64,000 nucleotides of DNA from Marinifilum sp. N1E240 (GTDB lineage: Bacteria; Bacteroidota; Bacteroidia; Bacteroidales; Marinifilaceae): the NCBI RefSeq assembly GCF_009295825.1, contig NZ_WHKF01000004.1, positions 186,001 to 250,000 on the forward strand. Direction: 5' to 3'. Below, piece by piece: positions 1 through 64,000 of the stretch. The notes beneath the pieces are model-generated. The model was not told the origin of the DNA. It did no database searches and was given only the letters and a program-made list of their open reading frames with translations. Both the position numbers and the translations under genes were made by a program. Each line of letters begins with the position of its first letter. The stretch's first letter is position 1.

Positions 1-116
1 TCCAGTTGTTGTTTCAGATACTTGGATACCATTCTACGCCTATCAATTTCTGAACTTTTAGGGTGTGCAATGATAGCGAAGAGTTGCATTAAAGCTTTAA
101 GAATTCTTTCACTCAT
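1..116 (-). CDS. ABC transporter N-terminus, cut by window edge
   Basis: Only the first 38 codons are inside the window, starting from the ATG at 116-114. The visible residues (MSERILKALMQLFAII, then a basic helix) closely resemble the start of the 1022-residue ABC transporter at 21049 (MNESLLNALMRLFAII). I therefore infer a paralogue of that ABCG-like ATPase/permease with the same helical N-terminal domain. The ATPase motifs lie outside the window and cannot be checked. It is transcribed away from the S9 peptidase. Confidence 0.5.
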   Translation of the reverse strand, partial: MSERILKALMQLFAIIAHPKSSEIDRRRMVSKYLKQQL

Positions 117-165
117 AGAATGGTATTAAAAAATAGGATGATAGTAAAATAGTAGCAGTGTTGTT

Positions 166-585
166 TTATTGTTTAAATCCAATTAGCATTAATACAAAAC
201 CTGAACTAATGTTTTTTTGATTCAATTTTGCCTCAATGGTACAATTCATTGAATTCTCGAATTTAAAATCCCAATAGGGAGAATTTTTATGATCTCTGTT
301 TGTGAAAAGTAAGTTGTTCTCCTGATCGTAAATTGAGAAAATAACATTTCCTTCATCCTTGCCTGTAGCTCCAACTATTCGATAATGGTTATCAGCGTAA
401 AAAGTGGTATGAAACTCGGCAATTTCACCTCCAGATAGTAAGGCTTTGTACTGCTGTCCATCAGAAATGTATTCCGTGCCAAAATGTTTGGTACAATTTT
501 CCAATGTAACATCGGTTTGTCCTTTCGATATATTACTTAATCCCAGAATAAACGCGAATAATAGAATGGTATATTTAAGATTCAT
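166..585 (-). CDS. Secreted protein of unknown function
   Basis: 139 residues with a clear Sec signal peptide (hydrophobic MNLKYTILLFAFILGLSN, cleavage near GQ), so probably exported to the periplasm or surface. The remainder is beta-rich, with segments such as YRIVGATGKDEGNVIFSIYD and a C-terminus SGFVLMLIGFKQ. No family is recognised. It lies 18 nt downstream of the 310-residue gene on the same strand and is probably its operon partner. Confidence 0.6.
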   Translation of the reverse strand: MNLKYTILLFAFILGLSNISKGQTDVTLENCTKHFGTEYISDGQQYKALLSGGEIAEFHTTFYADNHYRIVGATGKDEGNVIFSIYDQENNLLFTNRDHKNSPYWDFKFENSMNCTIEAKLNQKNISSGFVLMLIGFKQ

Positions 586-603
586 AAGTTTAAATTTTCT
601 TTA

Positions 604-1536
604 TTATTTAATAATGTGATCGCGAATGATTCCTACTTTTTCTGAAATTTTAGCTAACTGTGCCTTATTCATTACCATTTCCGATTTACTTTTTACGATG
701 GTAAGTTTTTTCTTTGAATCGGTTATAGGGGCAACAAATTTGTATTGATGATCAATTTCATCAAAAGTATAGGCTAAATCAATTAAGCGATCAACCAAAA
801 AGTAGTAGTCTTTGGACTCGTTTGAATAAGGAACCAAAAGTTTAATAAGATTTTCCAAGGGTCTTTTTTGCTCCGAAATTCTCTTCATTAGTTCTTTGTT
901 CGAATGATCATTTATTTGTTGGGTTAGTAAATAAATTGATTCTATCCAACCACCAGCTAAAATAAGAGCACCAGTGTTTTCTCGATTATTTGCTTTTAAA
1001 TAATTGTCAATTTTACGGTAAGTGTTACTAACAATAACAAGTAAGGAATCTCTATTCTCAATATTATTTTCAATTCGCTTAACAGTCGGTTTATCCATTG
1101 CATTATACAAACCTACATCTTGCGATAAAATTTTGAGTACTGCAAAATAACTTGCAGCATCCTGAGTTTGTTTGTAAATGTTAATGTAACCCAGATCGGA
1201 ACCATAAACGCCAAAGTTTACAGCCTTACTAAAGTTATCAACGTAATCACCCGCTTTTTTGGTCGGATTTAGTAAATCTTTATTGTAAGAAATACCAGAT
1301 TTTTCTAACAAAAGTGAAATTTGATAAGGAGAAGGTAAACTAAATAGAATATTGTTGTACTTGAAAATATTTCCTGTCTTCTCCACATCCTTCATAATCT
1401 CCTCTTCAGTTGTTTTTTCAATTGAAGCTTCTTGCTTTTGATTTTCTGATGGTTGTAAAATCAAAAAAGTAATAATTGCTGCAACAGAGATCAGGATTAA
1501 AAATTTAATACTGTTTGGGATTCGTTTTTTAGGCAT
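604..1536 (-). CDS. Membrane-anchored protein of unknown function
   Basis: 310 residues. A basic N-terminus (MPKKRIPNSIK) and one hydrophobic helix at about residues 11-27 suggest an uncleaved anchor with the remainder periplasmic. That part is alpha-helical and charged (EKTTEEEIMKDVEKTG, then FKYNNILFSLPSPYQISLLL). The pattern resembles unnamed Bacteroidota periplasmic proteins, but I cannot assign a function. It is the first gene of a likely two-gene minus-strand operon with the small secreted protein downstream. Confidence 0.6.
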   Translation of the reverse strand: MPKKRIPNSIKFLILISVAAIITFLILQPSENQKQEASIEKTTEEEIMKDVEKTGNIFKYNNILFSLPSPYQISLLLEKSGISYNKDLLNPTKKAGDYVDNFSKAVNFGVYGSDLGYINIYKQTQDAASYFAVLKILSQDVGLYNAMDKPTVKRIENNIENRDSLLVIVSNTYRKIDNYLKANNRENTGALILAGGWIESIYLLTQQINDHSNKELMKRISEQKRPLENLIKLLVPYSNESKDYYFLVDRLIDLAYTFDEIDHQYKFVAPITDSKKKLTIVKSKSEMVMNKAQLAKISEKVGIIRDHIIK

Positions 1537-1722
1537 TTTGTCTAACTTAAAAATTATTAAGCCAATGTAGGTAGAAAAAAAATGTTCTCAAAGCTATAGT
1601 ATTACTACATGTTTAGCAATTAAAACCTGAATTTTCGACCTGATGTTGAAGCATGTCCACATCTATTGGTAGTTCTTGTTTAATTTATTCTATCATTATT
1701 ACTGTATTTATGCGAAAAAGGA

Positions 1723-1730
1723 TACATTTG
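1723..1730 (+). promoter_or_regulatory. -7 promoter box of the S9 peptidase
   Basis: TACATTTG matches the Bacteroidota -7 consensus TAnnTTTG and lies 45 nt before the ATG at 1776. No convincing -33 TTTG is visible at the usual spacing. Confidence 0.45.
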
Positions 1731-1775
1731 AACGCAAAAATTTTTTAAAAGAAATTTAACAACAAACCTTACAAC

Positions 1776-3929
1776 ATGAAAAGATTCATCCTTTTAAGCT
1801 ATTTATTAATCAATTGCGGCTTATTCCTGAGTTTGCAAGCTCAGCCAAAAAATTTATCAATGGAAGATGCCATTCTGGGACAATGGAGACAATTTTACCC
1901 GGAAAACCTATCTCAACTATCATGGAAAGGAGAGAGCAACCTTATTTCATATGCGGAAGGAGAAGATATTCTTGCTGGTGCTCCTGGAAAAGAAGCTAAG
2001 TCTATTTTTACCTTAACGGATTTTAATACGATTTTGAAAGCGGAAGAAAATACTGAGTTAAAAAGATTACCGCGTTACAGATGGATTAATTCTAATGTTC
2101 TTCAGTTTAGAAGAGCCAATAAAATATATCAAATTAACATTGAGGATAAGAACTTGATTTTTGAACTTGATGTTAATTCTAAAGCTGAGAACGAGGAGTT
2201 TTGTCAGGAGAATAAATCAATAGCTTATACGATTGATAATAACTTATACATTGCCAATAAGAATGGAGAAGTAGCAGTTACGTCTGATTCAGATAAAAAT
2301 ATTGTGAATGGTCAAGCAGTTAGTCGAAGTGAATATGGCATTAATGGCGGAATTTTTTGGGGACCACAAGGAGATCAATTGGCTTTCTATTCAAAAGATG
2401 AAAGTAAAGTTAGCTCTTTCCCAATAGTTGATATCAATACAAGAGTTGGAGATTTACGAGAGATTAAATATCCAATGTGTGGAATGGATAGTGAAGCTGT
2501 GAAATTAGGTGTATTTAACCTGAAAAAGAAATCAACTACTTGGATTAAACCTGATGATTTTGGCAATGATCAGTATCTTACAAATATCTCATGGGGAGCT
2601 AATGGGCAATTCATTTACATTCAGGTGTTGAATCGTGAATCGAATCACATGAAAATGAACAAGTATATTGCTGAAACCGGAGAGTTTGTTCAGACCTTGT
2701 TTGAAGAGATGGATAATCGTTGGGTAGAACCTTCTCATCAGTTAATTTTCATGAAAAATAAGCCAAATCAATTTATCTATCAAACCAATAATCGTGATGG
2801 ATTTAATCATGCTTATTTGTATAATACTGATGGAAAATTGGTAAAACAATTGACATCTGGAGATTGGGAAATTACTGAAATTTTAGGTTTTGATAAAGCA
2901 GAGAAGAACCTGTTTTATGTATCAACAGAAGTAAGTCCTCTAGATAGACATGTCTACAAGTTAAATCTGAAATCAGGAAAGCGAACTCGCTTAACCAATG
3001 AAGAAGGATACCATTCAGTGCAAGTAAGTGCTGATGGAAAATATATTATTGATAATTATAGCAGTTTAAATGTTCCTAGAAAAGTAGCTGTTGCTGATAC
3101 AAAAGGCAAGCAAATTAAGGAGCTAATAAATGCTGAAAACAAACTGAAAGAATACAACCTGGGTGAGATTTCATTAGGTAGTATAAAATCTGCTGATGGA
3201 CAAACTGATTTGCATTATCGCATGGTGAAACCAGCTAATTTTGATCCAAATAAAAAATATCCGGTAGTCGTTTATGTATATGGTGGACCGCATGCACAGT
3301 TGGTAACCAACCGATGGATGGGTGGTTCTCGTTTATGGGAGCAGTATATGGCACAAAATGGTTATCTACTTTACATTTTAGATAACAGAGGTTCAGCTAA
3401 CAGAGGAAAAGAGTTTGAAGCAGTTATTCATCGTCAGTGTGGTCAACCAGAAATGGCGGATCAAATGAAAGGAGTGGAGTTTTTACAATCTTTACCATAT
3501 GTTGATGCTGATAGAATTGGTGTACATGGATGGAGTTATGGTGGATTTATGACCATTTCGTTACTTACAAATTATCCGGACGTATTTAAGGTTGGTGTAG
3601 CCGGTGGACCTGTAATTGACTGGAAATGGTATGAAGTGATGTATGGAGAGCGTTATATGGATACTCCTCAGGAAAATCCTGAAGGATATGCCAAAACATC
3701 TCTAATTGCTAAAGCAAAGGATTTGAAAGGTAAACTATTGATTTGCCAAGGAGCAATTGATCCAACAGTTTTATGGCAGCACAGTTTAAACTTTATACGT
3801 GAGTGTATAAAAAATAATGTTCAGGTTGATTATTTCCCTTATCCAAGAGCAGAACACAATGTAAGAGGTCGCGACCGAATTCATTTGAAACAAAAGGTCA
3901 GCAATTATTTTGATGATTATTTAAAATAA
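1776..3929 (+). CDS. S9 family dipeptidyl-peptidase IV-like serine peptidase
   Basis: 717 residues with a Sec signal peptide (MKRFILLSYLLINCGLFLSLQAQ). The N-terminal part (to about residue 470) is the DPP IV beta-propeller and the C-terminal part is the alpha/beta-hydrolase domain. The nucleophile motif GWSYGG puts the catalytic Ser at 587; Asp662 (GAIDPTV) and His694 (RAEHNV) complete the triad. The family releases X-Pro or X-Ala dipeptides from peptide N-termini, normally in the periplasm. The length is typical for bacterial DPP IV. It appears monocistronic, with its own -7 box and a terminator behind it. Confidence 0.93.
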   Translation: MKRFILLSYLLINCGLFLSLQAQPKNLSMEDAILGQWRQFYPENLSQLSWKGESNLISYAEGEDILAGAPGKEAKSIFTLTDFNTILKAEENTELKRLPRYRWINSNVLQFRRANKIYQINIEDKNLIFELDVNSKAENEEFCQENKSIAYTIDNNLYIANKNGEVAVTSDSDKNIVNGQAVSRSEYGINGGIFWGPQGDQLAFYSKDESKVSSFPIVDINTRVGDLREIKYPMCGMDSEAVKLGVFNLKKKSTTWIKPDDFGNDQYLTNISWGANGQFIYIQVLNRESNHMKMNKYIAETGEFVQTLFEEMDNRWVEPSHQLIFMKNKPNQFIYQTNNRDGFNHAYLYNTDGKLVKQLTSGDWEITEILGFDKAEKNLFYVSTEVSPLDRHVYKLNLKSGKRTRLTNEEGYHSVQVSADGKYIIDNYSSLNVPRKVAVADTKGKQIKELINAENKLKEYNLGEISLGSIKSADGQTDLHYRMVKPANFDPNKKYPVVVYVYGGPHAQLVTNRWMGGSRLWEQYMAQNGYLLYILDNRGSANRGKEFEAVIHRQCGQPEMADQMKGVEFLQSLPYVDADRIGVHGWSYGGFMTISLLTNYPDVFKVGVAGGPVIDWKWYEVMYGERYMDTPQENPEGYAKTSLIAKAKDLKGKLLICQGAIDPTVLWQHSLNFIRECIKNNVQVDYFPYPRAEHNVRGRDRIHLKQKVSNYFDDYLK

Positions 3930-3943
3930 AAGAATTAATTTTC

Positions 3944-3973
3944 GCCGGTTTCATTTTGGAACCGGCTTTGTTA
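3944..3973 (+). terminator. Terminator after the S9 peptidase
   Basis: Stem GCCGGTT (3944-3950) pairs with AACCGGC (3960-3966) and is followed by TTTGTTAT. It contains the TTG at 3956, which argues against that codon as the MATE start. Confidence 0.6.
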
Positions 3974-3991
3974 TCTCTTAGATTTTATAAA

Positions 3992-5323
3992 TTGAAAATA
4001 CAAACGAACTATTCTAACATTTGGAAAATTGCCTATCCTATTATTTTGGGTAGTGTTGCTCAGAATATCATAGCTTTAACTGATACTGCATTTTTAGGAC
4101 ATTTAAGTGAAGTAGCTCTTGGAGCTGCTGCCATTGCAACTATTTTCTACTTTGCAGTTGTAATGCTTGGATGGGGATTTGGCTTGGGAACTCAAATTGT
4201 AATTGCTCGTCGATTTGGTGAAGGGAACTACAAACGGGTTGGAAAAACATTTGATCATGCCTTGTATTTTCTATTGATTTTAGCAGTCTTTCTATTAGGA
4301 TTTATGGAGTTTCAAGCTCCTTCCATCCTTAAATCAATTGTGAAGTCGGATGCTATTTTTCAAGCGAGTACTGATTATATTTCGGTGCGAGCCTGGGGAA
4401 TATTATTTGCCTGTATAAACCTTCTGTTTCGTGCATTTTATATTGGTATTGCCAAAACTAAAATAATAAGCTGGAGTACGGCTTTTATGGCTATAATCAA
4501 TATCTTTTTAGATTATGTGTTAATTTTTGGAGAACTTGGATTTCCAGAAATGGGAATAAAAGGTGCGGCATTGGCTTCTGTAATTGCAGAGGTATGTGTT
4601 TTGATTTTCTTTATTGTCTACACATTACGAAAAACTCCGGTTGGGAAATACAATTTATTCGCATTTCCGAAAATTGATAAAGACTTGTATACACGATTAT
4701 TAAAGGTGTCTTTTCCAATGATGATACAGAATTTTTTGGCTTTATCCTGCTGGTTTGTATTTTTTCTTCTGGTAGAGAAAATGGGAGAGAGAGAGTTAGC
4801 AATTTCAAATATTATTCGAAGTATTTATGTACTAATTATGGTTCCGGTTTGGGCATTTGCATCGGCAGCAAATACTTTGGTAAGCCAGGTAATTGGAGAC
4901 GGAAACCCAAAAGAGGTTTTGCCTGTAATTTTTAGAACGGTAAAATTATCATTTTTATGTGTTTTGGGATTGGTGGGAATTAGTTTGATTAGTCCGGAGT
5001 TGGTGATTTCTATTTATACAGACGAAGTTGGATTGATAGCAGAAACAAAACCAGTTTTATACGTGATATTTGGTGCAGCCTTACTTTTCCCAGTTGGCAT
5101 TACACTTTTTCAGGGAGTTTCAGGAACAGGAAATACATTTCATGCTATGCTAATTGAAATTGTTGTTTTGGCTTGTTACCTGGGAGGAGTTTATGTTTTA
5201 ATTGAGGTAATTCAACTCCCAATTTCGGGTGTGTGGATTTCGGAATATTTTTATGCCGGATTTTTAGCTTTAGGTTCATGGCTTTATCTAAGATATGCCA
5301 ATTGGAAAGAGAGTGAAATTTAG
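3992..5323 (+). CDS. MATE family multidrug/Na+ efflux transporter
   Basis: About 443 residues of almost continuous hydrophobic helices (12 expected), with MatE repeats starting at WKIAYPIILGSVAQNII and again at LLKVSFPMMIQNFLALS. The family exports cationic drugs or metabolites in exchange for Na+ or H+. No ATG is present near the N-terminus. The frame opens at TTG 3956, which is inside a terminator hairpin, so TTG 3992 (MKIQTNYSNIWKIAYP) is preferred. The gene ends 2 nt from the convergent outer-membrane protein gene. Substrate is unknown. Confidence 0.88.
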   Translation: MKIQTNYSNIWKIAYPIILGSVAQNIIALTDTAFLGHLSEVALGAAAIATIFYFAVVMLGWGFGLGTQIVIARRFGEGNYKRVGKTFDHALYFLLILAVFLLGFMEFQAPSILKSIVKSDAIFQASTDYISVRAWGILFACINLLFRAFYIGIAKTKIISWSTAFMAIINIFLDYVLIFGELGFPEMGIKGAALASVIAEVCVLIFFIVYTLRKTPVGKYNLFAFPKIDKDLYTRLLKVSFPMMIQNFLALSCWFVFFLLVEKMGERELAISNIIRSIYVLIMVPVWAFASAANTLVSQVIGDGNPKEVLPVIFRTVKLSFLCVLGLVGISLISPELVISIYTDEVGLIAETKPVLYVIFGAALLFPVGITLFQGVSGTGNTFHAMLIEIVVLACYLGGVYVLIEVIQLPISGVWISEYFYAGFLALGSWLYLRYANWKESEI

Positions 5324-5324
5324 G

Positions 5325-7295
5325 TTATTCAAAAGGGATGACATCCGGTTGTCCCACCTTAAAATCATTAAATTTAGGTCGTTCTTCTCCCGATAAACGA
5401 AAGCCAGTTGTGCTAAAATCATTTGGAGCGTTTGGATAAAATGTGAACCGGAGTTGTATGGTTTTAAAAACAAGATTTTCGTTGTGTAGTCGTACTCCTA
5501 AACCAATTCCATAATAGTAATCTTCTTTAAAAAGATTCTTTTTATTACTGCCAATTATTCCCATATCTGCAAAGCTGTAAAAGGCAAATTTAAAACCTCC
5601 AAGCATATATGGAGTAAAGGCTACTGTTTCCAGATTTAAACTCAATTTTTGCGTGCCTGTTACCTCTTCACTTTTAAATCCACGAATACCTTGTCGGTTA
5701 TTTAAAGTGATGAATTCTTCTGGAAACCTTCTAATTCCTAATGTGTATTTTAGATCTCCAAAATTACGGAATCGCAAAGCTCCAAGCTTTCTAATTCTGC
5801 TAAAGAATTTAGATTGTGCAATTAGTGTTCCTTGTTCAAACCTTTTAGAGTTGAAAAATCCGCCTATAGCAAAGCGATTGAATAGGTAGCTTTTTGTAGA
5901 GCGAATGTAACTGGCTTTTTGCAGATCAAAACCAAGATAAAAGCGATGAGAATATTCTCGGTCTTCATATCCAAAACTGGTTTGAGCCAAAAATCCATAA
6001 GGAATATCTTCAGTTCTACCAAAATTGTATACCAAATTACTCTTGTAGTATTGAATTTGACTGATACTTAATCCGGCAAGATATAAGAAGTTATTGTGGA
6101 AAAATTGGTTTAAATCGGGACCAGTTTCAGGTCTTTTAAAAAATTCTCTACTTGCTATTCGTCCCGTAATAAACATTCGTTTTCGAGCGAAAAGATTTTT
6201 TGAATCCAATTTATAGGCTCTACCATACCAAATATTACCATAATTAAAGTCCAATGGAACCTCATTTAAAATGGGATCATCATCCATTATTTTATCGGAA
6301 CGCATGGTTCTGGAAAGGCTTAATCCACCTGCATATTTGGTATTGTAGGTTTCAAATTTTCTATCAAAATCAATTCCTACTATAGCTTTTTCATAGGTAT
6401 TCTCATAGATTAATGTAGCGTCGATATACGTTCTTCTGATATTTCTGATTTTGTATCTGCCTGAATAACCAAAACTTCTACTTTCATCCGATTCGTAGTG
6501 AAAAGTATTACTAAATTCATGACCAATGCCGTATAGGTTGCGGCTGTAGAATTCAAACTCAGAGGATGAAAGAGAGCCAACGTCTAAGTTAATACCCCAG
6601 GAGAACTGGTCTTTTACCCACAATTCCAAATCAACTGCTTTATTCGATCCCAATACTGGAATCACTCTAAAATAGGCATCTTTTATATAATCTAACTGAC
6701 GAATTAGACGTTCGTTATCGGCTAAGGTGTAGGCATCAAGTTTATCACCTTGTTTAATTCTTAACAAGCGTTTTAAATGACCACGTCGACTCGTGTGATG
6801 TAATTTATTTCCAGTGGTTTCGAGCCAGGAAGTTGCTACTTTTGTGGTATCGTGCAAACTGGAACCAAATGGCTCTAAAACTCTAATATTAATACGTCTA
6901 ATGGTTTTTCCCTGATAGATAACAAAAGCCGTTTCACTTCGTTCAGTCTTGATCGTATCTGTAGGAGAAATCTTATCAGGAGCTACAAAAAATAGTTTAT
7001 AGAGTTCTTTGGTAAATCTTCTTTTGTAGGCACCTCTTTTTATCGCATGATAAAATTTGTTACCACTATTGCTTTCATTTGCTCTTTTTTCATGAATTGT
7101 ATCAATTAAAAATACAATGGTATCTCTGGAAATGACAATCATACTATCAGGAAGATTTGTTCTTGATTTTGGGATCACTAAGGTGTCATTTCTATGGTTT
7201 CGTTGAGCATTAGAGAAAAACGAAATACCAATAAAAATAGTTAGAAGAACATTATATTTAAATGAAGTACGAATAAGATTTGTTTTTATTGTCAA
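5325..7295 (-). CDS. BamA/TamA-like outer membrane beta-barrel protein
   Basis: 656 residues. A signal peptide (ends FFSNAQ) is followed by a POTRA-like segment at about 115-225 (IRRINIRVLEPFG, LKRLLRIKQGDKL, AYFRVIPVLGSNKAVDLELWVKD). The rest is a long alternating beta-rich region typical of an Omp85-type barrel, with the sequence GGFKFAFYSFADMG near the end. It is shorter than BamA (five POTRA domains) and appears to keep a single POTRA. It is probably an outer-membrane assembly or translocation homologue of unknown client. TATCTTTA (minus strand, 7318-7311) with TTTG 18 nt upstream may be its promoter. Confidence 0.75.
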   Translation of the reverse strand: MTIKTNLIRTSFKYNVLLTIFIGISFFSNAQRNHRNDTLVIPKSRTNLPDSMIVISRDTIVFLIDTIHEKRANESNSGNKFYHAIKRGAYKRRFTKELYKLFFVAPDKISPTDTIKTERSETAFVIYQGKTIRRINIRVLEPFGSSLHDTTKVATSWLETTGNKLHHTSRRGHLKRLLRIKQGDKLDAYTLADNERLIRQLDYIKDAYFRVIPVLGSNKAVDLELWVKDQFSWGINLDVGSLSSSEFEFYSRNLYGIGHEFSNTFHYESDESRSFGYSGRYKIRNIRRTYIDATLIYENTYEKAIVGIDFDRKFETYNTKYAGGLSLSRTMRSDKIMDDDPILNEVPLDFNYGNIWYGRAYKLDSKNLFARKRMFITGRIASREFFKRPETGPDLNQFFHNNFLYLAGLSISQIQYYKSNLVYNFGRTEDIPYGFLAQTSFGYEDREYSHRFYLGFDLQKASYIRSTKSYLFNRFAIGGFFNSKRFEQGTLIAQSKFFSRIRKLGALRFRNFGDLKYTLGIRRFPEEFITLNNRQGIRGFKSEEVTGTQKLSLNLETVAFTPYMLGGFKFAFYSFADMGIIGSNKKNLFKEDYYYGIGLGVRLHNENLVFKTIQLRFTFYPNAPNDFSTTGFRLSGEERPKFNDFKVGQPDVIPFE

Positions 7296-7371
7296 TTACT
7301 ATTCCTATTATAAAGATAAATAAATTGAACTTGTACCAAACCTAACATCAATAATTGTACCTTATTTAGTT

Positions 7372-7821
7372 CTATTTATTAAGATCAGAGATTCTTTTAT
7401 GGATGTTATCGATTTGTTCTTCTGACCATTTCCATTTGCCCTCTTTTCGAATTTCACAGCATAATATTTTTCCTTTAAATAGCTCTAGCGTTTGTGTAGC
7501 AGCTCCAAAACCAAAGCGTTTCATACTTAGTTTACAGCTCAGTTTATGGTATGGAACGCTCTCTTTGCTTTTAATAGTTATTAGATAAAAATATTCCAAA
7601 TCAAGAGTTTGATTTTCATCATTAAATTGGATACAAGTTAAAATTCGATTTCGTTTAAGTGTTAAAAGTAAGGTGTACATTACAATTACAGCAGTAAAAT
7701 AAATCACGTTTAAGCCAACAAAAAATAGTAGAATAGCTATAAGCAATATCAATAATGACAATTCTTTTCGTACTCTGTCCCAAAGTTTATAGTTGTTGGG
7801 TGATAATTCAAATTTTTCCAT
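7372..7821 (-). CDS. Small membrane protein of unknown function
   Basis: 149 residues with two adjacent hydrophobic helices at about 20-55 (LSLLILLIAILLFFVGL and IYFTAVIVMYTLLLTL). A soluble beta-rich C-terminal part follows (IQFNDENQTLDLEYFYL, KLSMKRFGFGAATQTLEL), a layout similar to bacterial PH-like membrane proteins. No family is firmly recognised. It is transcribed divergently from the first blaI gene, so the BlaI-type operators in the shared intergenic region might also affect it. Confidence 0.55.
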   Translation of the reverse strand: MEKFELSPNNYKLWDRVRKELSLLILLIAILLFFVGLNVIYFTAVIVMYTLLLTLKRNRILTCIQFNDENQTLDLEYFYLITIKSKESVPYHKLSCKLSMKRFGFGAATQTLELFKGKILCCEIRKEGKWKWSEEQIDNIHKRISDLNK

Positions 7822-7889
7822 CGATCAATTTTTTGCATAGTTAGTAAAAACAGGTGCATTATTCAAGATTGTAGTAAAATCATTTTATC

Positions 7890-7947
7890 TACTAAAATTT
7901 TAGTAATAAAATTTGTCTACTAAAAAATTAGTACTAAGTTTGTAGTA
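7890..7947 (+). promoter_or_regulatory. Three tandem BlaI-type operators
   Basis: Three 16-bp TACT...AGTA palindromes: 7890-7905 (perfect, TACTAAAATTTTAGTA), 7918-7933 and 7932-7947. The last two overlap by 2 bp and cover the promoter spacer and the -7 box. BlaI/MecI dimers bind TACTnnnnnnnnAGTA-type dyads, so autorepression by the gene at 7973 is expected. Confidence 0.75.
7912..7942 (+). promoter_or_regulatory. Promoter of the first blaI-M56 operon
   Basis: -33 TTTG at 7912-7915, a 19-nt spacer, and -7 TAAGTTTG at 7935-7942, an exact match to the Bacteroidota consensus. The box is embedded in the BlaI-type operators. Confidence 0.75.
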
Positions 7948-7972
7948 GATTAATCTAAAAGTAAAGTTTGTT

Positions 7973-8344
7973 ATGAAGGAATTAACCAAAGCAGAAGAAC
8001 AGGTGATGCAAATTGTATGGGAACTGGAAAAAGCAAGTGTAAGAGATGTTGTTGCACAGTTTCCCGATCCGAAACCTGCTTATACTACTGTTGCAACAGT
8101 AATGAATGCCTTGGAGAAAAAAGGTTTTGCAGATAAAATTCCTGCTGGAAAGTCTCATTTATTTGTGGTAAAAATTTCGAAAGAGGATTATTCGGGATTT
8201 AAAGCAGGGGCATTGGTAACCAATTATTTCAATGGATCATTTTCAAGAATGGCTTCTTTTTTTGCTAAGGATAATAAATTAAGTATCCAGGAATTGGAAG
8301 AGATGATTGAGATTGCCAAACGCCAAATTGAGAAGGAGAAATAG
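7973..8344 (+). CDS. BlaI/MecI/CopY family transcriptional repressor
   Basis: 123 residues with the family's winged-helix N-terminus: LTKAEEQVMQIVWELEKASV, then PAYTTVATVMNALEKKGF as recognition helix and wing. The C-terminal dimerisation part (FKAGALVTNYFNGSF, then IQELEEMIEIAKRQI) matches the Bacteroidota subgroup. It represses its own operon by binding TACT/AGTA dyads, and three sit on its promoter. It is followed after 2 nt by the M56 membrane peptidase expected to inactivate it. About 50% similar to the second repressor at 12980. Confidence 0.92.
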   Translation: MKELTKAEEQVMQIVWELEKASVRDVVAQFPDPKPAYTTVATVMNALEKKGFADKIPAGKSHLFVVKISKEDYSGFKAGALVTNYFNGSFSRMASFFAKDNKLSIQELEEMIEIAKRQIEKEK

Positions 8345-8346
8345 AT

Positions 8347-10227
8347 ATGGAAGCTATAATAGAATACTTTGTACAATCATCGGTGATATTGGCTTTGTTT
8401 TATATCATCTATTTTTTGCTGTTGCGAAACGAAAGGTTTTTTACGGAAATAAGAGGGTTTTTATTGCTTAGTTTGTGTACTGCAATTCTTTTACCTTTTA
8501 TTAAGATTCCTTATACCGTTTTGGTTGAAGCTGTTGAAAATACCGTTATAGCAGGAGATTTATCCTTTGTAAGTGGATCAGTTGAACCTGTAATTAAGCA
8601 AGAGAGTTTCTACACGTTATCAACTATTGTGTTCCTGATTTATTTATTGGTAGCAAGTATTTTATTCATTCGAAGTCTGATAAAAGTTGGTCAGATTTAT
8701 AGAATGATATCAGGAAAGCAATATACTGTAATTGACAATTTTAAAATTGTATTACTAGATCAATCAATTCCGGCTTTTACTTTTTTTGGATATATAGTAA
8801 TTAATAGAGAGGAGTTTAATAACGAATCTCGTCAGAATATTTTAGCACACGAAAAAGTTCACGCTCAGCAAAAGCATTGGATCGATCTGCTTTTAGTTGA
8901 ACTGATGACCATCGTTTTTTGGTTCAATCCATTTGTATGGCTTTTTCAGCTTGCCCTAAAACAAACGCATGAATTATTGGCTGATGATGGAGTGATTGCG
9001 CATGGCTACAACATCGGACAATATCAGGCACTATTAATTAACCAACTAATGGGAGCCGAAGTTGTTGGCTTGGCTAACAACTTTAACTATTCCATTAATA
9101 AAAAAAGAATGATTATGATGTCAAAAGATAAAAGTCCCAAGAATAGACGCTATAAATTGTTGATGATGTTTCCTGTGATAGTAGCAGTAGTAATCTTTAA
9201 TTTAAGAATTGAGGAAGTACATGCCAAGGAAGCAACAGTTGCGGAAGTGCATAAACAAGAAACTGTGAAAATAACTGGAGTTGTACTTGCAAATGATGAT
9301 AAACCTATTCCTGGAGCAACTGTACTTGTGGAAGGAACCTCAATTGGTACAGTGGCGAATTTTAATGGTGAATTTGAATTAAGTATTGTCAAAAGTGCTA
9401 ACATTAATGTTTCATTTATCGCCTTGGAAACAAAGAAAATTCCTGTTGAGGATTTTGTTTTGAATGGGAAAAAAACTGACAAGGGTTACTTTCTTAAAAT
9501 TAAATTAAAGGAAGAAAATGAACAATCTTTGGGTGAAGATAATGTATATGTATCAGTAGATGAAAAACCTGTATTTCCGGGAGGAGATTTAGCAATGAGA
9601 AAGCATATTGCCAGAACTGTTAAATATCCACGTGAGGCTCAGAAAAAAGGAATTGAAGGTAAGGTTCTAGTTACTTTTGTTATTAATAAATTAGGTGAGG
9701 TTGAAAATGCAAGAGTTATGAGAAGTGTTTGTCCATCAATTGATAAAGAGGCAATCCGTATTGTGTCTACATTGCCAAAATGGATACCTGGAAAAATGGA
9801 TGGATCACCAGTAAATGTATCCTATACTATTCCTTTAAGTTTTGGATTGCAAAATGGACAGGGAATGATTGTGGTAGGTGAACCTAGAAAACCTAAAAAG
9901 CAATACAAGGGTGAGGATATTTATGTTATTGTGGAACAAATGCCAAAATTTCCTGGAGGGCATGATAAAGTTCAGAAGTACCTAGAGAAAGAAATTAATA
10001 AACTAGATTCAAAATTTAAGATTGGTAAAAGATGTTTTGTTTCTTTTGTTATAACTAAAGAAGGGAAGATTGATAATATCCGCATGACTAGAGGTACAGG
10101 TAATGCTGAAGTTGATGCCAAAGCTATCGAGATTGTTAAAGGTTTTCCTATATGGGAACCTGGAATTGAAGGCGGTAAAGCAGTTCATATGGCCTACACA
10201 TTGCCAATTACGTTCAAATCTTTATAA
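8347..10227 (+). CDS. M56 BlaR1-like sensor peptidase with CarboxypepD_reg-like and two TonB C-terminal domains
   Basis: 626 residues. The N-terminal M56 part has about four membrane helices and the zinc motif HEKVH at 168-172, followed by the family sequence WFNPFVWLFQ. A fifth hydrophobic segment near residues 272-285 leads to a carboxypeptidase-regulatory-like beta domain (about 310-390, PGATVLVEGTSIGTVANFNG). Two TonB C-terminal-like domains follow (about 412-505 and 525-625), each with an FPGG motif. In BlaR1 the peptidase cleaves BlaI after a signal. The TonB-type tail suggests coupling to the cell envelope, which is inferred. The signal is unknown. Co-transcribed with blaI. Confidence 0.88.
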   Translation: MEAIIEYFVQSSVILALFYIIYFLLLRNERFFTEIRGFLLLSLCTAILLPFIKIPYTVLVEAVENTVIAGDLSFVSGSVEPVIKQESFYTLSTIVFLIYLLVASILFIRSLIKVGQIYRMISGKQYTVIDNFKIVLLDQSIPAFTFFGYIVINREEFNNESRQNILAHEKVHAQQKHWIDLLLVELMTIVFWFNPFVWLFQLALKQTHELLADDGVIAHGYNIGQYQALLINQLMGAEVVGLANNFNYSINKKRMIMMSKDKSPKNRRYKLLMMFPVIVAVVIFNLRIEEVHAKEATVAEVHKQETVKITGVVLANDDKPIPGATVLVEGTSIGTVANFNGEFELSIVKSANINVSFIALETKKIPVEDFVLNGKKTDKGYFLKIKLKEENEQSLGEDNVYVSVDEKPVFPGGDLAMRKHIARTVKYPREAQKKGIEGKVLVTFVINKLGEVENARVMRSVCPSIDKEAIRIVSTLPKWIPGKMDGSPVNVSYTIPLSFGLQNGQGMIVVGEPRKPKKQYKGEDIYVIVEQMPKFPGGHDKVQKYLEKEINKLDSKFKIGKRCFVSFVITKEGKIDNIRMTRGTGNAEVDAKAIEIVKGFPIWEPGIEGGKAVHMAYTLPITFKSL

Positions 10228-10239
10228 ATTCAGTTAATT

Positions 10240-10270
10240 GCCCCTGGCTTTAGTCAGGGGCAGTTTTTTT
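10240..10270 (+). terminator. Terminator after the first M56 gene
   Basis: GCCCCTG (10240-10246) pairs with CAGGGGC (10255-10261), followed by AGTTTTTTT. It lies between convergent genes and touches the tag stop codon. Confidence 0.8.
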
Positions 10271-10829
10271 ATTTCTTGTATTTAAAGCAATCAGTTGTAT
10301 GGTCATTTACCATTCCTGTAGCCTGCATAAAAGCGTAGCAAATAGTTGGTCCAACAAAAGTAAAACCTCGTTTCTTAAGAGCCTTACTCATGGCTTCCGA
10401 TTCTGGTGTTGAAGCAGGCACTTCGCTTAAATTCTTCCATTTGTTCACTATGGTTTTTCCATTCGTAAAACTCCAAATGTATTTGTCAAAAGAGCTGTAT
10501 TCTTTTTGAACCTCCAGAAATGCTTTTGCATTTTTAATAGCAGCTCTTACTTTTAGTTTATTGCGAATAATTCCTTCGTTTTGCAGCAATTCAGCTACTT
10601 TTTCCTCAGAGTAGTTTACTATGATATTCGGATCGAAATTATCGAATGCTTTCCTATAGTTTTCTCGCTTTTTTAATATTGTAATCCAGCTTAAACCAGC
10701 TTGTGCACCTTCCAGTATCAAAAATTCAAAAAGCATTTGATCATCGTGTAAAGGAACGCCCCATTCCTCATCGTGGTACTTGCAATAAAGAGGTTCTTCT
10801 CCAGCCCAAGAGCATCTATTTTTCGACAT
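10269..10829 (-). CDS. tag: DNA-3-methyladenine glycosylase I
   Basis: 186 residues, close to E. coli Tag (187). It excises 3-methyladenine from alkylated DNA to start base-excision repair. The zinc-binding residues of the family are all present: Cys6 and His19 near the N-terminus (NRCSWAG, YCKYHDEEWG) and His/Cys in NDHTTDCF at the end. FEFLILEGAQAGLSW carries the catalytic-pocket residues. The ATG at 10829 is chosen because it gives the standard N-terminus; the frame stays open further upstream but only into intergenic DNA and the thioredoxin gene. Confidence 0.95.
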   Translation of the reverse strand: MSKNRCSWAGEEPLYCKYHDEEWGVPLHDDQMLFEFLILEGAQAGLSWITILKKRENYRKAFDNFDPNIIVNYSEEKVAELLQNEGIIRNKLKVRAAIKNAKAFLEVQKEYSSFDKYIWSFTNGKTIVNKWKNLSEVPASTPESEAMSKALKKRGFTFVGPTICYAFMQATGMVNDHTTDCFKYKK

Positions 10830-11004
10830 AATTGTTTTTTTATAAATGTAATGGGTTTTTATGGTTTGAGAACAAGACCGACCTTTAAAATTTCCAAAGG
10901 AAAAATCGACAAGTCTTCGGGAATCCTGATCAATGATATAATGAAGAAGTCTCCGCATCTTTGTTTGTATAGAAGTATAGTTATTAATAGTAAAGATTAG
11001 AATT

Positions 11005-11325
11005 ATGAAAGCGATAGAAAATGCAAAAGAATTAGAGAATTTATTAAAACAAGATAATGCCATATTATTAGACTTTTATGCTGACACATGTCCTCCTTGC
11101 AGGGCGCTTATGCCGTTGGTAGAAAAATTAGCAGGAAAGTACGAAGGAAAGATAGAATTTCAGAAAGTTGATGTGCATAAATTCCCTGAGTTAAGGACTC
11201 AGTATAAAATAGGAAGTATTCCTACTTTGCTATTCGTGAAGAAATCAGAAATTGTAGAAAAGACTGTAGGGGTGATTGCAGAATCTGAACTAACAGAAAA
11301 ATTAAATAATTTAATTGAGGTTTAA
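11005..11325 (+). CDS. Thioredoxin-family protein with CPPC active site
   Basis: 106 residues, a single thioredoxin fold without signal peptide, so cytoplasmic. The redox motif is CPPC (Cys29, Cys32) preceded by DT, not the WCGPC of classical TrxA. The cis-proline region is intact (IGSIPTLLFVKKSE). It is probably a disulfide reductase or thiol-exchange protein. The changed dipeptide should alter its redox potential, a general rule for this fold. Its promoter is not obvious. It is followed by a strong bidirectional terminator. Confidence 0.88.
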   Translation: MKAIENAKELENLLKQDNAILLDFYADTCPPCRALMPLVEKLAGKYEGKIEFQKVDVHKFPELRTQYKIGSIPTLLFVKKSEIVEKTVGVIAESELTEKLNNLIEV

Positions 11326-11341
11326 GTGCCTTATCGCATAA

Positions 11342-11386
11342 AAAAAGTGCTGTCCTTGCTATTTGAAGTAAGGACAGCACTTTGTA
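11342..11386. terminator. Bidirectional terminator between thioredoxin and second M56 gene
   Basis: AAAGTGCTGTCCTT (11344-11357) pairs perfectly with AAGGACAGCACTTT (11370-11383), with A/T runs on both sides, serving two convergent genes. Confidence 0.85.
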
Positions 11387-11414
11387 TTTAGAATTATATC
11401 GAAATTATTTCCTG

Positions 11415-12977
11415 TTAGAACTTCAGTTCCATGGCAAAATCAACGGGCACTTTCTTGCCTCGTTGCGAACCTGGTTTCCATTTTTCCATGTTTGAAGCTA
11501 TTATTTTGGCTGCTTTGGCTGCAATATCATTGGATTTATCCAAAATTTGAATGTTGCTCACCTCTCCATTAGCATTAATAGTAAATCCAACTGTAGCTGT
11601 TCCACTTAGTTTTTTACCGAACTTATTATGAAGCTTACTTTTTTGTTTGTTTACGAATTGAACCAATCCGTAATGTCCCTGGTTGTATTGTGGCATTTCT
11701 TCCACTATAACAAAATCCGATGGAGTACCAGTTGGAGCTGGAGGAGGAGGTGGTGGTGGAACATCACCATCTAAATGCATCGATTTACTATCAATACTAA
11801 TTACTCCTTTTTTCATTTTAAAATTTAGGGTAACTTTTTTATTAGTAGTGCTGATTTTTTCTACAATAGTTTTGTAGCCTACATAGGAAATAATCAATGC
11901 CGATTTTTTAGAATTAGGAACTTCGATTTCAAATGTACCATCTTTGTCAACGACTGTACCAAGGGTACTTCCTTTAACTATAACAGCAGCACCAGTCATA
12001 GGATTTCCCTTGTCATCTGTTACAACACCTTTTGTCTTTATAGTTTTATCATTACTAATGGTTTTGGAGCTTTTTTCAATTATAGGCTCTTCAGTAATTG
12101 TTTTATACTGTGGCTCAGCAAAAGCTACCAATAAAATTGCCAATACAGGAATTCCCCATGTCATTCGAAACAATTTACGTTTCGCTGTTTTCTTTTTTGT
12201 CATCATCTTAAATCGGGTTGGGCCCTGGGCTGCACTAAAGTGATTGGCCATGCCAATTACCTGTGTGCCCATTAGCCGGTTAATTAATAATGCCTGATAC
12301 CTGACAGGTGAATGGCCCCGGGTTAGTACACCTTCGTCGGCCAGGTATTCGTGGTTTTGTTTTATAGCTCGTTCAAATAACCAAATAAATGGATTGAACC
12401 AGAAAAACACTGTTAACAGCTCTATAATGAACAGATCGATCCAATGACGCTCCTGAATGTGCACTTTTTCATGAGTTAATATGTCAACTATTTCGTTCTG
12501 CTTAAAATATTCGGGATTGATTAATATGCGATTGAAAAATGAAAATGGTGAGTTGTACACCTTGTTCTCATGAATCAAGCAATTGTTAATTTTCTTAGGT
12601 TTTGATTTTGCAATAATCAAAATCGGATTTCGGCATTGTATCAGTAGGCGAAGCAGCACAATTGCTGCTCCTGACAGATAAATGAGATACAAAACACTAA
12701 CTAAAGAAATGCTTTGTTTAATATCGGTATTTGTATTTTCAATGTTGTGATTAAATACACCATTGAATTCTTGCACTGTGTTATTTACAGAGGTTTGTAT
12801 GTCTACTTGATATTGAATTGGAACTACAGAAATTACAATGGATATCATTAAGCTAATAAGCAAGAAGAATCGATTGGCTCTAAAATGAGTGCTTTCTCTC
12901 AAAAGTAACCAGTATAAAGCATATAGTAATGCCATACTTACCGATGCTCGTAATAGTAATTCAAACATTACATCCAT
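11415..12977 (-). CDS. M56 BlaR1-like sensor peptidase with CarboxypepD_reg-like and TonB C-terminal domain
   Basis: 520 residues, paralogue of the gene at 8347. M56 membrane part with zinc motif HEKVH at 169-173 and FFWFNPFIWLFERAIKQ. A membrane segment near 270 is followed by a carboxypeptidase-regulatory-like domain (about 315-395, MTGAAVIVKGSTLGTVVDKD). A proline-rich spacer (seven prolines in a row) leads to one TonB C-terminal-like domain (about 425-520), against two in the paralogue. It is expected to sense an envelope signal and relieve repression by the BlaI encoded 2 nt upstream. The signal is unknown. Confidence 0.86.
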   Translation of the reverse strand: MDVMFELLLRASVSMALLYALYWLLLRESTHFRANRFFLLISLMISIVISVVPIQYQVDIQTSVNNTVQEFNGVFNHNIENTNTDIKQSISLVSVLYLIYLSGAAIVLLRLLIQCRNPILIIAKSKPKKINNCLIHENKVYNSPFSFFNRILINPEYFKQNEIVDILTHEKVHIQERHWIDLFIIELLTVFFWFNPFIWLFERAIKQNHEYLADEGVLTRGHSPVRYQALLINRLMGTQVIGMANHFSAAQGPTRFKMMTKKKTAKRKLFRMTWGIPVLAILLVAFAEPQYKTITEEPIIEKSSKTISNDKTIKTKGVVTDDKGNPMTGAAVIVKGSTLGTVVDKDGTFEIEVPNSKKSALIISYVGYKTIVEKISTTNKKVTLNFKMKKGVISIDSKSMHLDGDVPPPPPPPAPTGTPSDFVIVEEMPQYNQGHYGLVQFVNKQKSKLHNKFGKKLSGTATVGFTINANGEVSNIQILDKSNDIAAKAAKIIASNMEKWKPGSQRGKKVPVDFAMELKF

Positions 12978-12979
12978 AA

Positions 12980-13369
12980 TTAGTCCTCCTTTTGTTGTTC
13001 ATGTTTGAACTCCTCTTCGGCTTGCTTCATGATATTTTCCAAATCAGAAATATCCATATCGTTTTCACGAGCAAAAAAGCTAGCCATTTTTGGGAAGGAT
13101 CCGTTAAAGTAATTTCGTAATAAGGATCCAAATTGTACTTTGGTATAATTTGCTTTGCTTACTTCAGGAGTAAACAGTTTGGTATTGCCTATTTTGCGAT
13201 GTGTTACAAATCCTTTTTTCTCCAGAACGCTTAATACAGTTGCTACAGTTGTGTAAGCAGGCTTATCTCCATCGAAATTTTCGATTACATTTTTGACTGT
13301 TGCCTCTTGCAATAGCCATATTATTTGCATGATTTGCTCTTCTGCTTTTGTCAGTGATTTAATGTCCAT
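12980..13369 (-). CDS. BlaI/MecI/CopY family transcriptional repressor
   Basis: 129 residues. Winged helix with LTKAEEQIMQIIWLLQEATV and PAYTTVATVLSVLEKKGF, nearly superimposable on the repressor at 7973. The C-terminal part has YFNGSFPKMASFFARE as in the paralogue. First gene of a two-gene operon with the M56 sensor peptidase. Two TACT...AGTA dyads lie just upstream, one over the predicted -7 box, so autorepression is likely. Confidence 0.92.
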   Translation of the reverse strand: MDIKSLTKAEEQIMQIIWLLQEATVKNVIENFDGDKPAYTTVATVLSVLEKKGFVTHRKIGNTKLFTPEVSKANYTKVQFGSLLRNYFNGSFPKMASFFARENDMDISDLENIMKQAEEEFKHEQQKED

Positions 13370-13390
13370 AGAGTTTTTTGATTATAATTC

Positions 13391-13439
13391 TACTACAAAT
13401 ATAGTAGAGTTATTTTTAAATCCTACTATATTTATAGTA
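13391..13439 (-). promoter_or_regulatory. Two BlaI-type operators and -7 box of second blaI
   Basis: TACTACAAATATAGTA at 13391-13406 and TACTATATTTATAGTA at 13424-13439 are 16-bp dyads. On the minus strand the first contains TATATTTG (13403-13396), a consensus -7 box, so repressor binding would block the promoter. A clear -33 TTTG is not seen. Confidence 0.7.
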
Positions 13440-13551
13440 AAAGTTCTAATTAAATAGTAGTTGTGTTCTGTAAGTATTGTTTTTACTGATTCTTTCATTA
13501 ATAAGTCGATTTTCTGTCAACTTATTTTAGGATGGGTCATGGAGATTTAAA

Positions 13552-13580
13552 AAAGGGATACCAATTGGCATCCCTTTAAT
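13552..13580 (-). terminator. Terminator of the FKBP gene
   Basis: AAAGGGAT and ATCCCTTT flank a CCAATTGG core (13552-13577). On the transcribed minus strand the single mismatch becomes a G-U pair. Its 18-nt core recurs in the terminator at 50525. Confidence 0.7.
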
Positions 13581-13599
13581 AATATTTTAGTTTACGATT

Positions 13600-14424
13600 T
13601 TATTTAATTGTCTCTTGAATTTCAATTAAGTTCAAATCAAAAATTAAAGTTTCGTTTGGTCCAATATTTTCACCAGCACCACGTTGTCCATAAGCTAAAT
13701 CCGATGGAATATACAAACGCCATTCTGAACCTTCAGGCATCATTTGAAGCGCTTCTGTCCATCCTTTAATTACGCGATTAACACCAAAAGTAGTTGTGTC
13801 ACCTCTTTCTTTCGAGCTGTCGAAAACTGTTCCGTCTAATAGTGTACCATGATAAACACATTTAACTCTATCTATTCTAACAGGAATGTTACCATTTCCT
13901 TTCTTAATAATTTCATATTGAAGTCCACTTTCGGTTACCTTTACACCATCTTTCTTTTTGTTTTCTTCTAGAAATTTAACTCCTTTTTCTAAAGCAATTT
14001 TACCTTTTTCTAATTTTAGAGAATCTTTTAAAGCTTTTTTCTCATTAAGTACTTTTCTTAAGAATATATCAGCACTCATCTGAGTAAAATAAGATTTGCC
14101 ATAAGCAACTTCATTTAGAAATCCTTTATAGAAAGCATCTTCATTAAAATTATCGAATTGTTTAATTCTATAGTTGGTGTATTGCTTTGTTAATTTGGTT
14201 TTAGCAACAGTCTTAGCCATATTCACGAAAGTCATAGAATCCATTTCGAACGGAACTCGTTCGAAAGTTTTCTTAAAATTATTACCTTCCATATAGCCCA
14301 AAGCATAACTTACACTATCCATTTGCGTTTTAAAATTCATCTTTCCTGATCTAGGCACTTTATTACATGCACCTAAAAAAACTACAGCAGCTAATAAAGC
14401 AAGAACAATACTACTTTTTTTCAT
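13600..14424 (-). CDS. FKBP-type peptidyl-prolyl isomerase lipoprotein
   Basis: 274 residues. The lipoprotein signal MKKSSIVLALLAAVVFLGAC places the lipidated Cys at 20. An FKBP_N-type helical dimerisation region (about 35-150, VSYALGYMEGNNFKKTF) precedes the FKBP catalytic domain (about 175-272), with the typical VYHGTLLDGTVFDSS, WTEALQMMPEGSEW and YIPSDLAYG motifs. This is the Mip/FkpA layout: a periplasmic chaperone and proline isomerase for envelope proteins. Single gene with its own terminator; a perfect 9-bp hairpin lies in its leader. Confidence 0.93.
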   Translation of the reverse strand: MKKSSIVLALLAAVVFLGACNKVPRSGKMNFKTQMDSVSYALGYMEGNNFKKTFERVPFEMDSMTFVNMAKTVAKTKLTKQYTNYRIKQFDNFNEDAFYKGFLNEVAYGKSYFTQMSADIFLRKVLNEKKALKDSLKLEKGKIALEKGVKFLEENKKKDGVKVTESGLQYEIIKKGNGNIPVRIDRVKCVYHGTLLDGTVFDSSKERGDTTTFGVNRVIKGWTEALQMMPEGSEWRLYIPSDLAYGQRGAGENIGPNETLIFDLNLIEIQETIK

Positions 14425-14738
14425 GTGTTTTGAATCTGTTTTGTGAGTATGAAATTGGTTTTATTGGAGAAATTTGCGAGTAAATTTCTCAATCGAAGCG
14501 AATTTACAATTTTGAGTTTTAAAATGAAAGTAGATTCATTTGTTTAAGAAACACTATTTATAATAATTCTACTAATAGTTTTATTCGAATTGGAAAAGAT
14601 GTTAAATGTGGATTGAGTAAATTTAGATGGAGAATTAAAGTAGCTAATAAAAATAAAATTGTTCTCAGCATGATTAGTCTTTTGAAAGTTTGGCATATAA
14701 ATAAACACCAGCAAACCTAAACCCAATAATTAAAAGAA
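14425..14738. other. Divergent intergenic region, 314 bp
   Basis: Lies between the FKBP gene (minus) and the aspartyl protease gene (plus). Apart from the leader hairpin at 14467-14490 I see AT-rich DNA without a convincing promoter box or coding frame. Confidence 0.5.
14467..14490 (-). promoter_or_regulatory. Leader hairpin upstream of the FKBP gene
   Basis: GAGAAATTT (14467-14475) and AAATTTCTC (14482-14490) form a perfect 9-bp stem with a 6-nt loop, about 43 nt before the start codon. It could be an operator or a leader RNA structure; no regulator is known. Confidence 0.35.
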
Positions 14739-15938
14739 ATGAAAAACAGACTAAGTACCATCTTTCTAGTATTATTAATAGTAGCCACAAGTTGCACTAA
14801 TAAAAAGCAGGCAATTCCTTTGCCTGATAATGCTTTCCCAATAGTTTATCACGGACATTTATATGTGAAAGGAGATGCGGATAGCATACAGGGCAATTTT
14901 GTGTTTGATACTGGTGCATCGAACTTTTACTATGACAGCACTTATTTTGCCGGAAATAAATATTTCTATACCGACTACTTTTCCGCATTACTACCCGGCG
15001 CTGGTGCTACTCCTCAAAAAGTTGAAGTAATAAAAGATACGGTAACTTTTGAGTTTGGTGAACATTTATATCGAACCAATATTGTTCCCATTTTGCAATT
15101 GAAACCAATATTAGGAGATTTTGCCGATGGGATTTTAGGTATGGAATATTTCTACGGATCGGTACTGGAAATTAATTATGAGAGAGAATACATGTGCCTT
15201 TATCGAAGTTTAGATTCTATTGACACATTAGGCTATGATAAAATAAAGTTGAGCAAAAAAGGCAATCGCCTGTTTATTCCTTTGCAAGTGAATATTAACG
15301 ATAGCTTAAGTATAGCAGGAGAATATCAAGTAGATTTTGGTTGTGGAGGTAGTGTTGTGTTAACAAGTGCTACTACTAGGAAGTACAATTTATCAGAAAA
15401 TATTAAAAATAAAACAGCCTATTTCACAAAGTATGGTGGCGTTGGAGGGGAATCGTCGAGCTACGATTTTAGGACTGAATCGGTACAAATTGGCGATTTT
15501 GAATTTGCAAATGTGTGTATGGATTTTAGTATCGATAAGAGTGGTGCATTGAGTTCTAATAAGCATCTGGGCTTGCTGGGGAATGGCATTTATGAAAGGT
15601 TTAATGTATTCATCGATTTTATAAATAATGATATGTATTTAAAGCCCAATGGAAAATACGAAGAGCCATTTGAGTTTTCTAAATTGAGCTTTTCATACGT
15701 TGACAGAAACAAAACTATGGATGCTTGGATAGTGATTGGGCTATACAGAAATTGCAATGCCGAAAAAGCGGGATTAAAAATAGATGATAAGATAATAGCA
15801 GTTAATGGAACTAGTGTTAAGCAGATAACCTATGAATCTCAGAAAGGATTTTGGGATGATTTGACAAGTGTAAACCTGGCAGTAAAAAGAGGAGTGGAGC
15901 AAATGGAGATTAAATTTAAGTTGGAGCCTATTCAATAA
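14739..15938 (+). CDS. Retropepsin-like aspartyl protease lipoprotein with PDZ domain
   Basis: 399 residues. Lipoprotein signal (MKNRLSTIFLVLLIVATSC, Cys19). The active-site signature FVFDTGAS sits at 54-61 (Asp57), and a second VDFGCGGS near residue 197 matches the second half of a pepsin/retropepsin-like fold (DxG). A PDZ domain follows at about 325-390 (NAEKAGLKIDDKIIAVNGTSV). This is the aspartyl_protease_2 plus PDZ layout common in Bacteroidota. It is probably a periplasmic or surface peptidase, substrate unknown. The second motif has Cys instead of Thr/Ser, so activity should be tested. Confidence 0.82.
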   Translation: MKNRLSTIFLVLLIVATSCTNKKQAIPLPDNAFPIVYHGHLYVKGDADSIQGNFVFDTGASNFYYDSTYFAGNKYFYTDYFSALLPGAGATPQKVEVIKDTVTFEFGEHLYRTNIVPILQLKPILGDFADGILGMEYFYGSVLEINYEREYMCLYRSLDSIDTLGYDKIKLSKKGNRLFIPLQVNINDSLSIAGEYQVDFGCGGSVVLTSATTRKYNLSENIKNKTAYFTKYGGVGGESSSYDFRTESVQIGDFEFANVCMDFSIDKSGALSSNKHLGLLGNGIYERFNVFIDFINNDMYLKPNGKYEEPFEFSKLSFSYVDRNKTMDAWIVIGLYRNCNAEKAGLKIDDKIIAVNGTSVKQITYESQKGFWDDLTSVNLAVKRGVEQMEIKFKLEPIQ

Positions 15939-15963
15939 TTAGTAAAATTTAAAAAACAGATCT

Positions 15964-16386
15964 ATAAGCGACATCAGTATTTTTACCGACAAAGCTACCA
16001 AACCTACCCAAAATGATGTAGGAAACAAACTGAACACACTGTACCCAATTTGGGAGCGGATTTACCAATTGGTATATAGCAAATATCGCAATGGTGTTGA
16101 TGGATGGAATTATCCTGGCAAGAAATATGGCTGGAGCTTCCTCATTAAAGACAAAAAGAGAGCAATCATCTACTTTTTACCCCGCGATGGCTACTTTAAA
16201 GTGGCATTTGTTTTCGGACAAAAAGCTTATGATGAAATCATGCAAAGTAACATTTCAGAAGCTATTAAAACAGACTTATCGCAAGCAAAGAAGTACTCCG
16301 AAGGTCGCGGTGTACAAATCAATATAACAAATGATCACTTGCTTACCGATATTGAGCAGTTGATTGAAATTAAGTTGAAATATTAA
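15964..16386 (+). CDS. DUF3788 family protein, start codon missing or ATA
   Basis: The frame from TTG 16069 gives 105 residues (WNYPGKKYGWSF, AIIYFLPRDGYFKVAFVFG), matching DUF3788. Family-like sequence continues upstream without a stop: ISDISIFTDKATKPTQNDVG from 15964. A normal family length of about 140 residues is obtained only if translation starts at ATA 15964-15966, where an ATG would be expected. No ATG or GTG exists in this frame after the stop at 15943. Either a rare ATA start is used, the start was lost by a G-to-A change, or there is a base error. Function is unknown; these proteins are small and cytoplasmic. Confidence 0.6.
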   Translation: MSDISIFTDKATKPTQNDVGNKLNTLYPIWERIYQLVYSKYRNGVDGWNYPGKKYGWSFLIKDKKRAIIYFLPRDGYFKVAFVFGQKAYDEIMQSNISEAIKTDLSQAKKYSEGRGVQINITNDHLLTDIEQLIEIKLKY

Positions 16387-16396
16387 ACAATAATCT

Positions 16397-17407
16397 ATGA
16401 AGAACCTTTACACATTTATTCTATTTCTCACGATGAGTTTTAATTTACTTGGTCAAAATTCTACCAAGGATTTTTCAATAACAGTGCCTGAAAACAAAGT
16501 TTCTAATAGCTTATACAGTAAAATTGAGCTCTTAGACTGTAGAATTGACACCAGCCATTTAGGTGTTGTGCAAGTTGGCATGTTGAATAGAAAGGCGAAA
16601 GTAATCCCCGAAGTTAGCTTATCTTCTCAGCTAAATGATATAATGAGTGAAATTATTGATTCTTCTGCTTTAAATGGAGAGCTGCTTTTTCAAATTAGAA
16701 AGCTATCATTTGCTGAAATCACTAAAGCTACTAGCGAAAAAGGATACTTTTATTTGCGAGCTGTTCTATATTCTAAGCAAGGCGAGAGATATCATAAACT
16801 ATCGGATATAGATACTCTTTCGATTGTTAAAGGCATGGATGTCACTAAAAAAATATTTAGAACTGGTAGCAAGGTAATGACAGATTTTATTAGTCAGAAT
16901 TTAAACAAAGAGGTCAAGGATTTAGAGTCATATTCATATCATGAGATTGTGAAGTTAGATAGTTGTGAGAAAAGAAAATTGAAGCTCTACAATACTAAGA
17001 ATTATAAGGATGGATTGTACTATACTTTTGGATCATTCAGAGATCAGGAGCCGGATAATGAAGTGTTCGTGAAAAGAAGGAAGGATCTGAGTATTGCATC
17101 GGTAAAAGTACATGATGAATTTAACCAACTTGTGAAAGTGAAATCTAAAAATATTTATGCAATTGTGGAAGATGGACAAGCATATATAGCCACAAAATAT
17201 GGTTATTACAATCTGTGTAAAAGTGATGATTACTTTTATTTTGTAGGAGATGTTGAAGCAACAGCTAACTCAGCTGATGTAGTTGCAGCTGGAGCATTTT
17301 TTGGTGTGTTGGGTGGTTTGTTAGCTTCAGGAGCCAGGGGAACTAAATACTTTATCGTTATCGATCATATTAATGGTGGATTTATTTTGTATAAAGAAAT
17401 TGGATAA
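16397..17407 (+). CDS. Secreted protein of unknown function
   Basis: 336 residues with a Sec signal peptide (MKNLYTFILFLTMSFNLLGQ). The middle is mixed alpha/beta (LLDCRIDTSHLGVVQVGMLN, FYLRAVLYSKQGERYHKLS). A glycine/alanine-rich hydrophobic stretch near 300-320 (VVAAGAFFGVLGGLLASGA) may be a membrane or glycine-zipper segment. No family is recognised. It lies 10 nt after the DUF3788 gene and may share its transcript. Confidence 0.6.
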   Translation: MKNLYTFILFLTMSFNLLGQNSTKDFSITVPENKVSNSLYSKIELLDCRIDTSHLGVVQVGMLNRKAKVIPEVSLSSQLNDIMSEIIDSSALNGELLFQIRKLSFAEITKATSEKGYFYLRAVLYSKQGERYHKLSDIDTLSIVKGMDVTKKIFRTGSKVMTDFISQNLNKEVKDLESYSYHEIVKLDSCEKRKLKLYNTKNYKDGLYYTFGSFRDQEPDNEVFVKRRKDLSIASVKVHDEFNQLVKVKSKNIYAIVEDGQAYIATKYGYYNLCKSDDYFYFVGDVEATANSADVVAAGAFFGVLGGLLASGARGTKYFIVIDHINGGFILYKEIG

Positions 17408-17438
17408 TTTATCTTATTGGCATTAAAAATATAGTAAA

Positions 17439-17873
17439 ATGGAAGACAGAACAACACCAATCATCACTGAACAAATATTTACTAAATCAAAAGAGCAGGT
17501 TTGGAAAGCAATTACCGATCCTAATGAAATGCGATTGTGGTTTTTCGAAAATATGCCCGATTATTTAGCCAAGGTAGGCTTTGAAACCAAATTTAATGTG
17601 GATGCAGGAGAAAGACAATTCATGCATCTGTGGAAAATTACAGAAGTTATTCCAATGCAAAAGTTGGTGTGTAACTGGCAGTACGAAGGCTACACAGGAA
17701 GTGCCGATGTTATCTACGAACTAGAGGATGAGGGAAGCAATTGCAAATTAAGAGTAACAGCTATTGGTTTACATACTTTTGATAGGAATGTACCTGAATT
17801 TACATGCGAAAGCTGTCAGGGTGGCTGGCACTATTTTATCAATCAACGCTTAAAAGAGTATTTTCAGAAATAA
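17439..17873 (+). CDS. SRPBCC (AHSA1-like) domain protein
   Basis: 144 residues forming one START/Bet v1-type domain: ITEQIFTKSKEQVWKAITDP at the start, MRLWFFENMP, then the family's C-terminal helix GGWHYFINQRLKEYF. These proteins bind hydrophobic ligands or, in eukaryotes, activate Hsp90; the bacterial role is usually unknown. The stop codon overlaps the ATG of the next gene (TAATG), so the two are probably translationally coupled. Confidence 0.85.
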   Translation: MEDRTTPIITEQIFTKSKEQVWKAITDPNEMRLWFFENMPDYLAKVGFETKFNVDAGERQFMHLWKITEVIPMQKLVCNWQYEGYTGSADVIYELEDEGSNCKLRVTAIGLHTFDRNVPEFTCESCQGGWHYFINQRLKEYFQK

Positions 17874-18679
17874 TGAGTAGAATATTGAAGTATTTAGGAA
17901 GAGCTTTTCTATTTGTTGTATTAACAGTTGTTAGTCAAGTAGGAGGTTTGGTGTATTTTTTGAGTGCGATTTTAAGTAATCGGATTAGAGTCAGATTTTC
18001 TGGAAAAGGATTCCTGATTTTTATAATGCTTTATGTGCTGACCACATTTCTAATAATACCATATACAGCACCTTTTTTTGGTCGAGAGAAAATTAAGAAT
18101 AACAGTCATTTACAAGCAGCTAATTATTTGAGTATATTCTTGAATAGAAACTATGTTACGCCTGAAACAAATGTCTTTCTACAAAATATTTCAAATCATC
18201 TAGACAAAGCAAATTCGGATGTTCATGCTCGTTATCTCGATGCCTGCTTTCCTTTTTTTAAGGGTTTTCCTTTGTTACCGCATCTTAGTCATAAGGATGG
18301 TTGCAAAATTGACTTTAGCTTGGTGTATGAAGATGAGGATAGAAAAGTTGTAAATAAAGGAAAATCGAGAAGTGGCTATGGTGTTTTTGAAGACGCTAAA
18401 GATAATGAGTTCAATCAATGTTCTGATTGTTTGCAAAAAGGCTATTTCCAATACGATTATCCAAAATATTTAACTTTAGGAAAAATCAATTCTGAATTAA
18501 AATTTTCGAAGAAAGGAACGAAGGAATTGATAGATGCGATTTTGAGTCAGAAAGTACTAAGTAAAATGTTTATTGAACCACACCTTAAAAATAGAATGAA
18601 TTTAAGTGATAGTAGAATTAGATTTCATGGATGTGGAGCTGTAAGGCATGATGATCATATTCATGTTCAAATCAATTGA
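17873..18679 (+). CDS. Membrane-anchored LAS-type metallopeptidase-like protein
   Basis: 268 residues from the ATG that overlaps the SRPBCC stop codon. Two N-terminal hydrophobic segments (about 10-30 and 43-62) are followed by a soluble domain. In it I see SHKDGCKIDF (HxxGxxxD) and, at the end, CGAVRHDDHIHVQ (HxH). That is the zinc-ligand arrangement of LAS peptidases such as MepA and D-Ala-D-Ala peptidases, which cut peptidoglycan cross-links. The motif match is my own reading, and overall similarity to MepA is low. It may be a periplasmic cell-wall hydrolase. Confidence 0.5.
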   Translation: MSRILKYLGRAFLFVVLTVVSQVGGLVYFLSAILSNRIRVRFSGKGFLIFIMLYVLTTFLIIPYTAPFFGREKIKNNSHLQAANYLSIFLNRNYVTPETNVFLQNISNHLDKANSDVHARYLDACFPFFKGFPLLPHLSHKDGCKIDFSLVYEDEDRKVVNKGKSRSGYGVFEDAKDNEFNQCSDCLQKGYFQYDYPKYLTLGKINSELKFSKKGTKELIDAILSQKVLSKMFIEPHLKNRMNLSDSRIRFHGCGAVRHDDHIHVQIN

Positions 18680-18722
18680 AAAATTGAGCTGTTAAAGGTG
18701 AAATAAGATAAATTTCTTTCTT

Positions 18723-19874
18723 ATGAAAAAATTGGTGCTTTGTTTAATGGTAATATTTCCGGCAATACTGTCTGCTCAGGAAATTAAATCTGTTCAAATC
18801 CATTCTGAGATTTTGAATCAACAAAGAGAGATCTTGGTTTATTTACCCTGGCAGTATAAAACCGAGCCTAATCGAAAATTTGAGACCATTTATGTTTTCG
18901 ATGCACAGGCTAGACAATATTTCGATTTTGTTCATTCCAGCATGAATTTTATAAATGAACAGTTTCCTATGATTGTGGTCGGAATTAAGTCTCCGCAAAG
19001 AGGTTTTGATTTTTTACCTAAAAACAATTATCAGCAAACATTTGAGAATAGAAGAGGAATGCTCGGCAAAGCAGATCAGTTTATGGATTTTATAAAGGAT
19101 GAACTTATTCCGCATATGAATAGCAACTACAGAGTGTTATCTGAGAGAATTGCTATTGGTCATTCTAATGGGGGAACATTTATTTCCTATTGTTTAATGG
19201 AAAATCCAAGTATGTTTAATGCTTATATCAATGTTTCGCCAAACTTTGCTTACGACAAATCTCAATTTGTAAATCGATTTAAAAAATTCAATTTAGATAT
19301 TTTAGATTCCAAAAAATACTACTATTTGTGTAAAGCAAATGAATCAGGAGCTGGATGGAAGTCATCAAATAAGAAAGTTAAAGCATTATTTGAGAGTAAG
19401 ATATATAGCAAGAAGTTTCACTTTGAATTCGATGATTTTTCTAATACGGATGATCATAGCTCTGTTTTTACCTTTGGAACTTTACAAGGTTTAAAAAAGT
19501 ACATTGATTATCAGTTTCTCACATCCAATAAATTAATTCAATATTACGATCGTTTGGAAAGTAATAAGGAGTTGAAATTAGGATCAGAAGAAATTAATAG
19601 CCTTGCATACGCACTTTTTAGAAAAGAGAAAGCAAATGACGCTATACAAGTTATTGAGTGGGGGATTAGAAAATATCCACTGTCCCATAATTTATATGAT
19701 AGCAAGGGAGAATTTCAAGAGTTTATGGGATATAGGGGAAGAGCTATGGCTTCCTATCAAAAAGCTATTGATGTGTTGATGGAACAAAAATCCACATTGC
19801 CTATGGCATTTTATGAGCAAAGGTTAAGATTGTATCGGGAGAGTATAAATCGCATTAGTATTGAGAAGAAATAA
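18723..19874 (+). CDS. Alpha/beta hydrolase, esterase D-like, with C-terminal helical repeats
   Basis: 383 residues with a signal peptide (MKKLVLCLMVIFPAILSAQ). The esterase domain resembles the IroE/Fes and esterase D group: VYLPWQYKTEPNRKFETIYV, MIVVGIKSP, and the nucleophile motif GHSNGG with Ser148. A candidate His is in DDHSSV near 245. The C-terminal 100 residues look like TPR helices (AYALFRKEKANDAIQVIEWG, YRGRAMASYQKAIDVL). Probably a periplasmic carboxylesterase; substrate unknown. Confidence 0.82.
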   Translation: MKKLVLCLMVIFPAILSAQEIKSVQIHSEILNQQREILVYLPWQYKTEPNRKFETIYVFDAQARQYFDFVHSSMNFINEQFPMIVVGIKSPQRGFDFLPKNNYQQTFENRRGMLGKADQFMDFIKDELIPHMNSNYRVLSERIAIGHSNGGTFISYCLMENPSMFNAYINVSPNFAYDKSQFVNRFKKFNLDILDSKKYYYLCKANESGAGWKSSNKKVKALFESKIYSKKFHFEFDDFSNTDDHSSVFTFGTLQGLKKYIDYQFLTSNKLIQYYDRLESNKELKLGSEEINSLAYALFRKEKANDAIQVIEWGIRKYPLSHNLYDSKGEFQEFMGYRGRAMASYQKAIDVLMEQKSTLPMAFYEQRLRLYRESINRISIEKK

Positions 19875-19924
19875 AAAAATGGATTGATACATGATTTTTA
19901 TATTGAATTACCAATTTGCATCAA

Positions 19925-20012
19925 AGAAAAAGGATCTTCACCCAGGCTTTTCTTCTAACCACTATTTACTAACCTAAATCTAATCTATGAAAAAAACATT
20001 TTACTGTTTTGT
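19925..20012 (-). ncRNA. Predicted small RNA unit 1 (decayed terminator)
   Basis: Minus-strand -7 box TACATTTG at 20026-20019, then the conserved core. The expected terminator hairpin lacks its GCCTGGGT arm (GGATCTTC instead), so this copy may be non-functional or read through. Ends are estimates. Confidence 0.25.
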
Positions 20013-20104
20013 ATGATACAAATGTAGTTGGTAAAACAGTTAAGTGGATTGAATAAATGTTAAGGGATTGTAAATGTATGCTTTAGATGCTTGAGTTTAT
20101 TCCA

Positions 20105-20196
20105 AAGAAAAAGCCTGGGTCCCCACCCAGGCTTTTCTTCTAACCACTATTTACTAACCTAAATCTAATCTATGAAAAAACGTTTTACTGTTTTGT
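20105..20196 (-). ncRNA. Predicted small RNA unit 2
   Basis: Minus-strand -7 box TACATTTG at 20210-20203 predicts a start near 20196. The RNA would contain the GTTAG-rich core (GGTTAGTAAATAGTGGTTAG) and end at an 11-bp hairpin (20110-20120 with 20125-20135) followed by five U. Ends are estimates from sequence. Alternative: the plus strand holds a 22-codon frame (20172-20240). Confidence 0.4.
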
Positions 20197-20288
20197 ATGA
20201 TACAAATGTAGTTGGTAAAACAGTTAAGTGGATTGAATAAATGTTAAAGGATTATAAATGTATGCTTTAGATGCTTGAGTTTATTCCA

Positions 20289-20380
20289 AAGAAAAAGCCT
20301 GGGTCCCCACCCAGGCTTTTCTTCTAACCACTATTTACTAACCTAAATCTAATCTATGAAAAAACGTTTTACTGTTTTGT
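20289..20380 (-). ncRNA. Predicted small RNA unit 3
   Basis: Near-identical to unit 2: -7 box TACATTTG at 20394-20387 on the minus strand, the same core, and a perfect 11-bp GC-rich terminator hairpin with a U-run. Ends are estimated. Confidence 0.4.
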
Positions 20381-20472
20381 ATGATACAAATGTAGTTGGT
20401 AAAACAGTTAAGTGGATTGAATAAATGTTAAAGGATTATAAATGTATGTTTTAGATGCTTGAGTTTATTCCA

Positions 20473-20564
20473 AAGAAAAAGCCTGGGTCCCCACCCAGGC
20501 TTTTCTTCTAACCACTATTTACTAACCTAAATCTAATCTATGAAAAAACGTTTTACTGTTTTGT
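20473..20564 (-). ncRNA. Predicted small RNA unit 4
   Basis: Minus-strand -7 box TACATTTG at 20578-20571, same core and terminator hairpin as units 2 and 3, with a few substitutions near the promoter end (GGTACA for GATACA on the plus strand). Ends are estimated. Confidence 0.4.
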
Positions 20565-20664
20565 ATGGTACAAATGTAGTCGGTAAAACAGTTAAGTGGA
20601 TTAAATAAATGTTAAAGGATTATAAAAGAAGAGTTAATAGTACTTTATTAAAAGTTATAGCAAC

Positions 20665-20755
20665 GAAAAATCCCGAACGGGCGTCCGGGATTCTCTCTAA
20701 CCACTAATTACTAACCTAAATCTTTAATCTATGAAAAATACTACTTGTTGTAGTA
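20665..20755 (-). ncRNA. Predicted small RNA unit 5 (diverged)
   Basis: A different hairpin (AATCCCG 20669-20675 with CGGGATT 20686-20692, five U on the minus strand) and a different 5' segment, but the same core (GGTTAGTAATTAGTGGTTAG). A consensus -7 box TACCTTTG (20769-20762) lies at almost the same distance from the core as in units 1-4 (40 versus 38 nt). The 5' segment can fold as TACTAC/GTAGTA. Conserved layout with changed sequence supports a transcribed unit. Confidence 0.4.
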
Positions 20756-21048
20756 CATTACCAAAGGTATGAAAATCAAAGGTTAACTCATGATAAGAAG
20801 TGTTAAAAAAGATTAAAAACCAATATGGTAAGGGGGGTTAAACAGTTGTATTTTGTGTTTTATCGATGATTAAATACGATTCGTTGGAGGAAATGTTTTT
20901 TAGAAAAATCTAAAAAAAATTAGCTAGAACTGCTTTTTATTTAATTTTTTTGTAAAAATGTTTTATTCCATAGCTCAAGTAATTTGTCTAAATTAGTGCC
21001 TTATCAGAAAACCAAGACTATTAGCACCAATAATTCTAATTTTACCTC

Positions 21049-24000
21049 ATGAATGAATCCTTACTGAATGCCTTGATGCGACTTTTTGCCATTATTGTTG
21101 ATGAGCAAAAGCTTGGCTTTGAGATGGCGGCACGTGATGTTGTTGCCAGTTGGCTTCAGAAACAGTTTAGTAAAGAGTGGATTGAGCACTATCTTGAAAA
21201 TTTTGATCGTTTTTTGAGGGAATCGTATTACGAGGATGGAAATAAAGATTCATTGCGTAAAAAGCATGAACAAGTTGCAAATATTTGTTTGAAATTAGCT
21301 GAAGAGGCTGAACAGGAACAAAAGGTCTGGGTGATGCTTCAATTGCTAGAGTTTATAGATGATACAGAATTCACAGGTCCTGAAGAACTTGATTTTGTAA
21401 AGACTGTATCTAAATCATTTCGTATTCCCAAACACGAGTTTGAATATGGTCGCCAATTTTTAATTGGAGATGAGTACTCAATTCCATTCAACGAACATTT
21501 ACTCCTAATTGATAACAATGAAAATTGGGAACATGAGGTAGTCAAGCATATCTATAGTCCTCGATTGCGTGGGAGAATATTTATTCTTCACCTAGAAAGT
21601 ACAAATACTTTAATCATGAAGTATTTTGGAGAGTATAACCTCTTTTTGAATGGGCACAATGTGAAATTGGATAGGGGCTATATTCTTTCGTTTGGATCTG
21701 TGGTTCGAAGTCCGCGAATTGACCCGATTTATTACTCACAGATTTCGTCGGTGTTTATTGAGAGAAGAAATTTATCAGATATTGAATTTATTGCTAAAGA
21801 AGTAGAGTTTAATTTTCCTGGATCAAATAATGGTTTGCAACCTGTTAGCATGAAAATGGAATCAGGTCAAATGGTTGGAGTAATGGGAGGAAGTGGAACT
21901 GGGAAGTCCACATTTTTGAATGTTCTGAATGGAAATCTTCCACTAAAGAATGGTGAGATTTTTATCAATGGTTACAATTTGCATATCGATAAGGAAAAAT
22001 TAAGAGGAGTTATCGGTTATGTTCCTCAAGATGACTTATTAGTTGAAGAGCTGACTGTATACGAAAACTTATATTACAATGCTAAATTGTGTTTCGATGA
22101 TACTTCTGATGAAATAATAGAGAAGATCATTGATAAAACAATTGAAGATTTTGATTTGGTTGAGGCTCGTGACCTTAAAGTTGGAGATCCGATTAATAAA
22201 GTTCTTAGCGGTGGTCAGCGTAAGCGCTTGAATATTGCATTAGAATTGATGCGAGAACCATCTGTACTTTTTGTAGATGAACCTACTTCGGGCTTATCAA
22301 GTATGGATTCTGAAAAGGTGATGATTCTTTTAAAGAGACAGGTTTTAAAAGGAAAACTTGTGATCTGTAATATCCATCAACCATCTTCCGATATTTTTAA
22401 ATTGCTTGATAAATTGGTGATGATGGATCAGGGGGGAAAGGTAATTTATTTTGGAAATCCTATTGATGCGGTTGTTTATTTTAAAACGCAATCACACTAT
22501 GTAAAAGCTGATGAAAGTGAGTGCCTGACTTGTGGTAACGTAAGTTCTGAGCAAATTTTACGGATTATTGAAGCTCGTATGATGAACGAGTATGGCAAGC
22601 AAATTCGTAAACGTAAGAGAAGCTCCGAGGAGTGGTATGAATTGTATCAGGAGAATATAGAAAATAAAACAAAGGTTACTAAACCAAAACGTAAGAAGCT
22701 TATTCCTAAAAACTATTTTAGTATTCCGAAGCGTTGGGATCAGTTAAAGATATATTTGTCGAGAGATATAAAATCAAAGTTAAGCAATCGACAATACATG
22801 TTGATAACCTTGCTGGAAGCACCGTTATTGGCTGTTATTCTTGGATATTTTACAAAATATATCAGTGGGGCAGATGTTGATCATCCTATTTATGTCTTTT
22901 CGAAGAATGAGAACATCCCTTCATTTATATTTATGGCTGTGGTTGTAGCCTTATTTTTAGGCTTAATCATATCCGCTGAGGAAATTCTGCATGATAGAAG
23001 GATGATGAAACGAGAGCAGTTTCTTAATTTAAGCCGCTCCAGTTATTTGAATTCCAAAGTCATTATACTCCTCATTATATCAGCAATTCAGACCTTCTTA
23101 TTTGTTTTGTTTGCAAATACTATTCTTGAGATCAAAGATCTTAGTATGGAATATTGGCTTGTTCTTTATACAGCTTCTGCCTGTGCCAATCTAATTGGAT
23201 TAAACTTATCGGCAGGTCTTAATTCAGTTGTTGCAGTTTATGTATCCATTCCATTTATTTTGGTGCCACAACTGTTGTTTTCTGGTGTAATTGTTAGTTT
23301 TAATAAACTTCACCCAGCAATAACAACTCAAAAGTATGTGCCCATTGTTGGTGATTTAATGACATCTCGTTGGGCTTATGAAGCTTTGGTGGTAGAGCAG
23401 TTCAAGAACAATGATTTTCAATCTCAATTTTTTCCATATGAACAAAAAATGAGTGAAGTCTCTTTTCGCTCATCATTCTTGCTTCCTTCTCTGAAACAAA
23501 CTTATAATTCATGGTTAAAAAAAGAGAATGAAAAAGATTTTCGATTGATAAAAAATGAATTGAGTAAACTATCGAATATCTATAATCTTCCTGAGGATAT
23601 TGAAATATCTCGAATTGCTTTGCGTCATTCAGAGGAAAAAGTAAATGCATGGTTAGATAGAATAAAACAGGCTGGTTGGGCTGAATATAAAACTCAATCG
23701 AATGAACGTGATAAAGTATTTGGTGGTCTAATTAATAGCTTGGGGGATCGTAATAAAGTGATTGAATTCAAGCAAGATTACCATAACGAAGCCATTGAGC
23801 AGATTGTTTTAAATCGAAGAGAAATCAATAAGCTTATAAAGTATGAAGAAGAGTTTATTCAGCTAAAAGATCCAGTTTTTCAGACGCCTATTTATAAGAA
23901 TGGGCGAGCACATTTTTTCGCATCTCAAAAGAGGCTCGGTAATTTTTTAATTGATACTTTTTGGTTCAATGTTATTATCATTTGGCTGACTACAATCATC

Positions 24001-24117
24001 TTTTATTTCTCTTTGTATTTTGATTTACTGCGCAGAGCAATACTTCTTATTGAAATATTCTGGGTTACTATCTTACCAGAAGGACATATTCGTATTACCC
24101 GAAAACGTCAGAAATAA
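21049..24117 (+). CDS. ABCG-like ABC transporter, fused ATPase and permease
   Basis: 1022 residues. An N-terminal helical domain (about 1-130) and an FHA-like beta segment (about 190-240) precede the ATPase: Walker A GGSGTGKST near 280, signature LSGGQRKRLNIALEL near 385, Walker B VLFVDEPTSGLSSMDSE near 405. This is the eye-pigment/ABCG order, ATPase first. A membrane domain follows (about 580-790, including FIFMAVVVALFLGLIIS and VVAVYVSIPFILVPQLLFSG), then a charged helical region and a last membrane helix near 970. Substrate unknown. The gene at the left window edge is a paralogue by its N-terminus. Confidence 0.85.
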   Translation: MNESLLNALMRLFAIIVDEQKLGFEMAARDVVASWLQKQFSKEWIEHYLENFDRFLRESYYEDGNKDSLRKKHEQVANICLKLAEEAEQEQKVWVMLQLLEFIDDTEFTGPEELDFVKTVSKSFRIPKHEFEYGRQFLIGDEYSIPFNEHLLLIDNNENWEHEVVKHIYSPRLRGRIFILHLESTNTLIMKYFGEYNLFLNGHNVKLDRGYILSFGSVVRSPRIDPIYYSQISSVFIERRNLSDIEFIAKEVEFNFPGSNNGLQPVSMKMESGQMVGVMGGSGTGKSTFLNVLNGNLPLKNGEIFINGYNLHIDKEKLRGVIGYVPQDDLLVEELTVYENLYYNAKLCFDDTSDEIIEKIIDKTIEDFDLVEARDLKVGDPINKVLSGGQRKRLNIALELMREPSVLFVDEPTSGLSSMDSEKVMILLKRQVLKGKLVICNIHQPSSDIFKLLDKLVMMDQGGKVIYFGNPIDAVVYFKTQSHYVKADESECLTCGNVSSEQILRIIEARMMNEYGKQIRKRKRSSEEWYELYQENIENKTKVTKPKRKKLIPKNYFSIPKRWDQLKIYLSRDIKSKLSNRQYMLITLLEAPLLAVILGYFTKYISGADVDHPIYVFSKNENIPSFIFMAVVVALFLGLIISAEEILHDRRMMKREQFLNLSRSSYLNSKVIILLIISAIQTFLFVLFANTILEIKDLSMEYWLVLYTASACANLIGLNLSAGLNSVVAVYVSIPFILVPQLLFSGVIVSFNKLHPAITTQKYVPIVGDLMTSRWAYEALVVEQFKNNDFQSQFFPYEQKMSEVSFRSSFLLPSLKQTYNSWLKKENEKDFRLIKNELSKLSNIYNLPEDIEISRIALRHSEEKVNAWLDRIKQAGWAEYKTQSNERDKVFGGLINSLGDRNKVIEFKQDYHNEAIEQIVLNRREINKLIKYEEEFIQLKDPVFQTPIYKNGRAHFFASQKRLGNFLIDTFWFNVIIIWLTTIIFYFSLYFDLLRRAILLIEIFWVTILPEGHIRITRKRQK

Positions 24118-24126
24118 TATTACTAC

Positions 24127-24158
24127 AAAAGGGTTGATCGTGTATCAACCTTTTTTTG
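24127..24158 (+). terminator. Terminator after the ABC transporter
   Basis: GGTTGAT (24132-24138) pairs with ATCAACC (24144-24150), followed by seven T. Confidence 0.75.
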
Positions 24159-24254
24159 ATTTTGAAATCACCAATAGTAGCAATCATATCGCTCTAGTGT
24201 ATTAAATTCACGTTAAAAGTCTTTTTTGTATTATTTCTTCATTTTTTGGTATCG

Positions 24255-24262
24255 TATTTTTG
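24255..24262 (+). promoter_or_regulatory. -7 box upstream of the GH47 gene
   Basis: TATTTTTG fits TAnnTTTG and would give a leader of about 80 nt before the ATG at 24349. No -33 box at the right spacing, so tentative. Confidence 0.3.
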
Positions 24263-24348
24263 AGGAAGATTTGAATTTATTGACAAAATTGCAATATCTG
24301 TTAATTTTAAATTTGAGAGAATTGACAAAGAATAAAATTGAATTTATA

Positions 24349-25779
24349 ATGAAGAAGCTAAGTTATTTGCTAATTTTTTTTGCTATCGTAATTGCTGCTT
24401 GTCAGACAAAGGATGTAAAAAATAAAGAGATTAAGATTAGTCCTTTAGCAGAGGAAGTTAAAAATGAGTTTGTACGATCTTGGGAAGCTTATAAGAAATA
24501 CGCTTGGGGACATGATGTATTATTACCATTATCAAAATCATATCAAGATTGGTACAAAGAATCCTTACATATTTCGCCTATTGATGCCTACAGTACCATG
24601 AAAGTTATGGGATTGGATCAGCAAGCTAAGGAAGTTGAAAATTATTTGATCGATAGTATCACTTGGGATAAGGATTTGTTTGTTAAAACATTCGAGGTCA
24701 ATATTCGAATTATGGGAGGATTGTTGGCAATGTATGAATACAATCCTGATCCAAGGATACTTGAAAAAGCCGAAGATTTTGGAAAAAGAATGTTGAAAGC
24801 ATTCGACTCTCCAACAGGGATTCCATATTACTGGGTGAATTTGAAAACTGGAGAAACTAAAGGTGCTAAAATTAATTTGGCTGAAGCTGCTTCTTACATG
24901 TTTGAGTTGGGAATCTTGAGTTATTATACTGGTAATCCTATTTATTATCAAACTGCAAAGAAGGCAAATTTGGCTATTTGGGAGAGGCGTTCTGAATTGA
25001 ATTTGGTGGCTGATTTAATTGATGTGGAAACAGGCGAATGGTTAAACGATCATTCCCACATTTGCGCAGGAGCCGATTCATACTACGAATATTTGTATAA
25101 GAGTATGTTGCTATTCGGAGATAAGGATTCACAAAAAATGTGGGATGAAAGTATTGATGCTATCAACAAACATGTAGCAGAAGAAACAGATTTAACATTG
25201 TGGTATGGTCGTGTAAATATGCACACAGGCACTCGCGATTGTATCGATTCGCATTCAGGAAGACAATTTGCTAGTATTGTAACTTTGTACGATGCATTTT
25301 TCCAGTCAATTTTAGCCTTGGATGGTGATGTAAGAAGAGCAGAAAAAACTCAGAATACCTGGAATGGACTTTGGAATAAATATGGTTTAGAACCTATGAT
25401 CTATGATTACAAACAAGGAGAACCAACTTATCCTGTTTACGATTTAAATCCTGAAATTATTGAATCTGCATATTATTTATATCACATAACAGGTAAGAAA
25501 AAATATTACAATATGGTTGATCAGTATTGGTCAGATATTAAGAAATATTGTAGAACTGAAATTGCTTTTTCATCGGTGAATGATGTTAGAACAATGGAGA
25601 AAAAGGATTACATGCCAACCTTCTTTTTTGCAGAGACGTTGAAATATCTGTACTTGACTTTTACAGAAGAAACAGGAGTTTTTAATTTGGATGATTATGT
25701 GTTTAATACAGAAGCACATCCTTTTGCTAAAAAATCCTTTGATCCTGAAAAGGTGAAAAAGAATTTAGGTTTAGAATAA
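24349..25779 (+). CDS. Glycoside hydrolase family 47 (alpha-mannosidase-like) lipoprotein
   Basis: 476 residues from ATG 24349, which gives a lipoprotein signal (MKKLSYLLIFFAIVIAAC, Cys18); the frame is open upstream but only into AT-rich leader. The remainder follows the GH47/EDEM (alpha/alpha)7-barrel pattern: NLAEAASYMFELGILSYYTG (acid candidate Glu179), GADSYYEYLYKSMLLFGD (Asp243, Glu247), NPEIIESAYYLYHITG, MPTFFFAETLKYLYLTF, and VFNTEAHPF near the end, whose Thr binds calcium in known members. The family cuts alpha-1,2-mannose links. It probably acts on mannose-containing glycans in the periplasm or at the surface. An AraC regulator follows. Confidence 0.82.
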   Translation: MKKLSYLLIFFAIVIAACQTKDVKNKEIKISPLAEEVKNEFVRSWEAYKKYAWGHDVLLPLSKSYQDWYKESLHISPIDAYSTMKVMGLDQQAKEVENYLIDSITWDKDLFVKTFEVNIRIMGGLLAMYEYNPDPRILEKAEDFGKRMLKAFDSPTGIPYYWVNLKTGETKGAKINLAEAASYMFELGILSYYTGNPIYYQTAKKANLAIWERRSELNLVADLIDVETGEWLNDHSHICAGADSYYEYLYKSMLLFGDKDSQKMWDESIDAINKHVAEETDLTLWYGRVNMHTGTRDCIDSHSGRQFASIVTLYDAFFQSILALDGDVRRAEKTQNTWNGLWNKYGLEPMIYDYKQGEPTYPVYDLNPEIIESAYYLYHITGKKKYYNMVDQYWSDIKKYCRTEIAFSSVNDVRTMEKKDYMPTFFFAETLKYLYLTFTEETGVFNLDDYVFNTEAHPFAKKSFDPEKVKKNLGLE

Positions 25780-25802
25780 ACATAAAGAACCGTTTTTGAT
25801 GA

Positions 25803-25832
25803 GGGATTGTATTCAGATACAATCCCTTTTTA
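25803..25832 (+). terminator. Terminator after the GH47 gene
   Basis: GGGATTGTAT (25803-25812) pairs perfectly with ATACAATCCC (25817-25826), followed by a T-run. Confidence 0.85.
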
Positions 25833-25882
25833 TTTTTGAATAAATATTCTATTTTGTCGTGTATAAAATACTCCAAGATATT

Positions 25883-26716
25883 ATGAAGTTTAATCTGGAT
25901 TCTTTCCTGTCCAATTCCGAGGAGGTGTTTCATTTGGCACGAGTCACATTGCGTTCAAAAGGAGATATTGAAATGCATACGCATGATTATGCCGAAATTT
26001 TTTGGATTGAAGAAGGAGAGGGATATCATTTGATTAATGGAGAGAAAGTAAAAATATTTCCAGGTTATTTATGTACGCTTCGTCCTGAAGACAAGCATAC
26101 CTTTATTGCTAAATCAACGGCTAAAGGATTAACCATTACTAATCTGGCTTTTAAAAGCTCGACATTAGATTATTTTAGAAACAGATACTTTCCTGAAACG
26201 AACTTGTATTTTTGGAGCAAGAGTTATTTGCCTTTTAGTTTTAGAGTTCCTGCTGAAGAGTTGAGTTTATTATGTAGGAAAGCCGATCAGGTAATCAATC
26301 AAAGTAGGGAGTACATTCAATTGGATAGATTACTACTGTTTATTTTTGAAATAATTGAACCATCACACAAAAGCTATGATAATGAAATGCCTTATTGGCT
26401 TCAATCCGCTTTGGAAAATTACAATTCACCTGCTGTTTTTATTCAAGGTATTGAAGGTTTTTTGTCATTAACTAATAAATCCATCGATCATACCAATAGG
26501 ATAATTAAAAAATACACAGGAAAAACGCTTACCGAAACTATTAACTTGTCCAAGATCAAGTATGCTGCGCGTTTGCTGATCATGACCGATGCCTCTGTGA
26601 AAACAATTGCTTCTGATTGTGGTTATGGTAATATGGGATATTTCTATAGGGTCTTTAAAGCTCATTATAAAATGTCGCCTAAAGATTATCGAATCCATAA
26701 TAAGCGAATTGTATAA
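25883..26716 (+). CDS. AraC family transcriptional regulator with cupin sensor domain
   Basis: 277 residues from ATG 25883 (a GTG at 25859 is in frame but less likely). N-terminal cupin-type sensor (about 30-95, MHTHDYAEIFWIEEGEGYHL) and a C-terminal pair of helix-turn-helix motifs (about 190-275), including VKTIASDCGYGNMGYFYRVF and MSPKDYR. The histidine-rich HTHDYAE matches the sugar-sensing AraC/RhaS type. The neighbouring GH47 gene suggests control of a glycan-use function, an inference. A strong terminator separates the two genes. Confidence 0.88.
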   Translation: MKFNLDSFLSNSEEVFHLARVTLRSKGDIEMHTHDYAEIFWIEEGEGYHLINGEKVKIFPGYLCTLRPEDKHTFIAKSTAKGLTITNLAFKSSTLDYFRNRYFPETNLYFWSKSYLPFSFRVPAEELSLLCRKADQVINQSREYIQLDRLLLFIFEIIEPSHKSYDNEMPYWLQSALENYNSPAVFIQGIEGFLSLTNKSIDHTNRIIKKYTGKTLTETINLSKIKYAARLLIMTDASVKTIASDCGYGNMGYFYRVFKAHYKMSPKDYRIHNKRIV

Positions 26717-26717
26717 A

Positions 26718-26757
26718 AAGAGCCACAGTTAATACTGCAGCTCGCAATGTTTTTTAT
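26718..26757. terminator. Terminator between convergent AraC and peroxiredoxin genes
   Basis: GAGCCACAGT (26720-26729) pairs with ACTGCAGCTC (26734-26743) with two mismatches, and a T-run follows at 26750. Confidence 0.5.
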
Positions 26758-27335
26758 AAATGCATTAAAATGTCTTTTGCATTGGATCTGTTCTTGTAAT
26801 TTGGATCGTATTGCACATATTTTACTTTGCCATTTTTTCCAATAACATAAGTTGCAGGAACTGGAAGCATTTGATTATCGTTTCCATTAGAAACTGTCAA
26901 ATCAATACCATATTCTTTGTATTTTTTTTGCAGTTTCTCTGATAAAACAAAATCAACACCATACTCTTTCATAATTTTACTGTTTGCATCGTAAAGAATA
27001 GAGTATTCTGCACTTGTTTTCTCAATGGTTTTATCAACACTTAAAGGTATCTCAGGAGATATTGCAACAAGTCTCGCCCCCGCTTTTTTAAATTTTTCTA
27101 CATTCTCTTGTAGATGAGATAGATGTTTGTTGCACAAAGGACACCATTGTCCACGATAGAAAACGACTATTAATTGCTCATTGGCAAGAATGTCGTCACT
27201 TTTTACAATTGTTCCATTTTGATCTTTAGCAGTAAAAGATGGAGCCTTATCCCCAACATTAATACTGCTTTTTTCATTCTGACCAAAACTTGTAAAGCTG
27301 ATCAGTAGTATTGTTAATACTAATAAGTTTTTCAT
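26754..27335 (-). CDS. Exported peroxiredoxin-like (AhpC/TSA) protein
   Basis: 193 residues with a signal peptide (MKNLLVLTILLISFTSFGQ), so periplasmic. Thioredoxin-fold AhpC/TSA domain: GDKAPSFTAKDQNGTIV, LIVVFYRGQWCPLCNKHLSH and VPATYVIGKNGKVKYVQYDP. The CPLC pair follows a peroxiredoxin-like FYRGQW, the pattern of the peroxiredoxin-like group that reduces peroxides or disulfides. Its neighbour OsmC on the same strand has a related role, though a terminator lies between them. Confidence 0.85.
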   Translation of the reverse strand: MKNLLVLTILLISFTSFGQNEKSSINVGDKAPSFTAKDQNGTIVKSDDILANEQLIVVFYRGQWCPLCNKHLSHLQENVEKFKKAGARLVAISPEIPLSVDKTIEKTSAEYSILYDANSKIMKEYGVDFVLSEKLQKKYKEYGIDLTVSNGNDNQMLPVPATYVIGKNGKVKYVQYDPNYKNRSNAKDILMHL

Positions 27336-27514
27336 GATTTTTTAATTTTAATAATAAAATACAAATTAGTCTTTTATTTTTCAGCTAAACAATGGTTGGG
27401 GTATTTTTACAGCGTTAATGATTTGTTAATTATAGAATAGAGAACAAATATTGATTTGAAAAATCTGTTTTCGATATTATTAACTGTTACGTAAATGTGA
27501 TTTGTTATCGTATA

Positions 27515-27546
27515 AAAAAATCCCTTACCTATGGTAAGGGATTTGT
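27515..27546 (-). terminator. Terminator of the OsmC gene
   Basis: AAATCCCTTACC (27518-27529) pairs perfectly with GGTAAGGGATTT (27533-27544); a run of A on the plus strand gives the U-run on the minus strand. Confidence 0.85.
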
Positions 27547-27566
27547 GAAAGTATGTCGTATTCAAC

Positions 27567-27980
27567 TTATGCTTTCTGCATTTTTACAATTTTGTATGTA
27601 GTGTTAACACCAGCCTGATGAAATAGAACTCCTACAGGACACATCTTTAGTGTTTGTTCCAGACATTTCTTAATTTTTTCATCATTGGCTTCAGAATCAA
27701 TTCTTAACTCTACTTCTACATCCGTAAAAGTTGGAGCTCCATTTTGCTGTTGAGCTGTTGTGTCAACTTCTAAAGATGTAAACTCAATTCTCATCTTTTT
27801 AGCGACTACATTGAAGATAGTGTTTACACATCCAGAGTAGCTCATTAAGCACACTTCAAAAGCTGTTGCACCAAGATTTTCACCTCCTTTTCCATCAGGT
27901 AAATCAATTGTTATTTCGTGACCTCTGTTGTTGGTAATTATCGATGACATGCCTTTTGTCCAGGTAGTTGTTGCTTTCAT
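27567..27980 (-). CDS. OsmC family peroxide-detoxifying protein
   Basis: 137 residues. The fold is recognisable from ITIDLPDGKGGENLGATAFE at the front, EVCLMSYSGCVNTIFNVVAK with the first redox cysteine region, and LKMCPVGVLFHQAGVNTTYKI with the second. OsmC/Ohr proteins reduce organic hydroperoxides through paired cysteines in the cytoplasm. The extra Cys residues (VCLMSYSGC) and the usual Bacteroidota length fit the OsmC group rather than Ohr. It has its own -7 box and terminator. Confidence 0.87.
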   Translation of the reverse strand: MKATTTWTKGMSSIITNNRGHEITIDLPDGKGGENLGATAFEVCLMSYSGCVNTIFNVVAKKMRIEFTSLEVDTTAQQQNGAPTFTDVEVELRIDSEANDEKIKKCLEQTLKMCPVGVLFHQAGVNTTYKIVKMQKA

Positions 27981-28012
27981 ATTTATAATATTTTGTTTTT
28001 ACATTCAGCTGA

Positions 28013-28020
28013 CAAATGTA
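28013..28020 (-). promoter_or_regulatory. -7 box of the OsmC gene
   Basis: On the minus strand the bases read TACATTTG, an exact -7 match, 33 nt before the start codon. No -33 TTTG at 19 nt. Confidence 0.45.
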
Positions 28021-28185
28021 TATAAATATCCAGATGTATTGGGTCTGTAATTTCTAAAATTCTGTTAACATGAAATAAATCATGAAAATCTCCAATAATA
28101 TGTCAAGTTGACGGATATTTTTATCTTCTTCCAGACATTATTACAGTTTTTGGTAAATGGCAAATAAATTGAAGTGTATCAAGCG

Positions 28186-28193
28186 TAATTTTG
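28186..28193 (+). promoter_or_regulatory. -7 box upstream of clpB
   Basis: TAATTTTG fits TAnnTTTG, 71 nt before the ATG at 28264. There is no clear -33 box and no recognised heat-shock operator. Confidence 0.3.
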
Positions 28194-28263
28194 AGTTAGG
28201 AATTAATGTAGCGTAGATGATTAGTTTTTTCAATATTTTATCAGATAGTTACAAATTATTATT

Positions 28264-30861
28264 ATGGATATGAACTTTAATAATTTCACAATTAAATCGC
28301 AACAGACAATCGAAAAAGCATATCAGGTTGCACAGGGAAATCAGCAACAAGTCATTGAAACTGGTCACTTGTTGAAAGGGATTTTTTCGGAAGGAGAAAA
28401 TGTTGTTGGTTTTTTGATGAATAAACTGGGTGTGAATGTCCAAAATTTTATTGTAGTACTTGATAGAATTTTGGAGTCTTATCCAAAAATAAGCGGAGGA
28501 GATCCTTATTTGTCGAGAGATGCAAGAACAGTATTGCAAAATGCTACTGATATATCCAGAAAAATGGGCGATCAGTTTGTGTCTATCGAACACATTCTAC
28601 TTTCATTAGTTAAAGCGAAAGACCAGATTGCTCAACTGTTTAAGGATAATGGAATAAATGAAAAAGATCTTAATGCTACAATACAGGAATTGAGAAAAGG
28701 AGCAAAGGTTGTGTCGCAAACTGCAGAAGATACTTTCAATTCTTTAAGGCGTTTTGCAGTTGATTTGAACGAAAGAGCCCGAAATGGGAAATTGGATCCG
28801 GTAATAGGTCGTGACGAAGAGATCCGTAGGATTCTTCAAATTCTTTCACGAAGGACTAAAAATAATCCTATACTAATTGGAGAGCCTGGAGTGGGTAAAA
28901 CAGCCATTGCCGAAGGTTTGGCTCATCGAATTATTAAAGGGGATGTACCCGATAATTTGATAAGCAAGCAAATTTTCTCGCTTGATATGGGAGCTTTGAT
29001 CGCAGGTGCCAAATACAAAGGAGAGTTTGAAGAAAGACTTAAATCTGTTGTAAAAGAGGTGGTTGAATCTGATGGAGAGATCGTATTGTTTATTGATGAA
29101 ATTCATACCCTAGTAGGAGCTGGAAAAGGTGAAGGAGCGATGGATGCAGCTAATATTCTAAAACCGGCTTTGGCTCGTGGCGATTTACGTGCCATTGGTG
29201 CTACTACCTTAAATGAGTATCAAAAATATTTTGAGAAAGACAAAGCTTTGGAGCGTCGTTTCCAAAAAGTATTGGTTGAGGAACCCGACACTTTAAGTGC
29301 TATCTCTATACTTAGGGGATTAAAAGAACGATACGAGAATCATCATAAAGTACAAATTAAAGATGAGGCCATTATTGCTGCAGTGGAGTTATCGCAACGT
29401 TACATTTCCGATCGTTTTTTGCCAGATAAAGCCATTGATCTGATAGATGAAGCTGCTGCCAAGTTACGTTTGGAGATGAATTCTTTGCCTGAAGAGCTGG
29501 ATGAAATCGAACGCAAGATCAAGCAATTGGAAATTGAAAAATTGGCCATTCAACGTGAAGGAGATAGTAAAAAACAGGATGAATTGGCTAGAGAAATTGC
29601 AGAGCTGAATGATGAAAGGATAAAATATAGGACCAAGTGGGAAGCCGAAAGGGAAGTGATTGATGGTATTCAGAAGAATAAGGAAGAGCTTGAAAATTTA
29701 AAATATGAAGCTGAAAAAGCCGAACGTGAAGGAGATTACGGAAGAGTAGCCGAAATCCGCTATGGAAAATTAAAAGAGTTGGAAGAGGAAATCGAACATT
29801 TAAACGAAAAGCTGAAGCAGAATCAAAACTCCGATGCCTTGATTAAGGAAGAAGTTCGGAATGATGATATCGCGGAAGTTGTGTCTCGATGGACTGGCAT
29901 TCCTGTAAATCGAATGCTAAAAAGTGAGCGCCAAAAATTATTATCTCTTGAGGATGAATTGCACAAAAGAGTAATTGGACAGGAGGAAGCTATTACTGCC
30001 GTTGCAGATTCGGTGAGGAGAAGTAGAGCAGGTTTGCAAGATGTAAAGAGACCAATAGGATCTTTTATTTTTCTTGGAACTACAGGTGTTGGTAAAACCG
30101 AATTGGGCAAAGCCTTAGCTGAGTTTTTATTTGACGATGAAAATCAGATGACAAGAATTGATATGTCGGAATATCAGGAGAGACATTCTGTATCAAGATT
30201 GATTGGAGCTCCTCCCGGATATGTTGGCTATGATGAAGGTGGTCAGTTGACAGAATCAGTTCGTCGAAAACCATATTCCGTAGTTTTATTGGATGAAATA
30301 GAGAAGGCTCATCCTGATGTATTTAATATTCTTCTGCAAGTTCTTGATGATGGAAGATTGACAGATAATAAGGGGCGTGTGGTTGATTTTAAGAACACCA
30401 TCATAATAATGACTTCCAATGTTGGTTCACATTTAATTCAGGAAAAAATAGAGCAAATGACAAATGAAAATAAAGGAGAATTGCTTTGGCAAGTCAGAAC
30501 TGAGGTTCTTGATCTTTTAAAGAAAAGCATACGTCCCGAATTTTTGAATCGTTTAGATGAAACCATTGTATTTACACCTTTGGAAAGAGAGGAAGTGAAG
30601 AGAATTGTACAACTTCAATTTAAGACAGTTCAAGCAATGTTGGCGAAGAATGATATTCGTATCTCATTGAGTGAATCGGCGATTTATTTTCTTGGAAATT
30701 TGGGATTCGACCCGCAATTTGGAGCACGACCAATTAAGAGAGTCTTACAAAAACAGATCTTAAATGAGTTATCAAAACAAATACTGTCCGAAATCATTAC
30801 AGCACAACAGGAAATAATTATTGATATTGTGGGTGAAAGCATTGTATTTAGGAACGTTTAG
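28264..30861 (+). CDS. clpB: ClpB disaggregase ATPase
   Basis: 865 residues, standard for ClpB. N-terminal Clp_N repeats (about 1-150), first AAA+ domain with Walker [10 protein letters not shown] near 205 and Walker [15 protein letters not shown], the long coiled-coil M domain that defines ClpB (about 400-525, rich in E/K), and second AAA+ domain with Walker [10 protein letters not shown] near 605 and the sensor region FLNRLDE. With DnaK/DnaJ/GrpE it pulls proteins out of aggregates after heat stress. There is no ClpP-binding loop, which fits ClpB rather than ClpA or ClpC. It is a single gene with its own terminator. Confidence 0.97.
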
Positions 30862-30895
30862 GAGTATTATGCATAAATTAATTCGATTTAAAATT

Positions 30896-30927
30896 AAAGC
30901 TCATCTTACAGGTGAGCTTTTTTTATT
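30896..30927 (+). terminator. Terminator after clpB
   Basis: AAAGCTCA (30896-30903) pairs with TGAGCTTT (30913-30920), followed by more T. Confidence 0.8.
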
Positions 30928-31065
30928 TTGGTAAAACATGTAAAAAAGCGGATTCAAAGTCGAGAAATTGACTTTGTCGAAAAATAACATAAGTATATCA
31001 TTGATCTGAAAAATAAATTATACTTTGGTCATTGAATTAATAAACCAATTAAACCATTTAATTTT

Positions 31066-32376
31066 ATGATTGCATTAGGAGTTATCGTTGTTATTTTAGG
31101 ACTAGTATTGTTGTTTTTAAAGCCATTTCTAGTAAGTAAGCTACAATTATTTTCGAAACTTACCGCTCGTTTTTCATTCGGAGTGATTGTTATGGGCTTC
31201 TTTATGATTATTATGCCATTTATGTTTTTTTGGGCAGAACCTGGATATCAGTATTTTGTTGTTTATCCTAATGGTGGTAAAGATGCTGTAATGACAGAAG
31301 GTATTAAATGGAGGGGATTTGCAAAAATCATACCTTGGCAAAAATACATTGATGTAAAAGTCGTAAGTAAAGGAGAAAAAAAAGATAATATCGAAGGTGT
31401 AATGAGTCCCATTCCAATTCGATTTATCGATCAGGTAACAGCGTCAGCAAAGTTATCAACTCGTTTTCAATTGCCAACAGATAAGGAATCGTTTATCGAA
31501 ATGGCGATTGAGTTTAGATCACTACAAAATTTAGCTCATAATACATTAATCCCTACGGTTCGTGAGGTTGTATCAAATACTGGGTATATGTTTGCGGCAC
31601 AGGATTATATTTCGGGTTCTGCATCCGATTTTAGGGTGGCAGTTGAAGACCAATTAAAAGCAGGAGCATATAGTGTTGAAAAGTTGGAGTACAGAGATAC
31701 GATCATATCAGCAATTGAAGAAGATAATCGAGCAGTAAAGGAAATTCAAACTCGTTATGAGGTAAAGAAGAGAAAAGATGCTAGTGGCAAATTGATCCGT
31801 ATTCCTCATGATATCAATGAAAATAATATTATTGTAGCACAGGTTATTGTTGATGATGTAATTTTGGAAGAGGTTTTTAAGAAAAGATTGGAAGCTCAGA
31901 GAGATGAATCGGCAAAAAGACAATTGGAGCAACAAAAAATTAAAACTGCGAAAGATGCTCAGGCGCGTATTGTTGCCGAAGGGGAAAGAGATAAGGCTGG
32001 TGAGCGTGTTACTCAGGAAAAAGAGCAGGTGAAAGCGTTGATTTCGATTGAAACCAAATTAAAGCAAGAGGAAACAAACAAGCGTTTGGCTGCAATAGCT
32101 TTAGAGACCGAAAAATTGAAATCTGCAGCTAAGAAAGTTGCTGCTGATGCTGAATCTTATCAGAATGCAAAATTAGTTTCTGCAGGTTTAACACCTCAGG
32201 AAAGAGCTCAAATAGAGAAAGAAATTGCAATTGGTGTAGCTAAAGAAATAGCTAAAATTAAATTCCCGGATGTAATGATTACAGGTGATGGAGGAAAGAA
32301 TGGAAAAATGCCTCTTGAATCACTGATAGGTGCTGCAATGGCTAAGCAGTTAATGGATACCCAATTGAAAAAATAA
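31066..32376 (+). CDS. SPFH/Band 7 (flotillin-like) membrane protein
   Basis: 436 residues. Two N-terminal hydrophobic helices (about 2-22 and 38-58) are followed by a Band 7 domain (about 70-270: YFVVYPNGGKDAVMTEGIKW, FIEMAIEFRSLQNLAHNTL). A long charged coiled coil comes next (about 275-375, RLEAQRDESAKRQLEQQKIK) and a short tail. SPFH proteins form ring-like assemblies that scaffold membrane domains and modulate proteases. The coiled coil is flotillin-like rather than HflK/C-like. No NfeD partner is adjacent, so the client is unknown. Confidence 0.85.
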   Translation: MIALGVIVVILGLVLLFLKPFLVSKLQLFSKLTARFSFGVIVMGFFMIIMPFMFFWAEPGYQYFVVYPNGGKDAVMTEGIKWRGFAKIIPWQKYIDVKVVSKGEKKDNIEGVMSPIPIRFIDQVTASAKLSTRFQLPTDKESFIEMAIEFRSLQNLAHNTLIPTVREVVSNTGYMFAAQDYISGSASDFRVAVEDQLKAGAYSVEKLEYRDTIISAIEEDNRAVKEIQTRYEVKKRKDASGKLIRIPHDINENNIIVAQVIVDDVILEEVFKKRLEAQRDESAKRQLEQQKIKTAKDAQARIVAEGERDKAGERVTQEKEQVKALISIETKLKQEETNKRLAAIALETEKLKSAAKKVAADAESYQNAKLVSAGLTPQERAQIEKEIAIGVAKEIAKIKFPDVMITGDGGKNGKMPLESLIGAAMAKQLMDTQLKK

Positions 32377-32402
32377 TCTTTTATATTTTTGAAATTCAGT
32401 TG

Positions 32403-32439
32403 AGACCTTTGTGGATTTATTCCCAAAGGTCTTTTTTTC
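32403..32439 (+). terminator. Terminator after the SPFH gene
   Basis: AGACCTTTG (32403-32411) pairs with CAAAGGTCT (32424-32432), followed by a run of T. Confidence 0.85.
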
Positions 32440-32577
32440 ATAAATTTACTGCAAACCATTGCAGTGATTTTTCGTTTGTTTTCCCTAAAGTTTTTAAGCT
32501 AAAGGACTTTTATTCCATTTCTTTGCTAAGTATATTTAATGTTGAAATCTGGAATAATAATATAAAATCACACCCAT

Positions 32578-34011
32578 ATGTCTTTAAGTGAATTAAAAAC
32601 TGCATGGCTTGATAACTATAAATCAGCTCCTGCTCAATTGGAAAAAATGAGCAATATTAAAGGTTTAATAAGTGCGTTTAATGCAAATGTTGATGCGGTA
32701 ATTAAGGTAAGCGGAAAAAGTATTGAAAAACTAATTATTGAAAATAATCTTAAGCTTGACTCTATTGTTTCGATAGGAGAGAAGGCAATCCGCACTAATG
32801 AAGATGCAATTAGAGGTTTTTTGAATTGCTTTAAAGGTGGTTTTGCTGAAGAATGGCTGATTGAGGAAGTTAAAGTGTTTGAGTGGTTGAATAAAAATGT
32901 TGGCTACGATAAAATGCAAATGGGTGGTCAAGGAGGAATTGTGGCTAATGTTATGGCAGTTTGCGGAGTGCAAAATGTTTATGTGCATTGTGCATCTGCG
33001 CCTAAAGAGCAAGCTCAGTTGTTTTTAAACCTTCCAAATCTTGTTACTACAAATGCAGATGGAGATATTCAGCAGGCTTCGAAGGTGGATAGAGCAAATG
33101 AGAATGCATTAATTCACTGGATTATTGAATTTGATAAGGGGGATACCATTACTGTTGATGGCGAAACTTATACCTGTCCTAAGGCAAATCGTTTTATTGC
33201 TACTTACGATCCTTTGAATTTCAAATTGCATGTGGATGAAAACTTTGACAAAAGAATGTCAAAAGAAGATATTAATCCTGAATACATTATCCTTTCCGGA
33301 TACCAAATGTTGCATGAGAATTTAGCGGATGGAACAAAAGGAGTCGATCGAATCGATCTTTCGAAAAAAATGATTGCTGATTGGAGAAAATCATGTCCAA
33401 ATAATCTATTGCATTTAGAGGTAGCATCAACGCAAGATAAGGTGGTTCGAAAACACTTAATTGATAGTTTGGTTGAAAGCGTAGATAGTCTCGGATTTAA
33501 TGAGCGGGAGTTAATTGATATCCTGGAAGTAATCGGAGAAGATGAGTTGGCAGCAAAATGTGATGAAAACACCAACTCTTCTAATTTGTTTGAGGGAATG
33601 TTGAAGATTTATGAATATACGAAATGTCCAAGAATGCAATTGCACATGTTTGGATTGTACGTAACCCTTCAGGAAAAAGGATTTAAGGTGAGTTCTTTAC
33701 AAAACCGAAATGGAATGCAATTGGCTGCTACCGTAGCTGCAGCAAAAGCAGGAACCGGTGCCATAGATACAAAAGATGTTTTGTTGTGGGCAAAAGATCA
33801 TAAAGTATCTGATGTGGGATTGAAAGAGCTTGAGTCCTTATCTGAAACGGTAAAACTACATTTAGGAGAAAATGATCTGTTATCAACAGGTATTTTCTCA
33901 AACGAGCAACTTGAAGTGATTGCTGTACCTACTATCTTAATTGAAAAACCAGTAACATTAGTGGGAATGGGAGATACTATTTCATCCGTTTCGCTTGTAG
34001 GTGCAGTTTAG
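32578..34011 (+). CDS. ADP-dependent glucokinase/phosphofructokinase family protein
   Basis: 477 residues. It matches the ADP-dependent sugar kinase family (ADPK, ribokinase fold): SAFNANVDAVIKV at the start, QMGGQGGIVANVMAVCG near 117 (sugar-binding motif) and VGMGDTISSVS near 463, whose Asp466 is the expected catalytic base. Enzymes of this family phosphorylate glucose or fructose-6-phosphate with ADP as donor, mostly in archaea and animals. A Bacteroidota copy is less common. Which sugar it uses cannot be read from the sequence. It is probably cytoplasmic and transcribed alone, with terminators on both sides. Confidence 0.8.
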   Translation: MSLSELKTAWLDNYKSAPAQLEKMSNIKGLISAFNANVDAVIKVSGKSIEKLIIENNLKLDSIVSIGEKAIRTNEDAIRGFLNCFKGGFAEEWLIEEVKVFEWLNKNVGYDKMQMGGQGGIVANVMAVCGVQNVYVHCASAPKEQAQLFLNLPNLVTTNADGDIQQASKVDRANENALIHWIIEFDKGDTITVDGETYTCPKANRFIATYDPLNFKLHVDENFDKRMSKEDINPEYIILSGYQMLHENLADGTKGVDRIDLSKKMIADWRKSCPNNLLHLEVASTQDKVVRKHLIDSLVESVDSLGFNERELIDILEVIGEDELAAKCDENTNSSNLFEGMLKIYEYTKCPRMQLHMFGLYVTLQEKGFKVSSLQNRNGMQLAATVAAAKAGTGAIDTKDVLLWAKDHKVSDVGLKELESLSETVKLHLGENDLLSTGIFSNEQLEVIAVPTILIEKPVTLVGMGDTISSVSLVGAV

Positions 34012-34033
34012 AATATAATTGTCAAAAATCGAA

Positions 34034-34075
34034 AAAGGAGTTCTTAAGCAATGCGCTTGATTGCTCCTTTTTTTA
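34034..34075 (+). terminator. Terminator after the ADP-dependent kinase
   Basis: AAAGGAG and CTCCTTT form the outer stem, with an alternative AGCAAT/ATTGCT inner stem, followed by seven T. Confidence 0.65.
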
Positions 34076-34080
34076 TGGCA

Positions 34081-34199
34081 AAAAAAAATAGCCTTGTGGT
34101 ACAAAGGCTATTTTATTCAGAACTGACTGTGTGGAACAGTTCAGGCTAACTCTAACACTAACATTATTTTACTAATCTAACTTACTACTATCTAAATTG
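34081..34199 (-). ncRNA. Predicted small RNA with GTTAG-rich body
   Basis: Read on the minus strand: -7 box TATCTTTG (34213-34206), a body with repeated GTTAG/ATTAG (GTTAGTGTTAGAGTTAG), a small stem, and a strong terminator (ATAGCCTTTGT/ACAAGGCTAT) followed by eight U (34088-34081). The layout matches the array units at 19921-20770, but base identity is low. Ends are estimates. It lies antisense to nothing annotated. Confidence 0.4.
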
Positions 34200-34539
34200 A
34201 TGATTCAAAGATAGAATTGATCTCTTAATTTTGATTTAATTAGCGATTAATAGCTTGTAGAAATGTATTAATCGGTAATTTTTATGAGTAGAAAAGTGTA
34301 AGTTGATTGACTTTTTAGAGTTGAAAAATATTCTATTAATTAATCGTGAAAAACCATTAACGGAAATAATTCTTTATTCAATCTAATGTTTTTATCCTTT
34401 GAAATGTATTTTTAGTTGATCAGTAAAATTAAAATAATTAAAACTATAATTTTTCAGAAAACGTTTGCGTAATCTAAAAAATTACACTTATATTGCGACG
34501 TATTTGAAAAGTAAGAACACAATTACCATTGTATACTTT

Positions 34540-34640
34540 ACTAATCACACCTTTGATTTTCTTGTCTTTATGGCGAGAATTTCTAACCACTAACTAATCA
34601 CTAACAATTAAGGCTCCGAATTTTCGGAGCCTTTGTTGTA
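34540..34640 (+). other. CTAAC-rich element with GC-rich hairpin
   Basis: TTTCTAACCACTAACTAATC is followed by CACTAAC, then a perfect hairpin GGCTCCG/CGGAGCC (34612-34631) with TTTGTT. The CTAACCACTAA string is shared with the array at 20 kb. A G-U-containing stem (TTCTTGTC/GGCGAGAA) precedes it, so the transcribed strand here may be plus. No promoter box is convincing. Confidence 0.4.
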
Positions 34641-34766
34641 ATAGTATGTTTTATATTAAAAAGTCATTAATCTTTTAATCGTTTAAAAGGTTTTTTAGGC
34701 AAAGTCAAGTGAATATGTATTAAAATGACTTGAAAAAATCATTAGAATAGTAAGAAATGTATATAC

Positions 34767-34790
34767 TTACAAACGTTTGCTTGTTTGTAA
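34767..34790 (+). promoter_or_regulatory. Palindromic operator-like site upstream of citD
   Basis: TTACAAAC (34767-34774) and GTTTGTAA (34783-34790) are perfect 8-bp arms around an 8-bp centre, and the site includes AAACGTTTGC, repeated at 34459-34468. It resembles binding sites of dimeric regulators. The binding protein is not encoded nearby. It lies about 160 bp before citD. Confidence 0.4.
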
Positions 34791-34948
34791 TGTGTTGATA
34801 TTCGGCTGGTTCCTGAGTGTGTTTTATAACACTAGCTAATTAACTACAAAAATCTTTAAAAGTGCTTTGATTTCTATTCAAAGACATTAAAATTTGCATA
34901 ATCAATTAATAGAATTCTTACGGAATAATTAAACAAATATCGTTAACA

Positions 34949-35236
34949 ATGACACCTAAGTTTAAAGCGCAGGCCGGAACTTTTGAATCAAGTGATATCA
35001 TGATCTTGATTGAGCCAGTTGAGCAAGGAACCGGACTCCAGGTTGATATTTCTTCAACAGTAATGTTACAGTTCGAAGAAGATATCAAAACTACAGTAAA
35101 TCAAGTGCTAAAGGATCTTGATATTAAAGATGTGCACTTGATTGCAAAAGATAAAGGAGCGCTAACACCAACAATTAAAGCGAGAGTTGAAACTGCAGTT
35201 AAACGTTCTTTAGGTATTCAGGAGGGTACAATGTAA
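34949..35236 (+). CDS. citD: Citrate lyase gamma subunit (acyl carrier protein)
   Basis: 95 residues. CitD carries the phosphoribosyl-dephospho-CoA prosthetic group on a serine. Here QAGTFESSDIMILIEP contains the conserved attachment site (Ser14 in known CitD). The region NQVLKDLDIKDVHLIAKDKG is typical. First gene of the cluster; its stop codon overlaps the ATG of citE (TAATG), so the subunits are translationally coupled. Citrate lyase splits citrate to acetate and oxaloacetate in anaerobic citrate breakdown. Confidence 0.93.
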   Translation: MTPKFKAQAGTFESSDIMILIEPVEQGTGLQVDISSTVMLQFEEDIKTTVNQVLKDLDIKDVHLIAKDKGALTPTIKARVETAVKRSLGIQEGTM

Positions 35237-36132
35237 TGGCTAAAAGAAAAAGAAGATCAATGTTGTACATTCCGGGAAATAATCCGGCTATGATTCAACA
35301 AGCAGGAGTGTACGGATGTGATGCTGTATTATTAGACCTTGAAGATGCAGTTGCATTGAATCAAAAAGATGCGGCTCGTATTTTGGTTCGCAGCATGCTA
35401 CAAACTGTAGAGTTTTACGATACAGAAGTTTGTGTACGTGTTAACAATATGCACACACCATTTGGTTTAGTCGATTTGGAAGAGATTGTTCCAATGCAGC
35501 CAGATAATATTCGTTTTCCAAAAACAGAATCGGTTGATGATGTTAAGGAATTTATGAAAGAAGTTCGCAGAATAGAAAAAAAGCATGGAATTAAGAAACC
35601 AACCATGTCTATTCACGTGATGATTGAAACTGCAAAAGGAGTAGCTAATGTGTATGATATTGCAGCAGCTGATCCTAGAATTGATGCAATTACTATTGGT
35701 GGTCAGGATTTAACTGCTGATATGGGAATTGTAAAGACACCAGATGGGGTTGGTATCGATTATGCAAGAAAAAGAATTGTAATGGCTGGTAAGGCTAACA
35801 ATTTGGATGTGTTAGATACTGTTTTTGCTGATGTGAATGATGAAGAAGGTTTGCGTGAAGAGACTGAATACATCAAGAAAATTGGTTTTGCAGGTAAGGC
35901 ACTTATTAACCCTAGACAGGTTGATACAGTTCACGAAGTATTTAATCCAACCGAGAATGAAGTGCGTAAAGCATATCGTGTGTACTCAGAATTTATCAAA
36001 AATAAAAAAGCAGGTATTGGTGTATTTGCTATTGATGGTAAAATGATTGATGCACCAGTTGTTCAACGTGCAATTACAGTATTAGAATATGCTAATATCG
36101 ATCTTGAAGAGATTGAGAAGAGTGTTGGTTAA
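35236..36132 (+). CDS. citE: Citrate lyase beta subunit (citryl-CoA lyase)
   Basis: 298 residues, standard CitE length. TIM-barrel fold of the HpcH/CitE family: RSMLYIPGNNPAMIQQAG, DAVLLDLEDAVALNQKDAAR, VCVRVNNMHTPFGLVDLEE and DAITIGGQDLTADMG. It cleaves the citryl-carrier thioester to acetyl-carrier and oxaloacetate, using Mg2+. Coupled to citD upstream and closely followed by citF. Confidence 0.95.
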   Translation: MAKRKRRSMLYIPGNNPAMIQQAGVYGCDAVLLDLEDAVALNQKDAARILVRSMLQTVEFYDTEVCVRVNNMHTPFGLVDLEEIVPMQPDNIRFPKTESVDDVKEFMKEVRRIEKKHGIKKPTMSIHVMIETAKGVANVYDIAAADPRIDAITIGGQDLTADMGIVKTPDGVGIDYARKRIVMAGKANNLDVLDTVFADVNDEEGLREETEYIKKIGFAGKALINPRQVDTVHEVFNPTENEVRKAYRVYSEFIKNKKAGIGVFAIDGKMIDAPVVQRAITVLEYANIDLEEIEKSVG

Positions 36133-36157
36133 TTAGGTTTCTTAATTGAATATAGAC

Positions 36158-37717
36158 ATGAAAAATGCATTGGGAGTTGAAATTCCTGAATATATAGAAG
36201 GCTTGGGAGAGTTAAAACCTTTCCAGGGAGTTTGGGAAAATATTATTGGAGATGAAGTGCCATCTACAAATATTTCAAGAACACTAAAAGCAAAAAAAGC
36301 TCACACATCTAAGTTGTGTGGTAATTTAGAAGAGGCGATTAAAAATTGTAATCCATTTGATGGTATGACTGTAACTTGTCACCATCATTTACGTGGTGGA
36401 GATGGAGTTTTGATGCAAACTATCGAAATTCTAGACAAGATGGGAATCAAAGATATCACTTTGGCTTCTTCTTCCTTAACCTCTGCTCACGATGGCTTAG
36501 TGCCTTACGTTGAGAGTGGTATGATTACCAAAATCTTTTCATCGGGAATCCGTGGAAGATTAGGTGAAATTATTTCTATGGGTAGATTAAAACACCCTGC
36601 AATAATTCACTCTCATGGTGGTCGTGTTCGTGATTTTTTAACAGGACGTATTAAGCCAGATTTATCTGTATTGGCAGCTTCTGCTGCTGATGAGGAAGGT
36701 AACTCAACAGGATCTCACGGACCTTCAGCTTTCGGATCAATGGGGTATGCTGATATTGATGCCAGATATTCTAAGAACGTAATCGTTGTTACGGATAACT
36801 TGGTAGAATATCCATGTGTTCCATCAACTGTGCGTCAGCATTTTGTTGATTATGTAGTAAGAGTTGATTCTATAGGTGATGCAACTAAAATTGCTTCGGG
36901 TACTACTCGTATCACAAGTTCACCAATGGACTTACGTATTGCAAGAATTGCAGCTAATGTAATTGAGCATTCAGGTTTGTTTAAAAATGGTATGTCGTTT
37001 CAGGTAGGTGCTGGTGGAGCCTCTTTGGCTGTTGCTAAATTCCTTCGCGAGGATATGAAACGCAAAGATATTAAGGGGAGTTTCATGATTGGTGGTGTAA
37101 CATCTTATGGTGTTGACATGCTGGAAGAAGGTTTGTTTCAGGCTATTTTCGACGTACAGTCATTTGATGCAGCCGTTAGTTCTTCTGTCTTGAATAATCC
37201 AAATCATATCGAGATCACTTGTGATCAATACGCAAATCCAAACAACTGTGGTTCTATGACCAACAAGTTGGATGTTGTAGTATTGGGAGCCTTAGAGGTT
37301 GATGTTGATTTTAATGTGAATGTAATTACGGGTTCTTCAGGAGAAATTCGTGGAGCATCAGGAGGTCACTCTGATACGGCTTCAGGAGCCAATTTAACTG
37401 TTGTTGTTTGCCCATCTTTCCGTGGTCGTTTGCCAATTGTGAAAGATCGTGTTCACACAGTGGTTACTCCTGGTGAAAGTGTTGATGTGGTAGTTACAGA
37501 AAGAGGTGTTTGTGTGAATCCATCGAAACCAAACCTTGCTGCAGCACTTAAAAAATCAGGTGTGAAGGTTGTTGATATCCGTGACTTGAAAGAGGAAGTG
37601 GATAACATGACCGGAGTTCCGGCTGAAAAGCAATTGGGAGATAAGATTGTTGCATTGGTTGAGTATCGAGATGGTACAATTATCGATGTAATTTACAATG
37701 TCGAAAATCTATCTTAG
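36158..37717 (+). CDS. citF: Citrate lyase alpha subunit (citrate CoA-transferase)
   Basis: 519 residues starting at ATG 36158; a TTG at 36146 is in frame but the ATG gives the usual N-terminus (MKNALGVEIPEYIEG). CitF exchanges the acetyl group on the carrier for citrate. Family motifs include TVTCHHHLRGGDGVLMQ, IIHSHGGRVRDFLTGRIKPD, DEEGNSTGSHGPSAFGSMGY and SGEIRGASGGHSDTASGAN. It is followed by a terminator-like hairpin before citXG, which would set the three lyase subunits apart from the cofactor genes. Confidence 0.95.
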   Translation: MKNALGVEIPEYIEGLGELKPFQGVWENIIGDEVPSTNISRTLKAKKAHTSKLCGNLEEAIKNCNPFDGMTVTCHHHLRGGDGVLMQTIEILDKMGIKDITLASSSLTSAHDGLVPYVESGMITKIFSSGIRGRLGEIISMGRLKHPAIIHSHGGRVRDFLTGRIKPDLSVLAASAADEEGNSTGSHGPSAFGSMGYADIDARYSKNVIVVTDNLVEYPCVPSTVRQHFVDYVVRVDSIGDATKIASGTTRITSSPMDLRIARIAANVIEHSGLFKNGMSFQVGAGGASLAVAKFLREDMKRKDIKGSFMIGGVTSYGVDMLEEGLFQAIFDVQSFDAAVSSSVLNNPNHIEITCDQYANPNNCGSMTNKLDVVVLGALEVDVDFNVNVITGSSGEIRGASGGHSDTASGANLTVVVCPSFRGRLPIVKDRVHTVVTPGESVDVVVTERGVCVNPSKPNLAAALKKSGVKVVDIRDLKEEVDNMTGVPAEKQLGDKIVALVEYRDGTIIDVIYNVENLS

Positions 37718-37743
37718 GTAGAATTTGAAATAAATATATTGTG

Positions 37744-37780
37744 CACCCTAATTGTAATTTTACTTTTAGGGTGTATTTTT
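37744..37780 (+). terminator. Internal terminator or attenuator between citF and citXG
   Basis: CACCCTAA (37744-37751) pairs with TTAGGGTG (37766-37773), followed by TATTTTTAA. It lies inside the cit cluster and could lower expression of the cofactor genes relative to the subunits. Confidence 0.6.
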
Positions 37781-37808
37781 AATTGGGAATACAGAAGCTG
37801 AGGAACTG

Positions 37809-39200
37809 ATGGATAAAGTAATCAAAGAATTATTGGAAGCTAAAGACAATAGAGCAGAACAGAGGAATTTACTTGCAGATCAAGTTGTGGCTTCTTTGAG
37901 CTTGAACTTGAATATTCCTGGCTATCCAAAATCGAATGAATTAAGGACGCAGTTTTTTAAGCATTCCTTAAAGAAACTGAAACGTTTTCTTTTAGCAAAT
38001 AGGATTGATATTAATACAAATCAAGAATATTACGAAACAGATAAAGCAGGTGATTTTTATTTGGTTCCCATAGGTACTGATGCCTTGTCAATTTGTGAAA
38101 TTAAAGAAATTACAGAGCGATTTGAAGAAGAACATCCATTGGGTCGATTGTTAGATGTAGATATTACAGATAAAAATGGTCATCCGGTTTCCTCTGGAAA
38201 AGCAAAACTTTGTTATTTCTGCAATCAGCAGGCAGCCATTGCTTGTATGAGGACACAAAAACATTCCTATGAAGAAATGCGTTACAAGATAGATGAGGAT
38301 ATAAAGAAATATCTTCATATGATTCAACAGGATGAAGTTTGCAAAAATCTTGCTGTAACTGCTCTAAAATCTTTATTGCACGAGGTTTCTTTATCTCCAA
38401 AACCAGGATTGGTAGATCGCTTTTCTTGCGGATCTCACGATGATATGGATTTTTCAACCTTTATCAATTCAAGTGCAGTATTGTCTGTGTATTTTAAAGA
38501 GATTGCTGAATTTGGTTATGAGTTTAAAGGGGAAAACTTAAAAAGCGCATTACCTGAATTGCGTCGAATAGGCTTGTTGATGGAGGAAGATATGTTTACC
38601 GAAACAAATGGAGTGAATACTCATAAGGGAGCTATTTTTCTTTTGGGATTTTCTCTTTTTATCAGCGCATATTTAATTGCCTGCCAAAACTTTTCTTATC
38701 ATTCATTTGTTGAGTTGTTGAAAGGGTTGAATGGCAATTTGGTTGAAAAGGAATTGGGTAAAAAATTATACTCTAAAGCCAAGACTCATGGCGAAGAGTG
38801 TTTTCAAAGGTATGGAAAGAAAGGACAAGGCATTAGGGGAGAAGTTCAAGCTGGATTACCTAGCGTATTCGAGCATGCTATACCTGTTTTAAGTTCACAT
38901 TTACAGGATAAAAATATTATTACTGATTCATTACTTCAAAAATCATTAACACATACACTTTTGGCTTTAATTGCTAATAATGAGGATAGCAATATACTAT
39001 TTAGAAGGGGTATAGAAGCTTTGGAGGATCTAAAACAAAAGGCGCAAAAGGCATTTGATTGTTTCGGAGAATCGGATTTTGATGAGAAGTACAAAGGGTT
39101 GATGAATTTTTGTGCGAAAAATCATATTTCACCTGGAGGATCAGCAGATTTATTAGCGGTTAGTTATTTTGTTTTTACGGTTAATCAAAAATATGCTTAG
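37809..39200 (+). CDS. citXG: Fused CitX-CitG, prosthetic-group synthesis and transfer
   Basis: 463 residues. The first 165 or so form CitX, which transfers the phosphoribosyl-dephospho-CoA precursor to CitD (VVASLSLNLNIPGYPK, HPLGRLLDVDITDKNG, GKAKLCYFCNQQAAIACMR). From about residue 180 it is CitG, which makes the precursor from ATP and dephospho-CoA (ALKSLLHEVSLSPKPGLVDR, GVNTHKGAIFLLGFSL, SPGGSADLLAVSYF). The two activities are separate genes in many bacteria and fused in some others. One polypeptide may channel the cofactor. It sits after the hairpin at 37744. Confidence 0.9.
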   Translation: MDKVIKELLEAKDNRAEQRNLLADQVVASLSLNLNIPGYPKSNELRTQFFKHSLKKLKRFLLANRIDINTNQEYYETDKAGDFYLVPIGTDALSICEIKEITERFEEEHPLGRLLDVDITDKNGHPVSSGKAKLCYFCNQQAAIACMRTQKHSYEEMRYKIDEDIKKYLHMIQQDEVCKNLAVTALKSLLHEVSLSPKPGLVDRFSCGSHDDMDFSTFINSSAVLSVYFKEIAEFGYEFKGENLKSALPELRRIGLLMEEDMFTETNGVNTHKGAIFLLGFSLFISAYLIACQNFSYHSFVELLKGLNGNLVEKELGKKLYSKAKTHGEECFQRYGKKGQGIRGEVQAGLPSVFEHAIPVLSSHLQDKNIITDSLLQKSLTHTLLALIANNEDSNILFRRGIEALEDLKQKAQKAFDCFGESDFDEKYKGLMNFCAKNHISPGGSADLLAVSYFVFTVNQKYA

Positions 39201-39380
39201 CGCTACTAAATCATGAACTAAAAACAAATAACATTTATCATGATTTTTGATGTATTTATAGCCTCTGAAACATATTAATGAAGGGATGAATTTTCAGTAA
39301 AATCTTATATAATTGAATACTGAGAAACAGTACAAAAAATCACACACAGAAAACTAAATAAACAAAATTAACGGAAAAGG

Positions 39381-40454
39381 ATGGGCGTCGAAAATACAGA
39401 TTACAGAGAAGAATCCTTGGATTTAAATAACCCCTTTGATATAAAACTGATTTCGGAATTTTTAGAACCTTTAGGTTTCATTTTCGAATCTCAGGATGTA
39501 GATTATTCAATGATTTTGTATAATTTAAACGGAGAGGTTATTGGCACAGGATCGTATCAGGGAAGGGTGTTGAAGTATGTTGCGGTAGCTCCCAAATTTA
39601 GAGAAGGTGCGGCTTTTGCTCAAATTGTTACACATCTTATTGATTTGGTGATTTTAAAGCACAAACATATTTTTGTTTACACCAAGCCTCGAAATTTGGA
39701 AGTGTTTAAGGGTTTGGGATTTACCGAGATTGCTACGGCAGAACCATTATTCTCAGTTCTTGAGTTTGGATATGAGAATGTTAAAACATATCAGGATTAC
39801 CTAAGATCGGTTAGAAGAGAGATAAGCGTTGGAGATGTTGCTGCTGTTGTTGTAAACTGTAATCCATTTACCAAAGGTCACAAATACCTGATTGAAAAAG
39901 CTTGTAAAGAGAATCGCCTGGTTTATCTGTTTATAGTTGAGGAGGATCGTTCTTCGTTTACTTTTGATATTAGATGGAGATTGATTGAAGAAGAGCTTGG
40001 ACATATCGATAATTTGGTGATGGTAAAAGGTGGAAACTATGTGGTTTCCGGTACCATTTTCCCTTGCTATTTTTTAAAGGAAGAAAAAGAGTGTGATATA
40101 GCAGCCAAACAGGCAGAGTTGGACGTGATTACCTTCATGCATTACATTGTACCAGTTTTAAATATTACCAGAAGATATGTGGGAACAGAAATGTACTCGC
40201 CGGTAACGGCTGCATACAACGAAGCAATGATAAAATACTTGCCATCGAATGGAGTGGAATTGAAAGAAATCCCAAGAATTACGAATGGCGATGAGGATAA
40301 CTATATTTCAGCATCGAAGGTAAGAGCTGCAATTAGAGAAGACCGACTGAATGATGTTATAAATTTTCTTCCCGACTCAACAAAGAATTTTTTACTATCG
40401 GAAGAATCGAAAGAGATTAGAGAGAAAATAAGAAATACGATATCAAGACATTAA
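39381..40454 (+). CDS. citC: [Citrate (pro-3S)-lyase] ligase
   Basis: 357 residues. The N-terminal third is GNAT-like (VIGTGSYQGRVLKYVAVAPK, KPRNLEVFKGLGFTEIA) and the rest is a nucleotidyltransferase domain with NPFTKGHKYLIEKA as the HxGH-type motif and ISASKVRAAIREDR near the end. It acetylates the citrate lyase carrier with acetate and ATP, activating the enzyme. Here it is last in the cluster, 180 bp after citXG and possibly on its own promoter; in Enterobacteria citC is first. An inverted repeat AATCATGA/TCATGATT (39209-39245) lies in the gap. Confidence 0.93.
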   Translation: MGVENTDYREESLDLNNPFDIKLISEFLEPLGFIFESQDVDYSMILYNLNGEVIGTGSYQGRVLKYVAVAPKFREGAAFAQIVTHLIDLVILKHKHIFVYTKPRNLEVFKGLGFTEIATAEPLFSVLEFGYENVKTYQDYLRSVRREISVGDVAAVVVNCNPFTKGHKYLIEKACKENRLVYLFIVEEDRSSFTFDIRWRLIEEELGHIDNLVMVKGGNYVVSGTIFPCYFLKEEKECDIAAKQAELDVITFMHYIVPVLNITRRYVGTEMYSPVTAAYNEAMIKYLPSNGVELKEIPRITNGDEDNYISASKVRAAIREDRLNDVINFLPDSTKNFLLSEESKEIREKIRNTISRH

Positions 40455-40460
40455 AAGAGA

Positions 40461-40490
40461 AGCCGGATGAGAATCCGGCTTTATTTTTTA
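40461..40490 (+). terminator. Terminator after citC
   Basis: AAGCCGGAT (40461-40469) pairs with ATCCGGCTT (40474-40482), followed by ATTTTTT. It lies between convergent genes. Confidence 0.8.
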
Positions 40491-40795
40491 ATTATTTTTT
40501 GGAATAATACTGCCAAACCTGTTGGTCTAGAGTTATAGGTATATTTTGCAAAAATTAAATAGAATAGTAGTACTAAATTAAACAGATAATTGAAGTAGAG
40601 TGGGATATGATAGTTTTTGCTGGCTATATCATCATTAATAATGTAGCTAAATGTAAAAACTTCTCCCCAGAACCAAAGCCAAAGAAAAATCTCACTCAGA
40701 TCATCCGTTTTTCTTGTTTTAAACGTATGAATCACTTGAGGTAGGGCACAAATGGCAAATAAAAGGCTTCCTAGCCATCCAATAATTTCGTTCAT
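40481..40795 (-). CDS. PQ-loop (SemiSWEET-like) membrane protein
   Basis: 104 residues with three hydrophobic helices. The first carries the PQ-loop signature ICALPQVIHTFKTR at about 17-30. This length and single repeat match SemiSWEET proteins, which dimerise to move sugars, though some PQ-loop proteins act otherwise. The ligand cannot be told. It sits between citC (convergent) and the signalling genes; a link to citrate use is not supported by the sequence. Confidence 0.7.
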   Translation of the reverse strand: MNEIIGWLGSLLFAICALPQVIHTFKTRKTDDLSEIFLWLWFWGEVFTFSYIINDDIASKNYHIPLYFNYLFNLVLLFYLIFAKYTYNSRPTGLAVLFQKIIKK

Positions 40796-40859
40796 TGTTT
40801 TTTAGCAATTAAATTTTTGGCAAATGTGCTAAAAAAAAGGGAAATAGAATTGATTTTGG

Positions 40860-42422
40860 TTAATTTCTTTGAATGACAAGAAGTGTTCTATCGTCATCGA
40901 ACTTGGATACGTTATGTGAGCGTGCCACTTCTTCTTCAATTTTGGTTGGAGTTAAATTTTCCTGCTTTTTAAAATTATCTAAGGCCATGAAAAGTGCGTC
41001 ATCACCAATCATTTCATTATTCTTGTCATTTACTGCCTCAGTGTAGCCATCGGTGTAAAATAAAAGCTTATCTCCTTTTTGAATTTCATGGACCAAACTT
41101 TGGTAATTGGCATCTTTTATAACACCTAGCAATGTGCCAACAATATTGAGTTGAGAGATCGTATCTTCGGAACTGTTATAATAGTACGGTCGTAAAGCGC
41201 CTGCAGAAGCAACGCTTACTTTATTGGTTAAGCTAGAAATAGAGATAATACTTAAAGTTGTAAATACCTCCGTTAACTGCATGTCTTTAAAAATATATTT
41301 GTTAATGATTTCAAGAAATTTTCCAGGGTGTTCTACAAAGTTCCACTCTTCTCTATCCAAGAAAAAATTAATTGTACTTCGTATGTAGGCAATATAGGCA
41401 GGAACAAAAAACCAGGCATCCCATTTTTTACCCATTACATCACCTAGAATTAAAATTTTTCGATTTTCGTCTATATTGATAACTTCGTAATAGTCTCCAC
41501 CTGGTAACTTATCGTATGGTTGATGTAACACCTGAATATCATAATCGTTTAAACTATCAGAAAAATTATTTTCGAATCGTATGGGTGATCTTTTTGCTGC
41601 AGTGTTTAAGGCGTGCAGGTATTTATTTTTTAATTCGTGTTCTCTCTGTATGTTAGAGTTAATTTGATGAACAATGAGTCTTGAATCCAATTTTTTATAA
41701 AGGAAACTATTGATTTTAAATTTCAGAAAGAAATCCATTTGTTCTTTATTTTCGGAATCTGAAACTAAAATGCTAATGGGTAGATGATTTGAGACAATTT
41801 CACTGATTTTTTCAAGAATAGAAGTTGCCCAATCTGCAGCATCGTCAATAATAATTTCCCATGTATTCACATCCTGTAAGGCCATGAAGAAATCCGTATC
41901 TGTATAAACTACCTTAATGTTTGTTTTGATTAATTTACGAGGAAGAGGAAAGGGTTTAATTCTATTGGCACAATAAATTAAATTGCCTTTTTTAAAGCTA
42001 ATATCATTCTTTCTGGCTCCATCTAAAATATCTTTTCTTAGAAAAGATTTTTTTAAATGTGACTGAATTTTGGAGATGAATATTTTTTGTTTGATGGGTT
42101 TGGTGATAAAATCATCCGCCCCATCGTTCAAGTTTTTGATCCAGGTTTCTTCTTCGGTATTGCCCGATAAGAATATGAATGGTGTGTGTTGGTATTCAGG
42201 TAAACTTCGAAAATGGCGTACCAATTCATTGCCATCCATCAGAGGCATGTACAAATCGGATATGATTAAATCGTAATGCTCACTTTTAGCTTTGTTGATA
42301 GCATCTTGACCATTTTTGGACAAAGTTGTTTGATACCCTAAATCATTTAGAGTATACTCAATAAATTTTAAGATAACTACATCGTCATCAACTACAAGTA
42401 TATGAGGTGAGACTTTGCCCAT
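40860..42422 (-). CDS. Response regulator with SpoIIE-type PP2C phosphatase domain
   Basis: 520 residues. N-terminal receiver domain (about 1-125): ILVVDDDVVILKFIE with the acidic pocket, SDLYMPLMDG with the phosphorylated Asp, and TKPIKQKIF with the conserved Lys. The middle (130-290) is an unassigned linker with a second receiver-like fold (VSDSENKEQMDFFLKF). The C-terminal part (about 310-520) is the RsbU/SpoIIE phosphatase (YDKLPGGDYYEVINID, ILGDVMGKKWDAWFF, LLFYTDGYTEAVND). It likely dephosphorylates the STAS protein encoded next door, in a partner-switching pathway controlled by receiver phosphorylation. Confidence 0.85.
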   Translation of the reverse strand: MGKVSPHILVVDDDVVILKFIEYTLNDLGYQTTLSKNGQDAINKAKSEHYDLIISDLYMPLMDGNELVRHFRSLPEYQHTPFIFLSGNTEEETWIKNLNDGADDFITKPIKQKIFISKIQSHLKKSFLRKDILDGARKNDISFKKGNLIYCANRIKPFPLPRKLIKTNIKVVYTDTDFFMALQDVNTWEIIIDDAADWATSILEKISEIVSNHLPISILVSDSENKEQMDFFLKFKINSFLYKKLDSRLIVHQINSNIQREHELKNKYLHALNTAAKRSPIRFENNFSDSLNDYDIQVLHQPYDKLPGGDYYEVINIDENRKILILGDVMGKKWDAWFFVPAYIAYIRSTINFFLDREEWNFVEHPGKFLEIINKYIFKDMQLTEVFTTLSIISISSLTNKVSVASAGALRPYYYNSSEDTISQLNIVGTLLGVIKDANYQSLVHEIQKGDKLLFYTDGYTEAVNDKNNEMIGDDALFMALDNFKKQENLTPTKIEEEVARSHNVSKFDDDRTLLVIQRN

Positions 42423-42431
42423 AATGGCAGT

Positions 42432-42782
42432 TTATTCTGCTCTCGAAAAGCTGTTTACACAAGCCTTTGAATCCTGGAATATGTCAAAAATTGAATCCAA
42501 TTGCATTAATTCAATCAATTCCATTACATCTTTGTTGATATTGCAAAGCTTAATTTGACTTTGATGTTCTTTTGAAGTTTTTAAAGCAGAGAGTAAAGCT
42601 CCAAACCCAGAACTATCAATGAAACTAATTGCTTCAAAATCTACAATAAGTCTCGATTCTGGTTGAGTTAAAACTTCGTTCATTTTATCTTTAGCAATTC
42701 CTGCATTAAGGGCATATAAACGATTGGTTTCACCCAATTTCATTATAGTAATAGAATCAACGTTTTTGGTTTCGATGTTCAT
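42432..42782 (-). CDS. STAS domain anti-sigma factor antagonist
   Basis: 116 residues, a single STAS domain of the SpoIIAA/RsbV type. The phosphorylatable serine is in FIDSSGFGALLSALKTS. In the standard pathway the unphosphorylated form captures an anti-sigma kinase. No RsbW-type kinase is seen in this operon, so its target must be elsewhere. It is followed after 9 nt by the receiver-phosphatase gene and preceded by an Hpt gene. Confidence 0.88.
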   Translation of the reverse strand: MNIETKNVDSITIMKLGETNRLYALNAGIAKDKMNEVLTQPESRLIVDFEAISFIDSSGFGALLSALKTSKEHQSQIKLCNINKDVMELIELMQLDSIFDIFQDSKACVNSFSRAE

Positions 42783-42797
42783 AGCTTTAGTTATGGT

Positions 42798-43253
42798 TTA
42801 AAGTTGTTGTAATGTTGTTTTAAGTTCATCAACAGCTAATGGACAGTTGGTTAAGAAACATTCAACGAGATCAGGAATATGTTTTAATTCAACGTCATTG
42901 CTGGCTTCATTCATCACATTGCTCCAGTTTTTTTCATCATCAGGACTTAATTCAACACCTTTTTCTTTTTTTATCTGTAATTCAAATTTAAGGTTTCCTT
43001 TTGAAAAATGCTCTAATTGTTCAAGACAATCCCCTATATATTCCATGCCCATCGTTCGAACCGATGATTTTGCCTTGTGAGCAATTGCGCCTAAACCAGC
43101 CCAATCTCTAGTGTCAAAATTTGATGAAACTTCATCTGTAAATTCGGGAATTTGTTCAATGAATATTTCAATCATTTCTTCAATAATACTCTTGTCGTTA
43201 CCCGACATTTCTTTCAAATAGGATAAATCAGTGATTTTGTGTCCTTGAGTCAT
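42798..43253 (-). CDS. Histidine phosphotransfer (Hpt) domain protein
   Basis: 151 residues. The Hpt motif IAHKAKSSVRTMGMEYIG carries the phospho-accepting His near residue 59, within a helical bundle (IIEEMIEIFIEQIPEFTDEV, GDCLEQLEHFSKGNL). It probably relays phosphate from a hybrid histidine kinase elsewhere to the receiver domain two genes on. First gene of the three-gene operon Hpt-STAS-PP2C, spacings 15 and 9 nt. Confidence 0.85.
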   Translation of the reverse strand: MTQGHKITDLSYLKEMSGNDKSIIEEMIEIFIEQIPEFTDEVSSNFDTRDWAGLGAIAHKAKSSVRTMGMEYIGDCLEQLEHFSKGNLKFELQIKKEKGVELSPDDEKNWSNVMNEASNDVELKHIPDLVECFLTNCPLAVDELKTTLQQL

Positions 43254-43580
43254 TCTTTTAGGATAAACATGTTATACAAAAAACTTTCAATTCTCAATTT
43301 GCACATATTTGTAAACGTAATGCATTATTCTGAAAATCTGAAAGGTTTAACATCTTTTGTTAATGCAATAATACTAATTAATTTTCAAACTACCTATTGA
43401 AAATAGATGGATTAAGATACTTATATCCTTTGTATTTATTGATTGTTTGGCGTGTGGTTTTGTGATTAGGATTCTATTTATTTTTATTATTAATAATTGA
43501 TATTTTAAATTGCTTTTATGAGAATTGAGATTGGAATTCTTTAATTTAGTGAAATCTAATTTAAACTAACCTTTTATCTT
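43254..43580. other. Divergent intergenic region, 327 bp
   Basis: Between the Hpt operon and the PD40 gene. A near-consensus TACGTTTA (minus strand, around 43315) could serve the Hpt operon, one base off the -7 consensus. For the plus strand I see only weak boxes. No coding frame or stable hairpin stands out. Confidence 0.4.
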
Positions 43581-45317
43581 ATGAATTGGAGATTTACTAC
43601 TTTTATTTTACTTTTTTCTTTTATTGGATTTACTTCTGTTTCAGGTCAAAACTTTTTGGATGTAAATAAGGCTGGATTTACGGAGCGATTACCTGAGCGA
43701 AAGAATGCTTACAAGCAAATAAAAAATGCAGCTCTTCTATATTCTAAAGGAATTGGATTTGCAGATCAATCTCTTGTGCTATTGTTGGAGGCACATAAAC
43801 TTAATCAAATCAATCCGGAATTAAATTACAACATAGGTATTTGCTACTTGATTGCAGGACCTAAGGATAAAGCTTTACCTTTTTTAATTGATGCGGAAAA
43901 ATTAAATCCGGATGTAAGTGAAGACATTCATTACTTGTTGGGACTTGCCTATCAGTATCAAAATTTGTTTTCAAAAGCCATAACTCATTTTAAAATGAAT
44001 ATTGAGTTGGTTCAATTAAACAAATATAAAGATCAAAAGGAATTGATTGCCTTAAGCAAGAAGCATATTTTGGAATGCAAGAGTGGAAAGAAACTTCTGT
44101 CAGAAGCAATGCTATTTCAAGTTGAGTCTACTGGTAAAGTGAATTCAAATCATGATGATTTTAAGCCATTGATGTTTAAAGATACATTATATTTTAGTTC
44201 ACGAAGAGGAGTTGAAAAGAATTCTCGATCACCTAAGGATCAAAAATATTATGAAAGAATTTATGCTATAGATAGAGTGGAAGATGGGTTTGGAAATGTT
44301 GAGAAATTAAATGTTGATATTTCAGACAAATCGAGTGTGGCACTAATGTCGGAAACTAATAATTTACAGTTTTTATTTTTTGATGGAACAGAAGGGAATG
44401 GAGATCTGTTTTATGGCGAAAAAAGAAATAGTGAATGGAAACTGAGAAAAGAATTGAAATCGATAAATGAGAAAGATTCACGAGAAAGCTCAGCTTGTAT
44501 TCGGGGGAATGAACTTTATTTTGTGAGTGATAGGAATAATGGTTTTGGTGAGTGCGACATATATGTAAGTAGAAAAGAGGAGTCAGGGAAATGGGGTAAA
44601 CCTGTAAATATTGGTGGAGAAATAAATACAGAATATGATGAGGGAGATGTATTTGTAACAACTGATGGACAAAAAATGTTTTTTAGTTCGAGAGGTCACA
44701 ATACGATAGGAGGATATGATATTTTCAGATGCGAAAGATTGGCTTCAGGAGAATGGGGAAGACCTCTGAATATGGGAGTACCAATAAATAGTACGGATAA
44801 TGATATTACCTATTTTGAGAGTAATGATGGAAAATTCTATTTCGCATCGGAACGTAGTGGTGGTGCTGGAGGCTTTGATATTTATTCAGAGAAAATTCCT
44901 GATCCAATACAAAAAGAAGAGCCTGTAGAAGTGGTTGAGGAAGTTCAATCCATACCAGTTATTCAGACAAGCGAACCAATCGAAGTACTTGAAATACCTA
45001 TGGCGAAAAGGCCCGCAGGAATTGAAGAGGTTGCAATGAATCAAGAGCTTGTTGAAGAGGATTTTGTTTACAGAGTTCAAATTGCGGCTTGTAAGAAAGA
45101 AATGGGTCCAAAAGATCTCTTTAAAAGGTACCAAGGTGGAGCTGTTATAGAACATTTATTTGTACAAGGATGGCACAAATATACCATAGGAGGATTTGAA
45201 ACTTTTGAAGAAGCAGCCAAGTATAGAGATGTTTGCGGTGTTAATGATGCCTTTGTTGTTTTGTTTAAAGGTGGTTATCGATTGGGAATAGCCAGAAAAG
45301 TGGGTGGCGTAAACTAA
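43581..45317 (+). CDS. Envelope protein with TPR, PD40 repeats and SPOR-like domain
   Basis: 578 residues with a signal peptide (ends FTSVSGQ). N-terminal TPR-like helices (about 55-165, NPELNYNIGICYLIAGPKDK) lead to WD40-like PD40 repeats (about 185-445), each with SDRNNGFGECDIYVS or SSRGHNTIGGYDIFRC type strands. After a proline/glutamate linker a SPOR-like domain closes the protein (about 495-578, VYRVQIAACKKEMGPKDLF). Related Bacteroidota proteins usually end in OmpA and some, like PorE, belong to the type IX secretion machinery. SPOR domains bind denuded peptidoglycan. The role here is inferred as envelope organisation. Confidence 0.75.
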   Translation: MNWRFTTFILLFSFIGFTSVSGQNFLDVNKAGFTERLPERKNAYKQIKNAALLYSKGIGFADQSLVLLLEAHKLNQINPELNYNIGICYLIAGPKDKALPFLIDAEKLNPDVSEDIHYLLGLAYQYQNLFSKAITHFKMNIELVQLNKYKDQKELIALSKKHILECKSGKKLLSEAMLFQVESTGKVNSNHDDFKPLMFKDTLYFSSRRGVEKNSRSPKDQKYYERIYAIDRVEDGFGNVEKLNVDISDKSSVALMSETNNLQFLFFDGTEGNGDLFYGEKRNSEWKLRKELKSINEKDSRESSACIRGNELYFVSDRNNGFGECDIYVSRKEESGKWGKPVNIGGEINTEYDEGDVFVTTDGQKMFFSSRGHNTIGGYDIFRCERLASGEWGRPLNMGVPINSTDNDITYFESNDGKFYFASERSGGAGGFDIYSEKIPDPIQKEEPVEVVEEVQSIPVIQTSEPIEVLEIPMAKRPAGIEEVAMNQELVEEDFVYRVQIAACKKEMGPKDLFKRYQGGAVIEHLFVQGWHKYTIGGFETFEEAAKYRDVCGVNDAFVVLFKGGYRLGIARKVGGVN

Positions 45318-45351
45318 TTTTAGAATGCAAACGATATCTGAGAAAAATTTT

Positions 45352-45359
45352 TACATTTG
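45352..45359 (+). promoter_or_regulatory. -7 box of gcvT
   Basis: TACATTTG, an exact -7 match, predicts a leader of about 95 nt before ATG 45461. I looked for a glycine riboswitch in this leader and did not find one. Confidence 0.45.
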
Positions 45360-45460
45360 CAATTGCATAACGCAAACATAATACACTAGTTTTTTCCTGG
45401 GTGAACTTTTAACGCAAAATGTTCCTTTTTAGTAACTGTTTGCCCATAACACAAAATACA

Positions 45461-46564
45461 ATGAAAAGAACAGCTTTCACTAGTTTTCACGAGGAATTGG
45501 GTGCAAAAATGGCACCATTTGCAGGCTATAATATGCCTATCGAATACACTGGAATTAAAGATGAGCACGTTTGTGTTCGTGAGAAATTAGGTGTTTTTGA
45601 TGTGTCTCACATGGGAGAATTTTGGGTAAAAGGTACTAAGGCTTTTAACTTTGTTCAGAAATTAACAACTAACGATGTTGCTGCTTTAAGTGCAGGAAAG
45701 GTTCAATATAGCTGTTTTCCTAACGGAAATGGAGGTATTGTTGATGATTTGTTGGTTTACTGCATTGATGCTGAAACTTATTTATTGGTTGTAAATGCAG
45801 CTAATATTGAAAAAGACTGGAATTGGTGTTCTAAAAACGCTGAGGAAATGGGACTGGAAGTAGGAAAAGAATTGTACAACGCTTCTGATGAAATTTGTCA
45901 GTTAGCGGTTCAAGGTCCTTTGGCATTAAAAGCAATGCAGAAAATTGTAGATGTTCCTGTTGAGGATATGGAATATTATACATTTAAAAAAGCTACCGTA
46001 GCTGGTATCGAGAATGCTATTTTCTCAACTACTGGTTATACTGGTTCAGGAGGATGTGAAATTTATGTATCGAACGAGGATGGTGAAAAGCTTTTGAATG
46101 CTGTTATGCAAGCAGGAAAAGAGTTTGGTATTCAGCCAATTGGTTTGGCAGCTCGTGATACTTTACGTTTAGAAGTTGGTTTCTGTTTGTACGGAAATGA
46201 TATCGATGATACTCATACTCCAATTGAAGCAGGTTTAGGTTGGATTACTAAGTTTGTTGATGGTAATGATTTTATTGATCGTGATTTCTTCCAAAAACAA
46301 AAAGAGGAAAAACCAAAGCGTAGATTGAAAGGTTTTGAAATGATTGACAGAGGAATTCCTCGTCAAGGATATAAGATTGAAGATGCTGAAGGTAATGAAA
46401 TTGGAGAGGTTACTTCGGGAACTATGGCTCCAATGGTTGGCAAATCAATCGGAATGGGATACGTTAAGGAAGGTTTTTACAAAGCGGATACCGAAATTTA
46501 CATTCGTGTAAGAAAGAAAGCTTTAAAAGCTAAAATTACGAAGATCCCTTTTTATAAAGGATAA
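45461..46564 (+). CDS. gcvT: Glycine cleavage system aminomethyltransferase (T protein)
   Basis: 367 residues from ATG 45461 (MKRTAFTSFHEELGAKMAPF); the frame is open to ATG 45419 but the added 14 residues are unlike the family. T protein moves the methylene group of glycine to tetrahydrofolate. Markers: MPIEYTGIKDEHVCVREKLG, FDVSHMGEF, GLAARDTLRLEVGFCLYG (with the catalytic Asp region upstream) and SGTMAPMVGKSIGMGYV. No gcvH or gcvP is adjacent. Its position close to serC-serA fits a one-carbon and serine cluster. Confidence 0.95.
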   Translation: MKRTAFTSFHEELGAKMAPFAGYNMPIEYTGIKDEHVCVREKLGVFDVSHMGEFWVKGTKAFNFVQKLTTNDVAALSAGKVQYSCFPNGNGGIVDDLLVYCIDAETYLLVVNAANIEKDWNWCSKNAEEMGLEVGKELYNASDEICQLAVQGPLALKAMQKIVDVPVEDMEYYTFKKATVAGIENAIFSTTGYTGSGGCEIYVSNEDGEKLLNAVMQAGKEFGIQPIGLAARDTLRLEVGFCLYGNDIDDTHTPIEAGLGWITKFVDGNDFIDRDFFQKQKEEKPKRRLKGFEMIDRGIPRQGYKIEDAEGNEIGEVTSGTMAPMVGKSIGMGYVKEGFYKADTEIYIRVRKKALKAKITKIPFYKG

Positions 46565-47001
46565 GAAAAAGAAATTCATTTTGAATTTATATATGGCAGG
46601 TGTACTTATTGTATACCTGCTTTTTTATTTGTAAAAGGAAGAAGTATTTCGAACATAAATTTATACATTTGTTTTTCTCTTTAGAAAACTTCCAGTTTGT
46701 TTTTTTGGCTTAGATTGATGTTGATTTGTAAATTTTTGCACCAGTTGATTTCATCAAAAATCAAAATCTTATGAAAATAGACAATGTTGTTGAAAAAAAG
46801 AGAAAATATCAAAATAATTTCTGAGGGTTAAGTTGCTGTTTTTCAGATTGCAAGTATTAATCTATACGAAGGGGGATAAGATGATGGAATATTTGTTTTA
46901 AAACATACATTTTAACAGATAAAACCGTCTTAAAATAAATTTTTATTTGCAAATTTGCCTCAGGATATGGAATAATACAAAAATTTAAAACGTTTGAAAA
47001 A
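46565..47001. other. Intergenic region between gcvT and serC, 437 bp
   Basis: Holds the gcvT terminator (46596-46626) and a TACATTTG -7 box at 46664-46671 followed by no gene for 330 bp. A 17-codon frame (46771-46824, MKIDNVVEKKRKYQNNF) is present but has no support as a leader peptide. A long serC leader or a small RNA are both possible. Confidence 0.45.
46596..46626 (+). terminator. Terminator after gcvT
   Basis: GCAGGTGTAC (46596-46605) pairs with GTATACCTGC (46611-46620) with one G-U pair, followed by six T. Confidence 0.85.
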
Positions 47002-48078
47002 ATGAAAGTACACAACTTTTCTGCAGGCCCTTCAATCCTTCCGGATTTCACAGTTGAAAAAACTGCTGAAGCAATCAAAAATTTTGCTGGAACAGGTCTT
47101 TCTGTAATGGAAGTTTCTCACCGTAGCAAGGAATTTGTTGCAGTAATGGACGAAGCAATCGCATTGTTCAAAGAATTATTGAGCATTCCTGAAGGATACT
47201 CTGTATTATTTGTTGGTGGTGGTGCATCAACTCAGTTTTGCATGATTCCTTACAACTTGATGGGAAAAAAATCTGCATACCTAAATACAGGTGCTTGGGC
47301 TAATAAAGCTCAAAAAGAAGCTAAACTTTTTGGTGAAGTAGTAGAAGTAGCATCTTCAAAAGATACTGTTTATAACTTCATTCCAAAAGGATACGAAATT
47401 CCTGCTGATGCAGATTATTTCCACATTACTACAAACAATACAATTTACGGTACCGAGATCAAAGAAGATATGGACGTAAATGTACCACTAGTAGCTGATA
47501 TGTCATCTGATATTTTCTCTCGTCCGGTTGACGTTTCAAAATATGATTTGATTTATGGTGGTGCTCAAAAGAACCTTGCTCCTGCAGGTGTAACTTTTGT
47601 GATTGTTAAAGATGAAATCTTAGGTAAAGTTGATCGTCAGATTCCTACAATGTTAGATTACAGAACTCACATTAAAGGAGAATCAATGTTCAATACTCCT
47701 CCTGTTGTTCCTGTATTTGCTGCTCTTCAAACTTTGAAGTGGATCAAAGAACAAGGTGGTGTTGCTGCTATGCAGAAAATGAACGAAGAAAAAGCTGCAG
47801 TTCTTTACAATGAGATCGATCGCAACCCAATGTTCAAAGGTACTGTTATCAACGAAGAAGATCGTTCATTAATGAATATCTGTTTCGTAATGACTGACGA
47901 GTACAAAGAATTGGAAAAAGAATTTTTCACATTCGCAACTGAAAGAGGAATGTCTGGTATTAAAGGACACCGTTCGGTTGGTGGATTCCGTGCTTCTACT
48001 TACAATGCATTACCAAAAGCAAGCGTACAAGCTTTGGTTGATTGCATGAAAGAATTCGAAGCAATTCACGTAAAATAA
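47002..48078 (+). CDS. serC: Phosphoserine aminotransferase
   Basis: 358 residues, standard length. Class V aminotransferase fold: [20 protein letters not shown] at the start, [20 protein letters not shown], and the PLP lysine Lys190 in [27 protein letters not shown] near the end binds the phosphate. It converts 3-phosphohydroxypyruvate and glutamate to phosphoserine. It is followed by serA and a DUF1015 gene, a conserved order in Bacteroidota; a terminator separates it from serA. Confidence 0.96.
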
Positions 48079-48092
48079 TTTACATTTGATGA

Positions 48093-48118
48093 GTAGGAGG
48101 AGAAGTCTTCCTACTTTT
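48093..48118 (+). terminator. Terminator after serC
   Basis: GTAGGAGGA (48093-48101) pairs with TCTTCCTAC (48106-48114) with one mismatch, followed by TTTT. Confidence 0.6.
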
Positions 48119-48186
48119 CGTCATTCAGATGCATGAGGAACGACTAAAGTAACTCTAGAGTTACTTCGATTTGGCTGACAATGACA
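48118..48186. repeat. Palindromic intergenic element
   Basis: Starts with CGTCATTCAG and ends with CTGACAATGACA, so the ends are imperfect inverted repeats. The centre is a perfect 20-bp palindrome with a CTAG core (48147-48166). It resembles small REP/MITE-like intergenic elements, with GAGGAACGA as often seen in such elements. Only one copy lies in this window. Confidence 0.4.
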
Positions 48187-48218
48187 TTTTATTTTTTTAA
48201 TTCAAATTTTCAAATAAA

Positions 48219-49139
48219 ATGACTAAAGTATTAATTGCAACCGAAAAGCCTTTTGCTCCTGCCGCCGTTAATGGTATCAGAGAAGTTGTGGAAGGCGCAG
48301 GTTACGAATTGGTTTTGTTGGAATCTTATACTGATAAGGCTGATCTATTAGCAGCTGTTGCTGACGTTGAGGCAATGATTATCCGTAGTGATAAAGCAAC
48401 ACGTGAAGTTATTGAAGCTGCTAAGAATCTTAAAGTAATAGTTCGTGCAGGTGCAGGATACGATAATATCGATCTTGAAGCTTGTACTGAAAAAGGAATT
48501 GTTGCTATGAACACTCCAGGACAGAATTCAAACGCTGTTGCTGAGTTGGTTTTAGGTATGATGGTTTTTATGGCTAGAAATACTTATAACGGAAAAGCTG
48601 GTGTTGAATTACGAGGTAAAAAAATCGGTATTCACGCCTATGGTAATGTAGGTCGTTATGTTGGCGAAATTGCTAAAGGTTTTGGAATGGAAGTTTTGGC
48701 TTTCGATCCGTTTGTAGCTAAAGAAGCAATTGAAGCTGATGGAGTAACTGTTGTTGATTCTGTTGAAGAATTATACAGTACTTGTAACTACATTTCGTTG
48801 CATATTCCAGCTAATGATAAAACAAAAAAATCAATTAATTACGATTTATTAAACAAAATGCCTAAAGGTGGTGTTCTTGTAAATACTGCTCGTAAAGAGG
48901 TAATTGATGAAGAAGGATTGATGAAATTAATGGATGATCGTAAAGATTTTGCATACATTTCGGATATCGCTCCTGATTGTAAGGATGAAATTGCTGCCAA
49001 ATTTGATGGTCGTTTCTTCTTTACACCTAAAAAGATGGGTGCACAAACTGCTGAAGCAAATATCAATGCTGGTATTGCTGGAGCAAATCAAATTGTGAAC
49101 TGTATCGAAAAAGGAGATACTACTTATAAAGTAAACTAA
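48219..49139 (+). CDS. serA: D-3-phosphoglycerate dehydrogenase, short lysine-type
   Basis: 306 residues, without the C-terminal ACT domain of long SerA, so serine feedback inhibition through ACT is not expected. NAD-binding and substrate domains are typical: VIVRAGAGYDNIDLEACTEK, GKKIGIHAYGNVGRYVGEIA and NTARKEVIDEEGL. The usual catalytic His in the TPHIG motif is replaced: here the segment reads TPKKMGAQTAEA, with Lys in the His position. A Lys at this site is known for the Entamoeba-like (type IIIK) enzymes, so activity is expected. First step of serine synthesis. Confidence 0.9.
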   Translation: MTKVLIATEKPFAPAAVNGIREVVEGAGYELVLLESYTDKADLLAAVADVEAMIIRSDKATREVIEAAKNLKVIVRAGAGYDNIDLEACTEKGIVAMNTPGQNSNAVAELVLGMMVFMARNTYNGKAGVELRGKKIGIHAYGNVGRYVGEIAKGFGMEVLAFDPFVAKEAIEADGVTVVDSVEELYSTCNYISLHIPANDKTKKSINYDLLNKMPKGGVLVNTARKEVIDEEGLMKLMDDRKDFAYISDIAPDCKDEIAAKFDGRFFFTPKKMGAQTAEANINAGIAGANQIVNCIEKGDTTYKVN

Positions 49140-49149
49140 ATAGAATATT

Positions 49150-49192
49150 AGGAAGCAAGAGATACAATGTATTTATCTTGTTTCCTTTTTTA
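49150..49192 (+). terminator. Terminator after serA
   Basis: AGGAAGCAAGA (49150-49160) pairs with TCTTGTTTCCT (49176-49186), one G-U pair, followed by T. Confidence 0.7.
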
Positions 49193-49253
49193 TAAGTATT
49201 GAAAGCAAACGTTTTCAATTTAAGATTAACAACACAACAAAAACATATTAACG

Positions 49254-50504
49254 ATGGCTATAGTAAAACCATTCAGAGGCTTGCGCCCTACAAAAGATAT
49301 CGCTAAAGATTTAGCATGTCTACCTTATGACGTAATGAATTCAGAAGAGGCTGCTCAAATGGCTGAAGGTAAAGATTGTTCTTTACTACACATTACTCGT
49401 GCAGAGATCGATTGCCCTGCAGGAACAGATGTTCACTCTGCTGAGGTATACGAAAAATCAGTATCAAACCTTAAGCTATGGCAAGAAAAAGGTTGGTTAA
49501 AGCAAGATTCAGAAGCTAAATTCTATATCTATGCTCAAACTATGGACGGTCGTACTCAGTACGGTATTGTTGCGAATGCTGCTTGCGCTGATTATAAAAA
49601 TGGTGTAATTAAGAAGCACGAGCTAACTCGTCCGGATAAAGAGGAAGATCGTATGATCTTAACTCGTTATACTGAGGCTAACTTGGAACCAGTATTCTTT
49701 TCTTATAAAGCTGTTCCAGAGATTGACGCTATCGTAGCAAATATTGTAAAGAACGAAGAGGCTGAGTACGATTTTGTTGCTGAAGATGGATTCGGTCACC
49801 ATTTCTGGCCAGTAAACGATCCTGCTACAAACAAAGAGTTGGAAGAGTTGTTTGCAACTAAAGTTCCTGCAACTTATGTAGCTGATGGTCACCACAGAAC
49901 AGCTGCTGCTGCTCGTATTGGTGATGAGTTTGCTGCTAAAAATCCAAATCACACTGGAGATGAGGAGTACAACTACTTTATGGCTGTTCACTTCCCAGAT
50001 GATCAGTTAGCTATTATCGATTACAATCGTGTAGCTAAAGATTTAAACGGAATGACTGAAGTTGAATTCCTTGCTAAATTGGAAGAGACTTTCAATGTTG
50101 AGTGCATGGGTGAAGAGATTTACAAGCCAGCTCAATTGCACGAGTTCTCTATGTATTTAGATAACAAGTGGTACAAGTTGAACGCTAAGGAAGGTACTTA
50201 TGATGATAAGGATCCTATTGGTGTATTGGATGTAACTATCCTTTCAAGCCATGTATTGGATAATCTATTAGATGTGAAAGATCTTCGTACAACTACTCGC
50301 GTGGAATTCGTAGGTGGTATCCGTGGATTGGGTGAGTTGAAGAAACGTGTTGATAGCGGTGACATGAAAGTTGCTTTCGCTTTATATGCAGTTTCTATGC
50401 AACAGTTAATTGATATTGCTGATACAGGTAACATCATGCCTCCAAAAACAACTTGGTTCGAGCCTAAACTTCGTTCTGGTTTGTTAATTCACAAGTTAGA
50501 CTAA
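49254..50504 (+). CDS. DUF1015 family protein, possible serine-pathway enzyme
   Basis: 416 residues, full family length. Conserved start AIVKPFRGLRPTKDIAKDL, HITRAEID, KKHELTRPDKEEDR, and the motif YVADGHHRTAAAAR at about 200-213. DGHHR is also the active-site motif of ParB/sulfiredoxin-fold enzymes, which include ADP- or ATP-dependent serine kinases (SerK, SbnI). Together with the serC-serA neighbours this suggests a role in phosphoserine/serine interconversion. That is inference; no substrate is proven. No SerB phosphatase is in the window. Confidence 0.75.
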   Translation: MAIVKPFRGLRPTKDIAKDLACLPYDVMNSEEAAQMAEGKDCSLLHITRAEIDCPAGTDVHSAEVYEKSVSNLKLWQEKGWLKQDSEAKFYIYAQTMDGRTQYGIVANAACADYKNGVIKKHELTRPDKEEDRMILTRYTEANLEPVFFSYKAVPEIDAIVANIVKNEEAEYDFVAEDGFGHHFWPVNDPATNKELEELFATKVPATYVADGHHRTAAAARIGDEFAAKNPNHTGDEEYNYFMAVHFPDDQLAIIDYNRVAKDLNGMTEVEFLAKLEETFNVECMGEEIYKPAQLHEFSMYLDNKWYKLNAKEGTYDDKDPIGVLDVTILSSHVLDNLLDVKDLRTTTRVEFVGGIRGLGELKKRVDSGDMKVAFALYAVSMQQLIDIADTGNIMPPKTTWFEPKLRSGLLIHKLD

Positions 50505-50524
50505 TAAAGTCACTTAATATATTG

Positions 50525-50554
50525 AAGAGGATGCCAATTGGTATCCTCTTTTTT
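50525..50554 (+). terminator. Terminator after the DUF1015 gene
   Basis: AAGAGGAT and ATCCTCTT flank the CCAATTGG core (50525-50550), with one G-U pair, followed by TTTT. Shares an 18-nt core with the FKBP terminator at 13552. Confidence 0.8.
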
Positions 50555-50692
50555 GTGCCCGATTTCGAACATTAAACTTTCGATTACGGACAAGTTTAAT
50601 TGGGTTGTATTTGTGGTAACTATCAGTTGTTTAGTTGGATATGGCTTGTGGTATACCTATTGATAAAAGGTATACATAACCTAAATCCCCCT

Positions 50693-53119
50693 ATGATGAT
50701 TCAAAATTTTTTCAAGGTTGCTTTTCGAAATATGAAGAAGTATAAAGGATATTCCTTTATTAATGTTGTTGGTTTGGCAATTGGATTGACATGTGTTTTT
50801 TTAATTTTCCTTTTTGTTAATGATGAATTGAGCTACGATAAATTTTATCCAAAATCAAAAGACATTTATCGCGTTGCCGTAAAGTCGAAGATGGGAGAAA
50901 GAACATATGATGGAAATACGATTTGTGCTCCATTTTCACCAGCTGCTCAAGCAGATTTTCCGGAAGTAAAGTATGCTGTTCGAACTCATTTTTGGAGTAA
51001 TGTTCTGTTTAGTTATGAGAAAAAGCAATTTGTAGAAGATAAGCTACTTAGGACGGATTCGACATTTTTTGAAGTCTTTGAAAGACCATTTATTTATGGT
51101 GATCCAAAAACTGCACTAAGTGGCTCTGGCAATATTGTATTAACAAAGACCACGTCTTCAAAATACTTTGGTGATATTAATCCAGTAGGAAAGGTAATTA
51201 GATTAGGTGAGAAGACATTGTTTACTGTTACTGGTGTAGTAGTAGATGTTCCTAAGAATTCGCATTTTCATTACAATATGGTTTGTAATTTAGACTTGAG
51301 TACGGAGGATGAAGAGAATTGGTTTAGCGACTATATGCAAGCTTATCTTCTGTTGGAATCTGGTTCTGATTTTAAAGTGCTACAGGAGAAATTGAGACCT
51401 TTCTTATTAAAACACATGGGACCTAAATTAATGGAAGTTCTCGGGATTGATATTCTGCAATGGGAAAAATCCGGAAATGAATTTTATTATTACTTGGAAC
51501 CTCTTGAGAAAATATATCTGCATTCTACTACTGATGGGCAGATCGAGCCTATTAGTGATATCAGATACATTTATATTTTTTCAGCAATTGCATTTTTTAT
51601 TTTATTGTTGGCCTGTGTAAACTTCTTGAATTTAACTACAGCCAGATCTTTTACCAGGGCGAATGAGGTAGGGGTACGAAAAGTTTTCGGAAGTAGCAGA
51701 GAAATGTTACTGTTTCAGTTTTATGCAGAAACTCTACTAATGTCTGTGTTGGCTGGTATTTTATCTTATTTCCTGATGGAGTTGATGTTGCCTGTATTCA
51801 ATCAAATAGCAAGAAAGAGCATCTCTTCTAATTTATTATGGGAATTAGATTACATCGTATTTGTACTTGGGGTAATTGTTTTTGTCGTAATCTTTGCGGG
51901 GACTTATACAGCAATGTCTCTTTCTGGGTTTCGAGTTATGAGCGTATTGAAAGGAGAGGTTCGTAAAGGAAAATTAGGAAAGAAAATTAGATCTACTTTG
52001 GTGATTTTTCAGTTTACTGTTGCTATTGGAATATTGATTTCAACCTTTGTAATGAAAGAACAGGTTGATTTTATGCAGAACAAGAAATTGGGTTTTGAAA
52101 AGGAGAGGATTCTGGTTGTTAATAGAGCATATACCTTCGATAATGAAGAGAAAGAGACGGTAAAGGAAATGTTATCTAAGAGTCCTGCGATTGAGAATGT
52201 ATCATTTTCAGGGATGGTTCCTGGTAGAGGGACCAATGGTTGGTCGATGTATCGTGAAGGAGCTAGTAATGAGGATATGATCAATTTTAGGTTGATGCGT
52301 GTTGATGAGAATTTTATTGATTTACTAGGATTGAAATTACTTGACGGAAGAAAATTTGACAAGTCGAGATTGGCGGACACTTCTGTTTTTATTGCAAACG
52401 AAGCGGCTATTGATGTATTGGAATATTGTGAAAATCCAGTCGGAAGATATGTGTATAAGCCAAGCTTTAATAACAATGGAAGAACTCCTGTTGAGATTGT
52501 TGGAGTCATAAAAAACTTTCATTTTGAATCTATGAAAGATAAAATATTACCGATGTTTTTGCATTATGCTCCCAATTCTCATCAAAGATATTTGTTGGTG
52601 AAGTTAAAGCCTGAAAATGTAATGGCGGGAGTTAAAGTGGTAAAGAAAGTTTGGATGAAAAAAACCAAAGGTGAACCTTTTGAATATTTCTTTCTTGATA
52701 ATGACTTTAACACCTTATTTAAAGGAGAAGTAAGGGTGGCGAACATTCTAAGTGCTTTTACGATCTTGGCTTTCCTTATAGCTCTTTTAGGTCTTTTAGG
52801 CTTGGTTTCTTTTGAAATGCAACAGCGAGTAAAGGAAATTGGAATAAGAAAAGTGTTGGGAAGTAATGAAATGAATTTAATTGCCTTATTGAGTAAGAAT
52901 TTGTGTATTAGTGTTGTTCTTGCTAATGTTATTGCATGGCCGCTTAGTTATTATGCCATGAATAAATGGCTATCCAATTTTGTTTACCGGATAGATTTTC
53001 CATGGTATTACTTCTTAATAGCCTTGGGTATTTCATTGCTATTGGCAATTGTTACTGTTAGTGGACATTCTATTAAAGTAGCAGGAATGAATCCGGTAAA
53101 ATCTCTTCGTTACGAATAG
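50693..53119 (+). CDS. MacB/FtsX-like ABC transporter permease
   Basis: 808 residues from ATG 50693 (MMIQNFFKVAFRNMKKYKG); the frame extends to 50600 but this start gives the family N-terminus. Two FtsX domains, each with four helices in all: first helix at about 20-40, a large periplasmic MacB_PCD-like region (50-250), helices near 290, 340 and 390, a second periplasmic region (450-640), and helices near 690, 735 and 770. The pattern GVRKVFGSSREMLL recurs as GIRKVLGSNEMNLI, marking internal duplication. It works with an ATPase not encoded next to it. Likely exports lipoproteins, toxins or peptides. Confidence 0.88.
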   Translation: MMIQNFFKVAFRNMKKYKGYSFINVVGLAIGLTCVFLIFLFVNDELSYDKFYPKSKDIYRVAVKSKMGERTYDGNTICAPFSPAAQADFPEVKYAVRTHFWSNVLFSYEKKQFVEDKLLRTDSTFFEVFERPFIYGDPKTALSGSGNIVLTKTTSSKYFGDINPVGKVIRLGEKTLFTVTGVVVDVPKNSHFHYNMVCNLDLSTEDEENWFSDYMQAYLLLESGSDFKVLQEKLRPFLLKHMGPKLMEVLGIDILQWEKSGNEFYYYLEPLEKIYLHSTTDGQIEPISDIRYIYIFSAIAFFILLLACVNFLNLTTARSFTRANEVGVRKVFGSSREMLLFQFYAETLLMSVLAGILSYFLMELMLPVFNQIARKSISSNLLWELDYIVFVLGVIVFVVIFAGTYTAMSLSGFRVMSVLKGEVRKGKLGKKIRSTLVIFQFTVAIGILISTFVMKEQVDFMQNKKLGFEKERILVVNRAYTFDNEEKETVKEMLSKSPAIENVSFSGMVPGRGTNGWSMYREGASNEDMINFRLMRVDENFIDLLGLKLLDGRKFDKSRLADTSVFIANEAAIDVLEYCENPVGRYVYKPSFNNNGRTPVEIVGVIKNFHFESMKDKILPMFLHYAPNSHQRYLLVKLKPENVMAGVKVVKKVWMKKTKGEPFEYFFLDNDFNTLFKGEVRVANILSAFTILAFLIALLGLLGLVSFEMQQRVKEIGIRKVLGSNEMNLIALLSKNLCISVVLANVIAWPLSYYAMNKWLSNFVYRIDFPWYYFLIALGISLLLAIVTVSGHSIKVAGMNPVKSLRYE

Positions 53120-53140
53120 TAACTGATTTCTTATAAATGT

Positions 53141-53171
53141 AAAGCTCTGAATCCTAGATTTGGAGCTTTTT
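53141..53171 (+). terminator. Terminator after the MacB-like permease
   Basis: AAAGCTC (53141-53147) pairs with GAGCTTT (53163-53169), followed by TT and a short pyrimidine run. Confidence 0.5.
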
Positions 53172-53183
53172 GCACTTAGAGTT

Positions 53184-53308
53184 TTAACCATATGGTTAAA
53201 AAAATATCCAAATGTTTTGTTAGTTCTATTTCTTCCCATATATTTGCATTAACCAAACGGTTAAACCGGATGGTTTTATTTTTGAGTGTAAATTAACCAA
53301 ATGGTTAA
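53184..53308 (+). promoter_or_regulatory. Cluster of four TetR-type operators
   Basis: TTAACC-n4-GGTTAA dyads at 53184-53199 (part of a perfect 20-bp palindrome, 53182-53201), 53249-53264 and 53293-53308, plus a partial one at 53263-53276 (AAACCGGATGGTTT). They surround the promoter and predicted start of the TetR gene, the normal site for autoregulation. Confidence 0.8.
53216..53246 (+). promoter_or_regulatory. Promoter of the TetR-exporter operon
   Basis: -33 TTTG (53216-53219), 19-nt spacer, -7 TATATTTG (53239-53246): a full Bacteroidota consensus. The predicted start, near 53253, lies inside the second operator. Confidence 0.8.
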
Positions 53309-53311
53309 AGT

Positions 53312-53926
53312 ATGAAAGAGGAGAAAAAATCAGTCGAAACACAAGAGAATATTCTCGAAGCGGCAAGAAAGATCTTTGCGCAAAAAGGATTAGCAGGAGC
53401 ACGCATGCAGGAAATTGCAGATAGTGCTGGTATTAACAAAGCCCTTTTGCATTATTATTATAGAAGTAAGGAGAAGTTGTTTGAACAGATATTTGAAGAA
53501 GCATTTAAGAAATTAGCACGTCCCTTAGCAGCATTTTTAGCTGATGATTCGGAGTTGTTTCAAAAAATAAGAAATATATGCAGGCATTACAATAAGATTT
53601 TAGTTGAGTATCCATTTCTGCCAAATTTCATTATTAATGAAGTAAATACAGATCCTAGCAGAATTTTAAAACTAATAAATGTTGAAGGCATTATGGCTGG
53701 TAAGGAAAAGACTTTGACTCAAATATCTCAGGCAATTAAAAATGGAAAAATTCGTGAAATTGATCCAAGAGAATTGATATTGAATATTATTAGTTTATCC
53801 ATATTCCCTTTTGCAAGTAAACCTATTGCTAGCGAACTTTTGTATCAAAATGTAAATTTTGACCAAGTGCTAAGGACTAGGGCGGATAAAGTTGCCGATT
53901 TTATAATTCAATCCATAAAAATTTAA
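53312..53926 (+). CDS. TetR family regulator (CecR-like)
   Basis: 204 residues. N-terminal helix-turn-helix (ENILEAARKIFAQKGLAGAR, MQEIADSAGINKALLHYYYR) and a mostly helical ligand domain. It heads the exporter operon (TolC, HlyD, two ATPases, two permeases), the position of cecR before ybhGFSR in E. coli, where the regulator controls drug tolerance. Palindromic TTAACC/GGTTAA sites bracket its promoter, so autorepression is expected. The ligand is unknown. Confidence 0.9.
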   Translation: MKEEKKSVETQENILEAARKIFAQKGLAGARMQEIADSAGINKALLHYYYRSKEKLFEQIFEEAFKKLARPLAAFLADDSELFQKIRNICRHYNKILVEYPFLPNFIINEVNTDPSRILKLINVEGIMAGKEKTLTQISQAIKNGKIREIDPRELILNIISLSIFPFASKPIASELLYQNVNFDQVLRTRADKVADFIIQSIKI

Positions 53927-53936
53927 TGTTTAGATT

Positions 53937-55220
53937 ATGAATGTAATTGTAAGAAGGAGCCAATTGATTCTTTTTTTGATATTCTCTTTTTTAGGCAATC
54001 AAACCTGGGCACAAGAGAGTGCGCTTAGTTTAGATCAATGTCAAAAAGAGGTGCAGGAGAATTATCCATTAGGAAAAGGACTAGAGCTTATAAAATTGTC
54101 ATCCGAATTAAATGTGGATAATGTTAAGATATCGTATTTACCAAAATTGTATGCTAATGGAAAAGCAAGTTATCAGTCAGATGTAACAGGAATTTCTTTT
54201 CCAGGAATGGATACACCTACTGCGCCTAAAGATCAATATTCACTTAACCTAGATGTTGAGCAATTGATTTATGATGGTAGAAAAACTCAAAATAGAATTG
54301 ACATAGAAAAGAAAACTTCGGAAGTTCAGCTTAAGGATCTGGAAATTCAGATGTATCAGCTAAGAGAGAGAGTTAATACAGCATATTTTGGTATTCAGTT
54401 GGTTCGCAAAAACAAGTTGGTACTGGCTGATAAGCAGAAAATCATTTTGGAGCGATTACAACAAGTAAAATCGGCTGTTGAGAATGGTGTAGTATTGCCT
54501 GCCAATTTAAAAGTTTTACAATCAGAGGTGCTTTTAATCGATCAGCAAATGCAGGAATTGAATTCTCATGAGGTAAGATCATTTGTTGTATTGTCGCAAT
54601 TAATGGGTAGACATGTTGGTATTGATACCAAACTTGAAAGTACGGAATTCTCCGATAATGTAATGCCTATACTGGATAAGAAGACTCGACCAGAATATCA
54701 GTTTTATTCCAGCCAAAAATCCCTGTTGGAATCTCAGATTAATTTGGTAAAGAAAGATAGATATCCTGTTGTTGCAGGATTTGGACAGTTCGGTTATGGA
54801 AATCCGGGCTACAATCAGTTGAACAACAAATTTGATACCTACTACATGATTGGAGCAAAAGTTTCATGGAATATTTTCGATTGGAAAGCGAATCGTAGAA
54901 AGCAAAAGGAGATTGCAATTCAGAAAGATATTATTACCACGAACGAATTGAGTTTTACTCAGAATCAATTGATAGAATTAGAAAGTGAGTTGAGCAATAT
55001 CAATACCTTCAAACTGCTTTTGCAAAAGGATGATGCCATTATAGAATTGCAAGAGGAAGTGTCAAAAAGTTCGGCTTCTCAATTGGATAATGGAGTGATT
55101 ACTTCCAGTGATTATCTGGAAGATTTAAACAAAGAAATTCAAGCGAAACTAAATAAGAAATATCATTTGATTCAGTTGCAGCAATCGCTTGCTGAGTATA
55201 GAAGGATAAAAGGAATATAG
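53937..55220 (+). CDS. TolC family outer membrane efflux protein
   Basis: 427 residues with a signal peptide (ends NQTWAQ). Two OEP repeats with long helices: KLSSELNVDNVKISYLPKLY, then about 145-200 (VRKNKLVLADKQKIILERLQ), and again towards the end (IELQEEVSKSSASQLDNGVI, QLQQSLAEYRRIKG). It forms the outer-membrane duct of the exporter, starting 10 nt after the TetR gene in the same operon. The adaptor and ATPase/permeases follow. Confidence 0.9.
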   Translation: MNVIVRRSQLILFLIFSFLGNQTWAQESALSLDQCQKEVQENYPLGKGLELIKLSSELNVDNVKISYLPKLYANGKASYQSDVTGISFPGMDTPTAPKDQYSLNLDVEQLIYDGRKTQNRIDIEKKTSEVQLKDLEIQMYQLRERVNTAYFGIQLVRKNKLVLADKQKIILERLQQVKSAVENGVVLPANLKVLQSEVLLIDQQMQELNSHEVRSFVVLSQLMGRHVGIDTKLESTEFSDNVMPILDKKTRPEYQFYSSQKSLLESQINLVKKDRYPVVAGFGQFGYGNPGYNQLNNKFDTYYMIGAKVSWNIFDWKANRRKQKEIAIQKDIITTNELSFTQNQLIELESELSNINTFKLLLQKDDAIIELQEEVSKSSASQLDNGVITSSDYLEDLNKEIQAKLNKKYHLIQLQQSLAEYRRIKGI

Positions 55221-55241
55221 AAGAACTTAAAGGATAAAAAA

Positions 55242-56132
55242 ATGAGATTAACTACAATAATTGGAATAGGTCTGGGGCTTTTGATTTTAAGTTCAGCATG
55301 CAATTCAACCGAGAATGGATCGGATGCTTATGGTAATTTCGAAGTTGCGGATTACAAAATTTCAGCAGAGAATAGTGGTAAGTTATTGCAATTGAATATC
55401 GAGGAAGGTGATGTTTTTACAGAAGCTCAACAAGTTGGTTTAATCGATACGACTCAACTTTATCTGCAAAAAGAACAACTAAAGGCACAAAAGAAATCCA
55501 TAGCATCGGGTATTCAAAATATCATTTCCAGAATCGAAGTTTATAAGGAGCAGTTATCTATTCTGGGGAAAGACAAGGTGAGAATCGATAAAATGTTTGA
55601 GGATGGAGCGGCTACAAAAAAAGAAGTTGATGATATTAACGGGAATGTATTGGTGATTCAAAAGCAAATTAAATCTGTGAAAACAGAGAATGCAAAGGTG
55701 TTTGGAGAGTTGGATAATATTGCCCGAAAAATTGACGCCATTAATGACTTGATTGAAAAGAGTAAAATTTACGTCCCTGAACCAGCAACGGTTTTAGAGA
55801 AATATCATGAAGATTATGAAATGGTGAGTGTAGGAACTCCATTGTTTAAATTGGCGGATTTAAGAAGTTTAGATTTGCGGGTTTATATAGGTGGAGATCA
55901 ACTATCAGAAGTGAAATTAGGACAGGAAGTAGATGTTTTAATTGATAAAAACAAAAAGGAAAACGATTCATTAAAAGGAATTGTAAGCTGGATTTCTTCT
56001 CAATCGGAATTCACGCCTAAAATTATACAAACCAAAGAGGAGCGTGTGAAATTGGTTTATGCTCTTAAAGTAAAAGTGGCAAATGATGGGCGCCTAAAAA
56101 TAGGAATGCCAGGGGAAATTAGATTCAAATAG
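55242..56132 (+). CDS. HlyD/EmrA-like periplasmic adaptor lipoprotein
   Basis: 296 residues. Lipoprotein signal (LLILSSAC, Cys20). A first biotinyl-lipoyl-like half (VADYKISAENSGKLLQLNIE), a long coiled coil (about 75-180, LYLQKEQLKAQKKSIASGIQ), then the second half (IYVPEPATVLEKYHEDYEMV) and a beta-barrel region (LRVYIGGDQLSEVKLGQEVD). The membrane-fusion protein joins the inner-membrane permeases to TolC; the layout matches YbhG. It sits 21 nt after tolC and 3 nt before the first ATPase gene. Confidence 0.9.
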   Translation: MRLTTIIGIGLGLLILSSACNSTENGSDAYGNFEVADYKISAENSGKLLQLNIEEGDVFTEAQQVGLIDTTQLYLQKEQLKAQKKSIASGIQNIISRIEVYKEQLSILGKDKVRIDKMFEDGAATKKEVDDINGNVLVIQKQIKSVKTENAKVFGELDNIARKIDAINDLIEKSKIYVPEPATVLEKYHEDYEMVSVGTPLFKLADLRSLDLRVYIGGDQLSEVKLGQEVDVLIDKNKKENDSLKGIVSWISSQSEFTPKIIQTKEERVKLVYALKVKVANDGRLKIGMPGEIRFK

Positions 56133-56135
56133 CAT

Positions 56136-57062
56136 ATGGAATCTAAAATTAGCATAGAGAATCTGTACAAATCTTACGGAGAAGTACAGGCTTTGAAGAA
56201 CATCAATTTAGAGATTGAATCTGGAGAGTTATTTGGTTTAATTGGACCTGATGGCGCGGGGAAAACAAGTTTGTTTCGCCTGATGGCAACTTTACTGCTT
56301 CCGGATTCAGGCTCTGCCACACTCTGCGGATACGATATGCGCAAAGAGTATAAGGAAATAAGAAATTTGTTGGGCTATATGCCAGGTAAATTCTCTCTTT
56401 ATCAGGATTTAAGTGTAATTGAGAACCTTCAATTTTTTGCCACTGTTTTTAACACTCGAATAGAAGATAATATGGATATGATTCGAGATGTATGGCAGCA
56501 AATTGAACCATTTAAACATCGATTGGCAGGTAAACTTTCAGGCGGGATGAAACAAAAGCTGGCACTTTGTTGCGCTTTGGTTCATCAACCTAAAATACTC
56601 TTGCTCGATGAACCAACAACAGGTGTTGATGCAGTTTCGAGAAGTGAATTCTGGCAAATGTTGAAAAGCTTAAAGAGTAAAGGAATTACAATTGTTGTGG
56701 CAACGCCTTACATGGATGAAGCCAATTTATGCGAGCGAGTTGCCTTAATGCAGGATGGTGAGATTTTAAGTTTGGATACTCCGGAAGGAATCATATCGAA
56801 TTTCGAAAAAGATTTGTATTCCATTCAAGGAACAGATACTTACCAATTGATTCTCGATGTAAGAGAATATCCTTACGTTAATTCCGTGTTTCCATTTGGG
56901 CAAAGCATTCATTATACCGATACAAGAGATGAATTTTCAATTTCAGATTTAAAGGAATATCTCCAATTGAAGGGACATGATGATTTGAAAATAGAGAAAG
57001 CACAAGCAGGAATTGAAGATTGCTTTATGGCTTTAAGTATTGAAAACTCAACACAGCAATGA
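56136..57062 (+). CDS. ABC transporter ATPase, first (YbhF N-terminal half)
   Basis: 308 residues. ATPase with Walker A GPDGAGKT near 37-44, Q-loop region LLGYMPGKFSLYQDL, signature LSGGMKQKLALCCAL and Walker B ILLLDEPTTGVDAVSR. A C-terminal extension follows (about 230-308). It corresponds to the first half of E. coli YbhF, which is one protein there. Its stop codon overlaps the ATG of the next ATPase (ATGA), so the two are co-translated and likely form the heterodimeric motor of the exporter. Confidence 0.9.
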   Translation: MESKISIENLYKSYGEVQALKNINLEIESGELFGLIGPDGAGKTSLFRLMATLLLPDSGSATLCGYDMRKEYKEIRNLLGYMPGKFSLYQDLSVIENLQFFATVFNTRIEDNMDMIRDVWQQIEPFKHRLAGKLSGGMKQKLALCCALVHQPKILLLDEPTTGVDAVSRSEFWQMLKSLKSKGITIVVATPYMDEANLCERVALMQDGEILSLDTPEGIISNFEKDLYSIQGTDTYQLILDVREYPYVNSVFPFGQSIHYTDTRDEFSISDLKEYLQLKGHDDLKIEKAQAGIEDCFMALSIENSTQQ

Positions 57063-57805
57063 ATTCAGAGAAAAAAGTAATATCAGTAAGAAACCTATAC
57101 AAAAAGTTTGGCGCCTTTACGGCAAACGATGATTTGACGTTTGATGTGTTTGCTGGTGAAATTTTTGGATTTTTGGGAGCAAATGGAGCAGGAAAAACAA
57201 CTGCCATGAAGATTCTTTGCGGACTTTCTTATCCCACATCAGGTGAAATAATGGTGGCAGGATTAAATGTTTACAAGCAGAGAGAAGAATTGAAACGAAA
57301 TATTGGCTACATGAGTCAGAAATTTTCTCTCTACGATGATCTTACCGTATTTGAGAACATCCGTTTTTATGCTGGAATTTATGGCATGTCATCAAAAGAA
57401 ATTAAGCAAAAGTCTGATGAGCTACTCGATAAGTTGAATTTATCGCATGCCAGAAACAAAAGAATTGGTGAACTGCCATTGGGATGGAAGCAGAAGCTGG
57501 CTTTTTCGGTTGCGATTTTTCACAATCCTAAAATCGTATTTCTCGATGAACCCACAGGAGGAGTAGATCCTGTTACCCGAAGACAATTTTGGGATTTGAT
57601 TTACGAAGCATCGCGAAATGGGATTACGGTATTTGTGACTACACATTATATGGATGAGGCAGAATATTGTGATAGAATCTCGATTATGGTGGATGGAAAA
57701 ATTGAAGCATTGGATACACCCAAAGGGCTAAAAGAACAATTTGAAGCCAAGGATATGGATGAAGTTTTCCTTCGTTTGGCACGAAAAAGTAATTATCAAG
57801 AGTAG
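57059..57805 (+). CDS. ABC transporter ATPase, second (YbhF C-terminal half)
   Basis: 248 residues. Walker A GANGAGKTT is intact, Walker B KIVFLDEPTGGVDP likewise. The signature is degenerate: LPLGWKQKLAFSVAIF instead of LSGGQ. The same LPLG form occurs in the second half of YbhF, so it is a family trait. With the first ATPase this would give one normal and one altered ATP site. Overlaps the upstream gene by 4 nt. Confidence 0.9.
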   Translation: MNSEKKVISVRNLYKKFGAFTANDDLTFDVFAGEIFGFLGANGAGKTTAMKILCGLSYPTSGEIMVAGLNVYKQREELKRNIGYMSQKFSLYDDLTVFENIRFYAGIYGMSSKEIKQKSDELLDKLNLSHARNKRIGELPLGWKQKLAFSVAIFHNPKIVFLDEPTGGVDPVTRRQFWDLIYEASRNGITVFVTTHYMDEAEYCDRISIMVDGKIEALDTPKGLKEQFEAKDMDEVFLRLARKSNYQE

Positions 57806-57830
57806 TTGCTAATCAATATTAGGAGTTGTT

Positions 57831-58937
57831 ATGAAGCGATTTATCGGATTTTTAAGAAAAGAGTTCTATCATATATTTAGAGATAAGCGATCGATGCTTA
57901 TTTTATTTGGAATGCCCATTGTCCAATTGATGTTGTTCGGATTTGTGATTACCAATGATTTGAAGGATGTGAAAATGGCAGTTTTGGATCATTCAAAAGA
58001 TGAATATACAGCAGAAATTATTAATAAGATTACTTCATCAGGTTATTTCGATTTGGTTGAAAACCTGAAAAATGTAGATGAGGTGGATGAAGTATTTAAA
58101 GAAGGCGAAACCAAAGTGGTCTTGGTTTTTGAACCTGAGTTTGGGAAGAATTTGATTCGAAACACAAGGGCGAAAGTTCAAATACTGGCAGATGCATCCG
58201 AACCAAATATGGCAAGCCTGGAAGTAAATTACCTGCAAGGTATTTTACAAAACTATAATGTGGAAATTAACAAATCGAATGTTACGCCTAATCAAATCGT
58301 CATAAAAGAACGAATGTACTTTAATGAGAATATGGAGAGTGTTTTCATGTTTGTGCCGGGAATTATGGCAACCATTTTAATGCTGGTTTCAGCAATGATG
58401 ACTTCCATATCAATAGCCAGAGAGAAAGAACTGGGAACAATGGAAATCCTTTTGGTTTCGCCTTTACGGCCGTGGCAGATTATATTGGGTAAAGTCACGC
58501 CTTATTTGTTGTTGTCCTTTATCAATGCACTGATAATAGTGGGAATGGGGTATTTTGTTTTTGGCGTTCCGGTATTGGGCAGTTTTGCTTTGTTAATGGC
58601 GGAAAGTGTTCTATTCATCTTTTTGGCACTATCAATTGGGATATTTATTTCCACTGTATCCAACAGTCAACAAGTTGCGATGATGCTATCGATGTTTGCA
58701 CTGATGCTACCAACCATTCTGCTTTCAGGATTCATTTTTCCAATACGGAACATGCCTTTGCCTCTTCAGGTAATAAGTCACATTATCCCGCCAAGGTGGT
58801 TTATTGTGATCATTAAAAATATCATGCTAAAAGGAACTGGCTTTGAATTTGTTTGGAAGGAGACGCTTATTCTTTTAGGAATGACTGCGGGCTTTATTGG
58901 ATTGAGTGTAAAGAAATTTAAAATTAGATTGGAATAA
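57831..58937 (+). CDS. ABC-2 type permease (YbhS-like)
   Basis: 368 residues. N-terminal helix (MLILFGMPIVQLMLFGFVIT), a large extracytoplasmic loop (about 45-175), then five C-terminal helices (about 180-368: VFMFVPGIMATILMLVSAMM, ALLMAESVLFIFLALSIGIF, IILLGM-type end). This is the ABC2_membrane_3 layout of YbhS/YbhR. The motif EKELGTMEILLVSPLRPWQI is a family mark. It is paired with the next permease. Confidence 0.9.
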   Translation: MKRFIGFLRKEFYHIFRDKRSMLILFGMPIVQLMLFGFVITNDLKDVKMAVLDHSKDEYTAEIINKITSSGYFDLVENLKNVDEVDEVFKEGETKVVLVFEPEFGKNLIRNTRAKVQILADASEPNMASLEVNYLQGILQNYNVEINKSNVTPNQIVIKERMYFNENMESVFMFVPGIMATILMLVSAMMTSISIAREKELGTMEILLVSPLRPWQIILGKVTPYLLLSFINALIIVGMGYFVFGVPVLGSFALLMAESVLFIFLALSIGIFISTVSNSQQVAMMLSMFALMLPTILLSGFIFPIRNMPLPLQVISHIIPPRWFIVIIKNIMLKGTGFEFVWKETLILLGMTAGFIGLSVKKFKIRLE

Positions 58938-58992
58938 ACTGTATTGGGAAATTAAACGCTTGATTTTAGATGCTTGACTTACAAATAATAGA

Positions 58993-60111
58993 ATGAGAAC
59001 AATTAAATACATATTACAGAAGGAGTTTCTACAGATTTTTAGAAACAAAAGTATGTTGCCAATTATTTTTGCAATGCCAATCATTCAGCTTTGTGTTTTG
59101 GTTTTTGCGGCAACCTACGAAATGAAAAACACCAATATCTATGTCGTAGATAATGATTTGTCAACACATTCCAGACAAATCGTATCCAAGTTCAGAGGTT
59201 CTCCTTTTTTTACGGTAGTAGGTTCAGGTTTTTCTATTGATGAGGCGGAAAAAGAATTGTTTAGAGATAAGGTTGATGCAGTTCTTAAATTTGAAAATGG
59301 ATTTGGAAAAGCTATAGATAAAAAAGAAAGTGCATCGATTCAGGTTTTGGTAAATGCGATTGATGCCAGTGCTGCCGGACTTTACAATGCTTACATTCAC
59401 TCTGTAATTCAGGAATACAATCAAAGTACGAATGCGAATATTAATTCAGTAGGAAAGGATAATACTATTTTACAAATTCAAAGTACCTATTCGTATTTGT
59501 ACAATCCAGAAATGAAATATATACCTTACATGCTGCCAGGTATTTTGGTATTATTGATCACCGTTGTTGGCTTGTTCTTATCTGCAATGAATGTGGTTCG
59601 GGAAAAAGAAATTGGAACAATAGAGCAGATAAATGTGACACCGATAAAGAGATATCAGTTCTTAATTGGCAAGTTAATTCCCTTTTTGGTAATTGGTTTT
59701 TTCGAATTGGGATTGGGTTTGTTAATCGCTGCCTTTCTTTTTAAAATTCCTTTATTGGGATCGGTTTGGCTAATTTATTTGGTTGCTTTTGTTTATTTGC
59801 TCACCATTTTAGGATTTGGTTTATTAATATCAACACAAACAGATACGCAACAGCAAGCCATGTTTATTGCCTGGTTTTTTATGGTGGTTTTCTTAATGAT
59901 GAGCGGCTTGTTCACTCCGGTTGAAAGCATGCCTGACTGGGCACAAAAACTGAATCTCTTGAATCCTGTTGCCTATTTTATCAAGATCATTAGAATGATA
60001 ATGTTGAAGGGATCCGGTTTTACTGATATCCTTAAGGAGTTGCAAATCTTATCCTTGTATTCAATTGTAATGATTTCTTTTGCAGTGAGTAGGTATAAAA
60101 AAGTTGCTTAA
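58993..60111 (+). CDS. ABC-2 type permease (YbhR-like)
   Basis: 372 residues, paralogue of the permease just upstream, same layout: helix at about 20-40 (MLPIIFAMPIIQLCVLVFAA), extracytoplasmic domain (45-175), helices from about 178. The EKEIGTIEQINVTPIKRYQF motif matches. It forms the membrane channel with the YbhS-like partner. Last gene of the operon, 55 nt after its partner. Confidence 0.9.
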   Translation: MRTIKYILQKEFLQIFRNKSMLPIIFAMPIIQLCVLVFAATYEMKNTNIYVVDNDLSTHSRQIVSKFRGSPFFTVVGSGFSIDEAEKELFRDKVDAVLKFENGFGKAIDKKESASIQVLVNAIDASAAGLYNAYIHSVIQEYNQSTNANINSVGKDNTILQIQSTYSYLYNPEMKYIPYMLPGILVLLITVVGLFLSAMNVVREKEIGTIEQINVTPIKRYQFLIGKLIPFLVIGFFELGLGLLIAAFLFKIPLLGSVWLIYLVAFVYLLTILGFGLLISTQTDTQQQAMFIAWFFMVVFLMMSGLFTPVESMPDWAQKLNLLNPVAYFIKIIRMIMLKGSGFTDILKELQILSLYSIVMISFAVSRYKKVA

Positions 60112-60210
60112 AATAGAGGAAAGGGAATAAGCTTGCTTTGCAACTTACCGATAAATAGAATGCTTTTATCTATTTTTGATATTGTTATTTAATGTATTCA
60201 TGTTTATTTG

Positions 60211-61506
60211 ATGGAAATTCTAACCCAAATGCAAAGCAAACGTCTAAAGTCCGCATTCGATTCTTCGTGGAGGATAATTATAATAGTAGCTGTTTTGGTT
60301 CAAGCTAGTATACTACCATTGGATTTTTTATTCGATTTGAGAGCCAATAGGTGGTATTGGGTACTGGATTTTAGCATTTCTGGATTATTTCTTTTGGATT
60401 TACTTTTTAATATTTACCGATATAAAAAGATCAGGAGTCATTCTGTTTTGAAGGATGTTTATTGGGATACCTATTCTTCCTGGAAATATTTTATCGCAGA
60501 TGTATTAGCTGTTTTACCCTATGCATTTTTATTATCCGGACCTCTTTGGCAACTCTTGCGTTTGTTTAAATGGGTGAAGGTATTTCAAACCATGCGTCAT
60601 TTTCAAATGCGAAACATTCGAAACACTTCCAGCATCTTATTTTGGTTGTTGGTATTCGGAACATTTTTATTTTCGCACTGGTGTGCATGTATGTGGGTTA
60701 GGGTTCACGGTATAGAGCCGGGGCTCTCAAATGTGGATAATTATGTGCAAGCTCTATACTATACCGTAAGTACAATCACATCGGTTGGATATGGAGATAT
60801 TGTACCACATGGCAATTTAGAAATGCTGTTTAATATTATCTTGCAATTCTCAGGTGTGGCTTTGCTTGCTTTGTTGGTTGGTAGTATCGTTGGAGTTTTT
60901 ACCAAGAAAAATCCTGCAGAACAGCGTTTTATCGACAATATGGAAAAGCTGCGTGCTTTGATTCATTATCAGGAAATATCAAAGGATTTGGAGCATCGTA
61001 TTGGAGACTATTTTACTTATGAGTTAAAGCAAAAATTAGGATACGACGAATCGGAGCTAATGGACGCTCTTCCATTTGGCTTAAGGAATGAACTGCAGTT
61101 AGAGTTTAAGAAAAATGTAATTAAAGATATTACACTATTTGAGAGTGTTGATGATCAGTTCGTGCGAGAAATCGCTCAATATCTAAAGCCGATGATATTA
61201 ACACCAGGAGATTATTTGTTTCGAGCTGGAGATAAAGGAAAATCGATGTTTTTTGTGCAAAGAGGCAAATTGAAAGTTCTTTCAGCAGATGAGTTAAAAC
61301 AGCTGACTATACTTAGAACGGGTGATTTTATGGGCGAAATTGCCATGTTTAAAAAAACAGAAAGGACGGCAACAGTTGTCTCAATAGGTTATTCGGATAT
61401 TTATGAATTACACCGAAAAGAGTTTGATAAGGTATTAAAGAAGTATCCGGAAATAGCTGAGAAAATATTGGTTAAATCTAAATCGAGAGAGGAAAGATAT
61501 ATTTAA
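60211..61506 (+). CDS. Voltage-gated-like K+ channel with cyclic nucleotide-binding domain
   Basis: 431 residues from ATG 60211. Six-helix channel region (about 15-235) with selectivity filter TSVGYGD near 190-196, and S6 (FNIILQFSGVALLALLVGSI). A linker of about 80 residues is followed by a cNMP-binding domain (about 310-425) with the phosphate-binding cassette FMGEIAMFKKTERTATVVS, where Glu and Arg contact the nucleotide in known domains. Probably a cAMP- or cGMP-gated potassium channel of the inner membrane. A class III cyclase follows after 23 nt and may supply the ligand. Confidence 0.9.
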   Translation: MEILTQMQSKRLKSAFDSSWRIIIIVAVLVQASILPLDFLFDLRANRWYWVLDFSISGLFLLDLLFNIYRYKKIRSHSVLKDVYWDTYSSWKYFIADVLAVLPYAFLLSGPLWQLLRLFKWVKVFQTMRHFQMRNIRNTSSILFWLLVFGTFLFSHWCACMWVRVHGIEPGLSNVDNYVQALYYTVSTITSVGYGDIVPHGNLEMLFNIILQFSGVALLALLVGSIVGVFTKKNPAEQRFIDNMEKLRALIHYQEISKDLEHRIGDYFTYELKQKLGYDESELMDALPFGLRNELQLEFKKNVIKDITLFESVDDQFVREIAQYLKPMILTPGDYLFRAGDKGKSMFFVQRGKLKVLSADELKQLTILRTGDFMGEIAMFKKTERTATVVSIGYSDIYELHRKEFDKVLKKYPEIAEKILVKSKSREERYI

Positions 61507-61529
61507 TTGTTAAGTTAAAATTAAGCAAC

Positions 61530-62813
61530 ATGCTTCATCGTCATCATCATTTTAACGAACCATTGCACCCTGAATTTCTTAAAATTGAGCGTAAAAGGGT
61601 TGGAATAATACTAGGCTTATTTATTATTGGTTCATTAACACTTCCTGTTCTTCACTATTTGGCTCCAAACTTGCTTCGAAATTTTCTGAATCAAGATCAA
61701 TATATTTCAAGCTTAGTTTTTTGGTGGCTTTTATTTTGTGCTTTTGAGTTGTTTGTTTTTTTGCGTTTAACTTATTCTATTAAGAATAATATCTCTGTTC
61801 CTAAACGAATATTAATTCTAAATCTATTACTTGAATTTGGTTTGCCAGCAATAGTGCTTTATCATGCTATTAAATACGATTATTCTCTTTTAATTTTGGA
61901 GTATGATGGCTTGTTATTTTATTTCTTGTTATTAACCTTATCAGCTATGCATCTTGATTTTAAGATTTCGCTAGGTGCTGGTTTACTGGCTGCTGTTGGG
62001 TATTTTTCAGTTGCTTTTTGGGGTATAGAATATTTGCAACCCGATAAAGATATTGAGCAATTACAAGAGATATACACAATGCGAAGTATTGGATTGTTCT
62101 TAGCTGGTATTGTGGCAGGAGTTGTAGCTTCCGAAATTAAAAAGAGGGTGAATAATTACTTGGAAAGTGTAGAGGATCAGAAAGAAATTGAATCCTTATT
62201 AGGGCAGCAGTTGTCTAAAGATGTTGCCAATGAATTGATTTTGCACAGAAATGATTCCGTAGGGCACAAAGTGACGGGATCGATCATGTTTCTGGATATT
62301 CGAAACTTTACCCTTATGGCAGATCATCAGAGTCCTGAAGAGACGATTGAGTTTCAGAATGCCATATTCGATCCTTTGATTCGAATCATCGAAAAGAACA
62401 ATGGAATCATTCATCAGATTCTTGGAGATGGATTCATGGCCTCATTCGGTATTGCGGTAAAAAACGAGAATCACGCCAATGATTCCTATCATGCGGGTAT
62501 TGAGATTATCGAAGCTATTAATCATCTTAAAATGGAGGAGAATGGTGATTCGACAAAGGTTGGGATCGGATTGCATTGTGGTGAAGTGGTTACCGGAAAT
62601 ATTGGGAACGAAATTCGCAAACAATTTTCTATTGCCGGCAAGAATGTAATAATGGCTTCTCGTATAGAACAATTAAATAAGAAATTTAAAACTCAGTTTT
62701 TAATTAGCAAGCAAATTGCCGATTTGTTGGATTCCAAGTCCGAATTGTCTGATTTAGGATTGGTTAAACTCAAAGGGATTGATGAAAAAGTGAATGTGTT
62801 CAATGTTGGATAA
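61530..62813 (+). CDS. Membrane class III adenylate/guanylate cyclase-like protein
   Basis: 427 residues. A His-rich start (MLHRHHHF) and five or six helices (about 25-215) precede the cyclase domain (about 235-427). Both metal-binding aspartates are present (MFLDIRNFT, HQILGDGFMASFG), as is the transition-state Arg (MASRIEQL). The usual ribose-contact Asn four residues before that Arg is Ile here, and the adenine-selecting Lys is Gln, so activity may be weak or altered. It probably makes a cyclic nucleotide for the channel encoded 23 nt upstream. Confidence 0.8.
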   Translation: MLHRHHHFNEPLHPEFLKIERKRVGIILGLFIIGSLTLPVLHYLAPNLLRNFLNQDQYISSLVFWWLLFCAFELFVFLRLTYSIKNNISVPKRILILNLLLEFGLPAIVLYHAIKYDYSLLILEYDGLLFYFLLLTLSAMHLDFKISLGAGLLAAVGYFSVAFWGIEYLQPDKDIEQLQEIYTMRSIGLFLAGIVAGVVASEIKKRVNNYLESVEDQKEIESLLGQQLSKDVANELILHRNDSVGHKVTGSIMFLDIRNFTLMADHQSPEETIEFQNAIFDPLIRIIEKNNGIIHQILGDGFMASFGIAVKNENHANDSYHAGIEIIEAINHLKMEENGDSTKVGIGLHCGEVVTGNIGNEIRKQFSIAGKNVIMASRIEQLNKKFKTQFLISKQIADLLDSKSELSDLGLVKLKGIDEKVNVFNVG

Positions 62814-63190
62814 ATGTATGGGCAAGTATTCAAGTTAACTTCTGCACAAAATTGAATCATCCTTTAAAATAAATTGTAAAGCCTGTCGTTATTCTATTTT
62901 CGATAGGCTTTGTTCTTGTCTTGTTTAGAATACCCAATTGGGAATAATCTTTCTAAATTAGATTTGATAGACTTTATTGGTGTGATGAATGAGTGTATTG
63001 TTTGGATTAAAAAGCATATTATTGGGACAAGTGTTATTATTTTTACTATATTTAAATTGCGTTTAATTTAGAATGGTATTTCAAAAAAATATAAACATTT
63101 TTGTAGCGAATTAAGTACAAAGGTACATGCTAACTTATTGAAAGAATGAGTTGTGATGTTGGGAGTGCATGTTGAATCAATATTTTGTAG
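62814..63190. other. Intergenic region after the cyclase, 377 bp
   Basis: Contains the cyclase terminator and then AT-rich DNA with no clear promoter box for the beta-lactamase-family gene. A plus-strand TTTG near 63101 has no partner -7 box at the right spacing. Confidence 0.45.
62878..62914 (+). terminator. Terminator after the cyclase
   Basis: AAAGCCTGTCG (62878-62888) pairs with CGATAGGCTTT (62901-62911), one G-U pair, followed by a T-rich run. Confidence 0.7.
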
Positions 63191-64000
63191 ATGATTGTAA
63201 GAAGAATATTTTCTTTTCTAATAATAGTACTTCTGGTCTTTTTAGATCGGAATTTTAGTTTCTCAAAACAGGGAGCCGAGGCAATTCCTATCGATAAGAG
63301 TATCGAAGCGGTTTCACACCGATTATCAAATAATCTTTCGGAAAGTGTAAAAACTGCCAGAGCGGATCGTTTAATCAACAGATTTTTAAGAAAGTGGGAA
63401 GTAGCAGGAGCTACCGTTGCAGTGGTTAAGGATGAAAAATTAATCTTTGCCAAAGGATACGGATATGCTAATGTGGAAAATGAGGAGCCAGTAGAGCCTT
63501 CGCATTTGTTCCGTATTGCTAGCGTTTCTAAATTGATTACAGCCACAGCAATCATGAAATTGAAAGAGGAAGGAAAACTTCATCTTGATGATTATGCTTT
63601 TGGAGAGCATGGAATTTTGAATGATTCCATTTATTTAAAAATAAGAGACAAAAGATCAAAGCGCATTACCGTTGAACATCTGTTACGTCATTCGGCTGGA
63701 TATTCGAGTAAATATGGTGATCCTATGTTTTTACCTTTATCTATAGCTAAAAAGATGAAGGTGGAACCACCAATTAGCGCCGAAACTACCATACAGTTTG
63801 CCCTTTCAAGAAGACTTCATTTTACTCCTGGAAGTAGAGGAGGATATTCCAATTTAGGCTATGTGATTCTTGAAAAAATTGTAGAGAAAGCTTCAGGTGA
63901 AGATTATGAGGATTACGTGAAGACACATATTTTAAATCCTGCAGGTATTTTCGATATGCATTTAGGGAAAAACTTACAGGATGATCATTTCTCTAATGAG
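63191..64000 (+). CDS. Serine beta-lactamase family (class C-like) hydrolase, cut by window edge
   Basis: 270 codons are visible from ATG 63191; the stop codon is beyond the window. An N-terminal hydrophobic stretch (IVRRIFSFLIIVLLVFL) suggests membrane anchoring or export. The SxxK motif is in ASVSKLITATAI (Ser and Lys near 117 and 120) and the YxN motif is in YSNLGYVILEKI. HLLRHSAGYSSKYGD fits the penicillin-binding/class C esterase family. Members act as D,D-peptidases, esterases or beta-lactamases; which one cannot be told here. Confidence 0.85.
   Translation, partial: MIVRRIFSFLIIVLLVFLDRNFSFSKQGAEAIPIDKSIEAVSHRLSNNLSESVKTARADRLINRFLRKWEVAGATVAVVKDEKLIFAKGYGYANVENEEPVEPSHLFRIASVSKLITATAIMKLKEEGKLHLDDYAFGEHGILNDSIYLKIRDKRSKRITVEHLLRHSAGYSSKYGDPMFLPLSIAKKMKVEPPISAETTIQFALSRRLHFTPGSRGGYSNLGYVILEKIVEKASGEDYEDYVKTHILNPAGIFDMHLGKNLQDDHFSNE

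Follow-up and report, generated by a model that had tools for sequence, protein, structure and literature searches.

A tandem array of predicted FopS-like small RNA genes with complementarity to SusC start regions in Marinifilum sp. N1E240

Organization of the array

Five head-to-tail units, all on the minus strand, occupy positions 19922-20806 (promoter elements counted) of the window, the whole 64-kb stretch of Marinifilum sp. N1E240 DNA that was analysed. They lie between an esterase-family gene and an ABC transporter gene, as the initial annotation of this DNA, which placed an array between two genes, had described. Four of the units are near-identical, and the fifth (unit 5) is diverged. 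Every unit contains a GGUUAG-rich core between a TAnnTTTG box and a terminator, in agreement with the three-part minus-strand plan proposed earlier, and a hairpin followed by T5 was found at the places where hairpins with at least five U had been reported. The annotated interval, 19921-20790, covered real repeats but ended short of the promoter element of unit 5, which reaches 20806. The features are listed below, with bit scores from model R1, which was built from five units.

18723-19874, plus strand: esterase-family gene, on the other flank of the array
19922-20026, minus strand: unit 1, -7 box to T-run, with a shortened terminator stem (80.6 bits; folding z 0.31)
19955-19995, minus strand: seed of unit 1, 41 letters identical to the seed of unit 4
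20019-20063, minus strand: promoter element of unit 1
20103-20210, minus strand: unit 2, -7 box to T-run (100.0 bits)
20140-20180, minus strand: seed of unit 2, 41 letters identical to the seed of unit 4
20203-20247, minus strand: promoter element of unit 2
20287-20394, minus strand: unit 3, -7 box to T-run (100.0 bits)
20324-20364, minus strand: seed of unit 3, 41 letters identical to the seed of unit 4
20387-20431, minus strand: promoter element of unit 3
20471-20578, minus strand: unit 4, -7 box to T-run (99.0 bits)
20508-20548, minus strand: seed of unit 4, 41 nt, with predicted pairing to SusC start regions
20571-20615, minus strand: promoter element of unit 4
20661-20769, minus strand: unit 5, with -7 box (20762-20769), 5' hairpin UACUAC..GUAGUA, core and terminator (97.5 bits, unit 5 being among the sequences from which R1 was built)
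20697-20739, minus strand: seed of unit 5, antisense of a start region (the target test used the seed of the other units)
20762-20806, minus strand: promoter element of unit 5, TTAAC-N15-TTAAC-N12-TAnnTTTG
21049-24117, plus strand: ABC transporter gene, a conserved neighbour of the array and context rather than part of the RNA genes

Tandem Repeats Finder reported a period of 184, with 3.7 copies and 98% matches, at 19939-20626. The successive 184-base stretches of units 2 and 3 are identical at 183 of 184 positions, and such near-identity of neighbouring units points to recent duplication in N1E240, in line with the earlier proposal of a recent copy-number expansion. A 26-base core occurs five times in the array (at 19955, 20140, 20324, 20508 and 20697), against a mean of 0 in 100 shuffles. 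Within 19880-20860, five TAnnTTTG boxes lie on the minus strand, one per unit, and none on the plus strand. From the end of the box to GATTTAGG there are 37 bases in each of units 4, 3 and 2, 38 in unit 1 and 39 in unit 5; apart from one base, this matches the distances of 38 versus 40 given in the initial annotation.

Two further observations concern the window itself. The gene at 24226-25779, which adjoins the ABC transporter gene, encodes a protein of glycosyl hydrolase family 47 (PF01532, E 1.4e-104), and an AT-rich short tandem repeat of 28 bp is found at 7868-7937.

Paralogous units in the genome

A search of the N1E240 genome with the 26-base core returned ten matches, all exact though three mismatches were permitted: five in the array, three on contig C11 and two on contig C6. 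The reversed core, used as a control, had no match in this genome. Model R1 gave 12 matches genome-wide, including two singletons outside arrays (C21:845561 and C61:85949), and a promoter pattern described below added two more, so that this genome has many paralogues. The two additional sRNA-like units, C6:31632 and C63:545, were first detected by the promoter pattern; the genome-wide R1 run did not list them, but a small targeted run over 8 kb placed them exactly at the predicted positions with 30.7 and 23.4 bits (E 0.00017 and 0.0053), and the same plan could be read in both by eye. C32:602741 and C52:15453 may be further members. A match of the Rfam FopS model at C11:1166191 (23.5 bits) was rejected as a paralogue, as it is antisense to a start region bound by the seed, from which it follows that models of the FopS type can also catch targets on the opposite strand.

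A shared promoter element

Ahead of the box, the consensus drawn from 15 representatives has TTAAC-like half-sites with a 10-bp spacing, starting 47, 37, 27 and 17 bases before it, the one at -27 keeping only its TT. Both well-kept half-sites were present in 97 of the family's 111 unique upstream regions, in the same orientation as the box. Such 10-bp spacing is reminiscent of sites of the OmpR/PhoB type, and the element is probably the site of one regulator.

The pattern TTAACN14-16TTARCN11-13TANNTTTG, which contains no core or terminator letters, was found at 15 sites in the N1E240 genome, compared with two for the reversed pattern. Twelve of the 15 precede known units (the ten with the core, plus C21:845561 and C61:85949), two precede the further RNAs C6:31632 and C63:545 and one precedes a protein gene. 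Promoter letters alone therefore recover the RNA family, which provides independent support for transcription from the minus strand. The pattern is a strict one, failed by five of the 15 representatives. Ten upstream regions taken from strong FopS matches in two other families (f60 and f106, presumably Bacteroidaceae) showed no TTAAC element. The site before a protein gene (C41:396824-396868, minus strand) precedes a 271-codon gene with AhpC/TSA and thioredoxin-like domains, possibly a member of the same regulon as the sRNAs.

RNA folding

Folded as RNA, unit 5 had a z-score of -3.7 and units 2/3 had -3.3, while two intact units from C6 and C11 had -4.2 and -3.4. The value of 0.31 for unit 1 indicates a weakened terminator, and the damaged hairpin that had been annotated in this unit is thereby confirmed. 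Across ten aligned units, the -7 box and the core are constant and the letters of the terminator vary. RNAalifold predicted 29 pairs for this alignment, four of which show compensatory changes on both sides, all of them in the terminator; it did not predict the 5' hairpin in these ten units, pairing part of the box instead.

The letters of the 5' hairpin differ by type (AAAAC/GUUUU, UACUAC/GUAGUA, ACGG/CCGU and AGAGAAA/UUUCUCU). The fold was predicted in 13 of 20 representatives, and in an arm-swap test on these 20, swapped halves paired equally well in 135 of 5000 permutations. The median folding z of the leader was -0.30 (112 leaders from 123 unique sequences). The 5' segment of about 20 nt may, at a weak level of support, form a short hairpin. 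In three variant units from Marinifilum (L111:1954-2059, L132:6664-6769 and L148:754-870), a longer hairpin (AGAGAAA/UUUCUCU or similar) replaces UUUUUUCAUAG; these units have lost the start-codon part of the seed and kept GGUUAG.

Resemblance to FopS

According to PMC11697453, FopS is a family of paralogous sRNAs, with 14 members in B. thetaiotaomicron, which attach to susC mRNAs close to the start codon and prevent their translation; the RRM protein RbpB antagonizes this activity. The same paper describes the conservation of FopS within Bacteroidaceae and states that GibS carries the R1 seed also found in FopS. The initial annotation regarded the array as an undescribed RNA, a view we do not retain, as its core belongs to the FopS type (RF04319; Nat Commun 2025, PMC11697453), though the units score below the Rfam cut-off.

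At the gathering threshold, Rfam had no match in the 64-kb window. The best array unit scored 34.3 bits with RF04319, whose gathering cut-off is 56, and when this model was run over the N1E240 genome, the ten core-bearing units were within the 13 best matches (34.3 to 24.9 bits, E 0.005-0.32). In the same scan, MicC, surely unrelated, scored slightly higher (35.6 bits, cut-off 90), which we take as chance; matches to MicX, Thr_leader, CRISPR-DR55 and others at the low threshold were likewise rejected as chance matches driven by hairpins.

Like FopS, the units are multicopy, have TAnnTTTG before the RNA, end in a terminator and are complementary to SusC start regions; they also have a seed of the type UUUUUCAUAG..AUUAGAUUUA-GGUUA, and this R1-type 5' seed aligns to the FopS model. 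Unlike FopS, they score below the Rfam cut-off, are arranged in tandem, carry an extra 5' segment of about 20 nt ahead of the seed, have a longer conserved stretch that ends in GUGGUUAG and lie downstream of a TTAAC element. GibS of B. thetaiotaomicron (RF04182) differs in having a second seed, R2, and the array units reach only 21.1 bits with its model (cut-off 115). Multicopy sibling sRNAs with similar neighbouring copies also occur in other bacteria, such as NgncR_162/163 in Neisseria and LhrC in Listeria, whose sequences and targets are unrelated to those of the array.

In an alignment of 32 sequences, TTTTCAT is invariant and GGTTA nearly so; because the sequences had been preselected by TTTCAT, only the conservation of GGTTA counts as free evidence. 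This alignment comprises 32 of 42 listed stretches, one being truncated at its end, and MAFFT misaligned the terminators. A literature search, with most subscription papers outside its reach, returned no tandem multicopy sRNA for Bacteroidetes and no sRNA for Labilibaculum, and its matches for small RNA and Marinifilum were all unrelated by title. A FopS-type sRNA as such is already known; what is new is the tandem locus beside one ABC transporter gene, the TTAAC element and a genome with no RRM_1 match.

Predicted pairing with SusC start regions

Duplex energies were computed between the 41-nt seed of units 1-4 and start regions (-35..+15) of 24 SusC genes of N1E240 above the TIGR04056 cut-off, with 802 further ORFs, each 150 codons or longer, from 1.264 Mb of the same genome as controls. 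The median was -19.95 kcal/mol for SusC genes and -11.0 kcal/mol for controls. Energies of -20 kcal/mol or lower were reached by 12 of 24 SusC genes versus 18 of 802 controls (p 3e-8 on energy and 1.1e-7 on z against shuffled seeds), the controls including TonB-receptor genes under the TIGR04056 cut-off, such as C11:52175 (-27.0 kcal/mol). When alternative in-frame starts were allowed, the counts were 12 of 24 and 22 of 802. The reversed seed gave p 0.057, or p 0.16 with alternative in-frame starts. With the seed stripped of its start-codon part, UUUUUUCAU, and only the leader compared, the difference persisted over all genes (p 2.8e-6 on z; reversed p 0.37) and among genes starting with ATGAAA (13 SusC genes and 147 controls; p 5e-5 on z). 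Half of the SusC genes (12 of 24) fell short of -20 kcal/mol, five of the 24 fell short even of -12, and 38 of 802 controls reached -18 kcal/mol. The start regions of N1E240 have a common consensus, and part of the pairing is thus generic.

The comparison was repeated in G664, a one-contig genome from another genus of Marinifilaceae, with a seed from one of its own units; 30 of its 32 SusC loci above the cut-off were taken, and the exclusion of one whose frame is broken left 29. Energies of -20 kcal/mol or lower were reached by 11 of 29 SusC genes (18 fell short), by 0 of 45 ORFs drawn from 13 Labilibaculum loci, with some orthology among them, and by 16 of the 802 N1E240 ORFs. The corresponding p values on z were 5e-8 and 1.7e-10, and those of the reversed seed 0.92 and 0.57.

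The best target in N1E240 was the SusC gene C65:112993, with -36.8 kcal/mol the lowest of the 826 start regions tested, and a SusC gene of G664 (L288) with nearly the same start region reached -28.2 kcal/mol. The cluster around C65:112993 (L285:3129-13128) contains AnmK, NlpC/P60, enolase-superfamily, SusC, SusD and NAGPA-domain genes, a content that suggests muropeptide salvage.

Conservation and genomic neighbourhood

In N1E240 and named Marinifilaceae DNA, R1 had 132 matches in 62 sources. One that overlaps a unit lying on the other strand (L110:4445-4550) was dropped. TAnnTTTG lies at the first base of the model in 97 of the 123 unique sequences that remained. A 21-base core pattern was found exactly in 56 stretches of genome contigs, all from Marinifilum, Labilibaculum or Marinifilaceae, and in exact matching it was not found in viral contigs. 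Wherever a source contained several units (37 sources), all of them were co-directional.

A homologue of the ABC transporter gene lies beside the units in 13 of 56 named loci. Five of these 13 also have a homologue of the gene at 17804-18679 of the window, which is separated from the array by the esterase gene, and carry two (L149 and L126), three (L118 and L106) or seven (L103) units by R1, a count that could miss diverged units; loci seen from one side have up to six (L147). The same ABC transporter neighbour in Marinifilum and Labilibaculum indicates that the array locus predates the split of the two genera.

Across the order, R1 at E 0.01 matched 18 of 247 genomes, N1E240 included, where about 2.5 chance matches would be expected if the E-values, which are rough, held. 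Among 20 order loci outside N1E240 that were considered, TTTCAT was present in 15 of the 16 examined; L076, L077, L081 and L092 were left out, and L077 looks like a false match. Across the phylum, RF04319 at E 0.01 matched 10 of 395 genomes, again with N1E240 included, five of them above the cut-off.

RNA-binding partner proteins

In Bacteroides, FopS is antagonized by RbpB, whereas an RRM_1 search (PF00076, RbpB-type) at E 0.001 had no match in the 99.99% complete N1E240 genome and matched the control, Bacteroides ihuae. For Hfq, there was no match in the N1E240 genome, and the Bacteroides control was likewise unmatched. Of 56 genomes of the family, the 28 without RRM_1 had a median of eight R1 matches (27 with any and 22 with at least three), compared with a median of one in the 28 with RRM_1 (16 with any and none with at least three), a comparison confounded by descent, by the derivation of R1 from the clade that lacks RRM and by the incompleteness of some genomes. 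All 22 family genomes with at least three R1 matches are therefore without an RRM_1 match. This is a lead to, rather than proof of, sRNA action independent of RbpB.

Proposed mechanism and alternatives

We consider it likely, with a probability of about 0.82, that the array consists of FopS-like sRNA genes that mask the start codons of SusC-type importers. It would comprise five genes, each with a minus-strand TAnnTTTG promoter of its own under the shared TTAAC element with 10-bp spacing; the predicted sRNAs, roughly 90-100 nt long, would each run from a 5' segment through a seed (UUUUUUCAUAGAUUAGAUUUAGGUUAG...GGUUAG) to a terminator. By computed pairing, the seed would cover the start codon and about 30 nt before it in many SusC-type importer mRNAs; by analogy with FopS, ribosome initiation on these mRNAs would then be blocked. 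The near-identical copies may raise the dose of the RNA and may owe their tandem arrangement to this effect, and the regulation would operate in cells with no detected RRM_1 (RbpB-type) or Hfq gene.

The likeness to FopS may reflect common descent. That sRNA genes of the same function instead arose by convergence, unrelated RNAs having reached the complement of a shared SusC start consensus, appears rather unlikely: the targets could dictate the identity of the seed, and the scores below the Rfam cut-off, the 5' extension absent from FopS and the TTAAC element not seen in the ten FopS upstream regions are all compatible with separate origins, but FopS and the units share the order of their parts as well as close seed identity, and similar RNAs occur in other families of the order. 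The remaining explanations dispense with minus-strand sRNAs altogether. The plus strand does resemble a start region with ATGAAAAAA, and CTAACC...ATGAAAAAA transcripts might act as sponges (decoys) for FopS-type RNAs or as short-peptide leaders; this is very improbable, given that all five boxes in 19880-20860 are on the minus strand and that box and TTAAC element are co-oriented in 97 of 111 unique upstream regions, while plus-strand frames from ATG range from 4 to 63 codons with differing sequences and two units have no such ATG. That these frames are not kept, and that 14 of the 15 promoter-pattern sites precede RNAs of this kind, agrees with the minus-strand promoter-core-terminator genes proposed in the initial annotation. 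Least probable of all is an untranscribed REP or MITE-like repeat family that has spread through the genome, which numerous near-identical copies with hairpins might bring to mind; the ten exact core copies are confined to three places, the core stays constant while hairpin letters change in pairs, the same gene neighbours the units in two genera and the units are complementary to SusC start regions.

Starting from the FopS-like sRNA genes, a wider picture can be put forward tentatively, at slightly less than even odds. FopS may be one branch of a class of start-codon-masking sRNAs across Bacteroidales, perhaps all Bacteroidia, in which a clade of Marinifilaceae would form an RbpB-independent regulon of up to about 15 genes, with array length tuning the dose and one regulator acting on the TTAAC operator, so that SusC output would be set as a whole.

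For Marinifilaceae, the shared promoter element is a candidate answer to what turns these RNAs on, the array locus, with its two to seven units, provides a natural gradation in the number of sRNA genes, and the family genomes richest in copies, being without an RRM_1 match, constitute a natural test of the need for an RRM protein. Control of glycan importers by RNAs of the FopS type would extend to Marinifilaceae and, by weaker matches, to other families of the order.
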